Source of the DNA: a virus
DNA: 64,000 bases
Virus record (IMG/VR): IMGVR_UViG_3300027851_001140
Coordinates: 1-64,000 of that record
Reading direction: 5' to 3' (one strand)
The notes under the pieces are model-generated. The model saw only the letters and a program-made list of their open reading frames with translations. It was not told the origin of the DNA and did no database searches. Positions 1-64,000 of the stretch are shown in pieces (the stretch's first letter is position 1; each line of letters opens with the position of its first letter). The position numbers and the translations under genes are program-made.

Positions 1-1077
1 TCCTACATTATTCTCTGTAAGGGGGATGTTAGGAAGCGGGCGTCGTTCTGATTCGTAAGAAGGGAACGCCCTCAGGTAGACTTGGTCCGACCTTCCGTCT
101 TCTAAGATGTCTGGTATTCCCACGTCTACGGTTACTTGATAGGTTATCCTCCCATCAGGAAGAGAGCCTACAGAAAGAGATTCTGCCACAGAATACTCAA
201 AGAACCTATAGTTTATTACATCTCCGGTGTAAATAGGGAATTCGCTGTGAACCACAAAAGTATTAACAGTTGACAACTGCGCCCACGTAAGCACTCCTCC
301 CAAAATGGGTGAAGGAAGGGCAAATGGATCTGATATGATATCAAGCCCAGAGGTGGAAGTGCACACCCAGGAACTTCTGGAATAAGTAGTACCACCTAGC
401 ACAAATACCTGTGCGCGAGAAGCCGCTGAACCACCACGGAAATCAGACGGCCGACTCCAAGAAAATACAGAAACCTCCCATATACCGTTCTCAGTGGGGT
501 CTGTTTGATTTATCAGTAAGACCCTCTCTCCAGAGACAAGAGAAACTCCATCAATAATAGGCTCCCCGGAGAGAACTTGATTGGTGTCTGAAACCGCAGA
601 CACAGACCCTCTTGGAGACAAATTACGTACAAAATCATCTGAGATAGGAGTGGAGGAAGGAGTGGGAGTGTACGTCCCATTAAGTTCAAGAGGATGTCCG
701 TACAGGTCTACTGTTGTTCCTGCAGGATATCCAGTGATAAGTGGCTCCACCAAAGAAAGAACGTTTCCAGATTCAAGAATGTCGTCAATAGAAGTAAAAA
801 ATCTACCATCTACAAGAATCTTACTTCCTATGCGGAACCACGGAAGTGGAGAAGATAAAGCCAAACGGGAAGAAGTTGCAGATGCTCCTGTGGAAAGAGT
901 GGTCTGGTTATCTGGAAGCCAAATAGGAAGTGGTGAACCTACCTTACGCGCAAAGCGCAAGGTTCCAGATAAAAAGGGGTCAAGAGGATGAGCAATTCCC
1001 CTGACCTTTATAAAGGCGGAATTATAAGAGGGAAGCTTTCCGTTCACCAACTGAAAAAGATCTCTAACTCTTCCCAT
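1..1077 (-). CDS. Partial phage structural (fibre-type) protein
   Basis: The gene starts with ATG at 1077 and stays open to the left edge, so the C-terminus is missing; at least 359 residues are visible. The start overlaps the TGA of the upstream SWIM gene as TGATG, which suggests translational coupling. Around residues 180-200 there is a segment of the form DGVxLxxGxRVLLxxQTxPxxNGIW. I know this segment from tail fibre and other virion proteins of many phages, where it is a small beta-rich repeat unit. The rest is rich in Ser, Gly and Pro with no membrane segment. A virion or tail-fibre role is inferred from the motif and neighbours; no enzymatic motif is visible. Confidence 0.75.
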   Translation of the reverse strand, partial: MGRVRDLFQLVNGKLPSYNSAFIKVRGIAHPLDPFLSGTLRFARKVGSPLPIWLPDNQTTLSTGASATSSRLALSSPLPWFRIGSKILVDGRFFTSIDDILESGNVLSLVEPLITGYPAGTTVDLYGHPLELNGTYTPTPSSTPISDDFVRNLSPRGSVSAVSDTNQVLSGEPIIDGVSLVSGERVLLINQTDPTENGIWEVSVFSWSRPSDFRGGSAASRAQVFVLGGTTYSRSSWVCTSTSGLDIISDPFALPSPILGGVLTWAQLSTVNTFVVHSEFPIYTGDVINYRFFEYSVAESLSVGSLPDGRITYQVTVDVGIPDILEDGRSDQVYLRAFPSYESERRPLPNIPLTENNVG

Positions 1078-1856
1078 CAGCAATACTCCGAATCAAAGGG
1101 AAGGGCCAAAGACCTTAGAGCATGAGCAGCACGTAAATACTTACCAGGCAGGTATAACGACCCTACACGGTAATGGGCCTCCCTGTTTCGTGCATCTGTG
1201 GGGTCTGCGGTGTCCGAATCTTCAGTAGTGGTTGGAGCCAGGTCCAGATCAGGAGGAAGCTCTTCTGTAGGCGAAAATTCAGGAACTACAGGTACATCTT
1301 GTATGTCATCTTCTTCAACCGCCCTCTCCTCTGGGGACTCTCCTGACCAGGAGGAAAGAGCTACTGGAAGAACAGCATATATGTGCTTACACAAGGTACC
1401 TATTCCTCTAGGGTTCGTAAATCTAGCAGGCTGTCCGTTGCTGTATATGATGTCGGAGCTTCCATATCGAGTCAACGCCCACTCACACACATACCTAAAG
1501 TAGTTACAGGAACAACTAACCCACACAGGATTGGTGACAGAGGGTCTTCCTGGAAGTAATTCTTCTGATCGTATTCCAGGCGAGGGCAATCCAGGCCAGC
1601 ATAGAATGACTTTCTTTGGAGTTCCGGACCGTGTGGGTTTTCCTGGATAGGAGACGGAGCACTGAACCCTATAGAACTGTCTGTACACGGGCCCTAACGA
1701 TGACAACCTACGATATTGAGATGGGGCTTGCCAATCGGAGGGCTCACCTATAGCGGATATGCTACGGCATCCATCGCTGTACCCAACGATGTTAGGGGCA
1801 GTATTGGCCATGAGTACGCGAGGAGAAAGAGGCCGTAAATTTCCGCGAGAAGGCAT
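1077..1856 (-). CDS. SWIM-type zinc-finger protein
   Basis: A 259-residue protein. The central part carries a SWIM-like pattern: VSCSCNYFRY gives the CxC pair and, about 40 residues later, LCKHIYAV gives the CxH pair. SWIM domains bind zinc and usually mediate nucleic-acid or protein contacts. From memory, large phages often encode a similar CSC-x-F ... NPxGxxxLCKH protein of unknown job. After the finger comes an acidic, Pro/Ser/Thr-rich linker (about residues 170-220) and a short basic C-terminus. An AGGAG lies about 14 bases before the ATG, far for a ribosome binding site. It is distantly similar to the gene at 48837-49298. It sits between structural genes, so a virion role is as likely as DNA binding. 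Confidence 0.7.
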   Translation of the reverse strand: MPSRGNLRPLSPRVLMANTAPNIVGYSDGCRSISAIGEPSDWQAPSQYRRLSSLGPVYRQFYRVQCSVSYPGKPTRSGTPKKVILCWPGLPSPGIRSEELLPGRPSVTNPVWVSCSCNYFRYVCEWALTRYGSSDIIYSNGQPARFTNPRGIGTLCKHIYAVLPVALSSWSGESPEERAVEEDDIQDVPVVPEFSPTEELPPDLDLAPTTTEDSDTADPTDARNREAHYRVGSLYLPGKYLRAAHALRSLALPFDSEYC

Positions 1857-1875
1857 CGATGATAGAATAACTCCT

Positions 1876-1900
1876 AAAAAGTAACACTTATTTTGTTACT
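1876..1900 (-). terminator. Weak candidate terminator after the DUF1360-like gene
   Basis: On the minus strand AGTAACA and TGTTACT (1900-1894 and 1886-1880) form a 7-bp stem with a 7-base loop, followed by a run of five T. The stem includes the TAA of the upstream gene. It is A/T-rich and short, so it may only pause or attenuate transcription before the SWIM gene. Confidence 0.35.
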
Positions 1901-2201
1901 CTCCCTCCGCAAGTTTCTCTATCCAGATAAGAAGATTGTCGAGGAATCCAGATATCGTGATCCCGGCCAAGGAATAAATGAGCAAGGAACAAACGGTGTC
2001 AGAAGAAAATTCCACAAATCCATTAGCAAGAAAATACACCATCCATCCAGAGTGAAACCCTATGCAGTAAGGACAAGAAAATAACTTACGGAAAAACCTA
2101 GTTCTCTCAGATAGAAAATTCCTTGGCGCAGATAGTAAGTAGGACTCCTTGATCAAAAAAGTTAGTCCGTACATGGCCAACAATGAGATAAAATCCTTCA
2201 C
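1896..2201 (-). CDS. DUF1360-like small membrane protein
   Basis: A 101-residue protein. Visible are an N-terminal hydrophobic stretch (residues 3-18), a basic region with SAPRNFLSER, the sequence FSCPYCIGFHSGWMVYFLA, and a further hydrophobic segment near residues 72-92. The CPxCxGFxxGW signature with flanking membrane helices is typical of DUF1360, a family of small inner-membrane proteins of unknown function found in bacteria and phages. The ATG overlaps the stop of the upstream coiled-coil gene by four bases (ATGA). The family call rests on the short Cys/Gly/Trp signature only. Role unknown. Confidence 0.6.
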   Translation of the reverse strand: MKDFISLLAMYGLTFLIKESYLLSAPRNFLSERTRFFRKLFSCPYCIGFHSGWMVYFLANGFVEFSSDTVCSLLIYSLAGITISGFLDNLLIWIEKLAEGE

Positions 2202-2587
2202 TTGGACCTTTTCCTAGGAGATTTTGATGGGGACCCATTTTTTGAAGTGCGCTTTTCCGGAACTCCGTTCCTTACAAAACACCCTTCAATTGTGTTCAGT
2301 GTCCATCCAGATTTAGAAAGATCCACATCATAGGACTCGGTAAGGTACTTTCCTAGTGCATTAAGCTCGTCAGTTTTACCTGAGATAGACTCCTTAATCA
2401 TCTTTTGTTCCTGTATATGACGGGACTCCAGGACGGAGAACTGCTCCTTTAGAGCATCAAGGTTCAGCACCGATTGCCCTAACTTTGATTTTAGACTTTC
2501 CAAATCTGCCATTATAGAATGGATTTTAGATTTATCAGTAGATTTTAGTGCTATTCTCTCTAGCTCTATTGTGTTGTCCGCAGTCAT
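2198..2587 (-). CDS. Small coiled-coil protein, function unknown
   Basis: A 129-residue protein with no recognised family. Residues 20-80 have regular heptad-like spacing of Leu, Ile and Val and many Lys/Glu, as in a coiled coil. The C-terminal 25 residues are basic and rich in Ser, Lys and Pro (KRTSKNGSPSKSPRKRSK), which could bind nucleic acid or an acidic partner. An AAGGTG lies 5 bases before the ATG, a good ribosome binding site. It is co-transcribed with the DUF1360-like gene (4-base overlap). Function not inferred. Confidence 0.65.
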   Translation of the reverse strand: MTADNTIELERIALKSTDKSKIHSIMADLESLKSKLGQSVLNLDALKEQFSVLESRHIQEQKMIKESISGKTDELNALGKYLTESYDVDLSKSGWTLNTIEGCFVRNGVPEKRTSKNGSPSKSPRKRSK

Positions 2588-2615
2588 AAATCACCTTGTA
2601 ACATAATTTACAAAC

Positions 2616-4121
2616 TTATACCACCCCTACACGAAGAAGACCCCAGACTGTAGTAGCTCCAGCTCCATCATGACCGATGTGAAACTGAGTTCCTGTGTAA
2701 GGAGCTAGACTGGCAGTGCCTCCAACAAAGTAGCTTGCATCTTCGTATTGCCCATTTACGAACAGACGAACGAACTGATTGTCCCAATCGATCTCAAGTC
2801 GAATAGTATCACCTGCGGTGAAGCCACTAGTAATAAATGCAGAAGAGAACTGAACCTCTGCAATAGCAGTACCATCAGTGACTATGATGCGAGCTACACC
2901 GCCATCCTGGTTCATGACGACACCACGAGAGGCGGTAGCATCGTCCAACATGAAGATGCACTGAAGTCCGTCTATAACAGCTTGCTCGTCATGCTCAGGG
3001 ACGTATTCGAAGATCAGCTTGTTTGAAGTCCAGGCGGCAGGAAGATTGATTGCTAGCTGGTCTTCTTGTCTGGTAACGGCTACTCCTGTAGTAGGAATGT
3101 ATGAGGTTGGGAAAGCCCCAGACTCCAACTGAAACCCATAGTAAACCGCATCTCTGTCGCCAGCAGGAAGACCACCTGTGAGACTACGATTGCCTGCATC
3201 GCCAGCTCTGTGTTGGTTGTTAGCATTGGGTGTGGTTACGAAACCCACACGAATCCAGTCAGGACCTACAGTACCTCCCACAGCTTGCTCAGGATTTATT
3301 GCTGTGAATTGATACACACCAGTACCAGGGCCTTGACGTACAAAGGCGGAATGTGCAGTAGGAACCATTGGAGGACTCACAATAGTGGTAAGATACATGT
3401 TATTTCCACTAGGTGATTCCACTCTAGCAGCGGATGTGCCACCAAAAGGATCTGCCTGACTTCCAGTTAGTGTAGCAGTGCCAGCGGGCCCCCATCCAGC
3501 TTCAGCAGGGCTAAGTGACCTAAGCACCAAGTTAGTTCTGGCACCCTCAAGCAGATACCAGTAGTCAGATGCAACACCTACTTTAGCTGAAACATCTCGC
3601 AGAACGCCAGAAGAGTATGAACTCAGATTACCAGCAGGAATACCTACTTCGGGTGCACCATCAGTCGCAGCACTCGTACGAGCAAAGGTATAGCCAGCTT
3701 GAGCTGTAAGATCTTGCCACTCAACTGCCGCTTCACGTTCACGACGAAACTCTAGGTGCACTCCATGAAGATTTAGAGTGTTGACACTCTCGCAGATCAT
3801 GCGAATACCATAGTATCCGTCCTGCGGTACGAAGCCAGTGTCCGTGAAGGCTGTAGGTGTTGTTGTAGCAGCCACGTCAATCACAGCTACTATGAAGCCT
3901 GTCTGCGACTCGTACAACTCAACACGACCTGGGTCATCTACGAGATTAGCCCACGACAACAAAGCAGTGAAACTTATAGGACCCTTCGGTAGCCACAAAA
4001 AGGCGCCGATCTCCCCATCAGGGCTAGTACCAGTAGCAGAGCGACCAATGTGCAGCGTGTGCTCGAATCCGAAAGATCGAGTAGAGCCATCTTGAGTTAA
4101 GTTGTTGTATGGGTAGGTCAT
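2616..4121 (-). CDS. Tail adhesin with carbohydrate-binding and LamG-like domains
   Basis: A 501-residue protein. Residues 1-130 form a beta-rich module with GEIGAFLWLPKG, related to the N-terminal modules of the genes at 5495 and 5899. Residues 135-330 hold the pattern DGAPExGxPxxNxSxYxSGxLRxVSxKxG ... LLEGARTN, a carbohydrate-binding module seen in many phage fibres (the E-G-x-RTN signature). The C-terminal 150 residues look like a LamG/concanavalin-type jelly roll (LRLEIDWDNQxVRLFVNG-like). The same last two domains occur in the next gene, so the two are paralogues. The likely role is reversible binding to host surface glycans. The adhesin call is strong; the ligand is unknown. Confidence 0.8.
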   Translation of the reverse strand: MTYPYNNLTQDGSTRSFGFEHTLHIGRSATGTSPDGEIGAFLWLPKGPISFTALLSWANLVDDPGRVELYESQTGFIVAVIDVAATTTPTAFTDTGFVPQDGYYGIRMICESVNTLNLHGVHLEFRREREAAVEWQDLTAQAGYTFARTSAATDGAPEVGIPAGNLSSYSSGVLRDVSAKVGVASDYWYLLEGARTNLVLRSLSPAEAGWGPAGTATLTGSQADPFGGTSAARVESPSGNNMYLTTIVSPPMVPTAHSAFVRQGPGTGVYQFTAINPEQAVGGTVGPDWIRVGFVTTPNANNQHRAGDAGNRSLTGGLPAGDRDAVYYGFQLESGAFPTSYIPTTGVAVTRQEDQLAINLPAAWTSNKLIFEYVPEHDEQAVIDGLQCIFMLDDATASRGVVMNQDGGVARIIVTDGTAIAEVQFSSAFITSGFTAGDTIRLEIDWDNQFVRLFVNGQYEDASYFVGGTASLAPYTGTQFHIGHDGAGATTVWGLLRVGVV

Positions 4122-4124
4122 ACG

Positions 4125-5495
4125 TTACCCCTCGCTAATGATAAAGATGCCACCAAAACCAGGGAGAGGTAAGCGACCTATGGACAAGGCACCAAAGACA
4201 TGCTCCTCTCCAGCGTTGTGGCCTATGTTCGCTGTTACAGGTGACGCGTAGTTCCAGATGCCAGTGAACGCTGTGGTGTCTACCAAAACTGTGTCAACAT
4301 ACACACGAATCTGTTCATTAGCCCAATCCAGCTCCACCCTTACTTCGTCTCCTGCGTTATAGGTCAGTCCAGCCGTCAGAAAGGGTCCGTCGTTTGTGAC
4401 CATCTGAACTTTGCTCGCGCCTGTATCTACCACGATAGAGATGGAGTACACACCAGCCCGCAGCAAAGTCAAAGTCGAACCATGAGCTACGTGTTGAGCA
4501 CTGCTATGCTCAGGTCGATAGTAGAATACCAGCGTGCCAGCACCCCACGCGTTCTGCAAGGCGCAGCTCAATACGTCGGCAGCACGTGTTGTGGGTGTGT
4601 TTGATGTGCCTACGTCAATGTAACTACTTGGGAACTGTGCTTGCTCGATCTGGTTGAACGCCTGCGCGTAGTGGCGTTCGTCTGCGTCACCATTACGAGT
4701 TCGAATCGTAGTACTACCAACTCCTATAGCTGAATCAAGTACCTGCTGAAATCTTTGCCATTCTAGAGGAAGATTGATGTTGATCGTGGAGACCGTAGCG
4801 TCCCGACGAATCCAATCAAAGAATACAGCAGGATCTGTCGCGAGGAACTCCGCCTTGACGAAAGCTGATACAGCGTAGGTGGTGGAGTCAGTAGTATCTG
4901 CATTCTGAGTGATGACCTGCGTACGTGCGTTCGACACTGTCATCTGATAGAGTGAGATATTGGCATCACCACTCGGGCCTGTATACGTGGTCGAAATAGT
5001 GCTAGTCGAGGCCACAGCGCTCGAATTTCGGCTCAGCGTAGTGAATGAGATGTTTGTTCTTGCCCCTTCCAGCAGGTATGTTGGCTGGTCCGTCAATCCC
5101 AGCTTCGAGCTTACCTCACGTAGCTCACCTGAGGCGTAGAAGCTCACATTGTGTGCTGGAAGGCCAGTCTCCGGAGCACCATCAGACGCAACAGTGGCTC
5201 TTGTGAAAGAGTAGTTAGGCTGGATCGTCATGTCGATCCACTGCGTAGCATCGTACAGAGTCACAGGCGCTGAAGATACTGTTACGCCATTAGTGGTGAC
5301 CTCACAGCGAACCACAACACCGGCCTGAGCTTCTGCATAATCGTAGGCCAGAAGACGAGCAGTCTCAGAGACCTGCAGCACATCATCGAAGTACCACTGG
5401 TAGGTGCGTGTGATTGGTGCTGCAACTGTGACCAAGCCGTCAGAGCAATATACGAGACGACGAAATGGATCGTGATATAGCGTAGGCAGTACCAT
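4125..5495 (-). CDS. Tail adhesin, paralogue of the 2616-4121 protein
   Basis: The ATG at 5495 (residue 1 = MVLPTLYHD) is chosen because it overlaps the TAA of the upstream gene as TAATG; a longer reading frame to 5582 would overlap that gene by 88 bases. The 456-residue product has a short Ig-like N-terminus, then the DGAPETGLPxHNxSFYASGELREVSSKLG ... LLEGARTN carbohydrate-binding module (about residues 100-260), and a C-terminal LamG-like domain (VRVELDWANEQIRVYVD). Both last domains match the downstream adhesin along their length, while the N-termini differ. This fits a fibre whose tip was duplicated and whose attachment part was swapped. Confidence 0.8.
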   Translation of the reverse strand: MVLPTLYHDPFRRLVYCSDGLVTVAAPITRTYQWYFDDVLQVSETARLLAYDYAEAQAGVVVRCEVTTNGVTVSSAPVTLYDATQWIDMTIQPNYSFTRATVASDGAPETGLPAHNVSFYASGELREVSSKLGLTDQPTYLLEGARTNISFTTLSRNSSAVASTSTISTTYTGPSGDANISLYQMTVSNARTQVITQNADTTDSTTYAVSAFVKAEFLATDPAVFFDWIRRDATVSTININLPLEWQRFQQVLDSAIGVGSTTIRTRNGDADERHYAQAFNQIEQAQFPSSYIDVGTSNTPTTRAADVLSCALQNAWGAGTLVFYYRPEHSSAQHVAHGSTLTLLRAGVYSISIVVDTGASKVQMVTNDGPFLTAGLTYNAGDEVRVELDWANEQIRVYVDTVLVDTTAFTGIWNYASPVTANIGHNAGEEHVFGALSIGRLPLPGFGGIFIISEG

Positions 5496-5899
5496 TATAG
5501 CACTCCTCCGACGGCAAAGAGGATTCCACGAATGTAGAGCTGGTCTCCAGTTGATGGAGCTGTGACGTAAACCGTATACCAATCACCTCCTGGCGGAACA
5601 GTGAAGTCAGTATCAAGCGTTACGTACCACTCTGTGCTTGGTACATTGTCCAATGTACGAGACGCGTGTGTAGTAAGCCCGTCGAGTGACCTAAGCTCTA
5701 CATCGTAGATTGAGGCATCACCTAAGCAATGGTAGTGAATCGGAGTATTAGCTCCTTGTAGCTCACCACCAGGTAGGAAGATTGTTGCAATCTGCTGACT
5801 GAGCGTATCTCCTGAATACGCAGCTTGGCAGTTGCAGTGAATCAGACGCGCATCCTGCTGCAATCCTGACTTGATTGATATGGTGCGAGCATCAGACAT
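5495..5899 (-). CDS. Small beta-rich fibre module protein
   Basis: A 134-residue protein starting with MSDARTIS. The ATG at 5899 is favoured over one two codons upstream because it overlaps the preceding TGA as TGATG. The sequence is beta-rich with IFLPGGELQGANTPIHYH and an alternating hydrophobic pattern, no signal peptide and no membrane helix. It resembles the N-terminal module of the 479-residue adhesin just upstream (FLLPAGDFHGPGSYISY), so it looks like a free-standing copy of that module. It may be a fibre subunit or an assembly partner. The structural role is inferred from similarity and position. Confidence 0.65.
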   Translation of the reverse strand: MSDARTISIKSGLQQDARLIHCNCQAAYSGDTLSQQIATIFLPGGELQGANTPIHYHCLGDASIYDVELRSLDGLTTHASRTLDNVPSTEWYVTLDTDFTVPPGGDWYTVYVTAPSTGDQLYIRGILFAVGGVL

Positions 5900-7338
5900 C
5901 AGCAAGATACTCCTGTGAGGTAGGTGAGCAGCGCGCGAAGGTGGGTACGCTGATCCGCGGTAAGTGCAGGTCCAAGATGGGCAGCATGTACGACTATGTT
6001 TGCAGCAACGGTACCGTAAGGGCCAGTAGCAGAAGTTTGGGAGGCGCCCATAATAGCATACTGACCATCTGCGCGGCCAGATACGCTACCTGATCCTGTG
6101 GCTACAACCACTCCAGCTACGCGAGCATTGACTGTACTCGTGCCCTGAATAGCTTCACCAGAATAATGAGCTAGTACTCCATCAGGGTCGTAGGTAGCGC
6201 TTGGAGTTGCGTTTGCCGCCCCTGAGGATGTGAATCTAAACCTTGTAGAATCCTGATCACTGAGGTAGAAGATGGCAGTGTTCGGCACCCAGTACCCAAA
6301 CCATACATCACCTAAAGTGCCAAAGGCGACACGCTGACCGACAATACCCGTCTCTTGGTCGGTGAATCCACTTCCTTTGGTGAACGTACCACGCAAGAAA
6401 TCATCAACACCATCAAACGTCAGGATAGGACGTCCATTAACGCCTCCTGTGGAGTATGCAGCACGATGCGTCGGCGCCGGAGCTGCGAGTGTGCAAGAAA
6501 CGCCACCCCACCCCGAAGCCCACTGGTCTACAGTAGTATCACCGTCAGTTAGCGTCATCAGAGAATTGTCTGGATTTGCCCATATTGCAGTGTCGGGCAG
6601 ATACGTAGCGTCAGCAAAAACGACTACATTAGAGACACTAACATCAGACCCTGCGCCGCTATGGGCACGTGCCCTAAAGCTCAAGTCAGGTCCGATGTCA
6701 TTCACTCCCGTATTGTCGCCAGACCATTGAGCTACGTAGGCTTCTGCTGTGGCTTTGTCTACTTCGTTGATAGTAGCATCTTCTATACCGTCACGAAGCA
6801 GCGTCCAGGTAATGTGCGTGAAAGATCCAGTAACTACTGGGTTGGTCAATGTAGGACTGTTGCCGATCTCTACAGTCCATGACACTACCGGAGGCGTGGT
6901 GATTATAGGCAGGGCTCCAGCGCGCACCACTTCGAAGTACCACGTCAGAACACCTGCGCCTGAAGCAGTGTTCGTGAATCGCAGATAGCAAAGCGTATCA
7001 CTTGGAATGTTGACGTTGTTGTCGAATGGTACGTGAAAAACAGTTCCAGGACCATCAATAATCTCTGCTGCTGAGCCACCTACTGTAGCTGTGGCTATGA
7101 CGTTACCGCCAAAGTCGACAAGCTCAGCGGTTCCGATCCAGCTGCCGCTTGTATTCAAGTAAGAGATGTAGGAGCCAGGTCCATGAAAATCTCCAGCAGG
7201 CAGTAGAAATGGGCCTGCATAGTCAACTGTTACATCAGGCGAAGTACCCAACAGCTGAATGCAAGACCCGGTAATGATAGCTGGAGCTATCACCTTTCCT
7301 GTATGCTCTTGATTTAGAGCTAACGGAAAGCCGATCAC
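5899..7338 (-). CDS. Tail adhesin with C-terminal jelly-roll domain
   Basis: A 479-residue protein. The N-terminal 130 residues match the small fibre module gene downstream. Residues 140-250 look like one or two Ig/FnIII-type repeats (VVSWTVEIGNSPTLTNPVV; FRARAHSGAGSDVSVSNVV). The last 220 residues resemble a LamG/concanavalin fold: GRPILTFDGVDDFLRG is the usual 'found-in-glycan-binding-proteins' opening, and the domain ends with LTADQRTHLRALLTYLTG. That ending (a short helix after the jelly roll) is common in phage and bacterial surface proteins. It overlaps the fibre gene upstream by four bases. Host-surface binding is the likely role. Confidence 0.75.
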   Translation of the reverse strand: MIGFPLALNQEHTGKVIAPAIITGSCIQLLGTSPDVTVDYAGPFLLPAGDFHGPGSYISYLNTSGSWIGTAELVDFGGNVIATATVGGSAAEIIDGPGTVFHVPFDNNVNIPSDTLCYLRFTNTASGAGVLTWYFEVVRAGALPIITTPPVVSWTVEIGNSPTLTNPVVTGSFTHITWTLLRDGIEDATINEVDKATAEAYVAQWSGDNTGVNDIGPDLSFRARAHSGAGSDVSVSNVVVFADATYLPDTAIWANPDNSLMTLTDGDTTVDQWASGWGGVSCTLAAPAPTHRAAYSTGGVNGRPILTFDGVDDFLRGTFTKGSGFTDQETGIVGQRVAFGTLGDVWFGYWVPNTAIFYLSDQDSTRFRFTSSGAANATPSATYDPDGVLAHYSGEAIQGTSTVNARVAGVVVATGSGSVSGRADGQYAIMGASQTSATGPYGTVAANIVVHAAHLGPALTADQRTHLRALLTYLTGVSC

Positions 7339-10088
7339 GGGATCACTATCCCTTCCTGAATTCTGAGTAATATTTGAGTAGCTGAGATGGCAAAGCCAAG
7401 CTCAATGACCAAGTCACCACTACCAACAGGGGCAGTGCTAGTCAAGCCCCCAGCAACGGTGTCAAGATAGTAGCGCGTCCCAGCAGTTAAACCGGACAGG
7501 CCGCCCACAATGCCAGATGTCTGTACAATGACTGGATTGCCTATGGTATTGCTTGTCAACGCAATACCTGCAACGAACTGATCACCATTATCGGCATCGG
7601 CCAGGTCAACAGTGCCCGACCCGTTGACAATAACTACCTGACCTGCCGTGATTGTAGCGGCTGCATTAAGGGTGAATCGATCGCTAGATCCTGTTTTTAA
7701 TTCATTCAACGCACCAATAATAGAAGACGCCGCGAAAGACCCATCCAAATCTGTATCACCAGGCTCATTTAGGAATATGGGTGAAGCCATCGAATTGGCA
7801 GAGAACACTATATCCGACGTCAGGCCATCAACAGTAACACCCGTAGATTCCAAGGTGAGGCCACCAGACGCGGTAGTAAGAATTTGCCCTGCTCTAAAGG
7901 TTAGTGTGCCATCTGCAAAACGGTAGGATGCCTGTCCACCACATGCAAAACCAATGGTATTGGTTGTGAACTGATACACGCCAGTATCAGTATCAGAGGT
8001 AAAAGTAAAGGTAGGTGTGCCACTGCCTCCAAGTGTGCCCTGAAAGGAGGAGTTTGACGCAGATCGAAAAAGACCATCGGCTGATACAAGAGACGAGCTA
8101 ATGGACATTCGGCTAGTGCCAGATATGGATATTCCTATATTTCCTGGGGCGGGCCTATTGAAACCAGTCCCTGTATCTCCTGCAAAGGAATAAGCGGGAG
8201 TAGCTGTTGGGGCTCCAGCAACAGCCAAAACCTGACCCGTGAAAGCACGGGAGCCATTAACAAGTATGTATTGAGTATGATCGTCATCAGCCAAGCCTGA
8301 CAGGGCACCGTGGTCGGTAATACCGGGAGAAGCCTTTAACTCATTTAGGGCACCAATAATGGATGTTGAAGTGAAGCCAACAAGGTTAGTATCCACTACA
8401 TCATTGAACGGAATAGGAGCGATGTTTCCATTTGCCTGGAATGTGAGATCAGTCTGAGCTAGAAGAATAATATTTTGAGTTGTCTCAAGTGCTCCTATTT
8501 GTACATTACCATAATTTCCAGCGCCTCCGTTGGCGTCTCCTCCATCAATAGCAATAGTACCACCGAGACCACTAAATCCCTGGCCAAAACCACCAACAAT
8601 GGCAACGTTTCCTCCGTCAGGGGCACCCGCAGACAACACGTTACCAGCGTCACCGCCACGAATGTTAACGACACCACCAAAACCTGGCGGGGCACTACCT
8701 GCTCCAGCACCTCCAGTTCCGCCAATGATTGACACGGTACCACCAGCGGTGCCTGCAGAGACTACTACAGCAGGAGCACCAGTACCGCCCTGAATAGATA
8801 CTTCTCCAGCAGTGCCTGGTCCATCAACACCCGCCGAACCACCTGCATTTCCAGCAGAGATTTGAACGTTGCCTCCGTTACCCTCTGATGCAGCAGAAGC
8901 TCCATTGATGATGACACTGCCTCCGTTTCCGGTTCTGCCTCCGTCATTTGTGCCAGGTGCACCGCCCTCTATAGTTACAGTACCTCCATTACCTACAAAG
9001 TTAGAGGTAAAACCGTAACCGCCCTGTCCAGCAACAATGATTACGGACCCACCCGTACCACAGGGTAAGAACTCTGAACCAGAGCCACTCCCAGCAGCAA
9101 TGGTGATGAGGCCCCCTGTGTTGACGCTGCTTCCGGATAAGTCATTACCTGCGCTTCCAGAGAAGATGTCGACATTACCTCCTCCAGCGGGAGATCCAGC
9201 ACCACCATCGTCTCCTCCGTCCCCAGAAGACAAAACTACGGGTCCACCTTGGCCTGCTAGGTTGCCGTTACCTCCAGCCCCAGCGTAAAGATATACACCA
9301 CCACCAGATCCGCCATTAGAAACGTTCTGGAGACCTCCATCATTGGCCACTATTTGAATATTAGACCCATTGATGTCGTCTGCTGCCTGAACGCCTGAGC
9401 CGCTATTTATAGTGAGAGCCTCTGACCCTTGAAAAATGAAGGTAGGTGCTATACCGCTAACAGGGCTGCTGGTATTTATATTAACGCCATTGGCAGCAGC
9501 GATAGTAACAATATCGCTGTCACCGCCTGCGAGATCGGTATCAACGAAGGTATCACCATCCCCGTCTTCTATTCTTGATCCTCCACCGCCACCGGAACCA
9601 AGCTGTGTCCAAGAAGTTGCGCCAGCAGCCGTCTTTATCCAAGCAGTGCCGTTAGTTTGGAGAAGAAGGGACCCAGCAGGAGGATTGATGCTTCCGTTGG
9701 TGCCGCTGACAGTGGGGTTGGAACCGCTTCCGATCAGAATTCGTACAGACCCGTCCACCCCGTACGTAGGAGCACCTTGCGGGTCTAATAGGATGCCACT
9801 GGAATAAGAAAGGTTTGTACCGTTTATCCAGTCACCAAAGGAGGCAAGTGTACCATCCCCAAGAACAGAAAAAACTGTACTGGACCCGTCCGATACTGAT
9901 AGAGCAGAAGAAGATGACGGTACAGGAGAAAGAGGAATAACAGATAGAGGAGACGATACTCCCCCCGACACTGCAATCGTGTCTATCAAAAGCCTGTCAG
10001 TGGAGGGGTCAGCTTGAGATTGAACCCTATTTACGGGTCCTAATCCAGTTCCCTCAAAGTTTACTCCAACAAACTTTAGATCCGCCAT
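7335..10088 (-). CDS. Large tail fibre with glycine-rich repeat region
   Basis: A 917-residue protein. Residues 1-160 are an N-terminal attachment region. Residues from about 165 to 550 are a repetitive Gly/Ala/Asn-rich stretch with units of roughly 22-30 residues of the form GGxVxIxGGxxG, likely a beta-helix or polyglycine sandwich. Around residue 590 there is DHGALSGLADDDHTQYILVNG, a module common in fibres and nearly identical to one in the 1039-residue fibre at 61300. Two copies of SIIGALNELK occur before and after it. The C-terminal 110 residues resemble the LTAGTRYYLD-type domain also seen in the gene at 32396-32989. The ATG follows its upstream neighbour by 17 bases. Confidence 0.8.
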   Translation of the reverse strand: MADLKFVGVNFEGTGLGPVNRVQSQADPSTDRLLIDTIAVSGGVSSPLSVIPLSPVPSSSSALSVSDGSSTVFSVLGDGTLASFGDWINGTNLSYSSGILLDPQGAPTYGVDGSVRILIGSGSNPTVSGTNGSINPPAGSLLLQTNGTAWIKTAAGATSWTQLGSGGGGGSRIEDGDGDTFVDTDLAGGDSDIVTIAAANGVNINTSSPVSGIAPTFIFQGSEALTINSGSGVQAADDINGSNIQIVANDGGLQNVSNGGSGGGVYLYAGAGGNGNLAGQGGPVVLSSGDGGDDGGAGSPAGGGNVDIFSGSAGNDLSGSSVNTGGLITIAAGSGSGSEFLPCGTGGSVIIVAGQGGYGFTSNFVGNGGTVTIEGGAPGTNDGGRTGNGGSVIINGASAASEGNGGNVQISAGNAGGSAGVDGPGTAGEVSIQGGTGAPAVVVSAGTAGGTVSIIGGTGGAGAGSAPPGFGGVVNIRGGDAGNVLSAGAPDGGNVAIVGGFGQGFSGLGGTIAIDGGDANGGAGNYGNVQIGALETTQNIILLAQTDLTFQANGNIAPIPFNDVVDTNLVGFTSTSIIGALNELKASPGITDHGALSGLADDDHTQYILVNGSRAFTGQVLAVAGAPTATPAYSFAGDTGTGFNRPAPGNIGISISGTSRMSISSSLVSADGLFRSASNSSFQGTLGGSGTPTFTFTSDTDTGVYQFTTNTIGFACGGQASYRFADGTLTFRAGQILTTASGGLTLESTGVTVDGLTSDIVFSANSMASPIFLNEPGDTDLDGSFAASSIIGALNELKTGSSDRFTLNAAATITAGQVVIVNGSGTVDLADADNGDQFVAGIALTSNTIGNPVIVQTSGIVGGLSGLTAGTRYYLDTVAGGLTSTAPVGSGDLVIELGFAISATQILLRIQEGIVIP

Positions 10089-10105
10089 GCCTGTAGATAA
10101 GACAA

Positions 10106-10492
10106 TTAGGAAGAGAGTCCTACCGCCAGAGAAACTGATATTATGCCAAGAAGAAAACCAACTCCAAGCATGAATACATTTCCATGCTTATCCCACCAAC
10201 TAACTTTCGACAATTCTCTAATTCTATCCCTCTGGTCCTCAATGAATGTGTCTCGAAGAGATGAACTTAGAGTCAGCTCTTGAGTTCTGGCAGCAAGTTC
10301 TACTGTCAATCTCTCTACCGAAGCAGAATCCTCCACGCACTGAATAGCGTGTTCTTCTGTGATGAGAAGCCCTGAAAAGGGAGCAGGCCTACCTTCTAGT
10401 AACGGAACTGACAACCGAAATGGCTGAGCCAAAACAGATGAAGGAAACATAAGTATCGCAAGGATAATTATGGCAATTGTTTTTATGGTCAT
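10106..10492 (-). CDS. Secreted, C-terminally anchored protein; possible spanin-like lysis protein
   Basis: The ATG at 10492 is chosen because it overlaps the upstream TGA (ATGA); another ATG four codons earlier is possible. The 128-residue product has a clear signal peptide (hydrophobic MTIKTIAIIILAILMFPSSVLA, probable cut after VLA), an alpha-helical middle with charged heptads, and a C-terminal membrane helix (about residues 104-124). A protein held at both ends is the layout of single-gene spanins such as T1 gp11, which fuse the outer and inner membranes at lysis, but no lipobox Cys is present after the signal peptide. Together with the two upstream membrane or basic proteins it may form a lysis cassette. 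Function inferred. Confidence 0.5.
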   Translation of the reverse strand: MTIKTIAIIILAILMFPSSVLAQPFRLSVPLLEGRPAPFSGLLITEEHAIQCVEDSASVERLTVELAARTQELTLSSSLRDTFIEDQRDRIRELSKVSWWDKHGNVFMLGVGFLLGIISVSLAVGLSS

Positions 10493-10857
10493 CTTGGGTT
10501 CCACCAGTCGGGTTTACCTGGCTTTACATCCTTAGGGTGTGGTCCTTTTCGCCTCTCCTTGTACGGAAGTGCCCCCATAGGAAAGTAAGCTTCTACGTCC
10601 TCATCATCTGCCTCATCTTCAGTAGAAGAGGCGGGAGGCTCTAGCTTACCGTCATTATCAGCGTCTACCACTTCTATTGGAGGCTCATTTTTCCTCTCAT
10701 CCAAAAGAGAATCAGATAGAAGCTTGTCTGTGTCCTTCCTGTCAGGTCTAGCCAGCAGTAGGGACACGTGAGTAAGCCTTTTAAATAGGGACGGGTGTCC
10801 TCTTCTAAGAGACAGTGAGGCAATCTTTGATAGTCTTGCTGATAAATACTGAGTCAT
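10489..10857 (-). CDS. Unknown small protein in putative lysis cassette
   Basis: A 122-residue protein with a basic N-terminal half (LSKIASLSLRRGHPSLFKRLTH) and an acidic middle (residues 64-90, many Asp and Glu), ending in a Pro/Lys/Trp-rich tail. There is no signal peptide or membrane helix and I recognise no family. AGGA lies 4 bases before the ATG. It overlaps the downstream signal-peptide gene by four bases and follows a membrane protein gene by 26 bases, so the three are probably translated together. Function unknown. Confidence 0.55.
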   Translation of the reverse strand: MTQYLSARLSKIASLSLRRGHPSLFKRLTHVSLLLARPDRKDTDKLLSDSLLDERKNEPPIEVVDADNDGKLEPPASSTEDEADDEDVEAYFPMGALPYKERRKGPHPKDVKPGKPDWWNPR

Positions 10858-10883
10858 GAGGTCCTAATGCACCAAGTAAGGCA

Positions 10884-11309
10884 TCAGCTCTCCGATGAAG
10901 GTGGAGTAAGGCTGTCCACCCCAGGAAGGTCGATGTCTATTCCCTTGTTCTTAAGGTAACCCTTGAAGAAAGCCCAGACGAACAAGGAAACAACTCCTGC
11001 CCCGGCAAAGTACACTACACCAGAAACTAAGGACCAGGCGGGAGAAGCAGATTCAGGGTTTGTCCACAGAAGACCTAGCACTCCTCCTGACATAATGGGA
11101 TGTAATGGAAGCGTTTCTCTTCCCCACCACCAGAAAGACTGCCTCTCCCAAAACTTATACCAAGGCCCAGTAGATTTTCTGTAGGCCCGTTCCCTAGTAA
11201 AAACACTCTTACTAGTGAACTGTCCTATAACAGCAAAAATGGCTGTTACCATTACAAATGGCCAATGAGGTAAAATGTAGTCACTAAAGATAGAGGCGAG
11301 GTCTTCCAT
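10884..11309 (-). CDS. Multi-pass membrane protein, holin-like candidate
   Basis: A 141-residue protein with hydrophobic segments near residues 12-30, 70-82 and 90-115, separated by a Trp/Arg/Lys-rich loop (RKSTGPWYKFWERQSFWWWGRE). The C-terminus is Pro/Ser-rich and acidic. Small size, two or three membrane helices and a place next to a signal-peptide plus C-terminal-anchor protein are compatible with a holin, but this loop is long for one. A membrane-linked structural or superinfection role is an alternative. Only the membrane character is directly visible. Confidence 0.5.
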   Translation of the reverse strand: MEDLASIFSDYILPHWPFVMVTAIFAVIGQFTSKSVFTRERAYRKSTGPWYKFWERQSFWWWGRETLPLHPIMSGGVLGLLWTNPESASPAWSLVSGVVYFAGAGVVSLFVWAFFKGYLKNKGIDIDLPGVDSLTPPSSES

Positions 11310-11310
11310 G

Positions 11311-11568
11311 TCAAACCGTCCAGGTAGTTGTTACGTTCCACCTATACTCTCTTTTAGCATTAGACAAAACACTACTGCTGATAAGAGAACAAGTGAAAGT
11401 AGAAGAAGAGGGTGCTCCTACTTCTTCACGTACATAAGAGGACAGCTGATTAAGTAAATATCCGCAGGGGTCGGTCAACGTGTCAAAAGTAGTGTACACC
11501 ACAACTATACTCTGAGAACGAGTCTCTGACTGTACACTGACGGATAATTGACTGCCTCTAAGTGTCAC
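11311..11568 (-). CDS. Unknown small beta-rich tail-region protein
   Basis: An 85-residue protein, beta-rich, with alternating Ser/Thr and Val/Leu and two cysteines (C33 and C60) and no signal peptide. It overlaps the propeller-like gene upstream by four bases (ATGA), so the two are translationally linked and may act together at the tail periphery. No family recognised. Confidence 0.55.
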   Translation of the reverse strand: MTLRGSQLSVSVQSETRSQSIVVVYTTFDTLTDPCGYLLNQLSSYVREEVGAPSSSTFTCSLISSSVLSNAKREYRWNVTTTWTV

Positions 11569-13115
11569 TCCTGCTCTCCTATAACAATGACTTCCTTGAT
11601 GGAGGTCTCTCTTATAAGATCTCGCAGGTCGGCGTTTACCTTTAGTCTAAACTGGAAAAAGTCAGAGGCTGGAACACTGTCTGTTTGACTAAGGATTTGC
11701 CACACTCCTGTTGAAGATGTACGATATTCCACTTGTACCTTTGAGGAAGCTACGGTGCCCTTGACCAAATAACCATGGAGGGACACAGGCACAGTAAATT
11801 CCATAGGAGAAAACAAAACAAGGTTTTCTCCCTCGTAGGAGTTCTCACTAAAACGCACTATTCTGTTATTAGTAGAATCGTGAAATAAAGAGAAATTAAG
11901 TAGCACACCGTCTACAGACAGAATGTCAGAACCTACAGCCTGTACAACTCCTGTAGAGGGAAAGAAATAAGGGGAGTTTCTGTTGCTACTATTTTCGTCA
12001 ATACCGTAATAACCAAAAGTGTATAGATGCTTTAGTGTAACAAGATCAAACACTTCTACACCAGGAGAGTTAGTCAGGTACAACCTTCTCCTGTTTACAT
12101 CTACATGGATTTTACTAGCAGCCGTGACTGCAAATCCATTTCCCCTAAACTCCAGGTAACCCCTCAGGTATCCATTGCTGGAGAGACCAGTTACGGAAAG
12201 AGCGCCAACCTCAAAAGGACGAGACGTGTTCAAGGAGTCGGAAGACAAGATCCACAGAGAAGATATTTCAGGATCGTAATACAGTCCGCTTGGAAGCACT
12301 ACCTGACCCTGATGAAGAGATTGCCCGTTGTTTAGAGCAACGTACTGACCAAAAGTAATAGCGGGAAGAGCCGCCAAGTTAAAAGATGCTACAAAGCCTG
12401 GACCAGTGGCTCCTACCGGAATGCTTACCCCTCCACACGAAACGTAAAGAGTCGAAGTTTCTGGGTCATAAGCCAGATCTGTAGGCGTGTCCAACTCACT
12501 AGCGTCAGGAAGTCCTGCAGACCCCGAGGTACCAAAGCTAACGACGGGAGTAAAGGTCTCAGTATCGTAAATGTGAAGAGTGTGCTGCTGGCTTACTATT
12601 GCTATGTACTCTGTTCCAGATTGAGTAAATACTATGGATGAAACTGGATTTCCATACCCAGTAATAGTATTGTCAAATCCAGGAACTGCTCCTAAAATCT
12701 GACCATACTCATTCAAGTAGAAGACTCCGGCACTAGCATCTGTTACATAGTATCTACGTCCATCCGGAAGAGTCCCGTAGGGAACAGTTGTGACGGTACC
12801 CAAGGCGTCGTCACTTCTCTGCCATATCTTTCTCACGTCTGATATGTTTGCCTCCAAAAACCCTTGAACTACCTTTCCAGCTCCTTTTGGCTCAAAACGT
12901 ATCTCCCTTCTGTTAGAATCTGGAACCAATAGCCCAGAGGAAGAAGATACCTTAGTAGTATCAAGTCGTATGTTATGGTCTGGCGTCAAGGCACTTATGT
13001 GATCGGCCAAGGCCTGTGCATAAGCTGCATTAGACAACACAGAGTTTTGGTTAACAGTTTGTTGGTTAGACACAACAAGCTGAAGAAAAGTCTTGAAATT
13101 TTCGAAGAGAATCAT
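11565..13115 (-). CDS. Beta-propeller-like tail protein
   Basis: A 516-residue protein. Residues 1-80 look helical (QLVVSNQQTVNQNSVLSNAAYAQ). Residues 95-400 have recurring strands of the NHL/YVTN propeller type, for example YYVTDASAGVFYLNEYGQILG, EYIAIVSQQHTLHIYDTETF, PTDLAYDPETSTLYVSCG, KIHVDVNRRRLYLTNSPGVEVFDL. Such propellers bind ligands or partner proteins. A C-terminal part (about 430-510) resembles an Ig-like domain. It is unlike the other fibres of the window. A tail-periphery or receptor-contact role is inferred from the neighbourhood. The propeller call rests on strand patterns, not on a profile search. Confidence 0.55.
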   Translation of the reverse strand: MILFENFKTFLQLVVSNQQTVNQNSVLSNAAYAQALADHISALTPDHNIRLDTTKVSSSSGLLVPDSNRREIRFEPKGAGKVVQGFLEANISDVRKIWQRSDDALGTVTTVPYGTLPDGRRYYVTDASAGVFYLNEYGQILGAVPGFDNTITGYGNPVSSIVFTQSGTEYIAIVSQQHTLHIYDTETFTPVVSFGTSGSAGLPDASELDTPTDLAYDPETSTLYVSCGGVSIPVGATGPGFVASFNLAALPAITFGQYVALNNGQSLHQGQVVLPSGLYYDPEISSLWILSSDSLNTSRPFEVGALSVTGLSSNGYLRGYLEFRGNGFAVTAASKIHVDVNRRRLYLTNSPGVEVFDLVTLKHLYTFGYYGIDENSSNRNSPYFFPSTGVVQAVGSDILSVDGVLLNFSLFHDSTNNRIVRFSENSYEGENLVLFSPMEFTVPVSLHGYLVKGTVASSKVQVEYRTSSTGVWQILSQTDSVPASDFFQFRLKVNADLRDLIRETSIKEVIVIGEQE

Positions 13116-13122
13116 CCTTACC

Positions 13123-13692
13123 TCACAAGGAAATAATAACTCGATAAGAGGTAACGTGATTTAGCGTCTTCACATTCAGTGGCTGGTGCGCAATGGCGAA
13201 GGCGAAAAATGTACCTATTTCGAAAGGAAACGGAGAATCAATAATCTGAGCAAGAAGAGCTATCTCACCTATGCCAGCAGCAAGCTCGTCTCGACCAATC
13301 CTGGCAACAAATGATTTAGAAGTCCCATCGAGAGTAGCAGTCTCTACTAAATCAATGGTATCCCTGTACACTTCCGACACAAGAGATGTCGCAGTGGGGT
13401 CCACAGAAGTGGCAGACAATGGGTTGGCAGGATCGTATCCAGATGTTCCTACGGCATAATGGGTAATTCTTATACTGGTTCCATCGGTGATAGACCTAGC
13501 AAGATATTGACGAGCTATATCTGTAACCGAAGCAACCACAGAGGATACGCCCCCAAATGGAGCAGAACCACTGACAGAAAATCCTATACATCCCGCTTCA
13601 GGAGGCCAGTGAGCAGCAAAAGCTGCATCCAATATAAATCCTCCCCCCACAAAGGGAGACGAGGAAGAAAAGTCTGAGGAGAAACTAGCCAT
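13123..13692 (-). CDS. Tail-periphery protein, paralogue of 25255-25731
   Basis: A 189-residue protein. The C-terminal half has TDGTSIRITHYAVGTSGYDP and ends with TFFAFAIAHQPLNVKTLNHVTSYRVIISL-like strands. The same order (VVGANGHDxxxP ... TQFLFAIANFPLRFKT) occurs in the 158-residue protein at 25255, so they are homologous. The pattern of a helix with 'MxATG' followed by 'AVGxxxYxP' recalls the N-terminal domain of collar-fibre proteins (DUF3751-like), which joins fibres to the baseplate. This link is by memory of the motif and is uncertain. It overlaps the upstream gene by eight bases. Confidence 0.6.
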   Translation of the reverse strand: MASFSSDFSSSSPFVGGGFILDAAFAAHWPPEAGCIGFSVSGSAPFGGVSSVVASVTDIARQYLARSITDGTSIRITHYAVGTSGYDPANPLSATSVDPTATSLVSEVYRDTIDLVETATLDGTSKSFVARIGRDELAAGIGEIALLAQIIDSPFPFEIGTFFAFAIAHQPLNVKTLNHVTSYRVIISL

Positions 13693-14077
13693 CTAGTACA
13701 TCTCTGGGGTCAAAGTCGTCGTAAACTTTGTAGATAAAGTTGTGAAGGACTCCGCCTATTTCGCAGTTTGGAACATTCTTGCTGTCTAGCAGATAAAGAA
13801 GACAACACCAAAACGTGTCATCATAGCGTGTCTTTCTAGGAAGTAAGTCTAATATCACTTCCTTCATGTATCGTGCTAGAGAGATAGGTGAGTCATCCTG
13901 TGGAGGAGACGCTGCAACTGCATCTGCTATCTTGTTAGCTAGTGACAATTGAGGGTAGGAATTCTGTATGGCCAGATCATATACAGCACGTATTCCAGGG
14001 CCCTGAGATCTGGCTGACGCGTAGAATCTCTGCCTGTTAATAAGCTCCTGCGGGTCAGAAAGTGCATGCTTATACAT
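13685..14077 (-). CDS. Unknown helical protein between paired tail genes
   Basis: The ATG at 14077 (MYKHALSD) overlaps the TAA of the upstream gene as TAATG and is preferred over an in-frame ATG 33 bases earlier. The 130-residue product is mainly helical, has Cys and aromatic residues in the C-terminal half (DDTFWCCLLYLLDSKNVPNC) and is acidic at the end. No family recognised. Its position in a run of tail-fibre genes suggests a structural or chaperone role. Confidence 0.55.
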   Translation of the reverse strand: MYKHALSDPQELINRQRFYASARSQGPGIRAVYDLAIQNSYPQLSLANKIADAVAASPPQDDSPISLARYMKEVILDLLPRKTRYDDTFWCCLLYLLDSKNVPNCEIGGVLHNFIYKVYDDFDPRDVLDG

Positions 14078-15198
14078 TAGGGCTGAGGCACCTTTCCGTT
14101 CCACACGCAACCAATACCGTTACCCAAAACGTAGGAATTGTTCGAGTTGAGAGGAGTGCGGTTAGCTACAACATCGTTTAGGAGCCTGACTGCAGGTACT
14201 CTTCCCCGAAAGGACTGATTAGGAGACCGTAGAAAAACAATAGCGTCATAGTCATCTGTCTGAGAAGAGCGAGGATTTGTGGCGGCAGGAGCAAGCGACA
14301 GAGAATCAACCCCAGAAGAGAGCAGTGTCTTTTGTGCCATGTATACAGGAGTGAGAACTCCGGAAGAGTTAAGCATCTCTCCTACAACAAAATTGTCTGA
14401 TATGGTGGTGTCTCTAGACAAATTGTCTGTTGGGCCAGGAGAGGTGGTAGACCCAAATATAGCACTGAAATCCAGATCCTTAGGAACCCCTGCTTCAGAA
14501 GGGGAGTGAAAAGGAACTAGGGATCCGAACCACAAGGCGTTTCTATCTGCTAATGCGCCTCCTGGCGGATCCTCGGACCAGATAAAAACGTATCCAACCT
14601 GAGCGTCGGACACACAAAATGTCCTAGAAACCGAAGAAGGTAACCAATGAGAGGAGGATACTGGAAGAAGCCAACTAGTGGTGCCTATGTCCCAGCCACC
14701 AGAAAATCCGAACTCAAACTCTAATGCCGCAGGTGCAGCATTTACTATAATCCTTACCTGCCAGGTGGGTCCTGTGGTGGAAGCGTTTTGAACAACAAAA
14801 AAATCACCGTTGTTTGGAGGAGAGGCGGTGTCAAAAACAGCGTATTCCACGTCTGTAGAGTCTATATTGAGAATAGCTGTGCTGTCTAGATTTACTCGTG
14901 TTGGAGATATGAAAGCGGTTATCTCCGCAATGAAACAATTAGACGGGTTAGAAGAATCCCTGATAGCAAGATGCTTGCCAACAAAGGTGGCGTCAAAAAC
15001 AGGATTGGTGTCGTAGAAAGCCTGTGGAGTGGAACTGTTTATGACCCCAGTAGACCCACTGTAGAATAGAGTGGACCAATTAGGTCCGTTTGCCTCTATC
15101 ACGGGCATTTCGTTGACAAAAGACATCCAATGATACAGTACATGAGCCTGAATCTGATGAGACGCAGTAGGTGTGTTATGAAGGTGCTTAGCAACCAT
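14077..15198 (-). CDS. Tail structural protein, paralogue of 19133-20197
   Basis: A 373-residue beta-rich protein. The middle contains NGDFFVVQNASTTGPTWQVR, which lines up with TNYFVLQGIAGSSAPLWQAR in the gene at 19133-20197, followed in both by IVNAA and a W-D or W-rich strand. The C-termini also match in order (RG ... R..... D..... NG ... VLGNGIGCVWNG against LSLGNGLAVEWDG). The N-terminal helix (SHQIQAHVLYHWMSFV) corresponds to ARTVHFLMRELLVYSL. The two are therefore ancient duplicates. A role in the tail periphery or baseplate is inferred from the neighbours. No enzyme motif seen. Confidence 0.65.
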   Translation of the reverse strand: MVAKHLHNTPTASHQIQAHVLYHWMSFVNEMPVIEANGPNWSTLFYSGSTGVINSSTPQAFYDTNPVFDATFVGKHLAIRDSSNPSNCFIAEITAFISPTRVNLDSTAILNIDSTDVEYAVFDTASPPNNGDFFVVQNASTTGPTWQVRIIVNAAPAALEFEFGFSGGWDIGTTSWLLPVSSSHWLPSSVSRTFCVSDAQVGYVFIWSEDPPGGALADRNALWFGSLVPFHSPSEAGVPKDLDFSAIFGSTTSPGPTDNLSRDTTISDNFVVGEMLNSSGVLTPVYMAQKTLLSSGVDSLSLAPAATNPRSSQTDDYDAIVFLRSPNQSFRGRVPAVRLLNDVVANRTPLNSNNSYVLGNGIGCVWNGKVPQP

Positions 15199-15215
15199 GA
15201 CTGTATTTTACCGAA

Positions 15216-16220
15216 CTATTCTTGAGGTTTTTTAGGTAAATTCTCTAATGATTCTTCGTACTTCAACTTCATCTTCCGCAAAGAATCATTTATTTGCTTT
15301 CTTTGAGAAGAGTTTAGCGCTACAGACTGAATCACTATGGTGTTAAGGGCAAGAACGGCAGCGAGAAGACCCTTGCACGCTACATAAGTACCTGGCTGCA
15401 GATCTTCTCTGGCCCTATTTGCTGCCGTCAACAAAACCTGACCTAATGTGGCAGCTTTGGTGGCAGAAGATTGAATAAGCCCAAACACTCGCTCCGTAGA
15501 AAACTTTAGGACTTCTTGAAGGTCAGAATCGTGCTTCTTTACGGCCGCTCGACAAGCATCTATGGAGTTTTCATGGGTTCCGATGAATTTACGGAACTCC
15601 TCTGGATCTTCTGATTTGGAAGTAGGCTCTGCCCTACTAAGCTGCTTTTGTACGTTCTGATCCGTTTTTCTTTGATGCTGATCTCTTCCCTGCTGTGGTT
15701 TTATTTCTCTCTCAAGGCCAGAAAGGGCTTCGTCAAATTCCGGATCAAAGGTATCGGGGTCAGACTCTTCTTCCTGAGAGGTGTCGTTCGATCCAGCGGC
15801 GTTAGCCTGTCGTATCAAGGCATTGGTGTAAGCCACCAAAGCCTTATAGGCAGTAAGAAATGAAGAAAGAGCAAGTTTAGACAGGGCATTTATCTGATCC
15901 TCAGTCTTCTTTTTCTGAGTCAGAAACGGAACAGTTCTATAGACTGTGCGCCAGAACAGTCTCTTGTAAGCTTTGTCAGCATAATTATTAGGAATTCTCT
16001 CTTTGATTAGAGAATCTAACTGGTCTTTTGCTGACGTAGGTGACACAAGTTCTGCTGCTACGCGTTCATAATATTTAAGGGAACGCTCCAAGCCTTCAGA
16101 TGCGGATTTAAGAGACTTCTGAGTAGCAGGGTCCATACCTCCGGAAAGCGAAACCACCTTACCCAAAGATAAGCTTATGGAATCACTAACCTTTTCTGGT
16201 AAGTTGGAAGATATGGACAT
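15216..16220 (-). CDS. Coiled-coil protein, function unknown
   Basis: A 334-residue, almost wholly helical protein. Residues 30-140 and 210-330 carry heptad-like hydrophobic spacing. Residues 145-205 are a charged, low-complexity linker rich in Glu, Asp, Gln and Lys. There is a moderately hydrophobic helix near residues 275-300 (GLLAAVLALNTIVIQSVAL), which might be buried in a bundle. It overlaps the upstream gene by one base and belongs to a four-gene helical block (15216-19128). A virion scaffold, tape-measure or chaperone role can be imagined, but none is shown. Confidence 0.6.
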   Translation of the reverse strand: MSISSNLPEKVSDSISLSLGKVVSLSGGMDPATQKSLKSASEGLERSLKYYERVAAELVSPTSAKDQLDSLIKERIPNNYADKAYKRLFWRTVYRTVPFLTQKKKTEDQINALSKLALSSFLTAYKALVAYTNALIRQANAAGSNDTSQEEESDPDTFDPEFDEALSGLEREIKPQQGRDQHQRKTDQNVQKQLSRAEPTSKSEDPEEFRKFIGTHENSIDACRAAVKKHDSDLQEVLKFSTERVFGLIQSSATKAATLGQVLLTAANRAREDLQPGTYVACKGLLAAVLALNTIVIQSVALNSSQRKQINDSLRKMKLKYEESLENLPKKPQE

Positions 16221-16609
16221 TACACTAGTTTCCAGATTTTTACGACAGGAGAGTCAGTTTTAGAGGAGCGAGAAAAGTTAAACTCTCTACACTCTTTTTC
16301 GAATAGGTCTAACGCCAAGGAGAATGCAGCAGACACAGTAGAGTTTTGAGGAGGCTCTGGAATCAAATACTGACCCGTGTCGTCCTCCCTTTCTCTTCTG
16401 GAGTCCTTTCGGGAGGGAAGAACGACTTCTTCCGTGACCGAATGAGAGGACACTGCAGACATTCTCTGACTCTCTCTAGAGATATGACGTACCTTTCTAA
16501 GAGTGTCGTTGATCTGTTTCACTTGTTTTGTAGCAAGTTCCTTGTTCTCAAGCTCCAGATCAATAACGTCAGGCATATCGTATGCAGCCCCAGAATTTCT
16601 ATCCGTCAT
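16220..16609 (-). CDS. Small helical protein of the coiled-coil block
   Basis: The ATG at 16609 is chosen over one at 16624 because it has a GGGGGA eight bases upstream and overlaps the preceding TGA (ATGA). The 129-residue product is charged, with a helical segment (DLELENKELATKQVKQINDTLRKV), a basic Ser/Arg-rich stretch and a C-terminal helix with one Cys. No family recognised. The phrase KQINDTLRK also occurs in the C-terminus of the next gene downstream (RKQINDSLRK), which may point to shared ancestry or a shared binding site. Confidence 0.55.
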   Translation of the reverse strand: MTDRNSGAAYDMPDVIDLELENKELATKQVKQINDTLRKVRHISRESQRMSAVSSHSVTEEVVLPSRKDSRREREDDTGQYLIPEPPQNSTVSAAFSLALDLFEKECREFNFSRSSKTDSPVVKIWKLV

Positions 16610-16923
16610 TTTCTGATCCCCCATAGCCTTTCGGCCAATTCGTGTGTCTGTTCTACCGCTGTAACAATGCTATTGCCGAAAGACTGAAAGGTGGCAGATA
16701 CCTCTTTTTCTCTTTCTGTCTGAGCCTTGCGGATGTCATCTAGTGTACGAGAGTGAGATTCCATAAGCTTTTGAATTTGCTCTTCTTTTGACTGAATCTG
16801 CTTCAGATGCTCGGACTGCATTTCTTTTATCTGGTCGTCTTTTTGCTTTACTGTCATCCACAGAACGGCACAGAATATTCCCAACGGACCGTAAGTAAGT
16901 AATGCTGTGAGTATCTCTGCCAT
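16606..16923 (-). CDS. Membrane-anchored coiled-coil protein
   Basis: A 105-residue protein with one N-terminal membrane helix (about residues 4-23, ILTALLTYGPLGIFCAVLWM) and then a long coiled coil rich in Lys, Glu and Gln to the end. This layout resembles small XhlA/BhlA-type proteins and other phage membrane-anchored coiled coils. It sits in the middle of a block of helical proteins, not next to lysis genes, so a scaffold or membrane-tethering role is as likely as lysis. It overlaps the next gene by four bases. Confidence 0.55.
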   Translation of the reverse strand: MAEILTALLTYGPLGIFCAVLWMTVKQKDDQIKEMQSEHLKQIQSKEEQIQKLMESHSRTLDDIRKAQTEREKEVSATFQSFGNSIVTAVEQTHELAERLWGIRK

Positions 16924-16929
16924 GGTGGG

Positions 16930-19128
16930 TCATGAACGTATGGACTTATTAAGAGCGTCGTCTATCGCTAAAAACATATGTCCGTAGGCTTGAATAGTGG
17001 GAGGAAGATTAGGATACTTATTTCGTGCTTTCATGCTCTCCTGAATCATTTTTCTTGCAGCAGACGCAATCCTGTCACTTTGACGTAGCAGTTCTTTTTC
17101 CAAAGAGGCATCGTCTGGGATCCCTTCCTTAAGGAAAGAAGTTAGTTTAGGCATGCTTAGAGACATCAGTCTAACCGCCTGTTCGTAGTCTGATTTAGGT
17201 CTGGTGGCCTTATCCTCTTGGCCTTTCATGACACCAGGAGAAGGAGAGTGGGATAGTCCTTTTGACAAAAGATCCTTTTTTTCTCCGATTGAAGAAAGCT
17301 GGTCTTGTAACTTAGAAATAGTATCACGAAGCTGACGAATGGATGATTCGTCCCCAGAACTAGATAGCCTAGCTTGAAGAGACTTAGCCACCTCTAGGTG
17401 CTGTATCACGTCCCGTTCAGCAGCTATCAACTGTTGAAGAGTGAGCTGTTGCTGCTGAAGCTGTGCCTTGGGGTCTCTTCGAGTCCCTGTGTCCTCTTTA
17501 TCGAACTTCTTCTTATCCAAGAACTCTTCGGCTTTCTCAATCAAAGAGTCTACTCTTTCTCCTAACTCAATTCCTTTGTTATACACAAAAGACATAAGCT
17601 GAAGGCTCTTGTTGGCAGTACCTTTCCCTAACTGAACTGCCTTTTGAACCAATTCCTTGAGTTCTACTGCCTCCCTCACGAATCCTGACTCTACAAAGGT
17701 GTCAGCAAGCCGTTCCGCTTCAGCCAATTTGGAGGCGGCTTCTTTGACGTCAGAAGAAACCACGCCATCCATGGTAGAAGCAAGAAACTCATAGAGAGAC
17801 GGAACGAGAAGAATCGCGGACCTGTGCATTGGATTTCTGCTGTAAGGGTCTGCTAACTTCTTGGATTCTGATGATCTTTTGAGTATTACCTGATTAGTGG
17901 TCCTGATGAAGTTTTCTACCTTAGGGTCCGAAGGTATGTCAGGAGAAAGAAAGGATAAAATGAAATCTCCGTAATTCTTGGATAATTCGTCAACAAACGA
18001 TAGCATCTCGTCTGCTTTAGTTTTGTACCGAAGTGGCTTAGAAGCAATGTCTTTCCCAGGATCCTCTTGCTTTATCTGCTCCTTGGATCTTTCCTTCAAC
18101 AATTCAAAATTGTTTAGTTCCTCAGGATCAGATATAGAATTCTCAAGAGCCTCATCCAATTCACGAAGTCTTTGCTCCGTAGAGATGTCTCTGAGCTTAT
18201 CTTCGAAGTAAAGAATCTTAGCTATAATGGATTTCTGGTCCTTTTCCGCCAGTTCCACTTCTTCTTGCTTTATCTGTATTACTTCTCGCAGCGTGTTGAT
18301 GTCTGCTTTGCTGCTGTTGGTGTCCAGCAACATGTGCATCTCCCTGTGGGATTTAAGAAGAGCATCCATTTTCTTGTCCAAGACCTTCTGAGAATTAAGC
18401 AGGTCTTTTCTGAGTTTGGATATCTCTGCAAGAGTGTCTAACTTATCCTGCATGAGCTGCTGGACCAGCTCGTCGTCCTCTGTTCCAGGGGTGAGAAGAG
18501 CAGCGTCATTTGCTTCTTGAAGCTCATTTATGAGGCCCTCCTCAGTATTTGTAATGGCTACAACAAGCTTCTCTAGAGCAGATATCTCACGGCGTATAAT
18601 CTCTTCAGCCTGTTCTGCTCTCTCGATGTGATCTTGTACCCACTCAGATTTTTGACGAAGTTTTTCCTGTACCGCAGGGTCCTCTTCGGTTTCTCTCTTT
18701 TCTTCAGTTTCTGCAAGGAGGGAATCGAGTTTTTCGACTTGTTTTTCAGCACCCTCCAGACGTTTTCTGGCGACGTCTAGTCTCTTCTTTAGAGCAGATA
18801 AATCTTGGAGAACCTTGTCCTCTACAGCGTCAAACGCCTCTTCCCTACGTTTGGCAGACTCTTCCCGTTGCGCCTTTGTAACACCACCATCTAGTATTTC
18901 CTGCGCTATCTCTGGAGTCATTCTACCTATGTCATCAGCGTCATAACCGAGAGAAGATATCTTCTCTTTCATTTCATCGGATATGATAGACGGGGAACTT
19001 CCCTCCTCTGCCTTTTTGGTGAGAAAAATCCTATCCTTTCGTAGAAAAGCAAGTCGTAATCTCCTCTTTCTCATGGAGGAAGGAGAGGCTGACATGGAAG
19101 CTAGTTCTAAGCGAGAGGATATGGACAT
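16930..19128 (-). CDS. Long coiled-coil structural protein
   Basis: A 732-residue protein, helical nearly throughout. Residues 85-370 are strong coiled coil (regular Leu/Ile with Lys/Glu, for example KRLDVARKRLEGAEKQVEKLD). A globular helical domain follows (about 375-520), then more coiled coil with QLQQQQLTLQQL, then a helical C-terminus. Phage proteins of this type include tape measures, scaffolds and long tail-fibre hinge proteins, but there is no hydrophobic membrane-like segment of the kind often found in tape measures and no lysozyme domain. It lies among tail-periphery genes. Function open. Confidence 0.6.
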   Translation of the reverse strand: MSISSRLELASMSASPSSMRKRRLRLAFLRKDRIFLTKKAEEGSSPSIISDEMKEKISSLGYDADDIGRMTPEIAQEILDGGVTKAQREESAKRREEAFDAVEDKVLQDLSALKKRLDVARKRLEGAEKQVEKLDSLLAETEEKRETEEDPAVQEKLRQKSEWVQDHIERAEQAEEIIRREISALEKLVVAITNTEEGLINELQEANDAALLTPGTEDDELVQQLMQDKLDTLAEISKLRKDLLNSQKVLDKKMDALLKSHREMHMLLDTNSSKADINTLREVIQIKQEEVELAEKDQKSIIAKILYFEDKLRDISTEQRLRELDEALENSISDPEELNNFELLKERSKEQIKQEDPGKDIASKPLRYKTKADEMLSFVDELSKNYGDFILSFLSPDIPSDPKVENFIRTTNQVILKRSSESKKLADPYSRNPMHRSAILLVPSLYEFLASTMDGVVSSDVKEAASKLAEAERLADTFVESGFVREAVELKELVQKAVQLGKGTANKSLQLMSFVYNKGIELGERVDSLIEKAEEFLDKKKFDKEDTGTRRDPKAQLQQQQLTLQQLIAAERDVIQHLEVAKSLQARLSSSGDESSIRQLRDTISKLQDQLSSIGEKKDLLSKGLSHSPSPGVMKGQEDKATRPKSDYEQAVRLMSLSMPKLTSFLKEGIPDDASLEKELLRQSDRIASAARKMIQESMKARNKYPNLPPTIQAYGHMFLAIDDALNKSIRS

Positions 19129-19132
19129 GGAG

Positions 19133-20197
19133 TTACCTTGATAGGCTTCCGTCCCACTCTACTGCGAGACCGTTGCCAAGACTTAATATAAGTCTTCCAT
19201 TGTCAACAAATGATCTGTAGGGAATCTGGTCAGAAACGTATCTAACTCCCCTTAGATACGCTCTGTCGTCTTCTTCAAATCCAACGGAATCTGTTCCAAT
19301 AGGAATCTTTGCTGAGTCATTCCTAAGGTCAAATTGGTTGGGAGGAAGAGAAGTAAACATGTTGGGCTGCACCGAATCTCCGTAAGTAAGGGCGGAGTAA
19401 ACGACAGCAGTGGATAAGGAGTCATCCAAACACTGGATGTTTGCTAGGGCCCCTAAGGCGGTAAGAGAAGGGTCTCCTGCAAATGAAATGATGCAACGAT
19501 CGTCAGAAGCAGGTCTGCGGGGTTCTGCGCCACCAAAGTAGGCCAGCTGAAATACTGCCGTTCCAGCTGTATTCTGTGTCCACATGCGAACATGAGTATC
19601 ATCAACAAGCACGTACCAACTTTGAGTAGCATCGGCTTGTATCTGTTGTGTGGGAAGAACAGGAAGAGACCAGCCAGCTACCCAGCCAGCCTGAGGACTG
19701 ACTTCAATGTCTATTGTGTCAGTGACAGCAGCATTTACTACCAATCTGGCCTGCCATAGAGGGGCAGAAGACCCAGCGATCCCCTGAAGTACAAAATAAT
19801 TGGTTCCTGCAGCATTTAGCGTAGGATCTACTACCCTAAATTGAACGTTTATGTCATCAACAAAACTAGCCCCATACACTCCCCCTTCAAGTACGACCTC
19901 AGAAGGGGACGTGACACCTATAATCCTGTACACACCGTTGTTGGCAAATTCAGACCCATAAACGGTCAGCCACATTCCTACGTGACCTGGAATAAATGGG
20001 GCCGCCCCACTCCTAAATCTGTTGGGCTGAGAGGTGAGAGTCTCTCCATCAACCCCGGTAACTAATGGGGCCTCAAATATCCCTAAGGGGTTAGACTCTA
20101 CGTCTGCCCACCCCAGTGAATACACAAGGAGTTCCCGCATTAGAAAGTGAACAGTACGAGCGGGTTCGTTAATTCTCTTTAGGATTTTAGTGGGCAT
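19133..20197 (-). CDS. Tail structural protein, paralogue of 14077-15198
   Basis: A 354-residue beta-rich protein. Homology to the 373-residue protein at 14077 is visible in the first helix, in the central TNYFVLQGIAGSSAPLWQAR/LVVNAA strand pair and in the final LGNGLAVEWDG. Between them residues 60-115 resemble a small barrel (GMWLTVYGSEFANNGVYRIIGV), a domain often seen in phage tail proteins. The gene is followed after three bases by the 1680-residue protein gene upstream and precedes the coiled-coil block. Role inferred as peripheral tail or baseplate protein. Confidence 0.65.
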   Translation of the reverse strand: MPTKILKRINEPARTVHFLMRELLVYSLGWADVESNPLGIFEAPLVTGVDGETLTSQPNRFRSGAAPFIPGHVGMWLTVYGSEFANNGVYRIIGVTSPSEVVLEGGVYGASFVDDINVQFRVVDPTLNAAGTNYFVLQGIAGSSAPLWQARLVVNAAVTDTIDIEVSPQAGWVAGWSLPVLPTQQIQADATQSWYVLVDDTHVRMWTQNTAGTAVFQLAYFGGAEPRRPASDDRCIISFAGDPSLTALGALANIQCLDDSLSTAVVYSALTYGDSVQPNMFTSLPPNQFDLRNDSAKIPIGTDSVGFEEDDRAYLRGVRYVSDQIPYRSFVDNGRLILSLGNGLAVEWDGSLSR

Positions 20198-20200
20198 CTA

Positions 20201-23200
20201 TCAAACCTTACGTCTAAACACGGGTCTGCCTACGGGATAAAATACATCTGTAGCAGATCCCATAGATACAGTAAAGCGATTTGAGGATCTACTGCCAATG
20301 CCTGTGTCAACTACCATAGATACTTCATCAGTACGCCCTGCTGCCTCTGATCGTACCAAGTAAGATCTACATGCTCCCAAAATCATGGAATAATCAGGAC
20401 TTTCGTCATTGTAGCCAAACACGGTGACTTGTGGTGAATGGTTTCTAGGCAGTTCTCTTCCGTAAGGAGTCAAGGAAGGAGAAGTACCCAAAATGGAAGA
20501 AATAGGGGATATCAGAAGAGAATAACCAGTTTGGTTGGGGACCAAGGAGGCCGGTGACCCAACAAATCCCACTCCTCTTTGTGGCATCCCTGCATAGTCA
20601 GAGGTACCGGGAGAAACAAGACTCGACTCCACAGAAGAGAAGTCTACACCCCACACATCCTCCAACCTTACTCCCCGTGAAAGAGGAGTATATGGATAGT
20701 TAGTAAGTATCTCATTCTGATAGGAACGAAGGTCTGATTCCGAAAAGAACAAGAAAGGAGATGAAGCAACTCTTTCCGGGTTTGGTGGCCAATACCTAAC
20801 TTCTATGCCCCCATATATCTCAGCCTTTGCTCCTATGACTCCAACAAGTATTTGACGCTGAGTGTCGGGGGAAAATACTGCAGAAGACCCTGCTTGCAGA
20901 TCTCCCAACCTCTTATATTCCTGAGGCGAAGTAAACGCTGTTCCTGAACCTATAGTAGATACAGCACCAGTAGAAAGGTTGGTTTGAAGCAACTGAGCAA
21001 GTCCTCCTAATCCAGACCCAGAGGCTTCTGGCATATTTACATCTACAAGTCTAAAACCATTTTGAGATAACCGAAGTACAGCAGATACATAGTCACCAAT
21101 GTTGACGGCCTCTATCGATTGATTTATGATAGACGAGATATAAACCCAACCTCCTGCGGTAGGAAAGGCTGACGATATAAGATCGGTAGCCGTTATAAAT
21201 TCTCGAAGCACAGGAGGAGCCGCTTTGGACAGGGATGTCCCTTGACAAAGTATGTAGGAGTCAAAGCCGAGAGCATCAACAGAAGGTAGGTAGGAAAGTG
21301 CCTCAAAATAGGAAGAGTTTCCGATTCTTACGTAGGAAAGATTGTCAGACCTAACTCTTCCAGATGCTTTTGGCCCTCGAAGGAAATTGTTGGTTCCTAG
21401 GGCACCTCTAAAGCCGATGTCCACACTAAGCTGGTGAGGTACGTAAGACGATCTGTTCACATTGCTGGGACGTGCTACACGTGTGGCGGGTAGGGTTCGA
21501 GGAGAAATCCAAGAAGCTCCAGGCCCAAAGGAAGACACAAAAAGGTCTCCTACGGCTTCAACCACGCCCAAAGACCTGTCCTTAAGGCCAGAAGAAGTAG
21601 AATCTCCCTGGTATACAGGGGTGCGGTAAAAAATACGTAAAGAGTCGGAAGAAGAAAGGGGAACTTGTACAGGGGCCACAACGGCAGCGTACGAGTTCAC
21701 CACGGAACTCTGTCCATACGACACAAAAGAATGCCACGCTGTTCCCTGGTTGCGAGGAGATATAGCTGTGATCTCTTGTGGAGTATAGGACACGCCAGGA
21801 AAGGGGTTATCCGCCGGATTTCGCCACACTCTCCAGGGACCCGCACCCGTACTGACATAGAAAATTAGGTCAGCAGAGTCTAATCCACTAAACACTGAAA
21901 AGGACGAAACACCAGAAGAAGGACCAGCGGCAGTTGCAAAAAGAGCCGACCCTACATCAATGTCGTAGAAAGGCACCAAGTGACTAGTATAAGGAGGAGC
22001 AGAAAATGCGTATGAGGGTCTGGTTCCTCTTTGAATGGTGGAGGTGTTGTTTACCAAAGTGGAGGACCACTGGTAGGGACCACGTATCTGCTTAGAGTTT
22101 GGTGCAAATTCGACCCATTTGTATACCTGGTCCCCTTCGCAGAATACAACAACATCACAAGTAGGCGTACCCGCTACAGCAGCCTCAAAGGTGATGATCA
22201 TACGGGCAAAGCCAGGAACTCCCGCACCATCGTCCAGCTCGACATACCGAATGTTGCTGTTTGCAGCAAATCCAGGTATAGATATGTTCTCTATTCCGTA
22301 CAGGTTTACCTTAGAAGGGTCTACGGACAGAGGACCTTTACCTAAAGCTGCATAGGCAGCCAACACGTCCGCTTGAGTAATAGTGGCAGTAAGACCAACT
22401 ATAGGAATCGTAAGAGCAACTTTTATGGGACCTACATTATAAGAAGTTGTACCGTCTGTAACGTGATACACTTCTTTAGGTACTGCGGTCAATCCTTCAT
22501 TTCCTGGGTAGTCAGAAGAGTTTCGTGGCTCTTTATGCACCCACACGTGAATGTAAAGGCGCGTGTTGGCCGCTACAGTGGAGTGAGAGATAGTAGAAGT
22601 AAAGGATATAAGTTCTCCGCCAGGCCCCAAAACGAGTCCGGCAGGAGAAAACGGAGAGGCCGCAGTAATGGCTCCGGTAGAAATATTAGAGAAGGCTACT
22701 TGTATGTTGTTAGGGGCCAAAGGATCATTAGTAAGATCCACTCCCTCGCCAAAACTAAAGTGGCATCCGCTGGGTGCCCTTACGGTCAGAGTACCGCCAG
22801 AACCTCCTCCGTTCCAGGAAAAGCAAGGATTAATACCGTCATACGATACCGACCCGTCGTTCTGCACTACTGAGGTGTCGTCAAAAGACCACGACATCAA
22901 AAATAGTTCTCTCGACTCGGACCAAACAGCCGTATGACCATCAGGACCATTATTCAAGGTGCGCGCACCAGAAAGAGAAGAATTAGACACGTGGTCTATA
23001 AGAATGTGAGAATACCCAAAAGGTATATTGGGAGAAGGAGAGAATGGATGATTTCTACCTTGAGTTTTCAGTTCTCCCTGCAAAAGGGACTCGTAACTTT
23101 GATCTAAAACATCCTCAAGGTCAGAATCTGTAATAACAGACCTACGTCGAAGGTCCACAATCTCCTCGCTCCAAGGAAGAGTCGCACTGAAGGAGGGGAA

Positions 23201-25243
23201 CCCAGCAGGTAGTGAAGCACCTCCGCTTTGGTTTGTGTTGGAATATGCGTTAGTATTTCGTCTGCTTACTATAGCGATAGGCATGGCATAAACCACAGAC
23301 CCACCTTCTTCGTCTCCGCCTGCCCTAAACCACAATCCAGGATCATTCTTGGAGTAGCCTCCCCATCCTGAACCAAGAAGAGGATGAGTTAGAGCGCCCA
23401 ACGAAGACATAGAGTCGTCTTCATCCGTATAGGAAGTGGAAGCGAGAGGAGAACTAAACACCACAGTACGAATGGAATAGGAAGCTAAGCTGGGTCCCTT
23501 GTTAGGGGTGCGGACAATATCTGTTCCGTACAACTCCCTAGCCACTGAAGAAAACGAATTAGGCTGAGATTCTACGGGAAGCTTGACGAGTTCTAGAACA
23601 ACAATATCTCTTCTAGACTGAGAAGCAGGAGGAGCTGGAAGCAATACATTCTGAGAGTTTATAGATATTTTGTAACCATCTATTGTGATGATTCCCTTGG
23701 GAACGACTATCTCGTTAGCCACTCCAGACGAAACTATTGGAGTCTCGGTGCCAGACAGCCACCCGGCAGCCATCTCTTCCCTATCACCATCTCTTCTTCC
23801 GGTTTCGGAGGAGGCAAAAGTGGAAAGAGCAGTGAGTCCTATTCCAGAATCACTGCGTGGAGCCACATCCCAGACGAATCTCCTGTTACTGGAAAGTGGC
23901 CTAAACTGAGTGATGTAGGCACCAATAGTCTCAGGGTCGGGTGATGTGGTTCCAGGTCTTTTAACCACCAATACCGGAATAGCCAGTATTACTCCATCTA
24001 TCTTCTGTGGGTCTGCTGTTGATGCAACAAACACTCTCTTGTCTGAGGGGTGAGATAGAGTAAATGGTGTGGCATCTACGGACGTAAACAAGCCGTCCAA
24101 AGAAGAAAGAGATGACAAGGAAGAAGAAGGGACACCAGATGCTACCGAATACTGGTAGGTGGTGACAGCAAGGGTAGTAGAGTCTACGTACTCTATACCT
24201 AGAAAATCATAGTTAGGACTCGGATAGGTCTCTAAAAGTTGTTCCAGAGCAGCACTGACCGCAGAAAAAGATGTAGGAGTTCCTGCTTGGTTGTCGTAAG
24301 TAACAGAAGAAGAAGGAACAGCAAGAAGCTGACGCCAAACTTGTAGGTATACAAGGTCGTAACGAGGAGAGGCCCCGACAGGAGGTGCCGAGAGAGTTAG
24401 GGTTCTAGACCTTGTCTTTAGAAATCTTCCGTTGAGAACCCAGTGAGAGGGCTCCATTATCAGCTGGTTAGGGGAGTTTACGGCAGACCAGGGGACTCCG
24501 AAAGAAGTGAGAGAAGAGCCGCCTAGCAAAAATCTACCCAACGGGTCCGTAACAAGAGAGGATACAAGTCCTGTTCCGTCAGTAACCCTAGATTTCTGTG
24601 TAGAAAGAGCGTCACTTCTAGTGACTACTTCGGACAAGTCTAGAGCACCTCCTGCTACTGTCCAGGATCCCGCCGTAGAATCCCAGACATAAACTGTGTT
24701 AGTGTCTAAGGTAATTCTTGCGTCTCCGCTTCTGTTGCCAGTAAGTGGAAGAGCAGCACTATTAGCTACTGGAGATCTCCATCCAGTCTTGCCCAGCTTG
24801 TCAGCCCAATCTCCTACAGAGTAGTCAACCACAACTCCAGGGTCGGTAAGAGATGTGGCCCCAAACGGTACCTCAAACCTAGCAAATGTTACAAAGAAAT
24901 TTCTACTGACACTAGTAAGCCAGGTTGTTTCTGGGACAACCTGAAGGTTAACAATTGGAGAAGTTAGGGTTCTGTACTCTAAGTGAAGAATCAGGTAACT
25001 GATCCGATTGGGCCCGGCTACAGCAGGAGCTGGAACAGACAAAACTTCGGAGGCGTCTGATATTGCTACCATGCCATCATAGCCAGCAGCAATAAATGGA
25101 GCTACAGTAACCTGTAGGGACACTCCCGATGGAGTGAGAGAACCTCCATCAAAAATAGCCCTATCCACAATTCTAGCCTTGGTAGAATTTAGGTCGAGGG
25201 TAGAATCTGCGTTTCTGTATTGAAGAATCGGCCTAACTGCCAC
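20201..25243 (-). CDS. Giant tail-fibre or baseplate-periphery protein
   Basis: At 1680 residues this is the longest gene of the window. The N-terminus (residues 1-200) ends with LTGNRSGDARITLDTNTVYVWD, a short domain common in phage structural proteins. Several sections repeat a scheme of 'PxGxIxIxGxxIxxxxxxxxLxxxPxxxxRxDxVxLxxW', for example at about residues 255-310 (MEPSHWVLNGRFLKTRSRTL ... RYDLVYLQVWR) and 515-555 (GIITIDGYKISINS ... RRDIVVLELVKL). This suggests tandem domains. The rest is beta-rich with many Ser, Pro and Gly and no membrane helix. A large virion protein near the baseplate rim is likely. No enzymatic motif seen. Confidence 0.7.
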   Translation of the reverse strand: MAVRPILQYRNADSTLDLNSTKARIVDRAIFDGGSLTPSGVSLQVTVAPFIAAGYDGMVAISDASEVLSVPAPAVAGPNRISYLILHLEYRTLTSPIVNLQVVPETTWLTSVSRNFFVTFARFEVPFGATSLTDPGVVVDYSVGDWADKLGKTGWRSPVANSAALPLTGNRSGDARITLDTNTVYVWDSTAGSWTVAGGALDLSEVVTRSDALSTQKSRVTDGTGLVSSLVTDPLGRFLLGGSSLTSFGVPWSAVNSPNQLIMEPSHWVLNGRFLKTRSRTLTLSAPPVGASPRYDLVYLQVWRQLLAVPSSSVTYDNQAGTPTSFSAVSAALEQLLETYPSPNYDFLGIEYVDSTTLAVTTYQYSVASGVPSSSLSSLSSLDGLFTSVDATPFTLSHPSDKRVFVASTADPQKIDGVILAIPVLVVKRPGTTSPDPETIGAYITQFRPLSSNRRFVWDVAPRSDSGIGLTALSTFASSETGRRDGDREEMAAGWLSGTETPIVSSGVANEIVVPKGIITIDGYKISINSQNVLLPAPPASQSRRDIVVLELVKLPVESQPNSFSSVARELYGTDIVRTPNKGPSLASYSIRTVVFSSPLASTSYTDEDDSMSSLGALTHPLLGSGWGGYSKNDPGLWFRAGGDEEGGSVVYAMPIAIVSRRNTNAYSNTNQSGGASLPAGFPSFSATLPWSEEIVDLRRRSVITDSDLEDVLDQSYESLLQGELKTQGRNHPFSPSPNIPFGYSHILIDHVSNSSLSGARTLNNGPDGHTAVWSESRELFLMSWSFDDTSVVQNDGSVSYDGINPCFSWNGGGSGGTLTVRAPSGCHFSFGEGVDLTNDPLAPNNIQVAFSNISTGAITAASPFSPAGLVLGPGGELISFTSTISHSTVAANTRLYIHVWVHKEPRNSSDYPGNEGLTAVPKEVYHVTDGTTSYNVGPIKVALTIPIVGLTATITQADVLAAYAALGKGPLSVDPSKVNLYGIENISIPGFAANSNIRYVELDDGAGVPGFARMIITFEAAVAGTPTCDVVVFCEGDQVYKWVEFAPNSKQIRGPYQWSSTLVNNTSTIQRGTRPSYAFSAPPYTSHLVPFYDIDVGSALFATAAGPSSGVSSFSVFSGLDSADLIFYVSTGAGPWRVWRNPADNPFPGVSYTPQEITAISPRNQGTAWHSFVSYGQSSVVNSYAAVVAPVQVPLSSSDSLRIFYRTPVYQGDSTSSGLKDRSLGVVEAVGDLFVSSFGPGASWISPRTLPATRVARPSNVNRSSYVPHQLSVDIGFRGALGTNNFLRGPKASGRVRSDNLSYVRIGNSSYFEALSYLPSVDALGFDSYILCQGTSLSKAAPPVLREFITATDLISSAFPTAGGWVYISSIINQSIEAVNIGDYVSAVLRLSQNGFRLVDVNMPEASGSGLGGLAQLLQTNLSTGAVSTIGSGTAFTSPQEYKRLGDLQAGSSAVFSPDTQRQILVGVIGAKAEIYGGIEVRYWPPNPERVASSPFLFFSESDLRSYQNEILTNYPYTPLSRGVRLEDVWGVDFSSVESSLVSPGTSDYAGMPQRGVGFVGSPASLVPNQTGYSLLISPISSILGTSPSLTPYGRELPRNHSPQVTVFGYNDESPDYSMILGACRSYLVRSEAAGRTDEVSMVVDTGIGSRSSNRFTVSMGSATDVFYPVGRPVFRRKV

Positions 25244-25254
25244 AGCAACACCTA

Positions 25255-25731
25255 CTATAGTTGGATAAACACTTCGTAAACAAATCTATCCGTTGGGGTC
25301 TTGAATCTCAAAGGAAAATTAGCAATCGCAAAAAGAAACTGAGTACCTATTTCCGGATCTCCTGGAATGGGTGAGTAAACCACGGTTCCCAGTAGACACA
25401 AAGAACTTACAGCTCCTGTAGCTTCTCCAGGCTCGACTGATGCAGTGAACACAGGGCAAGAAAAGCTAGCAAAGCTCACAGCGTCTATCGTGTCAACAAG
25501 AGAACACCCCCCAGCAACAGTAATAGACTCAGCAGAGGCGCCTAAGGGACCACAGTAACAACCTGTGCGAGCAGGATCCGGGGTAATTGCAAGAGTGGGG
25601 TCTACAGCGTCATGTCCGTTGGCGCCCACAACAAAAGTATCGACAACAAAGCTCTTCCCAGTAGCCAGCATGTCGGCAATTCGAGCTTTACCTTGGTTCG
25701 TAACTATAGCGAGAGCTTCAATAGCGGGCAT
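25255..25731 (-). CDS. Tail-periphery protein, paralogue of 13123-13692
   Basis: A 158-residue protein. The start (LAIVTNQGKARIADMLATGKSFVVDTFVVGANGHD) resembles the N-terminal domain of collar-type fibre proteins, where a helix with KxxIA is followed by VGxxG. The end (TQFLFAIANFPLRFKT) matches the 189-residue protein at 13123. Cysteines cluster in the middle (C61, C63 and others). The 80-base gap upstream (25732-25811) holds no gene. A role joining a fibre to the baseplate is inferred. Confidence 0.6.
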   Translation of the reverse strand: MPAIEALAIVTNQGKARIADMLATGKSFVVDTFVVGANGHDAVDPTLAITPDPARTGCYCGPLGASAESITVAGGCSLVDTIDAVSFASFSCPVFTASVEPGEATGAVSSLCLLGTVVYSPIPGDPEIGTQFLFAIANFPLRFKTPTDRFVYEVFIQL

Positions 25732-25811
25732 TAGGTTGCACCTGTGGGTAGATAAGGACCATTACCTCTACTATTTAGAGCGCAAGTGAGGCATTAGCTA
25801 TCTTTTACTGG

Positions 25812-27299
25812 TTAGGGCAATACAGTCAAGCTAGAAAATGAGCTTGTGGAAATAGGAACCGACACACCCAGTAAAGAAGACACAGCAAGAGTAGCTTGTG
25901 GTCTAGAGAAGCAGCAGTCCAGGTCTTCGAACAAAGATACTTCAGGAATGGTTGAATCTAAGCAGGATCCGCCATCAAATCTATCAACCAAAGGAAGGCC
26001 GTACCACCCATCACCCAAGGGGTCGGAGTCCTCCCTAGAATCTAGAGGAAGTCCGCTATCGAAAGGTATACTACCTTCGTACCTTACACTTACAGATCTT
26101 CCAGGATTTCCAGAGGGAATTACCAGTCTCTGGGTACCTGGAACAAAAGTAGCGGATAGAAGAGCGCCTCCCAAAGGGTCTATGACTGTAACCGATACTA
26201 TTCTTTCAGGCGGGTTAGACAACTCAGCATAGGCTGCTCCCACAATTCCAGTTTCTGCTCCAGTGATATCTATCAAAAATGAAGCAGGAGACAAAACTTC
26301 GGAAAAAAGAGAAGAGCTGTCTAACCTAAGACGCCCCAGAGCCAACTCCGACACTACGTCAAACGGATATCGCCAAGCACAAAAAGCAATCTCTGATTCT
26401 ATAGTTAGGGCAACAGAGACTACAATAGGAAAACAGTCCTGCGTGAGAAGGTCTATGATAGAACAAGAACCTCCGTCAAAATCAAAAAGATGAGATTCAG
26501 GGCGACCTAAGAAATTAAGACGAACTAACTCGTCGCTGACTGAGGTAAGTTCAGCAATGGACGGGTCCAGATTGTCCATAAGCTTGATAAAGGCAGCCCA
26601 GCTTCCTACGCACAGGTTTGGAGTCCAAACATGAAACGCAAATCCGCCTTCATCGTGGGCTGTAGAGAACAAATCACGAACCGAGGGCTCAAAAAACTCT
26701 AAGTCTACTGTTGTCGGCCTTACAACAGGAGTGGTGTTAGAAGCAGCAGTAACAATGTCGTCCACTCCACGAGTAGACGGACTTTCGTTAATTAGACTCC
26801 TTACAGCCAACTTTCCTGCCAAGACTCTCATGGCACGTGTGGGTGGGAGGAGAGATTGGAAGCCTATCTGGTGCTCTGTTGCCCGAAGAGACAGATCACT
26901 GTTCAGCTGGTTTCTTGCATCTTGAAAGTTTATGTCTATGCTATAGAAGTAATCCTCAGAATATCCTCGAATTAGGGTCGCATAGTTAGTGGCTACCACC
27001 AATAACAAAAAGCTTTCAGAGGTAGAACGTACCTGAATGAAGTTCTTTCCTGGAAGTAATCTGATAAAAATCTGGACAGAGGGAGAAGATAAAACTACTG
27101 TGCGAAGTAGCTTGTCATTCAAAAACACCTGAACAACGTCTCCCACATCTCCTTCCAACAAAAATGGTGTGTCGGAGGAAAAGGGAAGGGGCAACACCAC
27201 AGGTCCTGTATGCCACTGTATTCCTTCTGGAATACTAGCTATCAACTCCTGATATAGGGTCTCATAAGGCTGAGTGTTCGGTGTAATACGTAGAGTCAT
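25812..27299 (-). CDS. Baseplate or tail protein in gpI-like position
   Basis: A 495-residue protein. The first 110 residues look Ig-like (beta-rich, PFSSDTPFLLEGDVGDVVQVFLN). The segment FDFDGGSCSIIDLLTQDCFPIV and a later RFDGGSCLDSTIPEVSLFED ... CCF look like two copies of a short Cys motif. Residues 125-260 are mixed and include FAFHVWTPNLCVG. It follows the baseplate W, J and Dps-like genes in transcription order. In many contractile-tailed phages the next baseplate gene is gpI, so a similar job is possible; the sequence alone does not show it. It overlaps the upstream gene by one base. Confidence 0.55.
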   Translation of the reverse strand: MTLRITPNTQPYETLYQELIASIPEGIQWHTGPVVLPLPFSSDTPFLLEGDVGDVVQVFLNDKLLRTVVLSSPSVQIFIRLLPGKNFIQVRSTSESFLLLVVATNYATLIRGYSEDYFYSIDINFQDARNQLNSDLSLRATEHQIGFQSLLPPTRAMRVLAGKLAVRSLINESPSTRGVDDIVTAASNTTPVVRPTTVDLEFFEPSVRDLFSTAHDEGGFAFHVWTPNLCVGSWAAFIKLMDNLDPSIAELTSVSDELVRLNFLGRPESHLFDFDGGSCSIIDLLTQDCFPIVVSVALTIESEIAFCAWRYPFDVVSELALGRLRLDSSSLFSEVLSPASFLIDITGAETGIVGAAYAELSNPPERIVSVTVIDPLGGALLSATFVPGTQRLVIPSGNPGRSVSVRYEGSIPFDSGLPLDSREDSDPLGDGWYGLPLVDRFDGGSCLDSTIPEVSLFEDLDCCFSRPQATLAVSSLLGVSVPISTSSFSSLTVLP

Positions 27300-27835
27300 C
27301 AGTAACTAAAGAAATGGGGAGGAAACATTGGAACTGGACCGGGTGGAGAAGAGGGAACAGCAGCAGAACTCTGGCTCCTTCGTTCCAAGAAGAACACCAA
27401 TATCTCTATTTCGTTGGCAGTGGTAGCAAGTAAGTCTTCCAGACCCAATGTCAGCATTCCTTCTTTCTTTAACGAGGAAGAGAGACGACGAAACTTACGC
27501 GACAAAGAAAGGAGTTCCTGATAGAAGAATAAGGATGTGCTATCGGCGCTTAGAAGAGCCTCTTTTAGAGGCGGACCCAGAGTCTTCATCCTAGAATACA
27601 CATACTTAGCCTGTTGCAATGGGTCTACGTACTTTTCGTCATCAAATTGAGCCATCGCAGTGAGGCGTTCAGCTAATGGGTCAAGAAGGTCAGACAACTT
27701 CTCATAAATTTGACCATACAAGGTGTGGTCGCTGTAACTGGTGGGACCAAACACCCTCCAGTGCGCTGTTTGAGAGGCTATGGACCAGAATCTAAGCTCC
27801 CACACCAAATTAGACAATTTTTGTATACAAGACAT
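27299..27835 (-). CDS. Dps/ferritin-like protein with ferroxidase motif
   Basis: A 178-residue helical protein. Residues 20-62 match the Dps signature: H25 and H37 twelve apart, then D52 and E56, in the order HWRVFGPTSYSDH ... LLDPLAERL. In E. coli Dps the corresponding di-iron ligands are H51, H63, D78 and E82, with the same spacing. Dps proteins oxidise iron and protect DNA. A second long helix (residues 95-150) would complete the four-helix bundle, and the C-terminus is Pro-rich. It lies inside the baseplate operon, so it may have been recruited as a virion protein or act on iron or oxidants in the cell. The domain call is good; the role is open. Confidence 0.65.
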   Translation of the reverse strand: MSCIQKLSNLVWELRFWSIASQTAHWRVFGPTSYSDHTLYGQIYEKLSDLLDPLAERLTAMAQFDDEKYVDPLQQAKYVYSRMKTLGPPLKEALLSADSTSLFFYQELLSLSRKFRRLSSSLKKEGMLTLGLEDLLATTANEIEILVFFLERRSQSSAAVPSSPPGPVPMFPPHFFSY

Positions 27836-27841
27836 GAGATA

Positions 27842-28120
27842 TCACCGTGGTACTGAACGAGGAGGAATAACATTTTGACGAGAAGTGAACCCCGAAGGAG
27901 AAGATTTTCCAGTCCCTTTGTCTAGGTCAGACACGTCCTTAATATAATGACCGGGTCCTCTGCCATGATCTCCTCCTGAAAGTCCACCTGGAGGACCAGA
28001 CCAACGGTCTTCCTCAGGAAGAGCCCCATCATGCGGAAAAAGACTGAGTCCAGGACCAGGATACTGTTTAGAATCTGAGACACGGTCTATTGAATTAAAG
28101 TCCAGAAATCTATGGCTCAT
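27842..28120 (-). CDS. Small Gly/Pro-rich protein, function unknown
   Basis: A 92-residue, low-complexity protein rich in Gly, Pro, Ser, Asp and Arg, with no regular secondary structure visible (DRWSGPPGGLSGGDHGRGPG). It overlaps the baseplate J-like gene upstream by four bases (ATGA), and the next gene follows after six bases, which supports it being translated. It may be a flexible linker or assembly factor of the baseplate. No family recognised. Confidence 0.5.
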   Translation of the reverse strand: MSHRFLDFNSIDRVSDSKQYPGPGLSLFPHDGALPEEDRWSGPPGGLSGGDHGRGPGHYIKDVSDLDKGTGKSSPSGFTSRQNVIPPRSVPR

Positions 28121-29517
28121 CTTCTTACCTCCACAGTTATTAGTGAATCTGAGGTCTGTGGGTATTCAAAGGGTCTAAATTCTATGGTTTCGACAGGGAT
28201 AGTTCCCGTTAAGTCGCGAGTAAATTCCAGTATTGATATGTTGGAGACTCCTGCGACGTCGGAAGATAGTCGAGATCTTAGGTCATTGGCGAATAAAATA
28301 CCAACGAATTCTTCACGATTAACGAAAGAACTAATAGTAGAAAAGGCGGCAGCGGTTGCATCTGTTTCATCAAAGGAAGACAATATTTGAATTAGTACCC
28401 TAACTCTTATAGGAATTGGGATTGCCTTCCTTATCAGAATGTCAGACCGGTAGAGTTCTACCCCGATTCTATTTACGTAGTCTTGCGTATCTCTTACCAG
28501 CTTGTCGTAAACGTAAGTTATAGTCACACTTTCGTTTACCCCTGGAATTACGTCAAGTTCCACCCTATCATTGGCTTGAGTAGAACTTCTGTATTGAAAA
28601 GTTGTGTCGGGTAAAAATCTAAATCCTGTTGAAACATTTCCAATTCTTGTGGATATAACCTCTACGACAGGAGCAAGCGGAAGTGAAAATGTTCTCTGAG
28701 AGGCATTTCCCACATAGGTTACTTCGGCAGTTTCAGTGGTGGAGCCTATTAGGTAAATATCCCAAGAAGACCTACGAGTACGCCTGCGGAAATTATCTGT
28801 GTCAGAACTGAATATCATCTGCACATCATTGATGGAAGAAGTGTCAAATTGACGTATAAGCTGAGAGAGTCCGTCTCCTGACCCAAGGGCAAGTCCGTTA
28901 AACTTAGCGCGAATTCTGGCTCCAAATCTAGATATGCTCTCAAATTCGGTGCTTCCAGAGATTCTTTCTCTATTGACTACTCCGTCTATTCCTTCCACAT
29001 TTGTCTGAATTCTAGAGATCCTATTGGGTGGTACCTCGAATAAACTACCTGCCCCTAGAGCTTCAACGGGGGCTCTAACTTCATAGCGCCGAGTGGAGGC
29101 GTTAAAAAAAGACCCAAGACTGGACCCTAGTATGAAAGCATCTCGAAGAGTCCTAAAGGATATACTGGGATCCGATGTGGAGACTACGGTTCCAGCAGGA
29201 ATAACCAGTACCTCGTCAGAAGAAGGAGGGGAAAACGTGAAAAAGGTTACATTTCCACGTGCGGCTCTTCCCTGGGATCTCCTAAGTCCATGGTTGGCAC
29301 CATACAGCTGCAGAACCTCTACATTTTGGGATAGAACATAGTCGAGACTGAATCTTCTAGATAGGTCGTCGTATAAAAGCTCAACAGCCCTAAGCTGCGC
29401 TGCTTGGGGTCTAATGAAGAGATCGAAGATAGGACCCTTCAACGTGTCAATGGAAGGGTCCTGATTTTCTATCGAATCAGCTAAGGACTGTTCTATCTGT
29501 CTAAGAGTTCTGGCCAT
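28117..29517 (-). CDS. Baseplate J-like protein
   Basis: A 466-residue protein. The N-terminal helix and the section EVRAPVEALGAGSLFEVPPNRISRIQTNVEGIDGVVNRERISGSTEFESISRFGARI-type region (about residues 145-200) show the baseplate J/gp47 pattern, in which beta-rich domains 'G..N.p...I...........V.N....sGg.D.Es...fR.R' occur. An earlier segment VLVIPAGTVVSTSDP is also typical. In Mu, P2 and T4 (gp6) relatives this protein forms the wedge ring of the baseplate. The gene is flanked by a W/gp25-like gene (29517) with a one-base overlap, as expected. Confident family call. Confidence 0.85.
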   Translation of the reverse strand: MARTLRQIEQSLADSIENQDPSIDTLKGPIFDLFIRPQAAQLRAVELLYDDLSRRFSLDYVLSQNVEVLQLYGANHGLRRSQGRAARGNVTFFTFSPPSSDEVLVIPAGTVVSTSDPSISFRTLRDAFILGSSLGSFFNASTRRYEVRAPVEALGAGSLFEVPPNRISRIQTNVEGIDGVVNRERISGSTEFESISRFGARIRAKFNGLALGSGDGLSQLIRQFDTSSINDVQMIFSSDTDNFRRRTRRSSWDIYLIGSTTETAEVTYVGNASQRTFSLPLAPVVEVISTRIGNVSTGFRFLPDTTFQYRSSTQANDRVELDVIPGVNESVTITYVYDKLVRDTQDYVNRIGVELYRSDILIRKAIPIPIRVRVLIQILSSFDETDATAAAFSTISSFVNREEFVGILFANDLRSRLSSDVAGVSNISILEFTRDLTGTIPVETIEFRPFEYPQTSDSLITVEVRR

Positions 29518-30014
29518 CAGATACCAATGTCATCAGTAATAGCAGATCCTGGAAGATTTGGTTTGGATCCGGGAAGAAATTGATGACGAAGCTGAACTAA
29601 GAAACTGGTAGGAACCACGTCAGGTCCGTCAAATGGAGTCACATCGACATAGAATATGTAACCAGTCCTGGAAAACTGTACTACTCGGATAGTTCCTATG
29701 GATTCTATCGCCTCGAAAGAAGTAAGCTGATCCAGGCGCGTATTTTGTAATTCTTGTAGTCTCTCTATTGCCTCTCGCACCAATGTCTTGATGTATCCTC
29801 GACCGACTAGACCGATTGGACCCGATCTGGACTGAGAATTTATAGTTTCTATGTTAGCGAGCTGAGACCCGTAACTACGTTCTGGGTCGTATTCGGTCAT
29901 GAGCGCATCGGCTACGTCTTGACTGAGCTTATGTATTCCTTCTATGAGAATCGGACGACCATTACTATCGTCAAAAACTATGTCTCCGTCTCTCTTTTTT
30001 AGAGTTCTAGCCAT
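29517..30014 (-). CDS. Baseplate wedge protein, gp25/W-like
   Basis: A 165-residue protein. DIVFDDSNGRPILIEGIHKLSQDVADALMTEYDPERSYGSQLANIET has the form seen in gp25-like proteins, where a first strand pair is followed by 'Q.I...L.t..Ge....p.yG..L.....', and IKTLVREAIERLQELQ with GTIRVVQFSRTGYIFYVDVTP fits the second half. T4 gp25 is the small wedge subunit that clamps the sheath. It lies next to the J-like gene, as in Mu and P2. The call is by motif order and context. There is no evidence that lysozyme activity exists. Confidence 0.75.
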   Translation of the reverse strand: MARTLKKRDGDIVFDDSNGRPILIEGIHKLSQDVADALMTEYDPERSYGSQLANIETINSQSRSGPIGLVGRGYIKTLVREAIERLQELQNTRLDQLTSFEAIESIGTIRVVQFSRTGYIFYVDVTPFDGPDVVPTSFLVQLRHQFLPGSKPNLPGSAITDDIGI

Positions 30015-30559
30015 TATTCGTACTCCAGTAACACTCTTATCCAGGATTGAAGTTCTTGCCGTAACTCTGTGGATCCAGACGATTCCTGCCGAGAAGCCAA
30101 GACGGATAAAACAGAACTGTTAAACACATGCCTATCTCTGGCTGACACTATATCTCCCATAGACCTAGTGACCGCCTCCTGTAGAAGAGAAGCTTCCTCC
30201 ACATCAGAAAATCCCTCTAAGGAAGAAGCAAGCGATTCTCTGGTTTGGTCATATAGGTCTGTCAGCTGCTGAAACATTCTCTGGTTTTCAGATTCATTTC
30301 TCTGCTCTTCTTCCAGGAATTCAGAAAACAGTTGGTTTCTCAGGTCAACTTGGTTCGGATCGTTGTCCAACACCACCCTAAAAAATGAGGACACAGAATT
30401 TAGAGTAGGAGTAGGAGTGAGTATAAGGTAGGATTCAAATTCTTGACTTATTTCTGTTTCGGTGTTGTCCACCGATCGATAAAGCTCAGGACGATCACCT
30501 TCTTCACGAGATAATCTAGTAACTATTTCCGCTTCTTCGAGAGTAAGTCTTCTAGGCAT
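30014..30559 (-). CDS. Unknown helical baseplate-region protein
   Basis: The ATG at 30559 (MPRRLTLEE) is preferred because the longer frame would overlap the upstream gene by 32 bases. The 181-residue product is helical and acidic, with TETEISQEFESYL and a long coiled region in residues 80-150. It overlaps the gp25-like gene by one base. No family recognised; the context suggests a baseplate subunit or assembly factor. Confidence 0.55.
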   Translation of the reverse strand: MPRRLTLEEAEIVTRLSREEGDRPELYRSVDNTETEISQEFESYLILTPTPTLNSVSSFFRVVLDNDPNQVDLRNQLFSEFLEEEQRNESENQRMFQQLTDLYDQTRESLASSLEGFSDVEEASLLQEAVTRSMGDIVSARDRHVFNSSVLSVLASRQESSGSTELRQELQSWIRVLLEYE

Positions 30560-30563
30560 GATA

Positions 30564-32396
30564 CTACAATTCTGGTGTAAAACCTGCGATAGCACGTTGT
30601 GCTAAAAGAGAAGCAAGTCTAGAGGCTTCGGGAGGGGCACACCCTGGACTTCCGGGCGGAGAGGGGAAAGAACTAGAAGAGAAGGCAGAATTACGCCTTT
30701 CTAGTGACGCTCTCAAGGAAAGACTCATGGATCTAACGGACATCTTGATACTTCTCAGGTTTGCGCGAACTCCATCAAACAATGTCGTCATAAGATCCAT
30801 AACAACCTTTGTTGTTCCAAGTGCTTCTTCAAACAGAGGAGGAAGCTCAAACCCAGAATCAATAGCAGAATCTATTTGACAAGTAAGAGGCCCAGACGGC
30901 TGCAAAAGGGGAGAAGAAGAAACAAAGCTGGATCCGCAGGAAAGGTCAGATAAAGAACCTACTAAGGAAGAAACCGAGGACACATAGGAGTTCACCAGAG
31001 AAGACTGAGTTTCTATAAGAGACAATACAGTCTCCAAAGGATTTGACGTAGAAGCCCCAGGAGTGCCAGGAGATCCCAATCCTCCTATTCCGCCTATGCC
31101 AGAAGGCACAGAAGGAATTCCAGTAGGAGCAAAGCTGGATGAGGAAAATGAAGACCCAAAGAGACAGTCAAGAAGACCATTTGACAAATCATTGAATATA
31201 GAATTGGCTAGACTAAGTAGGTTTGTTAGGGTACCTAGTATTTCTGACACTACCTGCTGGGCCTCTTCCATGGCAGCAGTAATAACCTGTAGCTGAGAAG
31301 AGATGGAGTTAGAGAGAGCTTCTGCGAGTGCGGCTGCATCACTTGACAATGAGGACAAGGAGTAAGTGAGAGAGGCTGCAATCTTAGATAGACCAAATGT
31401 AGAATCTACGTTTATAACCGAAAAAATGGACACACCTGGAGAAGAAAGGTCAGACACACCTGACGGACCTATGCTACCCGGAGAAGCCCTCAGGGCAGAC
31501 CGCACACTGAGAGCGACATCATCAGAAGAAGGAAAGAATTCTATAGGCCCAGAAACTCGTGAAACTACAGCAGGGGCATCCGGACCAAAAGCGGCAGATA
31601 GTCTAGGTATATCTGCGGGGTCTCTGATTACAGAGACAGTAAAATTATCCCTATTTGTGAGAGATACAGCGTCCACAAATTGAGAGTTGGTGAGGCCAAG
31701 AACTCTGGCCTTAGACCTAGAAGATTCAGAAGATTCGGGATTTCCTAACCAAAATATATACAACTTCAACTGGTCAATGGGCACGCCAGCTAAGAGGGAG
31801 GCTCGACTGAGAGGAATGTCCACTCCTACAGTTATTTCTTCTTCTACACGTACCTCTGGCGTACAGGAGGTGGCTTCTGTTACAGAAACTCGGATGTAGG
31901 TACACACCAAAATCATACGAGTTCTAACTCCTAACAAAGTAGAATACGTACGAGAATCAGAGTCATCAGTAATAGGAGTCTCATCTAGGTCGGGAAAAGT
32001 ATCGTATATTCGATCGAACCCACCTAAAACACGAGACAGAAGCTTAATGGGTGCGATGTCTCTTGTTCCAGGAAGAATATATCTTCCATTGACTACGGAT
32101 AGGTTGAACCTATCCCCTATAGTAGCCTCCAAATCAGCTGGAGATGATGGGTCTACAAAAGATAGGCTGTTCATCACTTCTGAGGTACTGGTGTCCGCTG
32201 AAGCTAGAACGTAGTCTAAATTTCTACGAAGAGGGTCTAAAAAACTCTCTCTGAGAGATTCACCCTCTGTGCGAAGTGAGGCTAGTTGAGATCTGATGGA
32301 TAAGAGCTGATCCCCCAACCTTTCCTGGTAGGAGAATAGAGCAGCGTCTAACTCCGAATCAAGTCTACAACGTAAGGTTGATAAGGATATGGGCAT
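30564..32396 (-). CDS. Unknown virion protein with Ser-rich helical core
   Basis: A 610-residue protein. Residues 15-60 look like a coiled coil (LFSYQERLGDQLLSIRSQLAS). Residues 130-270 are mixed. Residues 330-400 are helical with many Ser and Ala, then a flexible Gly/Pro/Ser-rich part (GIPSVPSGIGGIGGLGSPGTPG) and helical C-terminal section (about 440-590) with Cys near 395, 470 and 485. It overlaps the upstream gene by one base and lies in the baseplate operon. No family recognised. A baseplate or tail structural role is inferred from position. Confidence 0.6.
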   Translation of the reverse strand: MPISLSTLRCRLDSELDAALFSYQERLGDQLLSIRSQLASLRTEGESLRESFLDPLRRNLDYVLASADTSTSEVMNSLSFVDPSSPADLEATIGDRFNLSVVNGRYILPGTRDIAPIKLLSRVLGGFDRIYDTFPDLDETPITDDSDSRTYSTLLGVRTRMILVCTYIRVSVTEATSCTPEVRVEEEITVGVDIPLSRASLLAGVPIDQLKLYIFWLGNPESSESSRSKARVLGLTNSQFVDAVSLTNRDNFTVSVIRDPADIPRLSAAFGPDAPAVVSRVSGPIEFFPSSDDVALSVRSALRASPGSIGPSGVSDLSSPGVSIFSVINVDSTFGLSKIAASLTYSLSSLSSDAAALAEALSNSISSQLQVITAAMEEAQQVVSEILGTLTNLLSLANSIFNDLSNGLLDCLFGSSFSSSSFAPTGIPSVPSGIGGIGGLGSPGTPGASTSNPLETVLSLIETQSSLVNSYVSSVSSLVGSLSDLSCGSSFVSSSPLLQPSGPLTCQIDSAIDSGFELPPLFEEALGTTKVVMDLMTTLFDGVRANLRSIKMSVRSMSLSLRASLERRNSAFSSSSFPSPPGSPGCAPPEASRLASLLAQRAIAGFTPEL

Positions 32397-32989
32397 TAAA
32401 CTGTGGTGGGCTCTTGAATGTTAAGAACTAACTCAAACTGAGTCTTGGCGTAGCCGATCTCCTGAACAAATCCGCCAGGAAGAGGAGAGGGAGATGAAGT
32501 TATTTCTCCTCCAGCACCTACATAGTATAAGGAGTCTGGCGTAAGTGGAAGGAAAGAAAATCCCATACCTATATTGTACAAAAAACTGCCTATATTCTGC
32601 ACTGAAACGGTAGACACAGTAGGGGAAGAGACCACTACCCCTATAGCAGGACCGAAAGACAAACTGGAAAAGTCAACGGCATCTACTGTGTCGGAGCTTA
32701 CCTGATACACCCACTGTCCTGCAGTTAGAGGAGAAGCAGAATTAAACAATAGTGTAGGTATAGATGAAGGTCCACCCTGAATAAGAGAGTAAAGAGTCTG
32801 TATGTTCTGCTCTATGTAGTCATAAGAGGGGTTTTGTACAGAGGTTAAAGCTTCCGCCCAAGCATCAACAACAGTACCGTAGTCGGCTGACCCTCCGTTG
32901 TTTATGGCAGAAACGTTTTGACGCTGACGTAAAAAGTTCTTTATAGCTTGGGCTAGAGTGAGTGGGTCTATGGCGGGAAACTGAGGCAT
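32396..32989 (-). CDS. Tail-region beta protein with collar-like C-terminal domain
   Basis: A 197-residue protein. Residues 1-60 are helical (DPLTLAQAIKNFLRQRQNV). The C-terminal part (about 80-195) runs through LTAGQWVYQVSSDTVD ... AIGVVV ... PLTPDSLYYVGAGGEITSSPSPLPGGFVQEIGYA, the same scheme as the C-terminal domain of the 917-residue fibre (LTAGTRYYLDTVAGGLTSTAP ... IELGFAISATQ). The scheme is common in phage structural genes, where a small beta domain follows the main fold. The gene lies 26 bases from the next one, and overlaps its downstream neighbour by one base. Confidence 0.65.
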   Translation of the reverse strand: MPQFPAIDPLTLAQAIKNFLRQRQNVSAINNGGSADYGTVVDAWAEALTSVQNPSYDYIEQNIQTLYSLIQGGPSSIPTLLFNSASPLTAGQWVYQVSSDTVDAVDFSSLSFGPAIGVVVSSPTVSTVSVQNIGSFLYNIGMGFSFLPLTPDSLYYVGAGGEITSSPSPLPGGFVQEIGYAKTQFELVLNIQEPTTV

Positions 32990-33015
32990 GATAGCTCCTT
33001 ATACGTAAGATAACA

Positions 33016-33468
33016 TCAGCTCCAGTTAATTACACCACCTCCCCCTGCGGGCACAGCTGTTCCTGTACGTATCCATGTGTCTATTCGTGAGGAAAAACGT
33101 TGAGCAGCCTCAAGATGTGTAGAAGGAGGAGAAGCTTGGAATAGAATTAGAAATCCGACCAAACCAGGAGGCGGAGTGGCGGCAAAAGCGGGGGCCATAC
33201 CCGCAGCCACCGTAGCCGCAAACACTGCCCATGCCCCTTCCATGGCAGAAGCGGTGGCGGATGCGATGACAGATGTCTCAAAAATGGAAGCCAAAGTAGA
33301 GGATAGTACCAATTGAGCGGCTTCTACAGTGACAGAGGGAGGAGAAATAGATAACGCGTAATCACGCATACATCCCGCCCACGACTCAGCGCAGCCTAAA
33401 GCAGTGTCAGGCGGAGAAGAAAAGAACGACTCAAAAGAACTTGATAGAGTATCTACTACAAGGGCCAT
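33016..33468 (-). CDS. Conserved virion-type protein, unnamed family
   Basis: A 150-residue helical protein with CAESWAGCMRDYAL near residue 25, an alanine-rich middle (ATVAAGMAPAFAATPPPG) and FSSRIDTWIRTGTAVPAGGGGVINW at the end. I recall a similar pattern (Ala-rich with a C-terminal 'D.W.RTGt..P') in unannotated baseplate-neighbour genes of large phages, but give no name. It overlaps the spike-like gene upstream by one base. Probable structural role from context. Confidence 0.55.
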   Translation of the reverse strand: MALVVDTLSSSFESFFSSPPDTALGCAESWAGCMRDYALSISPPSVTVEAAQLVLSSTLASIFETSVIASATASAMEGAWAVFAATVAAGMAPAFAATPPPGLVGFLILFQASPPSTHLEAAQRFSSRIDTWIRTGTAVPAGGGGVINWS

Positions 33469-34610
33469 TATTCAACAAATACCTTAGTACTAAGAACGTT
33501 GGTAAATCGTACTTCAACGTCAGAGGTAAGAAACGCAGCGGGCCCAGTAGAGGTAAGTACCCTTGCATCTCTGAGCCATTGCCTCATTTCCTCTCCTCGC
33601 ATAGCGGGTTCTGTGGCCTCGGCTCCATGTTTTATCTTGGTTCCTTCAATCTCTACTGTTTGCTCTGCGTCAAGAAGGAAATTTCTACTTACATTGTGTA
33701 TCTCGTCTCTTCCAACGGAAATCTTAACGTCTGACTTTTTCACGTCCAAACTAAATCCGTAAGAGGAGTTGTCGGGAAGAATGACGCTCACATTACCTTC
33801 TACGTCCACTTCCACAGAAGTTTCTTCGAGTCTAACTGTTCCATACTTGGATAGACTTCTAAGCTTCTTTCCAGTAACAGAAGACGTAGCCTCCTGTCCC
33901 TCATCGTCTACTACATGACCTTCCCTATGGTCTACAAGAGTATATGGGGGCGCCTTACTTTCTAAGGTTCGTAGGTATTCTTTAGCAAAAACCTCATCTC
34001 CTCCTTCAGGAGTGACTCTGATCCACTGGTCCTGGGTTTGGTCTGTTTCAGTTTTACGTTTCACCACCCCAAAACGAATCTCGCTGGATATCTCTGAAAT
34101 GTTGTTGTCGAGCGTTCTATGAATTATTGTTGGAGCCTTAACATTTGCCTCCAATCTAGGAACGTCTAGGGTGTACTGCATGGGTCCACCCCGCAGAGAT
34201 AGAGTACCATCTTGACTAAAATGGGCAGAGGCCAGGCCCTTTGACGTTATATCAATTTCCCCCTCAAGAAGTCTTCGGTAATAGAACCTATTCTCTGCGT
34301 ACGTAGCTCTAATTTGAAGACTAGCTATGGATTCGGCCATGTAAGCAGAAGCAAATGTTTCTCCAGAATCCACTCGACTATCTAAAATCATACGAGTGGC
34401 GCGCTCAGGCATTACCCTTATCCAGGAAGATGGACCAAGGTAAGGATGTGTTATAGGGGCACTTCGACCGGCGCGAGGTCCGGAGTAGATAAACGTGTCC
34501 TCTTCTGGATTGATAGAGGTGATCACAGCTCCGTAGGGGCGAACAGCATACTGCTCATCCCCCGAAAAGTGCCTCTTAGCGTCACGTAATGTTCTTCCAA
34601 TGGCACTCAT
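33468..34610 (-). CDS. Baseplate spike-like protein
   Basis: A 380-residue protein. The N-terminus VRPYGAVITSINPEEDTFIYSG resembles the opening of OB-fold domains of central-spike proteins. The middle is beta-rich with many charged strands (VSVILPDNSSYGFSLDVKKSDVKISVG), which fits a beta-helix needle. The C-terminus EATEPAMRGEEMRQWLRDARVLTSTGPA recalls the end of spike proteins (for example the P2 gpV region, 'a.EpvvlGd.l...l'). It is followed four bases later by the hub gene. Piercing of the host envelope is the likely job. The call is by motif order and context. Confidence 0.55.
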   Translation of the reverse strand: MSAIGRTLRDAKRHFSGDEQYAVRPYGAVITSINPEEDTFIYSGPRAGRSAPITHPYLGPSSWIRVMPERATRMILDSRVDSGETFASAYMAESIASLQIRATYAENRFYYRRLLEGEIDITSKGLASAHFSQDGTLSLRGGPMQYTLDVPRLEANVKAPTIIHRTLDNNISEISSEIRFGVVKRKTETDQTQDQWIRVTPEGGDEVFAKEYLRTLESKAPPYTLVDHREGHVVDDEGQEATSSVTGKKLRSLSKYGTVRLEETSVEVDVEGNVSVILPDNSSYGFSLDVKKSDVKISVGRDEIHNVSRNFLLDAEQTVEIEGTKIKHGAEATEPAMRGEEMRQWLRDARVLTSTGPAAFLTSDVEVRFTNVLSTKVFVE

Positions 34611-37600
34611 GTCGACCTTCTCCGTGCGTCCTCTGCGGTCTCTCGCGTAAGTCGTCTACGATTTGTTATAGGCTCTCCTGCCTGGCGCTCGGAGGATCCT
34701 TCATACCTCTCAGGCGGGCACTCGTTTGGAGGAACAGAATCCGCAAACAAAGCCACCTGCTGATCCCGTACCGTAGCGTACGCTGTAATAGCCCTCTGTC
34801 TGCGCTCATTTATGGCAAGAGCCCTTTGTCTATCAGCTTCCAGATTTCGCCTTCTCTGAGCGGTGGCATCAGGTGGTATCTCAGGGACAGGCTCTGGAAC
34901 AAACCTGGTGGGCTCTGCAGCCAATCGCAAGGCAGGAATACCCTTTAATCCAAAACCACTGTAGTAGTCTTCTAGAGAAATTACATCGCTATCGGGTCCT
35001 GGTCTTCCTACAGTTTCTGCCTGAGAAAACGGCAAACTGTTAGGAATAGGGTTGTAGAAAAGAACATGACGTGAAACGAACCCCAATGAACCATCTCTAC
35101 GCCGCAAGAAAGATAGATTGAATCTTTCCACCAGCTCAGGGTCCCACCGTTGAAGAATATTTGTGCTAGAATCTCCAACTCCCGACACGACTCGAATACT
35201 TCCTTGAATACGAAGGGCCTCTACTGCCGTGAGTAAGGATAGATTAGAAGTTCTACGATTTACGATCGTAAATCTCTTGCCGTCACCCACATAGTTTTGA
35301 AAAGTAGGGGATCCGCTTATAGCCCCAGTCTCAAAATGAAGATGAGTAAGAGTACTGCGGTCTTCTGTTCCAGAAAATCCTACACGAGCAATGGGTTGAT
35401 TTCTCTTAACGGTCGCTCCTACGTCAACTCCAGATTCTAGTGAATTAAGATGACGATAGAACGTGACGAATCCGTCAGCATGAATAAGTCCAAGAGACAT
35501 ACCCTGTCCAGGGAGGCCGTCTCTAGCAACAGAAGGACGTACGTAAAAAACTATTCCGTCTGAAACTGCGTACACGAGTTCGTCGAGGTCCATGGGGATG
35601 TCCACCCCAGGATGCCAACTTCCGTTTCTCAGACCAAAGCCAGAGGTGACTATGCGAGGAAATTCCCCAGCAAACTGCCAGGTTCCTACCCCACGATCAA
35701 TAATATCTTGGTCAGGAATCTGGCCACGAGCGTAAGCATCAAGCAAAGAACTTCTCTCGCTGGAACGAAGAGATCTCTTCCATGCGGCCCACCTTGGTAC
35801 CACACGAGGAGCGGGCCCCGCAGGAGAACTATAAAACCTAGGGTCTCCCGGAAAGCAAGTAACTTCTTCCTCCGCAGGAGATACCTCTGGCGGCTCGTAC
35901 TCCTCACTCGGAGAATACGTAGAGCGAACTCCAGTAGTACCTAACCTTGGACGGGCACCGCCAGACGCGAACTCTGCTCCGGCATTAACATTCCTAGACC
36001 GTAAATCGTCCAATATAGACTGAGAACGTTCGGTAAGATCTCGAAGTCGCTGCTGCCTTTCCTCAGGAGTTAGCGCACCTGCACTTCTAGTGAGTTCATC
36101 TATCTCGGCTTGAAGCTGCCTAAATTCTGTAACTATGGGGTCGTCTTCTCCTTCAGCACGGTCTACAGGTCCCAAAAAGGCAGCGTTAATGACATTGTAT
36201 GTGGATTGGCCACTAGGTATGATGGCCCTGTACCTATCCCTGAGAGAGGAAAACTGTTCTTGAGTAAGGGAATCGTTGTCAGTTGATATAGTAGTAAGGG
36301 CGGCCTTAAAATCCTGTACGCGACGTTGAAGAGACTGAACTAACGACAATACTCCGTCCTGAGGTTGAGCAAAATACATGGGGTTGGCTGGACCCCCAGT
36401 TATGTACCTTGGTATCCCTAACTCATCGTAACTTCTGCTGTAGTTGAGAGTTACGTTCATAGATGGCGGCTGTTGTCCTGCGATGGCGCCCGCAGTAACA
36501 GGGAGAGTCCACGAAATTCCGTCTATGAGAGCTAGCCTCTCTCTATAGCGGTTGAACACTGGTCTGTTTAGAGTGAGCCATGGCCTAAACACCAACCCAA
36601 TCTGATACTTGTCAGCAGAAGACAGCAGCTTTTGAAACTCTAACGTAGCCAACTGCTCAAGCCTAGCCAAGTCAGTGATTTGTGAATAATTTAGGACCTT
36701 TATTCTCAGACCAAGCCTAGAGGCCAAACTGGGAGACCACACGCCAAGAGATCTTCCAGGATTAAGAGGAATAATTCCTCCCTCGTTTATGTTGGTAAGA
36801 CCGACGTAAGACCCGTTGGCTACTACTCCAGTAACAATCTCTCCTCCCTCTTCATCGAAGGAAGAATTTAGCAAATGATGGTCTAACGTGAAAACTTCTG
36901 ACCAGGTCCCATAATCGGAAGGGTCGAAGTCGTACTGGGCAAACTCAAATATTAGGTCGCCACACCCAGACACCCAAAATCTATAGTCGGCAGTCTCACA
37001 GGCGTCGGCCAACATCTGAAGTCTGTTGGTCCAGTTCAAGTTTTGAGCAACAGGCTGGTCCGCTATGAGCGTACGATCCCATAAGGAATCACTAGGAGTG
37101 GTCGGACCAGGGGTAAGAAAATGCACTCCTTGAGCTTCGGGATGCCAGGCAGCTTCTCGTCTAGTAAACCTTCCTGCAGTCCTTACTTCATTTTCCGTCC
37201 AATAACGTCTATTTCTAGGAGAATAGTCAGGAGCAGCGTCGGTTACAGCAAGACTTTGCCGTGGAGAAAAGTTAAACCTAGCGGGAGTCCCAAAAAGACA
37301 CAGATTATGCCATCCTTGCATACGTCGCCGGATAGATCTCGATGTTTCAGCTCTATTTCCATTTATAGACGGAAAATAGGCCTCATCAGCGTAAGACCGA
37401 GGAGGGTCTCCCGGAAGGGAGCCTTGCCACGGAAAAACCCCAGGGCGCATTCTTCCCACACGTCCAGACCCTACATTGATAGCCACGCGTCGTTGAGGTC
37501 TGGAGGGGTTGGACGTGGATCCTGCGTCCGCCCCAGGAGGAGGAACGGGATCAGAAGGTATTTGGGCCTCATCAATCTCACTGAGACTGGTGTCTACTAA

Positions 37601-39022
37601 ATCTCCAGATTCGTTTATGGAAGAAGGATCTAGGCCGAAGCCAGACAAATCTGACAATAATCGTCTATATTGTGTCAGTTCTTCAGAAGAAAGTACTCCC
37701 TCTCCTCCTTGTCTAACACGAGACAACAACGGACTAAGCTCGGCAGCTACTGCACGAGCTTCATCTGCGGCCGTAGACCTAGAAGAGGATAGGTTTCTAA
37801 TGGCTCTGGCATCAGCATCTGACTGGAATCCAGGAGGAAGATCCCGAAAAAATGTTAGCGAAGCTACCATTTCGGGTAGGTTGTAGGAAGACCATGGATT
37901 AGTAAAAGTGCTACCTCTGACAAGATCACTGAAGAATCCGTCATTGAACTCCTGGTTAACTGCCTCAGAGTCAAAGGACCTGAATACGTCAATCCCGGAC
38001 AAGGTCAAGTTATTTGTGGGGTCTGCTGACCCTGATGTCTGGCTACTAGGAAGTACTGCCAACATTGTGTTGGAGTTTACACGCATCTGTGCCATCAGAT
38101 GGCGTATGTCAGCACAAGATACCTGCACAGTGTTGAGCCCGTTGATGTAGTCTTCTGTAGTAGGTTTTGAAATGATGAACCCAGTAAAAACTGGTATCCA
38201 CTCATCCAACTCAGAAGAGGGGTTATGAATCCACACCCTAACTGCATCATTTCGGTGAAATATAGACCCCCACAAATGAAGCGGAAAGCGTCTTCCTCCC
38301 GACATTGGGTCTATGGGGTTTCTTCCTATGTCTTTCTTAGACTCGAAGAGTTCTGCCTTTATAGACTCATCGTAGTCAAAAGAATTACCTTGACCACGAG
38401 GAGAGGACCTTCGGAATATTCCTCTAAGATTCTCAGGGGTGATAGTGAACCGGTGACCTGCGTTGTCTAACGTAAAGTCACACTTATTAAAGTCTGCGCC
38501 AGCGCCATAAGACACAGATATAGTTCCGGTAAGAAACGGACTTACATCTTGACCTTCGATGTACACAATAGCATCATGGTAATATACTTGGTGAGTCTGT
38601 TCCTTAAAGAAGTGAGGAGCAGACCCTCCTCTGCGCACAGGGGCCGCTTCTCGACTTGCGGTAGGGGTAGACTGGCTTCTACGAGGGTCAGCAGGCTCCT
38701 GTGGCCTGATAGCCGCTCCTCCTGTTCCTGCGGAATCCCTACTTCTACGAGGGTCAGGAGATCTTCCATCCGGATCCTCTTCTGAGGAGGAGGCAGAAAG
38801 AATGGAAGAGGCATCTCGTTGAGCACGTTCTCTGTCTTGTCGTGGAGTACGTCCGGAAGCAGTAGGAGTGGAGTCTAGGGAGGGAGGAGGACTAGGCACT
38901 CCCTCTTGTGGGTCACCTGGAACTTGTTCTATTAGTTCTGGACGACGTAAAAGTGCCTCTCCCGGTTCTGGAAGAAGTCGTCCCATGGCTCCGCTTATTA
39001 CTCTAGTTCTGTTTCCGGCCAT
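34607..39022 (-). CDS. Baseplate hub protein with M23 peptidase domain
   Basis: A 1471-residue protein. Residues 1-130 are a low-complexity charged region. Residues 140-300 match a hub N-domain (VYYHDAIVYIEGQDVSPFLTG ... WIPVFTGFI), related to T4 gp27-like or gpD-type hubs. Near residues 1120-1240 lies an M23/LytM peptidase: HPGVDIP gives the first zinc pair (H and D), FYRHLNS and HLHFE the later histidines. Such domains cleave peptidoglycan cross-links. The last 150 residues are charged. A hub with an attached M23 domain would open the cell wall during injection. It overlaps the spike-like gene by four bases. Confidence 0.8.
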   Translation of the reverse strand: MAGNRTRVISGAMGRLLPEPGEALLRRPELIEQVPGDPQEGVPSPPPSLDSTPTASGRTPRQDRERAQRDASSILSASSSEEDPDGRSPDPRRSRDSAGTGGAAIRPQEPADPRRSQSTPTASREAAPVRRGGSAPHFFKEQTHQVYYHDAIVYIEGQDVSPFLTGTISVSYGAGADFNKCDFTLDNAGHRFTITPENLRGIFRRSSPRGQGNSFDYDESIKAELFESKKDIGRNPIDPMSGGRRFPLHLWGSIFHRNDAVRVWIHNPSSELDEWIPVFTGFIISKPTTEDYINGLNTVQVSCADIRHLMAQMRVNSNTMLAVLPSSQTSGSADPTNNLTLSGIDVFRSFDSEAVNQEFNDGFFSDLVRGSTFTNPWSSYNLPEMVASLTFFRDLPPGFQSDADARAIRNLSSSRSTAADEARAVAAELSPLLSRVRQGGEGVLSSEELTQYRRLLSDLSGFGLDPSSINESGDLVDTSLSEIDEAQIPSDPVPPPGADAGSTSNPSRPQRRVAINVGSGRVGRMRPGVFPWQGSLPGDPPRSYADEAYFPSINGNRAETSRSIRRRMQGWHNLCLFGTPARFNFSPRQSLAVTDAAPDYSPRNRRYWTENEVRTAGRFTRREAAWHPEAQGVHFLTPGPTTPSDSLWDRTLIADQPVAQNLNWTNRLQMLADACETADYRFWVSGCGDLIFEFAQYDFDPSDYGTWSEVFTLDHHLLNSSFDEEGGEIVTGVVANGSYVGLTNINEGGIIPLNPGRSLGVWSPSLASRLGLRIKVLNYSQITDLARLEQLATLEFQKLLSSADKYQIGLVFRPWLTLNRPVFNRYRERLALIDGISWTLPVTAGAIAGQQPPSMNVTLNYSRSYDELGIPRYITGGPANPMYFAQPQDGVLSLVQSLQRRVQDFKAALTTISTDNDSLTQEQFSSLRDRYRAIIPSGQSTYNVINAAFLGPVDRAEGEDDPIVTEFRQLQAEIDELTRSAGALTPEERQQRLRDLTERSQSILDDLRSRNVNAGAEFASGGARPRLGTTGVRSTYSPSEEYEPPEVSPAEEEVTCFPGDPRFYSSPAGPAPRVVPRWAAWKRSLRSSERSSLLDAYARGQIPDQDIIDRGVGTWQFAGEFPRIVTSGFGLRNGSWHPGVDIPMDLDELVYAVSDGIVFYVRPSVARDGLPGQGMSLGLIHADGFVTFYRHLNSLESGVDVGATVKRNQPIARVGFSGTEDRSTLTHLHFETGAISGSPTFQNYVGDGKRFTIVNRRTSNLSLLTAVEALRIQGSIRVVSGVGDSSTNILQRWDPELVERFNLSFLRRRDGSLGFVSRHVLFYNPIPNSLPFSQAETVGRPGPDSDVISLEDYYSGFGLKGIPALRLAAEPTRFVPEPVPEIPPDATAQRRRNLEADRQRALAINERRQRAITAYATVRDQQVALFADSVPPNECPPERYEGSSERQAGEPITNRRRLTRETAEDARRRST

Positions 39023-39043
39023 TACTTCTTCCCAAAAGATAAG

Positions 39044-39637
39044 TCATTCCTGGCTTTTCGGCAAATTAGACCTAGAATAAAGTATGTGTTCCCTAGACTT
39101 GTCTAAGTACAGAGCGGCCATCTGACTTTTGACCAGCAAATCTGTGTGATAATGATACCAAGGGTCTATAGACAATGAGTCAGATACTCCGATGGTAGGA
39201 ATCATGTCATGAGAGTACACCAATTCCATCCCGCATCTTCCGCCGCCCATTAGATTACAGTCCACGAAATAGATGTCAGAGCGAGACAAGACGTACAAGT
39301 CTAAAAGAACTCTAAATTCAGAAGACCCAGGATTAGACAAAGCTAGGTTTGATATCTTTTCTATGTCTGGTGACACTAAAGCGTCTATGAGGCGAGACGG
39401 AAAACCTCTAGATAGACGAATGCTCATCTCGTGAGCCTGAGCCACCTGTTCTCCTCTTCCTTTTAGAACTGAGAGAAGCTCTGGGGTCACACTCCCGCCA
39501 GAAATAAAAAATCTGTAGGGATGGGACTCCTTTTCTGTCATTTCCTTTTGGAGAAGAGACGACATCCAGTGAGGTACGTCAGAAGACTCAGCCGGGTATC
39601 CGAGATACACTACAATCTTATCGTCAGTAAAAGACAT
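39044..39637 (-). CDS. Nucleoside 2-deoxyribosyltransferase-like protein
   Basis: A 197-residue protein. The N-terminus DKIVVYLGYPAESSDVPHW and the middle SDIYFVDCNLMGGGRCGMELVYSHDMIPTIGVS follow the nucleoside 2-deoxyribosyltransferase (NDT) scheme, where a Rossmann-like fold with a Glu in GxxxE forms the nucleophile; here the candidate is the E of CGMEL. The section DPWYHYHTDLLV also fits (the family has 'sPW...h'). NDTs exchange the base of deoxynucleosides, so it may act in nucleotide salvage or base modification. It overlaps the upstream acidic gene by one base. It lies between baseplate and recombination genes. Substrate unknown. Confidence 0.55.
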   Translation of the reverse strand: MSFTDDKIVVYLGYPAESSDVPHWMSSLLQKEMTEKESHPYRFFISGGSVTPELLSVLKGRGEQVAQAHEMSIRLSRGFPSRLIDALVSPDIEKISNLALSNPGSSEFRVLLDLYVLSRSDIYFVDCNLMGGGRCGMELVYSHDMIPTIGVSDSLSIDPWYHYHTDLLVKSQMAALYLDKSREHILYSRSNLPKSQE

Positions 39638-40068
39638 CAGGTGACCTTAGAGTGACGGGAGAACTCTTTATCGATGACATTCCTAACTATTAGGTCTAAA
39701 TCACTTGGATTTAGACCCATATGTTCTCCTAGCTTCCTAACAAAATGAACTTCTTCCAACTTCGATAGAAGAGAGTCCAAATCCTTGTGTTCTATGCGTA
39801 AAGCTTCTGGGTCTCCTATCTCGTTGGACAACTCGGACAGCTTAGCTGTAGCAAGAGACACTGCTTTGTAGTAGGAGATGCTGCGTATAAATCTAGAGCG
39901 AAGATAGCCATACAAGGCAGAAGAGTGAGACTCTGACTCCTCTGCGTGTACGCCAAACAGCTTGGTTGCAAGACCAAGTATATCGTCAGCAGAAAACTCC
40001 TCAAACTCCTCGGCTAGAAGATCGTCATCGGAGGAATCCGGGAGTTCTTCTTCAGAAGAATCTATCAC
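39637..40068 (-). CDS. Acidic helical protein, function unknown
   Basis: A 143-residue protein with a very acidic N-terminus (residues 1-30, mostly Asp, Glu and Ser) followed by a helical region (about 35-140). It overlaps the upstream coiled-coil gene by four bases and the downstream deoxyribosyltransferase-like gene by one, so the three are translated together. No family recognised. Confidence 0.55.
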   Translation of the reverse strand: MIDSSEEELPDSSDDDLLAEEFEEFSADDILGLATKLFGVHAEESESHSSALYGYLRSRFIRSISYYKAVSLATAKLSELSNEIGDPEALRIEHKDLDSLLSKLEEVHFVRKLGEHMGLNPSDLDLIVRNVIDKEFSRHSKVT

Positions 40069-40634
40069 GACCTATCCCCCTTCAAAGATTTCGACAATCC
40101 TCCCTCGTACATCATCTCTTTAACGATCTCAACCTGAAGTTTCAGTATGTTGAAACTCTGATTTACGTTTTTAGAAACTATCTCAGCAGCAGACACTACA
40201 CGCTTTACTGCAGAAAGCCTGTCCTCTATCTCCGGACATGTGAGAGATACCACCGCATTTCTTTGCGCATCGTTCTTTAGAAGAATGACTTCCTTTTTCA
40301 TAAAGAGAGTGGAACGTACAACATCATGAAGTCTCTCCAATTTTCCTCTCATGTTGTCGTAAGATAGTATGACTTCAGCCGCTCTATCCTTGATAGATTG
40401 CAGTTCGGCAGCAACAGCAAGTCCCCTATTCAGGTCGGACGGGCCTCTTATGGTACGAGTTGACTCCTCGCCCTCTCTAAGGAAGGGGAAATAAGAGTGT
40501 AGCTCTCCTATGATGGTTACATCTGGCTTGAGGTTCTTTTTGCACGCAGACCTTATGGCGTTTTCTACCACAGGTTCAGCCCTATATGCGTCTGCCCTTG
40601 CTTGCCAAATTCCTATGTCGTCTTCCACGGTCAT
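40065..40634 (-). CDS. Coiled-coil protein, function unknown
   Basis: A 189-residue, helical protein with heptad-like spacing in residues 70-180. It overlaps genes on both sides by four bases (ATGA). It lies between the SbcD-like nuclease and the deoxyribosyltransferase-like gene. A homologue of SbcC would be far longer and would have Walker motifs, which are absent. No family recognised. Confidence 0.55.
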   Translation of the reverse strand: MTVEDDIGIWQARADAYRAEPVVENAIRSACKKNLKPDVTIIGELHSYFPFLREGEESTRTIRGPSDLNRGLAVAAELQSIKDRAAEVILSYDNMRGKLERLHDVVRSTLFMKKEVILLKNDAQRNAVVSLTCPEIEDRLSAVKRVVSAAEIVSKNVNQSFNILKLQVEIVKEMMYEGGLSKSLKGDRS

Positions 40635-40912
40635 CTAAGCACCATAATCTTCATGTTAGGTTTGGTAGGAAGTACCGGAGCAGGTACTAAAGGTCGGATG
40701 AAAAGCCATGCGTTGTTCTGCATCACAAAATCAACAGCGCTGACTCGACTTTTTATGATAGTAGAGAACCAAGAATGTATCTCTTCTACCTTCTGGTCGA
40801 AGAATTCAATATCGTAGCCATCATCTGGACGAGAGGGGTCGGAATGAGTATCGACCAAAAGAAGCACATGGTGTGTCTTAAGTGACTCCCATACTGGATT
40901 GTAGTCAGACAT
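40631..40912 (-). CDS. Small protein next to SbcD-like nuclease
   Basis: A 93-residue protein with alternating strands and helices (HHVLLLVDTHSDPSRPDDGYDIEFFDQKVEEIHSWF). It overlaps the SbcD-like gene upstream by eight bases and the next gene by four. No family recognised; the gene context is the only clue. Confidence 0.5.
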   Translation of the reverse strand: MSDYNPVWESLKTHHVLLLVDTHSDPSRPDDGYDIEFFDQKVEEIHSWFSTIIKSRVSAVDFVMQNNAWLFIRPLVPAPVLPTKPNMKIMVLR

Positions 40913-41945
40913 CAGACACCATAGACAACAAGGAATCTACTTCGGACTCTGCGAGAACCATGTCGATATCTTCGCCTCCTTTTGTCTTTATTCCACTCAA
41001 AAGCTTTTCCTTCAAAGAAGAATTCACGTCAAGAGACAACGAAGCGTCCTTATCTTCATGGACAAAGTGAACCTTTACAACATTGCTGGGCAGCTCACTT
41101 GGAAGGTCGTCCTTGGAGGAAAGGACCCACTTAACGTACGAATTAGGAGGCACCTCATCGTTTTTCTTGGCCACCACAAGTTGGTTAGAAGGTACAGGAA
41201 TAAAACGAGGAGATGTGGGCTCCTCTGTATCCACCAGAAGGACCCCACGGGGCCATCCATCACTAAACCTAGTCTGCACAGGGCTTCCGGAGTAGAAAGC
41301 GTTTGACGCTACTTCTTGAGGCTTGTGAATGTCACCCAGAGCCCAGTAAGTGACCGGAAGAGAGGAGTCGGGAGCTTCTTCCCCATCCTCCAGGCAGTAC
41401 ACTCCTCCTGTCTTCAACTGAATGTCAGTTTGAGACCCTCGTATTGTTTCGTGGCATACCATAATAAAGTTACTGTGGGGAACAAGCAAGGATGACTGCC
41501 TGAAGTCACTAACTGCCTTGAGAGACTCTGTTCTGAACCCATTCTTTTTATGGCACAACAAACAAAATACAGTGTCTCTTATACAGACGAACTGAGTTCT
41601 TTCTGTAATGGTGGAATTGGATAGTCTCCCGAAAGAAGACAGCATAGAAAGGTAGTGGAGAGCAGTGTACCCTGTTGCATCTATTCTATCATGATTTCCT
41701 GGTATCATGAGGATGTGGAAGCCAGCTGCATCGTAGGCTAAGATCTTCCTCTCCAAAAGTTCGCGGTCTTCTTGTGTGGCTGTGTTGGGATTATCAAAAA
41801 TATCCCCAGCAACGACTACAACATCTACATTATGGTCATAAGCTATGTCGAATATAGAGTCTATCATCTCCTCTTGCCTCCTAAAAGAGCCAGGAAGAGA
41901 ACTATTAACTCCAATGTGCCAATCAGCTGTATGAAGGAATTTCAT
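40905..41945 (-). CDS. SbcD/Mre11-type nuclease (T4 gp47-like)
   Basis: A 346-residue metallophosphoesterase. Visible motifs are D8-x-H10 (HTADWHIG), D48 (VVVAGDIFDNP), N84-H85-D86 (IPGNHDRID), a later CHE, and GDIHKPQ. These are the metal-binding set of the SbcD/Mre11 family, including T4 gp47, which works with a partner ATPase (SbcC/gp46) to trim DNA ends for recombination. No SbcC-type gene is visible in the window. It overlaps its upstream neighbour by four bases, and lies in the same run as RecA. The family call is strong; the exact job is by analogy. Confidence 0.85.
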   Translation of the reverse strand: MKFLHTADWHIGVNSSLPGSFRRQEEMIDSIFDIAYDHNVDVVVVAGDIFDNPNTATQEDRELLERKILAYDAAGFHILMIPGNHDRIDATGYTALHYLSMLSSFGRLSNSTITERTQFVCIRDTVFCLLCHKKNGFRTESLKAVSDFRQSSLLVPHSNFIMVCHETIRGSQTDIQLKTGGVYCLEDGEEAPDSSLPVTYWALGDIHKPQEVASNAFYSGSPVQTRFSDGWPRGVLLVDTEEPTSPRFIPVPSNQLVVAKKNDEVPPNSYVKWVLSSKDDLPSELPSNVVKVHFVHEDKDASLSLDVNSSLKEKLLSGIKTKGGEDIDMVLAESEVDSLLSMVSDV

Positions 41946-42571
41946 ATGTTAGGAAGTACCCCTTCATTCCTAAGGTAGTTCAGGATTAAGGAAGAGGCCT
42001 CCTCCCTAGAAAAGAACTTTCCGTTAGGAGGAGCGTGGCGAACGTAAGTCTCTCCGTTTCTGTGCCACAATCTGATCTCGTCTATGATGATTTGTTCAGT
42101 GGACAGCCTCATCTTAAACCTGACAAAGGTGAGGAAATGTCGTTTGCACATGAGCACCAAGCCATACCAACTTGCAACGCCAGAGTCTACCTTAACCTTG
42201 TGGAGGTTAAGTACAACAAAGAGACTTCTAGAGCGAAGCGGTAATATTATCTTTTCGTAAAGGGTCTCGTCTATAACTGTTATTCCTATCGTGTTGGCTA
42301 AAAACTGAGCCAGGGGAAGTATAAACTTGACCTCAGCCGCCTTCACTTGAGGAGGTACATCAGGGTAAGCAGAGTCTGATCTATAGGAATATTCGATATG
42401 GTCGTCTGGACCAACAGAATTAGGGTCCGTGTTACCCACTTCTATGGGTTTATGTGTGATCGGGTCATAGACCGTAGTATCCAAACGAGCCATAGGGTCC
42501 TTGGCAAGTTTTCCCTCCTCAAGAAGATCTAAAACTGAGTTAGAACTCTGTGATGGTCTTTCATGCGTCAT
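41942..42571 (-). CDS. Unknown protein in recombination region
   Basis: A 209-residue protein. The N-terminal 75 residues are charged and loop-like; residues 85-200 alternate strands and helices (VKFILPLAQFLANTIGITVIDETLYEKIILPLRSRSLFVV). It overlaps the SbcD-like gene by four bases and follows the 169-residue gene by six bases. No family recognised. Role in recombination is possible only from position. Confidence 0.55.
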   Translation of the reverse strand: MTHERPSQSSNSVLDLLEEGKLAKDPMARLDTTVYDPITHKPIEVGNTDPNSVGPDDHIEYSYRSDSAYPDVPPQVKAAEVKFILPLAQFLANTIGITVIDETLYEKIILPLRSRSLFVVLNLHKVKVDSGVASWYGLVLMCKRHFLTFVRFKMRLSTEQIIIDEIRLWHRNGETYVRHAPPNGKFFSREEASSLILNYLRNEGVLPNI

Positions 42572-42577
42572 AAGTAA

Positions 42578-43087
42578 TCACAGGTCCTTTGACCCAAGGA
42601 AAGAACGAATATGTGACCTACACACTTTTGTGGCAGATCTAATGGAGGTGCAGGAGGAAGTAGTCTCTACACCAGAGGAAGAAACCAAAGAAAGTGAGGA
42701 CAAGGAAGCTTCTTTTCCTTTGTAGGAAGCGTGCAGACTTAGTACCCTGTTACCACAATGAAATACAACAATAGGGGCCCAAGTAGACCTTACTATTCCC
42801 CGTCTTTTTGTAGACGAAAGGTTTAGAAAATCAAATACACAGTAAGTATTGGAAGCCAAGGAAGAGTCGGACTCTAGAGATAAAGAAAAAAGAGAAGAGA
42901 CATCGACGTTCAACTGCAGGGCCAACTCGTTAGCGAGCGGCCTAAGTTGAAGCATAAACTTGCTTGACACTACCCTAAATCGTGTCTCTTGGAAATCGAT
43001 AACACGATCCTCAAGAGACACGATGGGATTATCGGCCAATGTAAAGCGGCTTCCCGTATGTCGTACGATGGTACGAGTAGTTTCCAT
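42578..43087 (-). CDS. Unknown Ser-rich protein
   Basis: A 169-residue protein, mixed beta and helix, with strings of Ser and Leu in the middle and end (SSLFSLSLESDSSLAS, SLSSLSLVSSSGVETTSS) and four cysteines. No family recognised. It lies 21 bases downstream of the RecA-like gene in transcription order, so it may be co-expressed. Confidence 0.5.
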   Translation of the reverse strand: METTRTIVRHTGSRFTLADNPIVSLEDRVIDFQETRFRVVSSKFMLQLRPLANELALQLNVDVSSLFSLSLESDSSLASNTYCVFDFLNLSSTKRRGIVRSTWAPIVVFHCGNRVLSLHASYKGKEASLSSLSLVSSSGVETTSSCTSIRSATKVCRSHIRSFLGSKDL

Positions 43088-43108
43088 CGTAAAACCTTTA
43101 CAGGTTGG

Positions 43109-44383
43109 TCAGGCCAAAGTAACCTCTGTCGCAATATCCTCGTCAGAAGACTTTTTTCTCTTCTTCTTCTCTGGCGGAGCACTAACTACAGGGGCAGACC
43201 CCAAAACTGCTTCAAGCTCGTTCTCTTCGTCGTACGCAGCTTCCTCGTCAAATTCATAAATGTTGTCCCAGTCATTGGCCTTAAAGTATAGAGAATAAGC
43301 CAGATCAGATTCTAACTGAGATCGGCACGCACGTCTAAACTCGTTAGAGCACAGAACCGTGTATAGGTCATCAGTGTAGAATGCCTGATTATTCCAGCTG
43401 TAGTCTTCCTCTACCTGAAGACAGATCATCTTCTTGTTTCCAGATTTTTGTATTTGCCCAGTCAACTCTAGGTACCCAAGACCATCACGACCCCGCTCAA
43501 ATCCCCTACCGAAAGCCACTGCCAACATCTCCTTACACTCAAGGAAAGGAGGAAATTGCTTGTTTTTCTTTGTAGAAATGTTGATAAAACGCATGGATCG
43601 ATTTCGCTCCACAAACGCCTTTTGTACTGCAGAGGCTCTAAAATTAAGGTCAGGATAAAAACGCCATGCTTGTCCTCCTGGCTCATACTCCGGTGACCCA
43701 AACATCTGACCAGGATTCAGTCGTATCTGATTTGTAGCAAATAAAGATACGTTCTTCCTTCCTAGCTTGGATTTTATAAGAGGCAAATACATAGAGTGGA
43801 CCGAAGCAGCGGCAGCCATTCTTACGTTTTCATCGTCCTCCTCGATAGACTCTGGAAGCATAGATGCAACGGAATCTATTACCACCAATCCCTGAGGCTT
43901 GGGTCGTCCACCGTCTTCTGCTGGAGAGTAGTCGGGAAAAGAACGAAGAAGACGAGCAATCGTACGGTATGTCTGCTCTGCAGTAGAGGGCTGATAATAA
44001 TGAAAGTAGGGGTTCTTACTTCCATCAGACAGCCTCATTCTAACCCCCAAAGCGTGGAAGTATTTAGCGTCAGATGCAACCTCATGGTCAAAAAAGAAAA
44101 CAGGCACCTGTGTTCGAGTGGCATTGGCAATAAGATGCCCAGCCATAGTGGACTTACCGCTGCCCTCCGGGCCAAACACCTTAGAAACTTTTCCAGGAGG
44201 AAGTCCCCCTCCTGTAAGAAGGTCTAGAATAAGAGAGCCGAAACTAATAGCTCCCTGGACGTAAGACCCTCTATCGAGGAGAACAGGAGGATTGTCTAGG
44301 TCCTTTCCTATGCTCTCTGCTCTTTCTGCCAGATCTGAAATAGAAGTAAAGTAATTCTTTTCTACGGGTTTTTTCTTTGCCAT
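43109..44383 (-). CDS. RecA/UvsX-like recombinase
   Basis: The ATG at 44383 (MAKKKPVEK) is preferred because AGGAA stands about 7 bases before it; an upstream ATG would add 10 residues. The 424-residue product has Walker A GPEGSGKST (residues 71-79), a Walker B-like strand (GLVVIDSVASM) and a DNA-loop-like section with ATNQIRLNPGQMFGSPEYEPGG, which matches the RecA pattern NQIRxxxGxMFGxPExxxGG. The C-terminus is acidic and then basic (PPEKKKRKKSSDED). Strand exchange at replication forks is the family role. It is near the SbcD-like nuclease and topoisomerase. Family call is strong. Confidence 0.9.
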   Translation of the reverse strand: MAKKKPVEKNYFTSISDLAERAESIGKDLDNPPVLLDRGSYVQGAISFGSLILDLLTGGGLPPGKVSKVFGPEGSGKSTMAGHLIANATRTQVPVFFFDHEVASDAKYFHALGVRMRLSDGSKNPYFHYYQPSTAEQTYRTIARLLRSFPDYSPAEDGGRPKPQGLVVIDSVASMLPESIEEDDENVRMAAAASVHSMYLPLIKSKLGRKNVSLFATNQIRLNPGQMFGSPEYEPGGQAWRFYPDLNFRASAVQKAFVERNRSMRFINISTKKNKQFPPFLECKEMLAVAFGRGFERGRDGLGYLELTGQIQKSGNKKMICLQVEEDYSWNNQAFYTDDLYTVLCSNEFRRACRSQLESDLAYSLYFKANDWDNIYEFDEEAAYDEENELEAVLGSAPVVSAPPEKKKRKKSSDEDIATEVTLA

Positions 44384-44434
44384 GATATTCCTGTTAGTGT
44401 GTATAGTTATCAACGGGCCGACGAAATGAGGAGC

Positions 44435-46174
44435 CTACTGGCTGGCCAAACTGGTAGGCTGTTCCTGAACAATGCGTCCTTTTTCGTCGAAGCGAACATA
44501 ACAAGTCCACCCCGAATTATCCTCTGCGTAGGGCTTTCCTTTTGACGAGAGGATAACCTTCATTTTAGACCCCGAAGGAGACAAAAAAGAAGGGCGAAGA
44601 TTTTTCACACGAGAAGAGGAGAGTAGAGTGTCAGACCACTCCCAGTACTCCGATACAAATTCGTTAATAGGTCTTCCCTCAGCCACCCGACCAACGTCTT
44701 CTTCTACTTGAGCGGCCATGTCGGGGTCCAATAAGTCTGGAAGGGCTCTGCGAACAGCAGTCAGCACAACTTCTCCTTTGGGAGTGAGAGTGGCAACGCC
44801 TCCGCCTCCAAATTCCACGTAAGAATTATTGCTCATCCAGTTTAGAGCCTTGGTATAAGTGTGAGGAAACCCAAAAAAATGATTTGTCATCCATTCGATG
44901 ATGGAGTTGTAATGCATTCTGACGGGAGACCTAGAAGTAACTTCCACTACGGAAACATCTGCCAGCACTGAGTCCGACTCTATTGGAGAATGACTAGGCT
45001 CAAATATTCTGCCACTAAGCTGGTGCCACCCCGGTGTATGAACCGAAGTACCCTGTATCGACCCCATAAGGTCGGAAGAGTTGTAGAAGGAAGCAGAGTG
45101 ACACTCTATCAAAGAATTAGTACCTTGAGACCCTGCAGTCCTAAACCATATGGCAGAGTACACATCCCTTTCCTTAGACCTTAAGTCTGTTTTGGAAGGC
45201 TCAAAGTAAAAGTCGGTAGGATATATACCAAAGGAATTTCCAACAAAAGAGGGCGAAGCGGAAAGATGGGCACCCATCATCCTTTCGGAGATGAAGTCCC
45301 TGACTCTATTGGCTGCTGCCAATGGCATTTCATTTCCGCTTACCATTGGATAAGACGTAAGCCCTCTAGAATATAGAGAAGTACAGATTTCTATACAGGA
45401 TCTTGCGTCTATGCCGTAACGAGAAAAGCAAAACGAAAGAAGAGAAGAAAGAGAAAATAACCCAGGTACAACACTGGCCTTCTTATTGGAGGAGTATACG
45501 ACAGAAGATGATTTTAACTTTTGTGCAAAATCTTCTGCTTCGTTTTCTGAGGCAAAGACCCACGATGAATAAGATCCATCACTGAGTAACGCTCTAACCT
45601 CATAGGCTTTGTCGGGACGAAATTTTCTTATACTACGTTCTCTTCGTGCGACAGCCGATAACACTGGAATAAAATAGCTGAGTTCGACATCTCTACCCAG
45701 GATAGAGGATATACGAGGAGACAGCACAAATCTAGCTATCCTATCTACAACTTCTCTAGCCAGGAAGGAGTTAGAGAGGTTGGTATCTATGCAGTCGCCA
45801 GAACTTTCTAGAGAAGCGGATAAATTTGTCAAATCAAGTGACGAAGGTCGTATTCTTCTGAAGGTTTTTCCAGAATTAGAGGCAGTGTGCTGTAGATGTT
45901 GGGATAGCAGTTCTCCTTCTGGAGAAAAGTCAAAAAAAGAAACAACCTCTGAGGAGGTTTCTACAGCCTTCTTTAGGAGAGAGAAGGTATATGGATTAGT
46001 AATCTTCCAAGACGGAGAGAAGTCTTTCCTTCCAAACCCTATGCTAGACTTGGGAAGGTCCATGTAGTGGCCATTTGTGCTTACCACATGTACGTCATTA
46101 TTTAATGACATCTTCCTAAGACTGTTTAGGAGGGCGGACCTCTTTCCTTCTGTCTCTACCACAAGAAGTATCAT
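44435..46174 (-). CDS. Divergent type IA topoisomerase homologue
   Basis: A 579-residue protein; the start at 46174 overlaps the preceding TGA, and an ATG one codon earlier (46177) is equally possible. Numbering here uses that earlier start. VVETEGK (E8) and FDFSPEGEL (residues 82-90) fit the Toprim site, but the usual DPDREGE has become D-F-S-P-E-G-E, so one metal-binding Asp and an Arg are changed. LAREVVDRIARFVLSP and GRDVELSYFIPVLSAVARRE fit the next blocks. LYSRGLTSYPMVSG carries a Tyr (Y276) where the catalytic Tyr stands, but the conserved Arg two residues on is Met. FGFPHTYTKALNWMSNNSYV fits the later GRPSTYA block. A DNA strand-passage enzyme or a non-catalytic relative. Confidence 0.75.
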   Translation of the reverse strand: MILLVVETEGKRSALLNSLRKMSLNNDVHVVSTNGHYMDLPKSSIGFGRKDFSPSWKITNPYTFSLLKKAVETSSEVVSFFDFSPEGELLSQHLQHTASNSGKTFRRIRPSSLDLTNLSASLESSGDCIDTNLSNSFLAREVVDRIARFVLSPRISSILGRDVELSYFIPVLSAVARRERSIRKFRPDKAYEVRALLSDGSYSSWVFASENEAEDFAQKLKSSSVVYSSNKKASVVPGLFSLSSLLSFCFSRYGIDARSCIEICTSLYSRGLTSYPMVSGNEMPLAAANRVRDFISERMMGAHLSASPSFVGNSFGIYPTDFYFEPSKTDLRSKERDVYSAIWFRTAGSQGTNSLIECHSASFYNSSDLMGSIQGTSVHTPGWHQLSGRIFEPSHSPIESDSVLADVSVVEVTSRSPVRMHYNSIIEWMTNHFFGFPHTYTKALNWMSNNSYVEFGGGGVATLTPKGEVVLTAVRRALPDLLDPDMAAQVEEDVGRVAEGRPINEFVSEYWEWSDTLLSSSRVKNLRPSFLSPSGSKMKVILSSKGKPYAEDNSGWTCYVRFDEKGRIVQEQPTSLASQ

Positions 46175-46476
46175 CACATATTCCTAATGCACTCATACAG
46201 AGAGGATTCGTCAAAAACTCCTGTAATACTGCAGGATAGCTTTCCTCTCACGAAGAATCTTAGTTGAGGAACTCTCACACAAGAAAACTCTTCTAGTGAA
46301 GGGTCTGACTTAACATGAACGTAAAATACGGAACACCCGCTGGAATATAGTCTGTTCTCGTTTGAACTAACGATAGACATGGCACGAGAGGACAGAACAG
46401 AATCCTTTGTGTACAAAAGGACACATACGAGTTTACCTGACCTTATGGCGTGTAACGCGTCTTCTTCTTGATTCAT
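46174..46476 (-). CDS. Thioredoxin-like fold protein without CxxC
   Basis: The ATG at 46476 (MNQEEDAL) is chosen. An in-frame GTG at 46497 with AGGGG ahead is also possible but lies inside the terminator hairpin. The 100-residue product has a beta-alpha-beta order with GKLVCVLLYTKDSVLSSRA, FYVHVKSDPS and RVPQLRFFVRGKL, the last matching the cis-Pro region of thioredoxins. The position of the CxxC active site is occupied by K-D-S-V, so it should not reduce disulphides. It overlaps the topoisomerase gene by one base or four, depending on that gene's start. It may be a binding subunit, as in other phages where a thioredoxin supports a DNA enzyme. Fold call by pattern. Confidence 0.5.
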   Translation of the reverse strand: MNQEEDALHAIRSGKLVCVLLYTKDSVLSSRAMSIVSSNENRLYSSGCSVFYVHVKSDPSLEEFSCVRVPQLRFFVRGKLSCSITGVFDESSLYECIRNM

Positions 46477-46514
46477 AAAATATAGGGGCTCTTGCACAAG
46501 AGCCCCTATATTTT
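46477..46514 (-). terminator. Strong inverted-repeat terminator
   Basis: AAAATATAGGGGCTCTTG (46477-46494), CA, then its exact reverse complement at 46497-46514: an 18-bp perfect inverted repeat, with T-rich ends on either strand. On the minus strand the hairpin follows the stop of the gp32-like gene (46523) and precedes the thioredoxin-like gene. Symmetry lets it end transcription in both directions. Confidence 0.85.
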
Positions 46515-46522
46515 ACAATATG

Positions 46523-47575
46523 TCAAACGTCAAATTCGTCGTCGAATTCTTCGTCATCATCTTCGTCTACAGGAGGCTTCTTTGGCTTAGCCTTCTTAGG
46601 CGGAGGTGAGTCCTCGTCGTCATCTTCGTCGTCATCCTCAACAGGAGGCTTCTTTGGCTTAGCCTTCTTTGGTGGTACAGACTCAAATTCGTCGTCATCG
46701 TCGTCTACAGGAGGCTTCTTTGGCTTAGCCTTCTTAGGCGGAGGTGAGTCTTCTTCCTCGTCGTCGTCATCCTCTACAGGAGGCTTCTTTGGCTTAGCCT
46801 TCTTAGGCTCCTCGAATTCGTCGTCGTCATCGTCGTAAGACTTCTTGGACTTTCGGGAAGAAGAGGGAGCCTCGAAATCATCGTCGTCGTCATCTTCAGA
46901 CTTCTTCGATTTCTTCGACTTTGAAGGAACTTTTTCGTCCGAATCAAAATACCCGTGACGTGTGAGATCTGCACGTATCTTATGCACGTCAGGTTCGGCC
47001 CAAAGCTCGTCAAAAGCAATCAACTCAAGAGAGGTTTCTTCCTCGGATAGAGGGGATCTGTCACCCTTTTGAACCTGCCACTCAATGCCCCCTCTTTTTT
47101 TGGTGCGCTGCTTCTGCATAAAGACATCACAACCAAATCTAGGATGAGCAATGGACCTCGCTTCCCCCTTTACTGAGTTAAGCTTCTTTAGGTCTAAAAG
47201 CTGCCTAAGAACGGTGGGAGGAATATCTAAGGCCCGTATAGGATCGCTGTCTCCCTTCCCCTGAGAGAGACGATCTATGACGTTAATCAGATATTTGATG
47301 GAGGGACGAAGTCCAGCCTCGCAAGCAGGACATCCTCCTTGCTTTGAGGGAGCCTCTTTGTCTGGATCCCAATTTGCACAATCAACAGGATAGCGTTTTA
47401 CTTGCCCTTCTTTGTTAGTAAACTCAATCCAGTGTTGAGCATAACTATAGACGCCTCCTACAATCCTAAACTGATACCATTCATCGAGTTTAGGGAGGTC
47501 AGCTAGGGGGATATCTTCTTTCCAGTTTTTGTCACGGGTACGGGGATTAGTTTCGTCGAAATCTTTAAGTGCCAC
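46523..47575 (-). CDS. gp32-like single-stranded DNA-binding protein with repeat tail
   Basis: A 350-residue protein. Residues 30-110 resemble the gp32-type core: WYQFRIVGGVYSYAQHWIEF, then a His, Cys, Cys-x2-Cys set in HWIEF ... YPVDCANW ... GGCPACEAG. T4 gp32 binds zinc with one His and three Cys in a similar order. Residues 130-210 complete the core. From about 215 the tail is a mix of Lys-Ser and Asp/Glu clusters, including four copies of KKAKPKKPPV each followed by an acidic run. In T4 the acidic C-terminus recruits other replication proteins; the alternating basic blocks here are unusual. It probably coats single-stranded DNA in replication and repair. Confidence 0.65.
   Translation of the reverse strand: MALKDFDETNPRTRDKNWKEDIPLADLPKLDEWYQFRIVGGVYSYAQHWIEFTNKEGQVKRYPVDCANWDPDKEAPSKQGGCPACEAGLRPSIKYLINVIDRLSQGKGDSDPIRALDIPPTVLRQLLDLKKLNSVKGEARSIAHPRFGCDVFMQKQRTKKRGGIEWQVQKGDRSPLSEEETSLELIAFDELWAEPDVHKIRADLTRHGYFDSDEKVPSKSKKSKKSEDDDDDDFEAPSSSRKSKKSYDDDDDEFEEPKKAKPKKPPVEDDDDEEEDSPPPKKAKPKKPPVDDDDDEFESVPPKKAKPKKPPVEDDDEDDDEDSPPPKKAKPKKPPVDEDDDEEFDDEFDV
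46569..46810 (-). repeat. Four tandem repeats coding KKAKPKKPPV plus acidic run
   Basis: Four copies of a Lys/Pro-rich block near 46569, 46640, 46707 and 46776, about 69 bases apart, separated by Asp/Glu codons. The copies share long identical DNA stretches (AGGAGGCTTCTTTGGCTTAG in plus-strand view), so recent expansion or gene conversion is likely. The repeats lie in the tail of the gp32-like gene. Confidence 0.85.
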
Positions 47576-47610
47576 GGAGTATACCTTTTACGTAAGGGGG
47601 TGAAACGATT

Positions 47611-48957
47611 TTACGGATTGACAGAGATCTGTCTAAGTCTTTCTTCTTCAACCTTGTCCGGAGGAATAGGTTGAACCACATATTCAGTTAAACCATAAGC
47701 TAAGCAAACTAAGTTTCTAAGGTCGAACGATAGGTTATCAAGAAGACATTTTACAGAATCTGAAGCGGTGTAGTCGGCGGGATCTTCTGATTCGTCTTCT
47801 AACGGAGACACGCTCATAACGGTTGAGTTACCCTCCCAACGAAGTGGGTAGTCAAGAGACTTTACCTGAGAGGTTCGGACGGTCGAATAGACTGACTCCA
47901 CGTGAGATTTTGAATACCCAGATAGATCCGAAAGCTGAGAATCTGTCAGAGGTCCCAGTCGCGATTCCTGCCTATGTCGTATAGCCTCTAGTTTAGCATA
48001 ATGCTGCCAAGTGTTTGAGGATACTCGTATAAGATTTGAGTCTTCCTTTAGGTAGTAAAGCATGGACTGCCGTATCCACCATTTTGCGTGTCCAACAAAA
48101 CGCGCGTTAGATACATTATCATAGGAGGATATGGCGCGTAGAAGACCAAAACTTCCGTTCTGGAAGTTGTCTAAGGCGGAGTCTTCGCTCACTGCCTGTC
48201 CTTTGGCTTGCTTGAGTATCACTCGACTATAGGCGTTGAATATTCTCTCATAAATGGAAGATAAAGCCTCTAGTCTAAGGGCTATGTAGCGAATCACTCC
48301 AAAGGCCGACCTTGCATTAAGTCCACACTCGTTCTCTATTCTGTAGCACACAAGCTCTGGTTCAGAAGGGTCTTCCCCAAGAAGACGAAGGTGCGTACTC
48401 AAGTAAGCGTTATATTCGTATTCGTGTGTCTTGCGATGCCATTCTTTGATAAACTGCTCAAATACCATCCTAGTTAGAGGAAGAGAGAAAACTATATCTA
48501 TCTGAGATTTCTTGTCTCCACGAACCAAAGATGCCTGAAGATCCATGCAAGAACACAAGAAATCAGCCTCTCTTTTGTCAGAATCTGCTGGAACGTCTTT
48601 TAGTACCCCTGAGACGAATTCAACAGGACGCCTGTATATTGCTTTATTTCGGTCCAGGTTTGCAGCCACCTCTGCTGCCAGGTTAATGATGCAAGACTGT
48701 ATGTAACTATTTTCTTGGACCAGAAGGCGAACAGAATCGTTAACTAGAAGAGAAGCTCTACTGAACAGGGGAAACAACTCTTCTTGGGTCAGGGTGGCAG
48801 AAGAATTTATGGTCTCTATAAGAGAACGAGCAGTAATCAGGTCAGTCGACGCAGGCGATCGTTTATAGACACCCTGGGAGATTGTTGTCTCAAGCGATCC
48901 ATCTCCGTCGAATTCATCGAGAGGAGAGACTCGCACAGTGTAAGAAGATGTGGACAT
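47611..48957 (-). CDS. Sigma-70-family factor lacking region 4.2
   Basis: A 448-residue protein. Region 2 is clear at about residues 238-318: NAYSRVILKQAKG, then LDNFQNGSFGLLRAISSYD, then ARFVGHAKWWIRQSMLYYLKEDSNLIRVSS, matching the core-binding and -10 recognition helices of sigma-70. Region 3 follows near 335-372 (LTDSQLSDLSGYSKSHVESVYS ... SLDYPL). Region 4.1 (residues 400-425, LLDNLSFDLRNLVCLAYGL) is present, but the protein ends before the helix-turn-helix that reads the -35 box. The N-terminal 235 residues are long and partly unknown. It probably redirects host RNA polymerase to late genes, like T4 gp55. Its first 121 bases overlap the SWIM gene. Confidence 0.8.
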   Translation of the reverse strand: MSTSSYTVRVSPLDEFDGDGSLETTISQGVYKRSPASTDLITARSLIETINSSATLTQEELFPLFSRASLLVNDSVRLLVQENSYIQSCIINLAAEVAANLDRNKAIYRRPVEFVSGVLKDVPADSDKREADFLCSCMDLQASLVRGDKKSQIDIVFSLPLTRMVFEQFIKEWHRKTHEYEYNAYLSTHLRLLGEDPSEPELVCYRIENECGLNARSAFGVIRYIALRLEALSSIYERIFNAYSRVILKQAKGQAVSEDSALDNFQNGSFGLLRAISSYDNVSNARFVGHAKWWIRQSMLYYLKEDSNLIRVSSNTWQHYAKLEAIRHRQESRLGPLTDSQLSDLSGYSKSHVESVYSTVRTSQVKSLDYPLRWEGNSTVMSVSPLEDESEDPADYTASDSVKCLLDNLSFDLRNLVCLAYGLTEYVVQPIPPDKVEEERLRQISVNP

Positions 48958-49298
48958 AAGCCGGGCCTTTGTAATCCTCTATATTTATCAGGAATTTCGT
49001 CACGATCTACCCTAAGATCGGTAGACCCTGCTATAAACAAGGAAACAGCAAGACGAATTCTAAAGTAAGGACAAGAACAAGATACCTTGGCCGAGGCTCC
49101 AGGATCCACTTCTGTTCCGTACACTCTAACTATGGATTTTCTTGGCTCCTTACCACCGGTCACAATGGAAGAAAACTGAAGATGTACACCTAAGGTGTCT
49201 TCGCCTGAAGTGGATTTAAGTGAGTCCAAAGTATAGGAAGTTCTGAACCTTCTCCTGTCCTGTTGAGTGAGTACTAGAAGTTGGCTAAGAGTCAACAT
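48837..49298 (-). CDS. SWIM-type zinc protein overlapping sigma gene
   Basis: A 153-residue protein. KVSCSCPYFRI (C74, C76) and GLCPHLLTL (C115, H117) make the SWIM CxC ... CxH zinc set with a 38-residue insert. It is a distant relative of the protein at 1077-1856 and of SWIM proteins that I recall from other large phages. The C-terminal 40 residues, including the second zinc pair, are coded in the 121 bases shared with the sigma gene in a different frame. It overlaps the upstream 81-residue gene by one base. Its role is unknown; the tie to the sigma factor suggests control of transcription. Confidence 0.65.
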   Translation of the reverse strand: MLTLSQLLVLTQQDRRRFRTSYTLDSLKSTSGEDTLGVHLQFSSIVTGGKEPRKSIVRVYGTEVDPGASAKVSCSCPYFRIRLAVSLFIAGSTDLRVDRDEIPDKYRGLQRPGLCPHLLTLCESLLSMNSTEMDRLRQQSPRVSINDRLRRLT

Positions 49299-49543
49299 TA
49301 CAGAGAGAATACCTTGCTTAATGTGTGTAGTATGGCTTCCAACTTTCTCAAGGAAAACCTATTGGATTGAGTGCTCAAGATGTAGGACAATTTATTAGCA
49401 TCTGTGCTTTGTATTATGAAAGCAAGAACCTCAGATAAAACAACTATGTCGTCTTCTGGAGAAAGACCAGATTGACGCAAGTGTTCCCTTACATCCTCAA
49501 CATGCTTTCTAATACTAAGATGTTTGGATGAGGGAACACTCAT
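49298..49543 (-). CDS. Small helical protein, function unknown
   Basis: An 81-residue helical protein (VREHLRQSGLSPEDDIVVLSEVLAF). The ATG at 49543 follows the ribonucleotide reductase stop by 17 bases; no clear ribosome binding site is visible. It overlaps the SWIM gene by one base. No family recognised. Confidence 0.55.
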   Translation of the reverse strand: MSVPSSKHLSIRKHVEDVREHLRQSGLSPEDDIVVLSEVLAFIIQSTDANKLSYILSTQSNRFSLRKLEAILHTLSKVFSL

Positions 49544-49560
49544 AGGTCAATTTTACAATA

Positions 49561-52488
49561 TCAAGTCTTTTGATCAACCAAGTCTACTACTTCGCACACT
49601 CCTCCTGCGCAGGCTAAGGTCTGACTGCCAGCAGTCATGTCGTACGTTTCGTAGTTTCTCAAAGAAGACCAATCTACATCCGTAGGAAGATCAGCAGATA
49701 GTTTTAGATAAGTGTCTTCGTCTATCTCCTCGTAAGGAGCTTGCCTATACACGTGGTCTGAATGTGGAAGAAAAGATATACCAGAAATTGAGTCTAGGTT
49801 GTTCCAAACCCAAGAGCCTACTTCGAGAAACTCAGAATCTTTGTAGTACACAGTAATAGAAGGCTTGTGCTCGCACCAGTAATCTTGATAAATTTTCCAC
49901 AACTTAAGCTGACTAAGAGCCGCTACGGCACTAGTAGTGACGGAGGTTTCTGGTGCACGTATCGGAAAAGAGAACACCCATACGTTTGGGTTCATCAAGT
50001 CTTCTTCGCACGGAAATCCCCACATTTGCATCATGCTTGCCAGAGGGTCTTTCTTATCGCACCTAACCCTTCTAACGTAGAACTTAGAAAACCTTGGATG
50101 AATTCCGCTCGCAGAATCTACCAACTGACTCACGGTGCCGCTGGGCTTTACACAAGTAATGGCTGTACTTTGGCTTATTTTTAGTTTTCCTGACCACTCC
50201 TTGTTAACGTCTATAGCCTTCTGACGCATTTGAGTAAGCCAAGAGGAAAGGTCGGACGAATCAGGATCTCCAAGTATGGGGTGGTCCATTATGCCAGTGA
50301 GAGAAACGCCTAGAAGCCTTTCTTCTTCTGTATTCTTCTTCCAGATGGGTCTGAGATACCTAAAGTTTGTAACAGTAGACTGCAGCGTCCCCAAAATAGT
50401 GGCGGCTTCCACCTTTAGAAGCAAGTCGGCTAACGTGTCAGAAGGTCTGACAACAACCTCAGACAAGTTGCAAAACTGATAGGGCCTAAGGATAATTTCA
50501 CTACAAGGATTTGTACCAAAATCGTAGTCTGAATCGCGGCGACCATTTTTGGCTACTTGATTTTTACTGGCAGCCCGGCTGAATATGCCCCTCTCTCCCG
50601 ACTTAGACTCGTATAAACTAAGCCATTCGTTTAGAAATACCTGGTAGTCAGGTCTTTCTGTGTAAGAAGCGGAATTATTGGCTAACTGCCTGTGGGGATA
50701 TTCTACCCACCATTGGCCACTTTTAGCTAAACGCATTCTATCATCAGATAAGTTTGAGAGACTGATCAGAGCAGATCTTCGAACTCCTCCCACTACCACA
50801 ATGTCAGCAATCTTACACACTAGATCATGACATTCTAAGGAAGAAAGCTTCCTTCCTGCTGCTTTCTTGAAAAGCGCTACGCAAAACTTAAATAAACTTT
50901 CAAGTGGAGCAGGTCCGGATGCGCGTCCTCCAAACGTCTTGAGGCGAGCCCCTGCAGGTCGTATCTTAGATAGGTCCCACCGAGGAATAGTACCTGAGTA
51001 CAAAAGACTGATAAGTTGGCGAAGGGAAGAGGCCCACCCTATTTTAGAGTCTGCAACAGATATAACAGTATCAACCTCATAAAAGGTGTCCGCCACATCG
51101 GGCAATTTACTGACATACTGTCTTTCTACAGAGAACCCTACGCCAGTGCCACACATCAGTATGTACATCAGCTCGTCAAAAGATCTGACGTGATCTATGG
51201 GTAGGTAGGAACAGTTTCCTGTTACCAAGCCCATATCCAGTACAAAAGTATTTGTGTCAGGGACCTCGGCACAAAAAACCTCGGACAAGGTAGTTTCACC
51301 AGAGAATCCGGTGAATACATAGTGAGATTCCAGAGGCTTAAAGTTCTTTCTCTTACGATCTATCAAAAAATCGTCTGAACACATAGAAGAACGACTGAAG
51401 GACAAGCACCATAATTTCTTTGTGCGCTTACCAAAGTTGGTGTCTTCTGGATATTCGTACTTAGATTGAACAACGTACCCTAAACGAGAGGCTACTCTAT
51501 TAACCCAGGAAATCTCATTCGACCCAACGGCAAGACTTACTTGACTACTTGCACTTACTGTACCGTCTGCTGCAAGCCAGCCGCGCATGAATCCGAGCAA
51601 GTACTGATCGGTCTCGTTCTCCGATGGGAGTTCTTTAAGTTCATGTGTCTTAGCGAAAGATCCATACATCATCACTACGGGGTCTCCTCCGTAAGAAGGA
51701 GGATAAGATACAGGGTACTCAGAGAACCAAGGAAGAGTGTCCTCTTTGTCAGAGCAAATACGTATGTGATACCCCTTAAGCCTCTCCTGAGCATACGTAG
51801 CAGTTCCATCCCCATAAATAAACCCGTGCTGTACGCCAAGCCTGTAGTCCAAGGAGTCCGGGTCAGGCTTTGGACCCGCTACGAACTTGATGCGATCTCC
51901 GGGCTGGAGCTTCTCTGTTGGGACTACAGTACCATCGACAAGAACCCAACGGTGATTAAGAGTGCACCTAACTTCCTTACGAGTATTGGAGTTTAGTCGG
52001 AAGTTTGCCTGAACAACGGGTTGTTCGCCGTAAGACTTAAATGTGGCACGTACCCAGCGACCCTCTACGTTCAAAACTGTGCAGGAAGATCCAGAGAGAG
52101 TACTTATGGGCACAAGGCCGTGCTCATAAGTAAGAACAAGGGTGTCACCTGACACTGGGTTGTACCCAGCAACCGAATCCTTTGTGAGTGCCTTTCCTGC
52201 CGTCATTAGAGCGCGCATGGAAGGCATGGATTTCAGATTTATGATATAGTCTCTCAAAAATCTCCTAGTCTCTTCATATTCAGAGCTAGAAGTAGAGGAA
52301 GACAACAAAACTTCGTCAAAAAAACTAAGGTACCTGTCTACTGTCTCATCCCAAGTCTCTCGTCTCTCCTCTGCTTCTATCCATCGAGAATAGCGAGACA
52401 AATGAATGAACTGTGAGTACAGTGGAGTAGACGTGTTCTTATAAAAGGAATCATGGGTGCTTAAGAAAGAGGTACCAGGTTCAGTCAT
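49561..52488 (-). CDS. Class II (B12-dependent) ribonucleotide reductase interrupted by intein
   Basis: The ATG at 52488 (MTEPGTSF) is preferred because AGGAAG stands five bases upstream; the longer frame starts at 52527. The 975-residue precursor has flanking parts of a monomeric RTPR-type class II reductase: LSRYSRWIEAEERRETWDETVDR, SMPSMRALMTAGKA, then after the intein CSYLPIDHVRSFDELMYIL, CGTGVGFSVER, the active-site NPCSEI, FCNLSEV and a C-terminal CAGGVC pair. No ATP cone is seen. These carry all Cys expected from L. leichmannii RTPR (C119, C408, C419, C731, C736). It makes deoxynucleotides for phage DNA using cobalamin. The intein spans 51214-52158 and must be spliced out. Confidence 0.9.
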   Translation of the reverse strand: MTEPGTSFLSTHDSFYKNTSTPLYSQFIHLSRYSRWIEAEERRETWDETVDRYLSFFDEVLLSSSTSSSEYEETRRFLRDYIINLKSMPSMRALMTAGKALTKDSVAGYNPVSGDTLVLTYEHGLVPISTLSGSSCTVLNVEGRWVRATFKSYGEQPVVQANFRLNSNTRKEVRCTLNHRWVLVDGTVVPTEKLQPGDRIKFVAGPKPDPDSLDYRLGVQHGFIYGDGTATYAQERLKGYHIRICSDKEDTLPWFSEYPVSYPPSYGGDPVVMMYGSFAKTHELKELPSENETDQYLLGFMRGWLAADGTVSASSQVSLAVGSNEISWVNRVASRLGYVVQSKYEYPEDTNFGKRTKKLWCLSFSRSSMCSDDFLIDRKRKNFKPLESHYVFTGFSGETTLSEVFCAEVPDTNTFVLDMGLVTGNCSYLPIDHVRSFDELMYILMCGTGVGFSVERQYVSKLPDVADTFYEVDTVISVADSKIGWASSLRQLISLLYSGTIPRWDLSKIRPAGARLKTFGGRASGPAPLESLFKFCVALFKKAAGRKLSSLECHDLVCKIADIVVVGGVRRSALISLSNLSDDRMRLAKSGQWWVEYPHRQLANNSASYTERPDYQVFLNEWLSLYESKSGERGIFSRAASKNQVAKNGRRDSDYDFGTNPCSEIILRPYQFCNLSEVVVRPSDTLADLLLKVEAATILGTLQSTVTNFRYLRPIWKKNTEEERLLGVSLTGIMDHPILGDPDSSDLSSWLTQMRQKAIDVNKEWSGKLKISQSTAITCVKPSGTVSQLVDSASGIHPRFSKFYVRRVRCDKKDPLASMMQMWGFPCEEDLMNPNVWVFSFPIRAPETSVTTSAVAALSQLKLWKIYQDYWCEHKPSITVYYKDSEFLEVGSWVWNNLDSISGISFLPHSDHVYRQAPYEEIDEDTYLKLSADLPTDVDWSSLRNYETYDMTAGSQTLACAGGVCEVVDLVDQKT
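51214..52158 (-). mobile_element. Class 3-type intein with LAGLIDADG homing endonuclease
   Basis: The insert is 315 residues, from Pro (first residue PVSGDTLVL, the usual intein block A but with Pro in place of Cys or Ser) to Asn before CSYLP. Block B reads TLNHRW with Trp at intein residue 71, block F is VFCAEVPDTNTF with Cys 296, and block G is LVTGN-C with Thr 313. A missing N-terminal nucleophile together with this Trp-Cys-Thr set defines class 3 inteins, first described for the mycobacteriophage Bethlehem DnaB intein. Two LAGLIDADG-type motifs (HGFIYGDGT and RGWLAADGT) form a homing endonuclease domain. The penultimate residue is Gly, not His. Splicing is inferred. Confidence 0.8.
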
Positions 52489-52514
52489 GTTTCTTCCTAT
52501 AAAGTGTACAGACA

Positions 52515-52548
52515 CAAAAGGCAACATACCTAGTTAAAAGGTGTTGCC
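52515..52548 (-). terminator. Candidate hairpin before the reductase gene
   Basis: On the minus strand GGCAACA and TGTTGCC (52548-52542 and 52526-52520) form a 7-bp stem around a 15-base loop, followed by TTTTG. It lies in the 119-base gap between the 139-residue gene and the chosen reductase start, so it could end the upstream transcript or act as an attenuator. A TATAAACT stands further upstream at about 52575-52568 and may be a promoter -10 element. Confidence 0.4.
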
Positions 52549-52607
52549 TCTGCATCATTGTTATGGAGTTTATAGATAAGCGCGGAAAGGTACGGTTTAA
52601 CGCCCAA

Positions 52608-53027
52608 CTACTCCCTAGACAACCAAGTGGCCAAAGACGCCATATATCGCGCTAGATGAGACTCAAGAAGGGACAGTGACAGGTCAATGTCGTCCTCAGT
52701 GGAGGTCGAAAGAAGAGCAGGGACCAAATCAGCCTGAGCAGAACTCCACAACGAAGCATCAGTCTTAAAAGCGTGAACCAGCTTTAGGTAATTGGGAGCA
52801 ACCACCTGTAGAACGTAAGCCTTATCGGAATACGAATTTCTAGGAAGCTTGAGTAAGGAATTCAACATCTCAGAGGTCTCCGACAAGGCACGTGCACGAT
52901 GTATTGTGTAATCGGGAGAGGTAGCGGATTCGAGAGCAAGCAAAGAAGACAAAGCATGAGAGGGCTCCGTGTATCCTTGCTCCTTCAGTAAGGAGTAAAG
53001 CTCATTGATTACTTTTGTGGATTTCAT
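52608..53027 (-). CDS. Helical protein, function unknown
   Basis: A 139-residue helical protein with Leu/Ser-rich repeats (LSSLLALESATSPDYTIHRARALSETSEML). The ATG lies 26 bases inside the end of the nuclease gene, in another frame. It is followed by the 119-base gap with a hairpin. No family recognised. Confidence 0.55.
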   Translation of the reverse strand: MKSTKVINELYSLLKEQGYTEPSHALSSLLALESATSPDYTIHRARALSETSEMLNSLLKLPRNSYSDKAYVLQVVAPNYLKLVHAFKTDASLWSSAQADLVPALLSTSTEDDIDLSLSLLESHLARYMASLATWLSRE

Positions 53028-53844
53028 GCTTATCCCTAATAAGAGAAGAAACTGGAACTAGGTGTGAAGACAATGCTGGTGAGAAACATATTCCTGCGTA
53101 TGAGCAACCACTCTTGTGACCTTCCGCTGCATTTACACAAATTCCGTCAGGAATACGGCCGTCTGCAAGGTCTTCTTGCGCTTGTTTGTACAGCCCAAGC
53201 GCTTCTGGGTAGGCCTCCAACGAAGGCTTAACTACAAAAACTTTGAACTTTTCTGGATTATCCCTAGAAAGATAGACAAATATTATCTTGTCTATTCCCC
53301 AATCGTAACTTTCATTAAGGGCACAGGAGTAACAACTAGCTTGTACGATGTGTTTATCATAGGGTTTCTTCAAAGATTCCAGGTTAGAGGAAGAAGTTGT
53401 CTTGAACTCCACAACTGCCTTCCACTTGATGTTTACACCGTCTACGTGCATCCCTAATTCAGAGTTGGGAGCCAACTCATCATATTTTTGAGGTCGCCCA
53501 CAGAGAGGACAAATAGCAGATCCCTCTCTACCATATTCTGTGATACCACAACACGTCCAATTTCCGTATAGGAAGTTGGCCATTCCCAAAAATTGCTGTA
53601 CCACTTCGTGAACGGCAGACCCAATTTTTACGTAAAAGTTGAACTTGTAATCTTCGCTTCTAAGAACTGTCCGTTCCCTGTCGAACCTATTGTGGATGAC
53701 GTACTCCCGTTTGCAGAAAGGAAGTCGTGAAGATCGGAATTTGAAGTCAGCAGGAAGAAGTATCTCTTCTTTCAAAGAGGCCCTGAGGTCTTCTTCTACT
53801 AATGACTCAATTTCTTTTTTTGAAATACGTGATTTTTTAGCCAT
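53002..53844 (-). CDS. PD-(D/E)XK nuclease, Cas4/RecB-like with Fe-S and zinc cysteines
   Basis: A 280-residue protein. GSAVHEVVQ (H79), MHVDGVN (D135), VVEFKTTS (E146, K148) and HIVQASCY (Q168) form the PD-(D/E)XK nuclease core of RecB/Cas4 type. C44 (RLPFC) plus C236, C247 and C253 at the end (ICVN ... GCSYAGICFSP) fit the four-Cys iron-sulphur cluster of Cas4, AddB and Dna2. A second Cys set in the middle (TCCG ... ICPLCG, residues 98-115) looks like a zinc ribbon insert. It likely trims DNA ends in recombination or genome processing. It overlaps the primase gene by 46 bases and the 139-residue gene by 26. Confidence 0.75.
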   Translation of the reverse strand: MAKKSRISKKEIESLVEEDLRASLKEEILLPADFKFRSSRLPFCKREYVIHNRFDRERTVLRSEDYKFNFYVKIGSAVHEVVQQFLGMANFLYGNWTCCGITEYGREGSAICPLCGRPQKYDELAPNSELGMHVDGVNIKWKAVVEFKTTSSSNLESLKKPYDKHIVQASCYSCALNESYDWGIDKIIFVYLSRDNPEKFKVFVVKPSLEAYPEALGLYKQAQEDLADGRIPDGICVNAAEGHKSGCSYAGICFSPALSSHLVPVSSLIRDKHEIHKSNQ

Positions 53845-54782
53845 GAAAGCTGGTCACTATCAAGAGAACCTGGATCGTCATCCGGTGAAAGAGAAAGAAT
53901 GTCTACTCGGCGAACTTTACTAACAAGAGTTGGTTTTATCTTGCGGGCAGCAAGTCTACCCGCAGGGTCAGGATCCATCAATATCCATACGTGGTCAAAG
54001 CCGAGGGAAAGAAGAGTGTCTCTTTTTTCGTCAGACCAGTTATTAGACCCTAGAATAGAGAGACAAGGTATCTCATGCTGAAGAAGATTTAGTGCGTCTA
54101 CTTCTCCCTCCACAAGAACTACAGGGCCAGAGTGATGAAAATTTTCCCTTACGTAATCAAATGGAAAAAGTATTCTCTTTGCATCACATCCAGGAACTCT
54201 ATAGTATTTCTGAAATTTGTTACTGTCTAGTCGTCTACCTACGTACCCCATGAGCCTGTTGTGCTGTAGATAGGGCCACAAAATCCTATCTACAGTGAAA
54301 GACTTGCCAGTCTTGGTCACCACAGGTTGAGGCCAAAGATACGAAGGTATCTTACGTAGAAAAGACCTACTCAATCCTCTCCAGATAGGAGCTTTCCACG
54401 AGGAGCACTCAGTCGGAATAGTGTAATCATCGTCTTCCGTCGAAGCCAAAGACGACAACTTTGAAGCCAAAGGAGAAAATACGTTAGTATCTTCCACCTT
54501 CTTGGTGAAGGTGTTTTCGAATACAGTAGTGTTGAAGGGGGCCAGCCCTAACTCTTTAGCGAGTTTATTCCAGCTACCAGACCAGTCACAAACCCAGCAA
54601 TGAGCCTTTCGACCATCCTTGGTAATCTCTAAATGATAGCCAGTATCGTGACCATTTTCGTGCGGGAACGGACAGTTCAATTTAAGATTCCTGGACCCGG
54701 AACTCTTAAACTCTATACCTCCACGAGATAACTCTCCCACTAAATGAGATTCCGCTTCGATAGGGTGTGGCCACTTAAACAT
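53799..54782 (-). CDS. DnaG-type DNA primase
   Basis: A 327-residue protein. The N-terminus carries a CHC2-type zinc finger: LNCPFPHENGHDTGYH ... KAHCWVCDWSG (C37, His, C62, C65). A Toprim domain follows: VVLVEGEVDALNLL gives the Glu and VWILMDPDPAGRLAARK the D-x-D. Together these are the primase layout of DnaG and phage primases, which make RNA primers at the fork. Total length is short for DnaG (no helicase-binding domain), which is usual for phages. Its last codons overlap the nuclease gene by 46 bases. A helicase gene is not visible in the window. Confidence 0.85.
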   Translation of the reverse strand: MFKWPHPIEAESHLVGELSRGGIEFKSSGSRNLKLNCPFPHENGHDTGYHLEITKDGRKAHCWVCDWSGSWNKLAKELGLAPFNTTVFENTFTKKVEDTNVFSPLASKLSSLASTEDDDYTIPTECSSWKAPIWRGLSRSFLRKIPSYLWPQPVVTKTGKSFTVDRILWPYLQHNRLMGYVGRRLDSNKFQKYYRVPGCDAKRILFPFDYVRENFHHSGPVVLVEGEVDALNLLQHEIPCLSILGSNNWSDEKRDTLLSLGFDHVWILMDPDPAGRLAARKIKPTLVSKVRRVDILSLSPDDDPGSLDSDQLSWLKNHVFQKKKLSH

Positions 54783-54785
54783 GGG

Positions 54786-55085
54786 TCAAGAAGGAGGAGA
54801 TAGGACGGATTCTATTCTATTCATAATAGAATCCCATTCCGGTCCGGATACCTTACCTGCACGTGCGTAGGACAGAACGTCCGAAAGTATCGATATGTGC
54901 TCGTGAGGTGTAACAAGAAGCTGAACCAGTGGTAGCTTTTCTAAAGGACCATCATAAGGCACGTAGTCACTAAGTATGTCCATATCCAGGACACATAGGT
55001 CATCTACAAAGTATTCAAGGTGGGTGTGTCCATCAGAACCCTTAGTTCTAGAAACGGATACAAGAGGAATTCTTAGTGTGTGCAT
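54786..55085 (-). CDS. Small protein, function unknown
   Basis: A 99-residue protein, beta strands in the first half (LRIPLVSVSRTKGSDGHTHLEYFVDDLCVLDMDIL), helical at the end. It precedes the primase gene by three bases. No family recognised. Confidence 0.5.
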   Translation of the reverse strand: MHTLRIPLVSVSRTKGSDGHTHLEYFVDDLCVLDMDILSDYVPYDGPLEKLPLVQLLVTPHEHISILSDVLSYARAGKVSGPEWDSIMNRIESVLSPPS

Positions 55086-55101
55086 GTAAGCACTTTACAG
55101 G

Positions 55102-55971
55102 TCACCCGCCTTCTCCCTGGCCTCGTACAGGTACTCCTGTTGTACCTAGTGTGTTCCCAGGACCAAACTCGCCAGCTGCCTCGGAAGAAAACTGAATTCC
55201 AGGAACAAAGGCAGACCGCCACGAAGAGATAAGACGCTGGGCACTGTAGAATGGAGGCTCAGTAGACCGTATCTTGAATGTAGCATTCCAAGATAGAGTT
55301 GCTGGGTTGGACGCGTCTTCCGAGAAGGAAAGACCTTCTGGCGTAAAGAAACCTCTCATGAATATCTCAGGATATACAAGAGAGTGGTACGCAATGAAGA
55401 CAAAGTTAGGCCTGCCATCCCTCAGTATTTTAGGTTGGTTCAGTATGTCAAAGAAGTCGTAAAAGTCCAGGAGACCAGGAGGAAGACTCACAGCCTGTTG
55501 TGAGGTTACATTTCCGTTGCTCTTTTGAAGTACTTCTTGACCTATACGAACAGGCATTATATTACCTGCTTGAAATGTAAACGAAACTGTGGGCTCGTCA
55601 AAGAAGGTGGAACGAGACCCGTTTCTCCATACATGAGTAATAGTTCCTGAGCGAGTCTGCTGCTGTGCAGCCCTCATAGGAAAATTCCACTGTGTGTTGG
55701 ACGGGCCAGACCAAAAAAGTATGTAGCGCCCTTGAACGGCCAAGGATTCGGTAGTTATGATGAGGGGAGTTCCGTTATACCTGTAGGGTCCTCTGGAGTC
55801 TCCACTACCTGTTTTTGAGGAAAAGGCGATACTACTTTGAGGGGCTCGTTGAGCCAGATCGCGTATGAGCCTCTCTTCGTCTCTAACGTAAGAACGTAGA
55901 ACAGAAAACGCTCCGCCTAGAACGTCGGTGGACTCGGCTCCAATAGTAGAATTAGCTGCGGGTGAACTCAT
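55102..55971 (-). CDS. Virion structural protein, baseplate- or tail-type
   Basis: A 289-residue protein. Residues 60-270 are beta-rich with YILFWSGPSNTQWNFPM, PVRIGQEVLQKS, LDFYDFFDILNQPKILRDGRPNFVFIAYHSLVYPEIFMRGFF and SWNATFKI. The pattern 'fydff.....p......g.pn.v.l.y.S..yP.i...G.f...f.f..d...p....w...f.v..t.p' is one I recall from tail-tube or baseplate proteins of large phages, but no name is certain. It is the first gene after the terminator at 55996, and has GAGAG near its ATG. A structural role is inferred. Confidence 0.55.
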   Translation of the reverse strand: MSSPAANSTIGAESTDVLGGAFSVLRSYVRDEERLIRDLAQRAPQSSIAFSSKTGSGDSRGPYRYNGTPLIITTESLAVQGRYILFWSGPSNTQWNFPMRAAQQQTRSGTITHVWRNGSRSTFFDEPTVSFTFQAGNIMPVRIGQEVLQKSNGNVTSQQAVSLPPGLLDFYDFFDILNQPKILRDGRPNFVFIAYHSLVYPEIFMRGFFTPEGLSFSEDASNPATLSWNATFKIRSTEPPFYSAQRLISSWRSAFVPGIQFSSEAAGEFGPGNTLGTTGVPVRGQGEGG

Positions 55972-55995
55972 AGTACTCTCTCATTGCTACATAAC

Positions 55996-56033
55996 AAGAG
56001 AGGGCCCCATAGAAACTATGGGGCCCTCTCTTT
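55996..56033 (-). terminator. Strong inverted-repeat terminator
   Basis: AAGAGAGGGCCCCATAG (55996-56012), AAA, then its exact reverse complement (56016-56032): a 17-bp stem with a three-base loop. On the minus strand it follows the stop of the gene at 56056, with a T-containing tail (TTGTTAT); on the plus strand a T-run follows too, so it may act both ways. It separates the transcription unit to its right from the unit starting at 55971. Confidence 0.85.
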
Positions 56034-56055
56034 CAATATGAAGACATGCTAATAT

Positions 56056-56781
56056 TCATTCTGAAAATTCAGAATCTTCATCAGCTAAATGAAGTACACC
56101 AGTAAGTTCGGAGTATCTTTCCTTGGCGTACTTCTGGACTATACCGGAGGTACTGTCGATAAGAAAACTAAGGTCAGATTCTGTGAGGTCCATCGACATG
56201 AGTTCGGACTTAACCTGACGACTCTTCATGTCCTTACTTGCCAGAGAAGCCACCAGCGTCTGTACTCTAATGTTCACATCAGAGTATTCCTCATCTTCAT
56301 CCTCCGGTTCCGCATCCTCTATCACGTCAGAGGGCTTTGACATAGCAGGAGAAGACTTAGATGAGTACTCACTACCCAACGAAGTCAGGTCATCACCATC
56401 GTCGTTAACAGATCTTGCCTTCTGTACAGCGGAAGAGCGAGCCGTAAGGCGAGCTGTAGCCTCAGCCAAAGCTTCCCTAACGGCAGGGTCAGACAGTTCC
56501 TTTTCGGCCTGCTCCTGCGTGACCAGAGCAAGGGCCCGTCTGTCTAGGCACTCCCTCAAATCCTTAGAGTTCCTTATCATAGAAGGAGTGGCCCGGTTAG
56601 AAAGGCAGACCGGAAACTTAGTGTTTGGTATTATTTCTCGGTGGGTACGAGTACCATCATTCAAGGTAATAACTAGTGCTCCCCTTTTGGGGTAAATGTT
56701 TCTTACGTAAATCGGTTGCTTGCTGTCTAGCAAGTCGTCAAGATATACGAAGGCACTCTTGTCTTTGTCGTACAATGTCAT
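56056..56781 (-). CDS. Unknown acidic protein before terminator
   Basis: A 241-residue protein. The N-terminal 90 residues are beta-rich (PIYVRNIYPKRGALVITLNDGTRTHREIIPNTKFPVCLSN). Then comes a helical Ala/Glu region, an acidic stretch (DVIEDAEPEDEDEEYSD) and a helical end. It overlaps the small gene upstream by four bases and is the last gene before the terminator. Beta-barrel then helices recalls a small structural protein, but I recognise no family. Confidence 0.6.
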   Translation of the reverse strand: MTLYDKDKSAFVYLDDLLDSKQPIYVRNIYPKRGALVITLNDGTRTHREIIPNTKFPVCLSNRATPSMIRNSKDLRECLDRRALALVTQEQAEKELSDPAVREALAEATARLTARSSAVQKARSVNDDGDDLTSLGSEYSSKSSPAMSKPSDVIEDAEPEDEDEEYSDVNIRVQTLVASLASKDMKSRQVKSELMSMDLTESDLSFLIDSTSGIVQKYAKERYSELTGVLHLADEDSEFSE

Positions 56782-56945
56782 TCTGACCTCTTAGGCTCAT
56801 GGGTGAGATTGGGTTTAGTCTTTGGGTCTTGGTCAAAACCTTCGGACGAAGAATCATCCAAAGGTTTTCTCTTCTTTAGTTTTTCTTCTAGAGAAGAGGG
56901 AACATCATCTGTGTGAACTACTTCACCATATCGGACTGTAGGCAT
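56778..56945 (-). CDS. Short unannotated-type gene (55 residues)
   Basis: The gap between 56781 and 56956 holds an ATG at 56945 with AAGGA about 7 bases ahead and a stop at 56778 whose TGA overlaps the ATG of the next gene (ATGA). The 55-residue product (starts MPTVRYGEVVHTDD) is charged and low in complexity, with Lys/Asp/Ser/Pro and no membrane segment. The coding fit (ribosome site, spacing and coupled overlap) is good. Function unknown. Confidence 0.65.
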   Translation of the reverse strand: MPTVRYGEVVHTDDVPSSLEEKLKKRKPLDDSSSEGFDQDPKTKPNLTHEPKRSE

Positions 56946-56955
56946 ATATTTCCTT

Positions 56956-57918
56956 TTACAAAGAAGAAGGCATTATTCCTTTTTTGTCGAATAAAGAGGA
57001 TTCCCATATAGTAGACGCAAATCTTCTAGTTCTGCTCCACCTACCATTGCGTATCGACCAGTGCCATCTTCCGTAAGTTGACTCCGCTAGTCTTCTTAGG
57101 AGTAATTTAGAAAAGGAATTCTGATTTTTCGAAGGATTATCTATCTGGTCGGTGCAAGAAGACAATATCCTGAAGGCTGTATAAGGAGAATTTACGCTGT
57201 GGCTCCAAAATACTGCCAGGGAAAGGTCGTAGGAAGGAGTTATAGTATCTACTTCGTAAAGTAGTTCGTTAACAGTAACTCCCCCTAAACGCCTAGAGTT
57301 AGCCAAAGTTAGAAAGTGGGAAGAACCAAATTCTATCTGTGAATCAAAGGTTTTTGGGTCGGAGAATAATTTGTGAAAGCAAACGGCCCATTTTGCTGAT
57401 TGGTCCCAACGTGGTCCTGTCCGAGGAACTTTCCCTCCCAATGGAGTAAGCCTATCCCTTATATCCGACCCAAAAACCTTAGACCCTGCAGTTATAATCA
57501 AGCGTCGGTTAGAAATCTTTATGCTGCAGTCTTCTAGGTACCTCAGATGGCCATCTTGAGATATATACCAATTGTTTTCTCTTAGAAGAGAACTCAAATC
57601 CGAATAAGGAGTCAGCTGAGGTACTAGCTCGAACTTGCGCAAAAGAGACCACAAAGCTCCTTGGTCATTCTCTGCGTAAAAGTCCTCTGATGCCAATTCC
57701 TTGGGGTAGACCGCCACTGCCTGATGAAGTCCGGCCGTCACTGCCGTCCCATCATACATAGTTATGGAGCCAAATTTGGCGCCGGATTCGACTAGGGAAG
57801 TTAGATAAAGAACTCTTTCCCAATGACCCGAAGATGAGTTATCAAAAGGAAATCTGTGAGATCCTATTATCTGTGGACCTGAGTACGAACCAAAGGTACG
57901 GTGGCGGACGTTAGTCAT
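56956..57918 (-). CDS. Possible lysozyme-like virion or lysis protein
   Basis: A 320-residue protein. Residues 33-80 read HWERVLYLTSLVESGAKFGSITMYDGTAVTAGLHQAVAVYP. The order E ... about 10 residues ... YDG-x-x-TAG-x-x-Q recalls the catalytic Glu/Asp region of lysozyme-superfamily glycosidases and chitosanases (GH46-type 'D.g.iTfG'). I recall similar 'YDG..iTAG.hQAvAVYP' proteins in other large phages, annotated as structural or lysin. The C-terminus is Trp/Arg-rich (RWHWSIRNGRWSRTRRF). It overlaps the next gene by four bases. Peptidoglycan degradation is a guess from this motif. Confidence 0.45.
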   Translation of the reverse strand: MTNVRHRTFGSYSGPQIIGSHRFPFDNSSSGHWERVLYLTSLVESGAKFGSITMYDGTAVTAGLHQAVAVYPKELASEDFYAENDQGALWSLLRKFELVPQLTPYSDLSSLLRENNWYISQDGHLRYLEDCSIKISNRRLIITAGSKVFGSDIRDRLTPLGGKVPRTGPRWDQSAKWAVCFHKLFSDPKTFDSQIEFGSSHFLTLANSRRLGGVTVNELLYEVDTITPSYDLSLAVFWSHSVNSPYTAFRILSSCTDQIDNPSKNQNSFSKLLLRRLAESTYGRWHWSIRNGRWSRTRRFASTIWESSLFDKKGIMPSSL

Positions 57919-58436
57919 TCCTTCGAAGAACGTTTTTTCCTACGCTTAGGAGTTGAGGTAGAACCTTCCTCAGTTTGAGACGCAGAAACGTCGTCAGAAA
58001 TGTCGCTGCTTTCCGTTGATACGGGTGCAGTGTCATGATCGTAGTCGGAAGAAACTGCTGCCTCCGAAATTTCGACAGAAGACGTTTCCAGCTGTTCCTG
58101 TTCCTGTTCCTGTTCCTGTTCCTGTTCCTGTTCCTGTTCCTCAGATAAGGCAGGAGACTCCTTAGAAACTAAGGGTGAGGCAACAGGCTCCGGCAAAACG
58201 TCCGCTGGGGCCGGGTCGACCGAAGCTTCTACCCTAACAGCGGATGGGGTCTTAGAAGCACCTGTTGTATTAGCAGCTGAATTGGATGCTACAGGGGTGA
58301 CTGCTACACCAAATTTAGCAAGTTCTCGTGCAGTGAAAGAGTCCAGGTTAGCACTAAACTTTGCGTAGGGCTTAACTCTAACTTTTCCAACGAAAACAAG
58401 ACTTCCGTTTGGATTTTTAACGTCATATCTAGGCAT
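57915..58436 (-). CDS. Unknown low-complexity protein with Glu-Gln repeat
   Basis: A 173-residue protein. The first 50 residues are folded (RYDVKNPNGSLVFVGKVRVKPYAKF). The rest is Ser, Glu, Ala and Pro-rich, with a Glu-Gln repeat of about eight units and a basic end (PKRRKKRSSKE). Low-complexity tails of this kind are common in virion linkers. It overlaps the gene downstream by four bases. No family recognised. Confidence 0.6.
   Translation of the reverse strand: MPRYDVKNPNGSLVFVGKVRVKPYAKFSANLDSFTARELAKFGVAVTPVASNSAANTTGASKTPSAVRVEASVDPAPADVLPEPVASPLVSKESPALSEEQEQEQEQEQEQEQEQLETSSVEISEAAVSSDYDHDTAPVSTESSDISDDVSASQTEEGSTSTPKRRKKRSSKE
58092..58141 (-). repeat. Hexanucleotide tandem repeat coding Glu-Gln
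   Basis: In plus-strand view CTGTTC is repeated eight times without change from 58092 to 58139, plus two further bases. It codes Glu-Gln pairs on the minus strand. A perfect in-frame hexamer suggests slippage, so length may vary among relatives. Confidence 0.9.
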
Positions 58437-58476
58437 AGATTACTCCAGTAAACATAAGACTATGAAAGTCTGGATG

Positions 58477-58851
58477 TCACTTAGCAGCCCAACCAGTGGC
58501 TACGTTGTTTCCCACTTCCTTGACATACAGAGTGGTAAGTGCGCCACCGTCCTTACGGACAAAGAGATCGCCCACGCTTCCCACTACCACTCCCTCTGGA
58601 TCTCCGGTTCCTGCAAGGACCTTGGCTCCTCCCATGACAGGCTCAGCTTGATTATCCGCATCCTGACTTGTTGGGTTGACAGAAAACTGTATGTATCCGC
58701 CTTCTGCAAGATTTACTAGTGTGTTCTTGGAAAGCTCAAGCTCCTGGGCTGTCAGGTCCAGCTGTCTCACTTCGTTGGGCTCCAAAATGCCAACGAACTG
58801 ACCTACTGGTAGACGACTGTTTGTTCTATTTGTTACTGAAAGAGTTGCCAT
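58477..58851 (-). CDS. Small fibre-type virion protein
   Basis: A 124-residue protein. The N-terminal 55 residues (LEPNEVRQLDLTAQELELSKNTLVNLAEGGYIQFSV) match in order the N-terminus of the 1039-residue fibre at 58961 (VPPRRTVTIPVTIAQLEAIRPTLVRLASTGAISWAT). The C-terminus GSVGDLFVRKDGGALTTLYVKE plus ATGWAAK is a short motif found at the end of many phage fibres. GGAG lies seven bases before the ATG, and a TATAAT stands upstream. It may be a free-standing copy of the fibre's attachment domain fused to a tip motif. Confidence 0.7.
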   Translation of the reverse strand: MATLSVTNRTNSRLPVGQFVGILEPNEVRQLDLTAQELELSKNTLVNLAEGGYIQFSVNPTSQDADNQAEPVMGGAKVLAGTGDPEGVVVGSVGDLFVRKDGGALTTLYVKEVGNNVATGWAAK

Positions 58852-58916
58852 TGTGTATCTCCAAAGTCCTAGAGGACCGATGATGATTCATATAACCAAA
58901 AAAGTTAGAACAATGA

Positions 58917-58922
58917 ATTATA
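58917..58922 (-). promoter_or_regulatory. Possible -10 element (TATAAT) before small fibre gene
   Basis: On the minus strand a perfect TATAAT stands 66 bases before the ATG at 58851, in a 109-base gap. A -35 box is not clear (TTCAAA lies 19 bases upstream). The position suggests a promoter for the genes to the left. Confidence 0.3.
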
Positions 58923-58960
58923 GTCTAAATGACTGAGGTATTTTGAACGATCTGACTAGA

Positions 58961-61900
58961 TCAACGCCACACAGGGGGAACCTCAGTATCCGTGAGTGTG
59001 CCCGTTACAGAGAATGTGGCAGCCCCTCCATTTAGTGAGGGCCAACCAGGTGCCAATGCACCACCATTTAGTTCATCCCAGCTAATACCGCCATCGACCC
59101 AGGCCCTAGCATCCGCCACTGCTGCCCAATGGTCAATGACCTGGTCATCTGTCAGTACACCAGCAAGGTAAGCAACACCCAGAATTTCAAAATCCGCTGC
59201 TTCGGCGATACCAAAAGGGCCTAGGCCAATCACGGGTGCGATGCCAGTAGCAGTAAAGGAGCTTGCAGCACCTCCCGCTGCCCTGGATCCATTCACAGCA
59301 CCATAAATGTTAGTACCATCAAAGATACAATGAAGCAGGCATAGCTTTCCTGCATTCGCAAACAATGACCCCGCTGGACCGAGTATGAACTGCGGTGCGC
59401 TGACGCCGTCACCAGATGAGAAATAAAACCCTTGTGTAACCTGCCATCCGACTAAATATCCTGTATGGTTGATGAATGTGTTTGCCGTGTGTAGGAGCAC
59501 GGAGTCAACAGGATCACGACGTCGAGGACGTGCAAGCACTGCTAGTGAGTACCCAGTAGGGTCCCCTTGGTAGTCTGAGGTTGTTGCTGTCATGTAGTCA
59601 GAGCCGCTAAATCCGCGAACTGCATCAAAGTTCACAGCACCACCACTAGGGTTACCTCCAACCAGCGTGCTGCCTACACGTCGTGCATATTCACCGTCAG
59701 CAATAGCACCAAGGGTAAGCAGTGTTGGTCCGCTTGTCTCCCTAATGCCTCGAACATCCGGACTTGCAGCAGTACCCCCCAATTGTCCCCCGATAAGAAC
59801 AGGGTCCCCACCAACAGCAGTAGCACCTGACCTTCTAAAGAATTGGCCGTCTGCAATGGCCCCAAAAGTGAGCAGCGTGGGACCGCTGGTCTCTCGAACA
59901 CCACGTACGTCCGGAACAGTAGTCGAACCACCAATTTGACCACCGATCTTTACTGACGTAGAAGCGGGGTCTCCAACAAGGGCGAGACCAGAGAATTTAT
60001 CATCGACAACACTTAGGGAACCTACCAGTGCCAGGTCGTTACTGCCAATGGCATCAGTAACAGTAGCGGGAACAGAACCAACTGGAAGTGAAGCGAAACT
60101 CCATCTTGACGTGAAGACTCCGTTAGGAAGATCTCCCGTAGCTAAGAATATTCTCAAGGCTTCTTCATGTTGAGCATCTGTCAGTACACCATCTGTCTTA
60201 GCGGCAAGAGCAAAGAGCGTAGCATTCTCCAATGCACCTGATGTTGCTGAACCGCCGGGACGTCCAACTCGAAATGGGTTCACGCTTGGAGTATACCCAG
60301 TCATTGCTGCAGAGAATATTGTCTGTCCTGCAATTTTCAAGAATCGCGTGGTTCCATTGAAGCCCATAGAAAGGGGAACTAACGGCTTCCTAAATGTTGT
60401 ACCTAAAAGCCACTCTTGTAGGAAATTACTGAGCAAGGTACTACTACCATCAGTAATAGAGTGCCTTGGACGGTCCCCCTGCAGCCATAAGTGATATCCA
60501 GGACCCACGAACTCGCTCGCAGTGGACGCGATGTAGTTGTTTACGATTAGAGACCCCCGTAATAGCCCATCAACATTGAGGAGACCATAGATCTCAAATC
60601 CAGGGGAAGCATTGCCCGCAAGGTCTGCGGGAGTTGCTGCTTCTAAATAGTTCGCAAGCGTGAACCCTCGAATACCTCTGAAGGTGCTACTTCCACCACC
60701 AGGTATTCCACCGATTACTGATGTTCCGGAGCGTCGGAAGTACTCGCCGTCTGCAACAGCACCCATTGTGAGGAGCGTAGGTCCACTGGTCTCACGTACG
60801 CCACGAACATCGGGGCTCGCTGCTGTTCCTCCGAGTTGACCCGCGAGATCTACTTTTGATCCGAGTTTTGTATCAGTATCATTACGTACTTCTACAATTG
60901 CTGCCTGTACATCAGTTGCTGCAATGTCCCCATTAGGTGTGAAGTCCACCTCCGAACCCTGATAATCTAGAATGGTCTTTACAGACGCTGCAGAAAGAGC
61001 AGCAATAGGAGACCCCCCATCTGAGGCTCGACCAAGTATTGTGTTGTTTCCTACAGAAAGAGGACTTGGAGAACCCGTACCTGACTGTTGGACTAACAAC
61101 GAGTGTGCAGGGGTATAATCACTCTCCATGACCGCACCGGCGGCAGCGACGTTTGCGGCATCGGTGACATCAGCATTTGTCTCTATGGTATCCAGCTTTG
61201 TTCCATCCGCAGAGACGTCACGACCATCTACTGTCCCCACATTTGAGACGTCCTGTCCTCCCATGTCGAGGTCTCCAGTCATGGCGCGCACGCCATTGAC
61301 CAGGAGATATTGGGTATGATCGTCGTCGGCAAGCCCAGTCAATGCGCCGTGGTCTGTTACTCCACCGCCCGCTCCAATCTGTCTCCAAACAGCGGCACCT
61401 ACAGAAGCATCGGCACAAAAATATATTTGTCTAGCTACTACGTCTACCCAAAGAGACCCAACGGAATACCCTAAAGAAGAATCGCTAGAGGACGTGGGCC
61501 CCACTACCGCAAGAAGATTATCCTGCAAAACTGAGTAAGACCCTGCTCCAACACGACGAAGAAATCCTACGTTAGAACCAGCAAAGTCACTACCCATGAC
61601 TGCGCCAGCAGCCGCAACGTTGGCCGCATCTGTCACGTCAGCATTTGTTTCTATAGTATCAAGTTTGGCACCATCAACAGAAACATCTCTGCCATCTACG
61701 GTCCCAGGAGTGGATATGTTTCCGCCATCAGAGACAGTAACAACACTGTCCTTTAGACTAGTTCCATCCACTCCATCAAATCTAGGGACAGCATTATTTG
61801 TGGAAGAAATAGGCCCAGTTACGAATCCACCAGGACCAGACCCATCCACGTAAGCAATCGTAGCTCCTTCTGCGCCATCGTCGGAAGAGTCTGGGTTCTT

Positions 61901-62074
61901 ACCAGTAGCCCAAGAAATAGCACCAGTTGAAGCCAGTCTGACTAACGTAGGACGTATTGCTTCCAACTGCGCTATAGTGACTGGTATAGTCACAGTTCTT
62001 CTCGGAGGAACAGTGCCTAACTCAGAGTTCAGAACCACGCTAGTTAGTTGGTTATTTTGTATTACCAGTATCAT
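58961..62074 (-). CDS. Large tail fibre with internal repeats
   Basis: The ATG at 62074 is chosen; a TTG two codons earlier is possible. The 1037-residue product has an N-terminal domain shared with the 124-residue protein. Two copies of GTVDGRDVSxDGxKLDTIETNAD (near 61600-61700 and 61130-61245) frame DHGALTGLADDDHTQYLLVNG, a module nearly identical to one in the 917-residue fibre. Three copies of GQxGGxxxxPDVRGxRETSGPTLL lie near 60725-60850, 59820-59945 and 59670-59800. Two jelly-roll-type domains (GFNGTTRFLKIAGQTIFSAAM region and the C-terminal 190 residues) probably bind host glycans. A receptor-binding fibre is the likely role. Confidence 0.8.
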   Translation of the reverse strand: MILVIQNNQLTSVVLNSELGTVPPRRTVTIPVTIAQLEAIRPTLVRLASTGAISWATGKNPDSSDDGAEGATIAYVDGSGPGGFVTGPISSTNNAVPRFDGVDGTSLKDSVVTVSDGGNISTPGTVDGRDVSVDGAKLDTIETNADVTDAANVAAAGAVMGSDFAGSNVGFLRRVGAGSYSVLQDNLLAVVGPTSSSDSSLGYSVGSLWVDVVARQIYFCADASVGAAVWRQIGAGGGVTDHGALTGLADDDHTQYLLVNGVRAMTGDLDMGGQDVSNVGTVDGRDVSADGTKLDTIETNADVTDAANVAAAGAVMESDYTPAHSLLVQQSGTGSPSPLSVGNNTILGRASDGGSPIAALSAASVKTILDYQGSEVDFTPNGDIAATDVQAAIVEVRNDTDTKLGSKVDLAGQLGGTAASPDVRGVRETSGPTLLTMGAVADGEYFRRSGTSVIGGIPGGGSSTFRGIRGFTLANYLEAATPADLAGNASPGFEIYGLLNVDGLLRGSLIVNNYIASTASEFVGPGYHLWLQGDRPRHSITDGSSTLLSNFLQEWLLGTTFRKPLVPLSMGFNGTTRFLKIAGQTIFSAAMTGYTPSVNPFRVGRPGGSATSGALENATLFALAAKTDGVLTDAQHEEALRIFLATGDLPNGVFTSRWSFASLPVGSVPATVTDAIGSNDLALVGSLSVVDDKFSGLALVGDPASTSVKIGGQIGGSTTVPDVRGVRETSGPTLLTFGAIADGQFFRRSGATAVGGDPVLIGGQLGGTAASPDVRGIRETSGPTLLTLGAIADGEYARRVGSTLVGGNPSGGAVNFDAVRGFSGSDYMTATTSDYQGDPTGYSLAVLARPRRRDPVDSVLLHTANTFINHTGYLVGWQVTQGFYFSSGDGVSAPQFILGPAGSLFANAGKLCLLHCIFDGTNIYGAVNGSRAAGGAASSFTATGIAPVIGLGPFGIAEAADFEILGVAYLAGVLTDDQVIDHWAAVADARAWVDGGISWDELNGGALAPGWPSLNGGAATFSVTGTLTDTEVPPVWR

Positions 62075-62076
62075 GA

Positions 62077-63213
62077 TCAAAGAAGTCCAAGTCGGCTAAA
62101 CAATGGAAGAACCTGATTCTGTCCTCCGTTTACTGTCTGAACCCTGGTTACGAGGCTCTGCAAACCAAAGTCGTAAGGACGAGTGGCAATAGCGCCAACA
62201 CTAACCCTTCTAAGCATGTTTCTCTTAGTCTGCTGAAGCTGGCTATCGAGGTATTCTTTAAGCCTGCTCATGGCATCTGCGTAAACAGAAGTGCGATCGA
62301 CGTCCAAAGTAACAGTTTGACCGCTGAAATTGAACTTAAGCTCTCCTTCGCTAAGGTACTGAGCATTAAGACCCCACCAGGCAGCAGCCATGAGAAGAAA
62401 ATTAGTCATACCAAAAGAGGTGGGCCAATTTACCAAAGTCCACCCAGAGATAGGATTGACGGCGTTAACAAAGTCTGCACCTCTCAAAAGGTATTCATAT
62501 AGGTCAGAGTCGGAGTAAGATTGTACGTGACCTATTTTCTTTTGGACTTTATCAATTAGCATTCTAAGGCTCGGCTGAATCCACCAATACATCATTTCAG
62601 GAACTCTTATCTGCTGAACCATGGTAGTTGCAGGAGAGATAGGAGTCTGTCGAGTGGTCCAAACGACAAGATAACAGCCAGATGTAGTGAGAACGGGGGT
62701 GTCTACATAGTAGGAGTACAATCCATCTGACTGTATCACCTGAACAGCAGGAGAAAGATTCAGTTCGGATCCTCCCTGACACACCAAAACAACCTGAACC
62801 TGGTCTTGAGGGTGCTTGAACTTTATAATGGCACGTTCTGAATTGTTCAGATAGGTAAGATTTGTGTATGCCCTTTCATCTGGAGAAGCCTCTATGTTGT
62901 CTATGACAACAAAATTTGACTGCCTCTCTATCTGCCTTCCTCCAGGAGTAACCATCATCCAGTCGATGCGCCATGGATTGTCCAACCCAGACAGTTCTAG
63001 GTCTGCAGGAACAAACCAAGTAAATCTCCATCGTCCTTCTCCTGCTGAGAGTCCTACACCAGATTGGATTACCTCCTCTGTAGGAGAGACGATGGAAATA
63101 GAAGGATAGGCAACGGGGTCTAACGGAACAAGAGGAGTGCCGTCTTCTTCGAGAAAAAGCTGCTCAAAAACTACAGGTGTTCCTCTTACAACCTTTTGTG
63201 GGGAAATAGCCAT
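62077..63213 (-). CDS. Virion structural protein, first gene of the left-going block
   Basis: A 378-residue protein. Residues 1-110 look Ig-like (VVFEQLFLEEDGTPLVPLD ... GRWRFTWFVP), residues 110-205 a second beta domain. The C-terminal half (about 215-330) has helices with RMLIDKVQKKIGHVQSYSDSDLYEYLLRGADFVNAVNP, then LLMAAAWWGLNAQYLSEGELKFNFSGQTVTLDVDR. This helix-rich part with 'D..L..yL..a...vN...' recalls head-tail connector proteins of phages, but the match is loose. It is the first gene after the divergent gap at 63214-63302. Confidence 0.55.
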   Translation of the reverse strand: MAISPQKVVRGTPVVFEQLFLEEDGTPLVPLDPVAYPSISIVSPTEEVIQSGVGLSAGEGRWRFTWFVPADLELSGLDNPWRIDWMMVTPGGRQIERQSNFVVIDNIEASPDERAYTNLTYLNNSERAIIKFKHPQDQVQVVLVCQGGSELNLSPAVQVIQSDGLYSYYVDTPVLTTSGCYLVVWTTRQTPISPATTMVQQIRVPEMMYWWIQPSLRMLIDKVQKKIGHVQSYSDSDLYEYLLRGADFVNAVNPISGWTLVNWPTSFGMTNFLLMAAAWWGLNAQYLSEGELKFNFSGQTVTLDVDRTSVYADAMSRLKEYLDSQLQQTKRNMLRRVSVGAIATRPYDFGLQSLVTRVQTVNGGQNQVLPLFSRLGLL

Positions 63214-63302
63214 AGTCTAGAAGCTCTCAGTCATTATTTGAAATGTGCTGCTATTCCAAATAACTAGCAAAGAAAATAGACCTATCTCCAACGAGGAAAT
63301 TG
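63214..63302. promoter_or_regulatory. Divergent intergenic region
   Basis: An 89-base A/T-rich gap between genes that point away from each other, the only strand switch of the window. Promoters for both directions are expected here. A TTGAAA (63238-63243) stands 17 bases before TAACTA (63261-63266) on the plus strand, but the second box fits poorly. No exact consensus is visible, so phage-specific sigma use is possible. Confidence 0.4.
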
Positions 63303-64000
63303 GTGAGCGCAAGAGGCTACAGACCTAAGGATGACGATAGGGTAACGGCAGACACCGATATCCTTGGAGACCTTCCACAGCGACATGCTAGGGAAGATTT
63401 GATACCCATTATAGCTAGAAAGAGTCAAAATGCATCTAATGTGGACCCAGTTTATTTTGAATACTTCCAAAAGGTAAAAACAGGAAGAAGATGTTCCTGC
63501 TTTGAGATAGAAAGCGAGCCAGCAGGAATATGTCCGGTATGTTATGGGACTGGAATTGTAGGAGGATTCAATAAGAGGGGAACAAAAACAGAAGTTTTCG
63601 ACGTGACGTATCCAAACGTGTCATGCGCAAACACCTCTCCAGACTACACCAATCCTACAAGACCTATATTCTGGTCGCTCATAAAATCCGCAGTGTATGG
63701 GACCATAGACTTCGATTTGTGGGTAAAGAGTAACACAGGAATACTAGACCTTATGGAAGTGAAAGACTTCCAACCGGAAGGGACTTCTATAAATTACTAC
63801 ATAAAATCTCCTTCAGAATCAGATTTTGTGAGTCTTACGGAGGATAATCTTAGAGTACGTCTTGGCCAACAGAAGATAATGTTTAGAGTGGTGATGAAGA
63901 GAGTGTCTCCTGTTGCACCACTTCCTAAACTTATATCCATCAGAATAGCCTACAGACTGATATGCAACACGGAAGTAAGAGTCAATATACCTAGAGTCGA
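63303..64000 (+). CDS. Partial virion-type protein with Cys4 zinc motif
   Basis: The GTG at 63303 has GAGGA five bases upstream; a TTG one codon earlier is possible, and no ATG exists before the in-frame stop at 63261. The frame stays open to the right edge (232 residues visible). RRCSCFEIESEPAGICPVCYGTGIVGGF (residues 58-85) holds four Cys as CxC and CxxCxGTG, like a DnaJ-type or ribbon zinc site. I recall this 'GxRCxC ... CPxCxGTGxxGGY' pattern from large-phage neck or tail proteins. The C-terminal part is beta-rich. It is on the opposite strand to every other gene seen. Confidence 0.6.
   Translation, partial: MSARGYRPKDDDRVTADTDILGDLPQRHAREDLIPIIARKSQNASNVDPVYFEYFQKVKTGRRCSCFEIESEPAGICPVCYGTGIVGGFNKRGTKTEVFDVTYPNVSCANTSPDYTNPTRPIFWSLIKSAVYGTIDFDLWVKSNTGILDLMEVKDFQPEGTSINYYIKSPSESDFVSLTEDNLRVRLGQQKIMFRVVMKRVSPVAPLPKLISIRIAYRLICNTEVRVNIPRV

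Follow-up and report, generated by a model that had tools for sequence, protein, structure and literature searches.

A Dps-like gene with conserved ferroxidase ligands in the baseplate operon of a lineage of uncultured phages

The Dps-like gene and its neighbours

The stretch of DNA analysed here (the window, 64,000 nucleotides) is part of a 94.9-kb IMG/VR virus record and carries, within a baseplate operon, an open reading frame (ORF) whose product resembles Dps, a bacterial protein that normally handles iron and oxidants. This ORF begins with ATG, encodes 178 amino acids (aa) and is present in one copy per record. The genes surrounding it lie on the same strand and are listed below together with the evidence for each assignment.

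25255-25731, minus strand: tail-collar-fibre-like protein, 158 aa; sub-threshold (PF12571, E 0.0042, below cut-off)
25812-27299, minus strand: 495-aa gene directly after the Dps-like gene, no recognised family; no Pfam or PHROG match, same place in relatives
27299-27835, minus strand: Dps-like (mini-ferritin) gene; phrog_3636, PDB profile matches, AlphaFold2 model, Foldseek, synteny in six related contigs
27842-28120, minus strand: small conserved gene between J and the Dps-like gene, 92 aa, likely disordered; homologous ORFs at the same place in six related contigs
28117-29517, minus strand: baseplate J-like wedge protein, 466 aa; PF04865 (E 7.5e-12) and phrog_6, baseplate wedge (E 2.1e-23)
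29517-30014, minus strand: gp25/W-like baseplate wedge protein, 165 aa; weak match (phrog_120, E 0.0017), positioned directly before J

A sequence-only reading of the window had placed the Dps-like gene between baseplate J and a tail gene. J does lie upstream, but a small ORF intervenes, and the 495-aa neighbour on the other side belongs to no recognised family. Judged by position, this neighbour is possibly a gpI-type tail protein, and its counterparts in relatives are 58-70% identical to it. The same reading had pointed to a one-base overlap between the Dps-like gene and its neighbour. This overlap is real in the window (TGATG). Across six relatives, however, the junction varies between -4 and +6 nt, which means that the two genes stay closely coupled while the precise overlap changes. 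Promoter and terminator scans of the baseplate operon gave no excess over chance. Elsewhere in the tail operon, a 1471-aa protein (34607-39022, minus strand) has a peptidase M23 domain at residues 1137-1232 and is possibly a tape measure or a wall-degrading tail protein.

Gene order in related phages

IMG/VR searches using the Dps-like or J protein alone returned nothing usable, and relatives were found through the major capsid protein. Several longer records, among them contigs of 392, 424 and 388 kb, encode a capsid protein with 86-95% identity to it (best segment). Given this identity to contigs of 388-424 kb, the source record is most likely one piece of a jumbo-phage genome. The record also carries other recognisable genes. 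A class II-like (adenosylcobalamin-dependent) ribonucleotide reductase of 988 aa is encoded at 49561-52527 of the window (minus strand); its residues 305-385 resemble an endonuclease and are perhaps an insertion. The protein at L004:9476-12811 (about 73.5-76.8 kb in the record) is interrupted by an intein, with both N- and C-terminal splicing regions matched, and by eye its flanking sequence resembles a large terminase. Also by eye, L004:3760-4194 encodes a peptide-release-factor-like protein with a GGQ motif and L004:5323-5670 a small heat-shock (Hsp20-like) protein.

Every one of the six related contigs with a J gene has the Dps-like gene between J, past one small ORF, and the same gene of about 490 aa. 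These contigs represent five distinct phages, two of the contigs being near-identical, in addition to the window. Their Dps-like proteins have 63, 61, 57, 51, 50 and 45% identity to that of the window. Ranked by divergence, J and the next gene give a similar order, with the exception of L032, in which the Dps-like protein is more divergent than its neighbours. Between L030 and L031, dN of 0.008 and dS of 0.25 indicate purifying selection. The search for the same gene place in related phages, which the sequence-only reading had proposed as a check, therefore found it, and the six contigs support stable membership of the gene in the baseplate operon. We set aside the idea of a sporadic late 'moron' because every related contig with J carries the gene, and the scans gave it no separate promoter or terminator signal beyond chance.

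The small ORF between J and the Dps-like gene is present at all seven loci, ranges from 68 to 97 aa, and had no PHROG match. It carries LDF near its start (FLDF in most) and IPPRxVPR at its end in all but L029; the window copy has FLDF and IPPRSVPR. Its stop codon overlaps the start codon of the Dps-like gene (ATGA) in L028, L030, L031 and L032. This small conserved gene is a new observation, and we propose that its product could be a linker or partner of the Dps-like protein.

More distant phages were informative about how this arrangement may have arisen. J homologues were identified in Rctr197k (E 3e-33), LR745208.1 (E 1e-20) and Tunturi_5 (E 1e-10), and the stretches around J in these phages had no Dps-like gene. 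Its absence there suggests that the gene's presence in the baseplate operon is best read as a lineage-specific insertion that was later kept. Loss from the three distant phages is a possible alternative, although it needs more steps. A DNA-pattern scan returned only this lineage and one 485-kb record with an LR745208.1-type protein, the remaining hits being chance reading frames. The bacterial and archaeal genome contigs scanned contained no close relative of the gene, so a recent host origin was not seen.

Predicted fold and metal site

Searches with the single sequence gave Dps matches that were weak, yet consistent. Among PHROG profiles, phrog_3636 (Dps-like) matched with an E-value of 4.9e-8, and this family matched all seven aligned lineage members (best E 2.2e-9). 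In the PDB, the single sequence matched Deinococcus radiodurans Dps2 (E 9e-5). The NCBIfam Dps model (NF006975) matched with an E-value of 2e-4 at 21.5 bits against a cut-off of 114, and the Pfam Ferritin model (PF00210) fell below its cut-off, although these cut-offs are detection thresholds and not structural features. A profile built from the lineage strengthened the PDB matches, with E-values of 2.8e-7 for D. radiodurans Dps2 and 8e-6 for HP-NAP (spanning 138 profile positions), and its PDB matches all belonged to the Dps family.

AlphaFold2 (AF2) given the seven-row alignment produced a model with pLDDT 83.7 and pTM 0.77, in which helices span residues 3-27, 33-64, 72-93, 97-125 and 132-158 in the order A-B-BC-C-D. 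The first, single-sequence model was weaker (pLDDT 73), with nearly identical structural matches. When the model was compared with the PDB using Foldseek, the best 50 matches were all in the Dps family, although the best E-value was a modest 1.8e-3; the top matches had TM-scores of 0.65-0.67 on the query and at most 20% identity in the structural alignment. No known baseplate protein was among the structural matches. The sequence-only reading had tied its Dps assignment to a four-helix bundle; the predicted bundle is present, and the AF2 model and the Foldseek matches together speak against its absence. Separately, in BFVD several uncultured Caudovirales proteins labelled 'Prohead protease' (333-763 aa) have a predicted Dps-like fold, which may hint at Dps domains tied to phage structural genes elsewhere.

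The codons that would form the metal site in the window are as follows.

27761-27763, minus strand: His25, ferroxidase ligand; invariant in alignments
27758-27760, minus strand: Trp26, conserved ferroxidase-site residue; invariant in alignments
27725-27727, minus strand: His37, ferroxidase ligand; invariant in alignments
27680-27682, minus strand: Asp52, ferroxidase ligand; invariant in alignments
27668-27670, minus strand: Glu56, ferroxidase ligand; invariant in alignments

These residues correspond to the Dps ferroxidase set of two histidines, an aspartate and a glutamate, with a tryptophan (PMC4192664). The 12-15-4 spacing of the four ligands, as described from the sequence at the outset, is present, along with Trp26; shuffling a sequence of this composition reproduced the spacing about once in 10,000 trials. 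All five residues are invariant among the seven lineage members, down to 45% identity. When 12 phage Dps proteins were aligned, the other 11 being 13-63% identical to the window protein, the only invariant columns were L7, L14, H25, W26, G30, H37, D52 and E56, five of these eight being at the site. An unrelated helical tail protein that happens to have this spacing would account for the sub-threshold Pfam Ferritin score and the only moderate single-sequence model. However, the profile matches, Foldseek results and ligand invariance all indicate Dps, and a chance spacing has a probability of about 1e-4; we regard this explanation as effectively refuted and scarcely credible. A Dps-type fold with a metal site is, in our assessment, very nearly certain.

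The description of the site as a full ferroxidase motif was nevertheless overstated, since the four universal ligands are in place and the accessory fifth carboxylate is missing. The window protein has Gly at position 41, equivalent to Asp67 of E. coli and Glu41 of HP-NAP, and the lineage reads G, G, K, G, K and R there, whereas five of six outside phage Dps proteins have D or E (S-SRM01 has G). In E. coli, Asp67 is part of a lower-affinity iron site (PMC9140674). The second iron site may therefore be weakened by G, K or R at this position, while the two histidines and partner glutamate of the higher-affinity site are retained. Both the residue at position 41 and the sub-threshold Pfam Ferritin score count against the favoured reading set out below. 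The fifth carboxylate is variable in Dps and not strictly defining, and D. radiodurans Dps2 carries Gln at the aligned position although it is an accepted Dps, so absence of the carboxylate is no bar to Dps membership.

His37 and Asp52 are 15 residues apart on helix B of the model (33-64), which implies that one metal site needs two subunits. Homology and helix geometry together imply that the predicted ligands would meet across a two-fold dimer interface. Hence, the protein should form a dimer at minimum, with iron bound between the subunits. Outside the site, a comparison of the acidic three-fold pore placed E/D133 and D134 opposite Asp126-Asp127, the acidic pair of HP-NAP, and the other acidic layer lacks clear conservation. 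In the model, the B-C segment is a helix about 22 residues long, and V70, Q75, Y78 and R82 are invariant in this region. The window protein has a proline-rich C-terminal tail, and the length of this tail varies. A lysine-rich tail is absent and the pI is 4.9-6.3, making DNA binding via a basic tail unlikely.

The longer B-C segment could be a docking surface, and this raises the question of whether the protein is purely structural. In that case, the four-helix Dps dimer would have been recruited as a baseplate block or assembly factor, its metal site acting as a structural staple with no useful ferroxidase turnover. The fixed baseplate synteny, the absent fifth carboxylate and the conserved small neighbour gene are also in line with such a role. 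We consider it improbable because the catalytic set is invariant: four universal ligands plus Trp26 exceed what a scaffold alone needs. The structural matches, moreover, are without any known baseplate protein.

Possible roles and comparison with known systems

Phage Dps is usually read as a helper of the infected cell. The main rival to a baseplate role follows this view: the protein would be a free, late-expressed Dps that assembles into the usual dodecameric shell inside the infected cell. Late in infection this shell would take up Fe(II) and peroxide and thereby spare phage DNA and virion proteins. Its place in the baseplate operon would then serve only the timing and level of production. 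The missing fifth ligand and the location of other phages' Dps genes outside tail modules make this a serious rival, and we hold it to be quite possible, if short of probable. Its universal ferroxidase ligands are intact, phage Dps genes are common outside tail modules, and those of Gratiaviridae (PMC8008677) and of Lactobacillus phages (PMC6669764) have a proposed antioxidant role. The nearest homologue, in LR745208.1, is also away from J. Several observations fit a free Dps poorly. The place between J and the next tail-operon gene is strictly fixed down to 45% Dps identity, the site-B carboxylate is missing throughout the lineage, whereas most of the other phage Dps proteins compared retain it, the lysine-rich tail is absent with a pI of 4.9-6.3, and a small conserved gene is tied to Dps.

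We favour work at the baseplate because the gene has a fixed position, is coupled to its neighbours and diverges along with them, because its product lacks the accessory ligand, and because a small gene is tied to it. On this reading, the protein is a true Dps-type ferroxidase, coupled to the baseplate genes and most likely working in or on the tail baseplate, a combination that we judge to be evenly balanced between right and wrong. Half-sites on helices A and B would pair His25 and His37 of one subunit with Asp52 and Glu56 of its two-fold partner, and the paired half-sites would bind and oxidise Fe(II). The protein would be made together with the baseplate wedge and would be bound in or on the baseplate, whether as a dimer or as a small shell, and its metal site might either hold iron or remove iron and peroxide. 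Association with the virion or baseplate, taken by itself, we rate as even or marginally better. Three points count against it: gene order is no proof of virion location, the LR745208.1 Dps has the full motif at about 215 kb from J, and the other phage Dps genes examined are among metabolic or non-baseplate genes. The roles offered by the sequence-only reading, namely a structural piece, an iron source or sink, or protection against host oxidants at entry, stay candidates among which gene order does not discriminate. What the data show directly is the sequence, the predicted fold, the conserved ligands and the fixed synteny; the oligomeric state (dimer or dodecamer), the iron chemistry, late expression and baseplate association are inferred from these.

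A bolder version can be drawn from the same observations. A working mini-ferritin might be built into the jumbo-phage baseplate, possibly docked via the small neighbour protein, such that each virion would deliver bound iron, or an enzyme that consumes peroxide, to the cell surface on entry. This version is speculative and we think it rather unlikely. More broadly, the results suggest that this group of uncultured giant phages makes, and perhaps wears on the tail tip, a Dps-type mini-ferritin. A Dps locked into the baseplate genes, with invariant ligands and its own neighbour gene, would be evidence for ferritin-type iron chemistry in virion assembly or in the virion.

Phage Dps is already known, with genes documented in Gratiaviridae (PMC8008677) and Lactobacillus phages (PMC6669764). 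In the open-access literature searched, we found no report of Dps or ferritin in a baseplate or virion, nor of a baseplate operon with a fixed Dps gene; the matches read were instead to Dps genes elsewhere in phage genomes, to host Dps or to texts in which the letters DPs mean something else. The window protein shares its predicted four-helix bundle and B-C helix with the Dps mini-ferritins HP-NAP, Listeria innocua Dps and D. radiodurans Dps2. With HP-NAP it shares His25, Trp26, His37, Asp52 and Glu56 at HP-NAP numbering, and its E133-D134 aligns with the Asp126-Asp127 pore pair. It differs from these proteins in being phage-borne within a baseplate operon and in lacking both the position-41 carboxylate and a lysine-rich tail. 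The B-C helix has 7 residues in HP-NAP (PMC4192664) versus about 22 in the window model.

Among phages, the Dps proteins of Cronobacter GAP52, Aeromonas LAh_8, Synechococcus S-SRM01, Lactobacillus LP65 and Bacillus phage G (gp346) have the same four ligands, and the closer ones belong to the same PHROG family (phrog_3636). Their settings are different. The GAP52 and LAh_8 genes lie near anaerobic ribonucleotide reductase rather than baseplate genes, that of phage G is near thioredoxin reductase, and the other annotated phage Dps genes examined are near further non-baseplate genes, with most retaining the fifth carboxylate. The closest outside homologue is in LR745208.1, a huge phage of 485 kb, at about 27% identity over 88% of the query (the L029 protein). 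It has all four ligands and the helix-D motif G-[LM]-[ED]-D-x-L, but has Glu at position 41 and lies about 215 kb from its own baseplate J, near GroEL-like and tail-fibre-like genes. In that phage (L035:3835-6698), the Dps-like gene is followed by one opposite-strand ORF and then a GroEL-like chaperonin (phrog_5725, E 5e-82).

The idea of iron carried on a phage tail has a precedent in the tail fibres of T4, in which gp37 binds iron at HxH sites, and in the Ferrojan Horse hypothesis (PMC11705849). The likeness lies in this idea, whereas the chemistry differs, as gp37 uses octahedral HxH fibre sites and not a ferritin-like ferroxidase centre. A baseplate Dps would give the Ferrojan Horse idea a concrete, testable protein.
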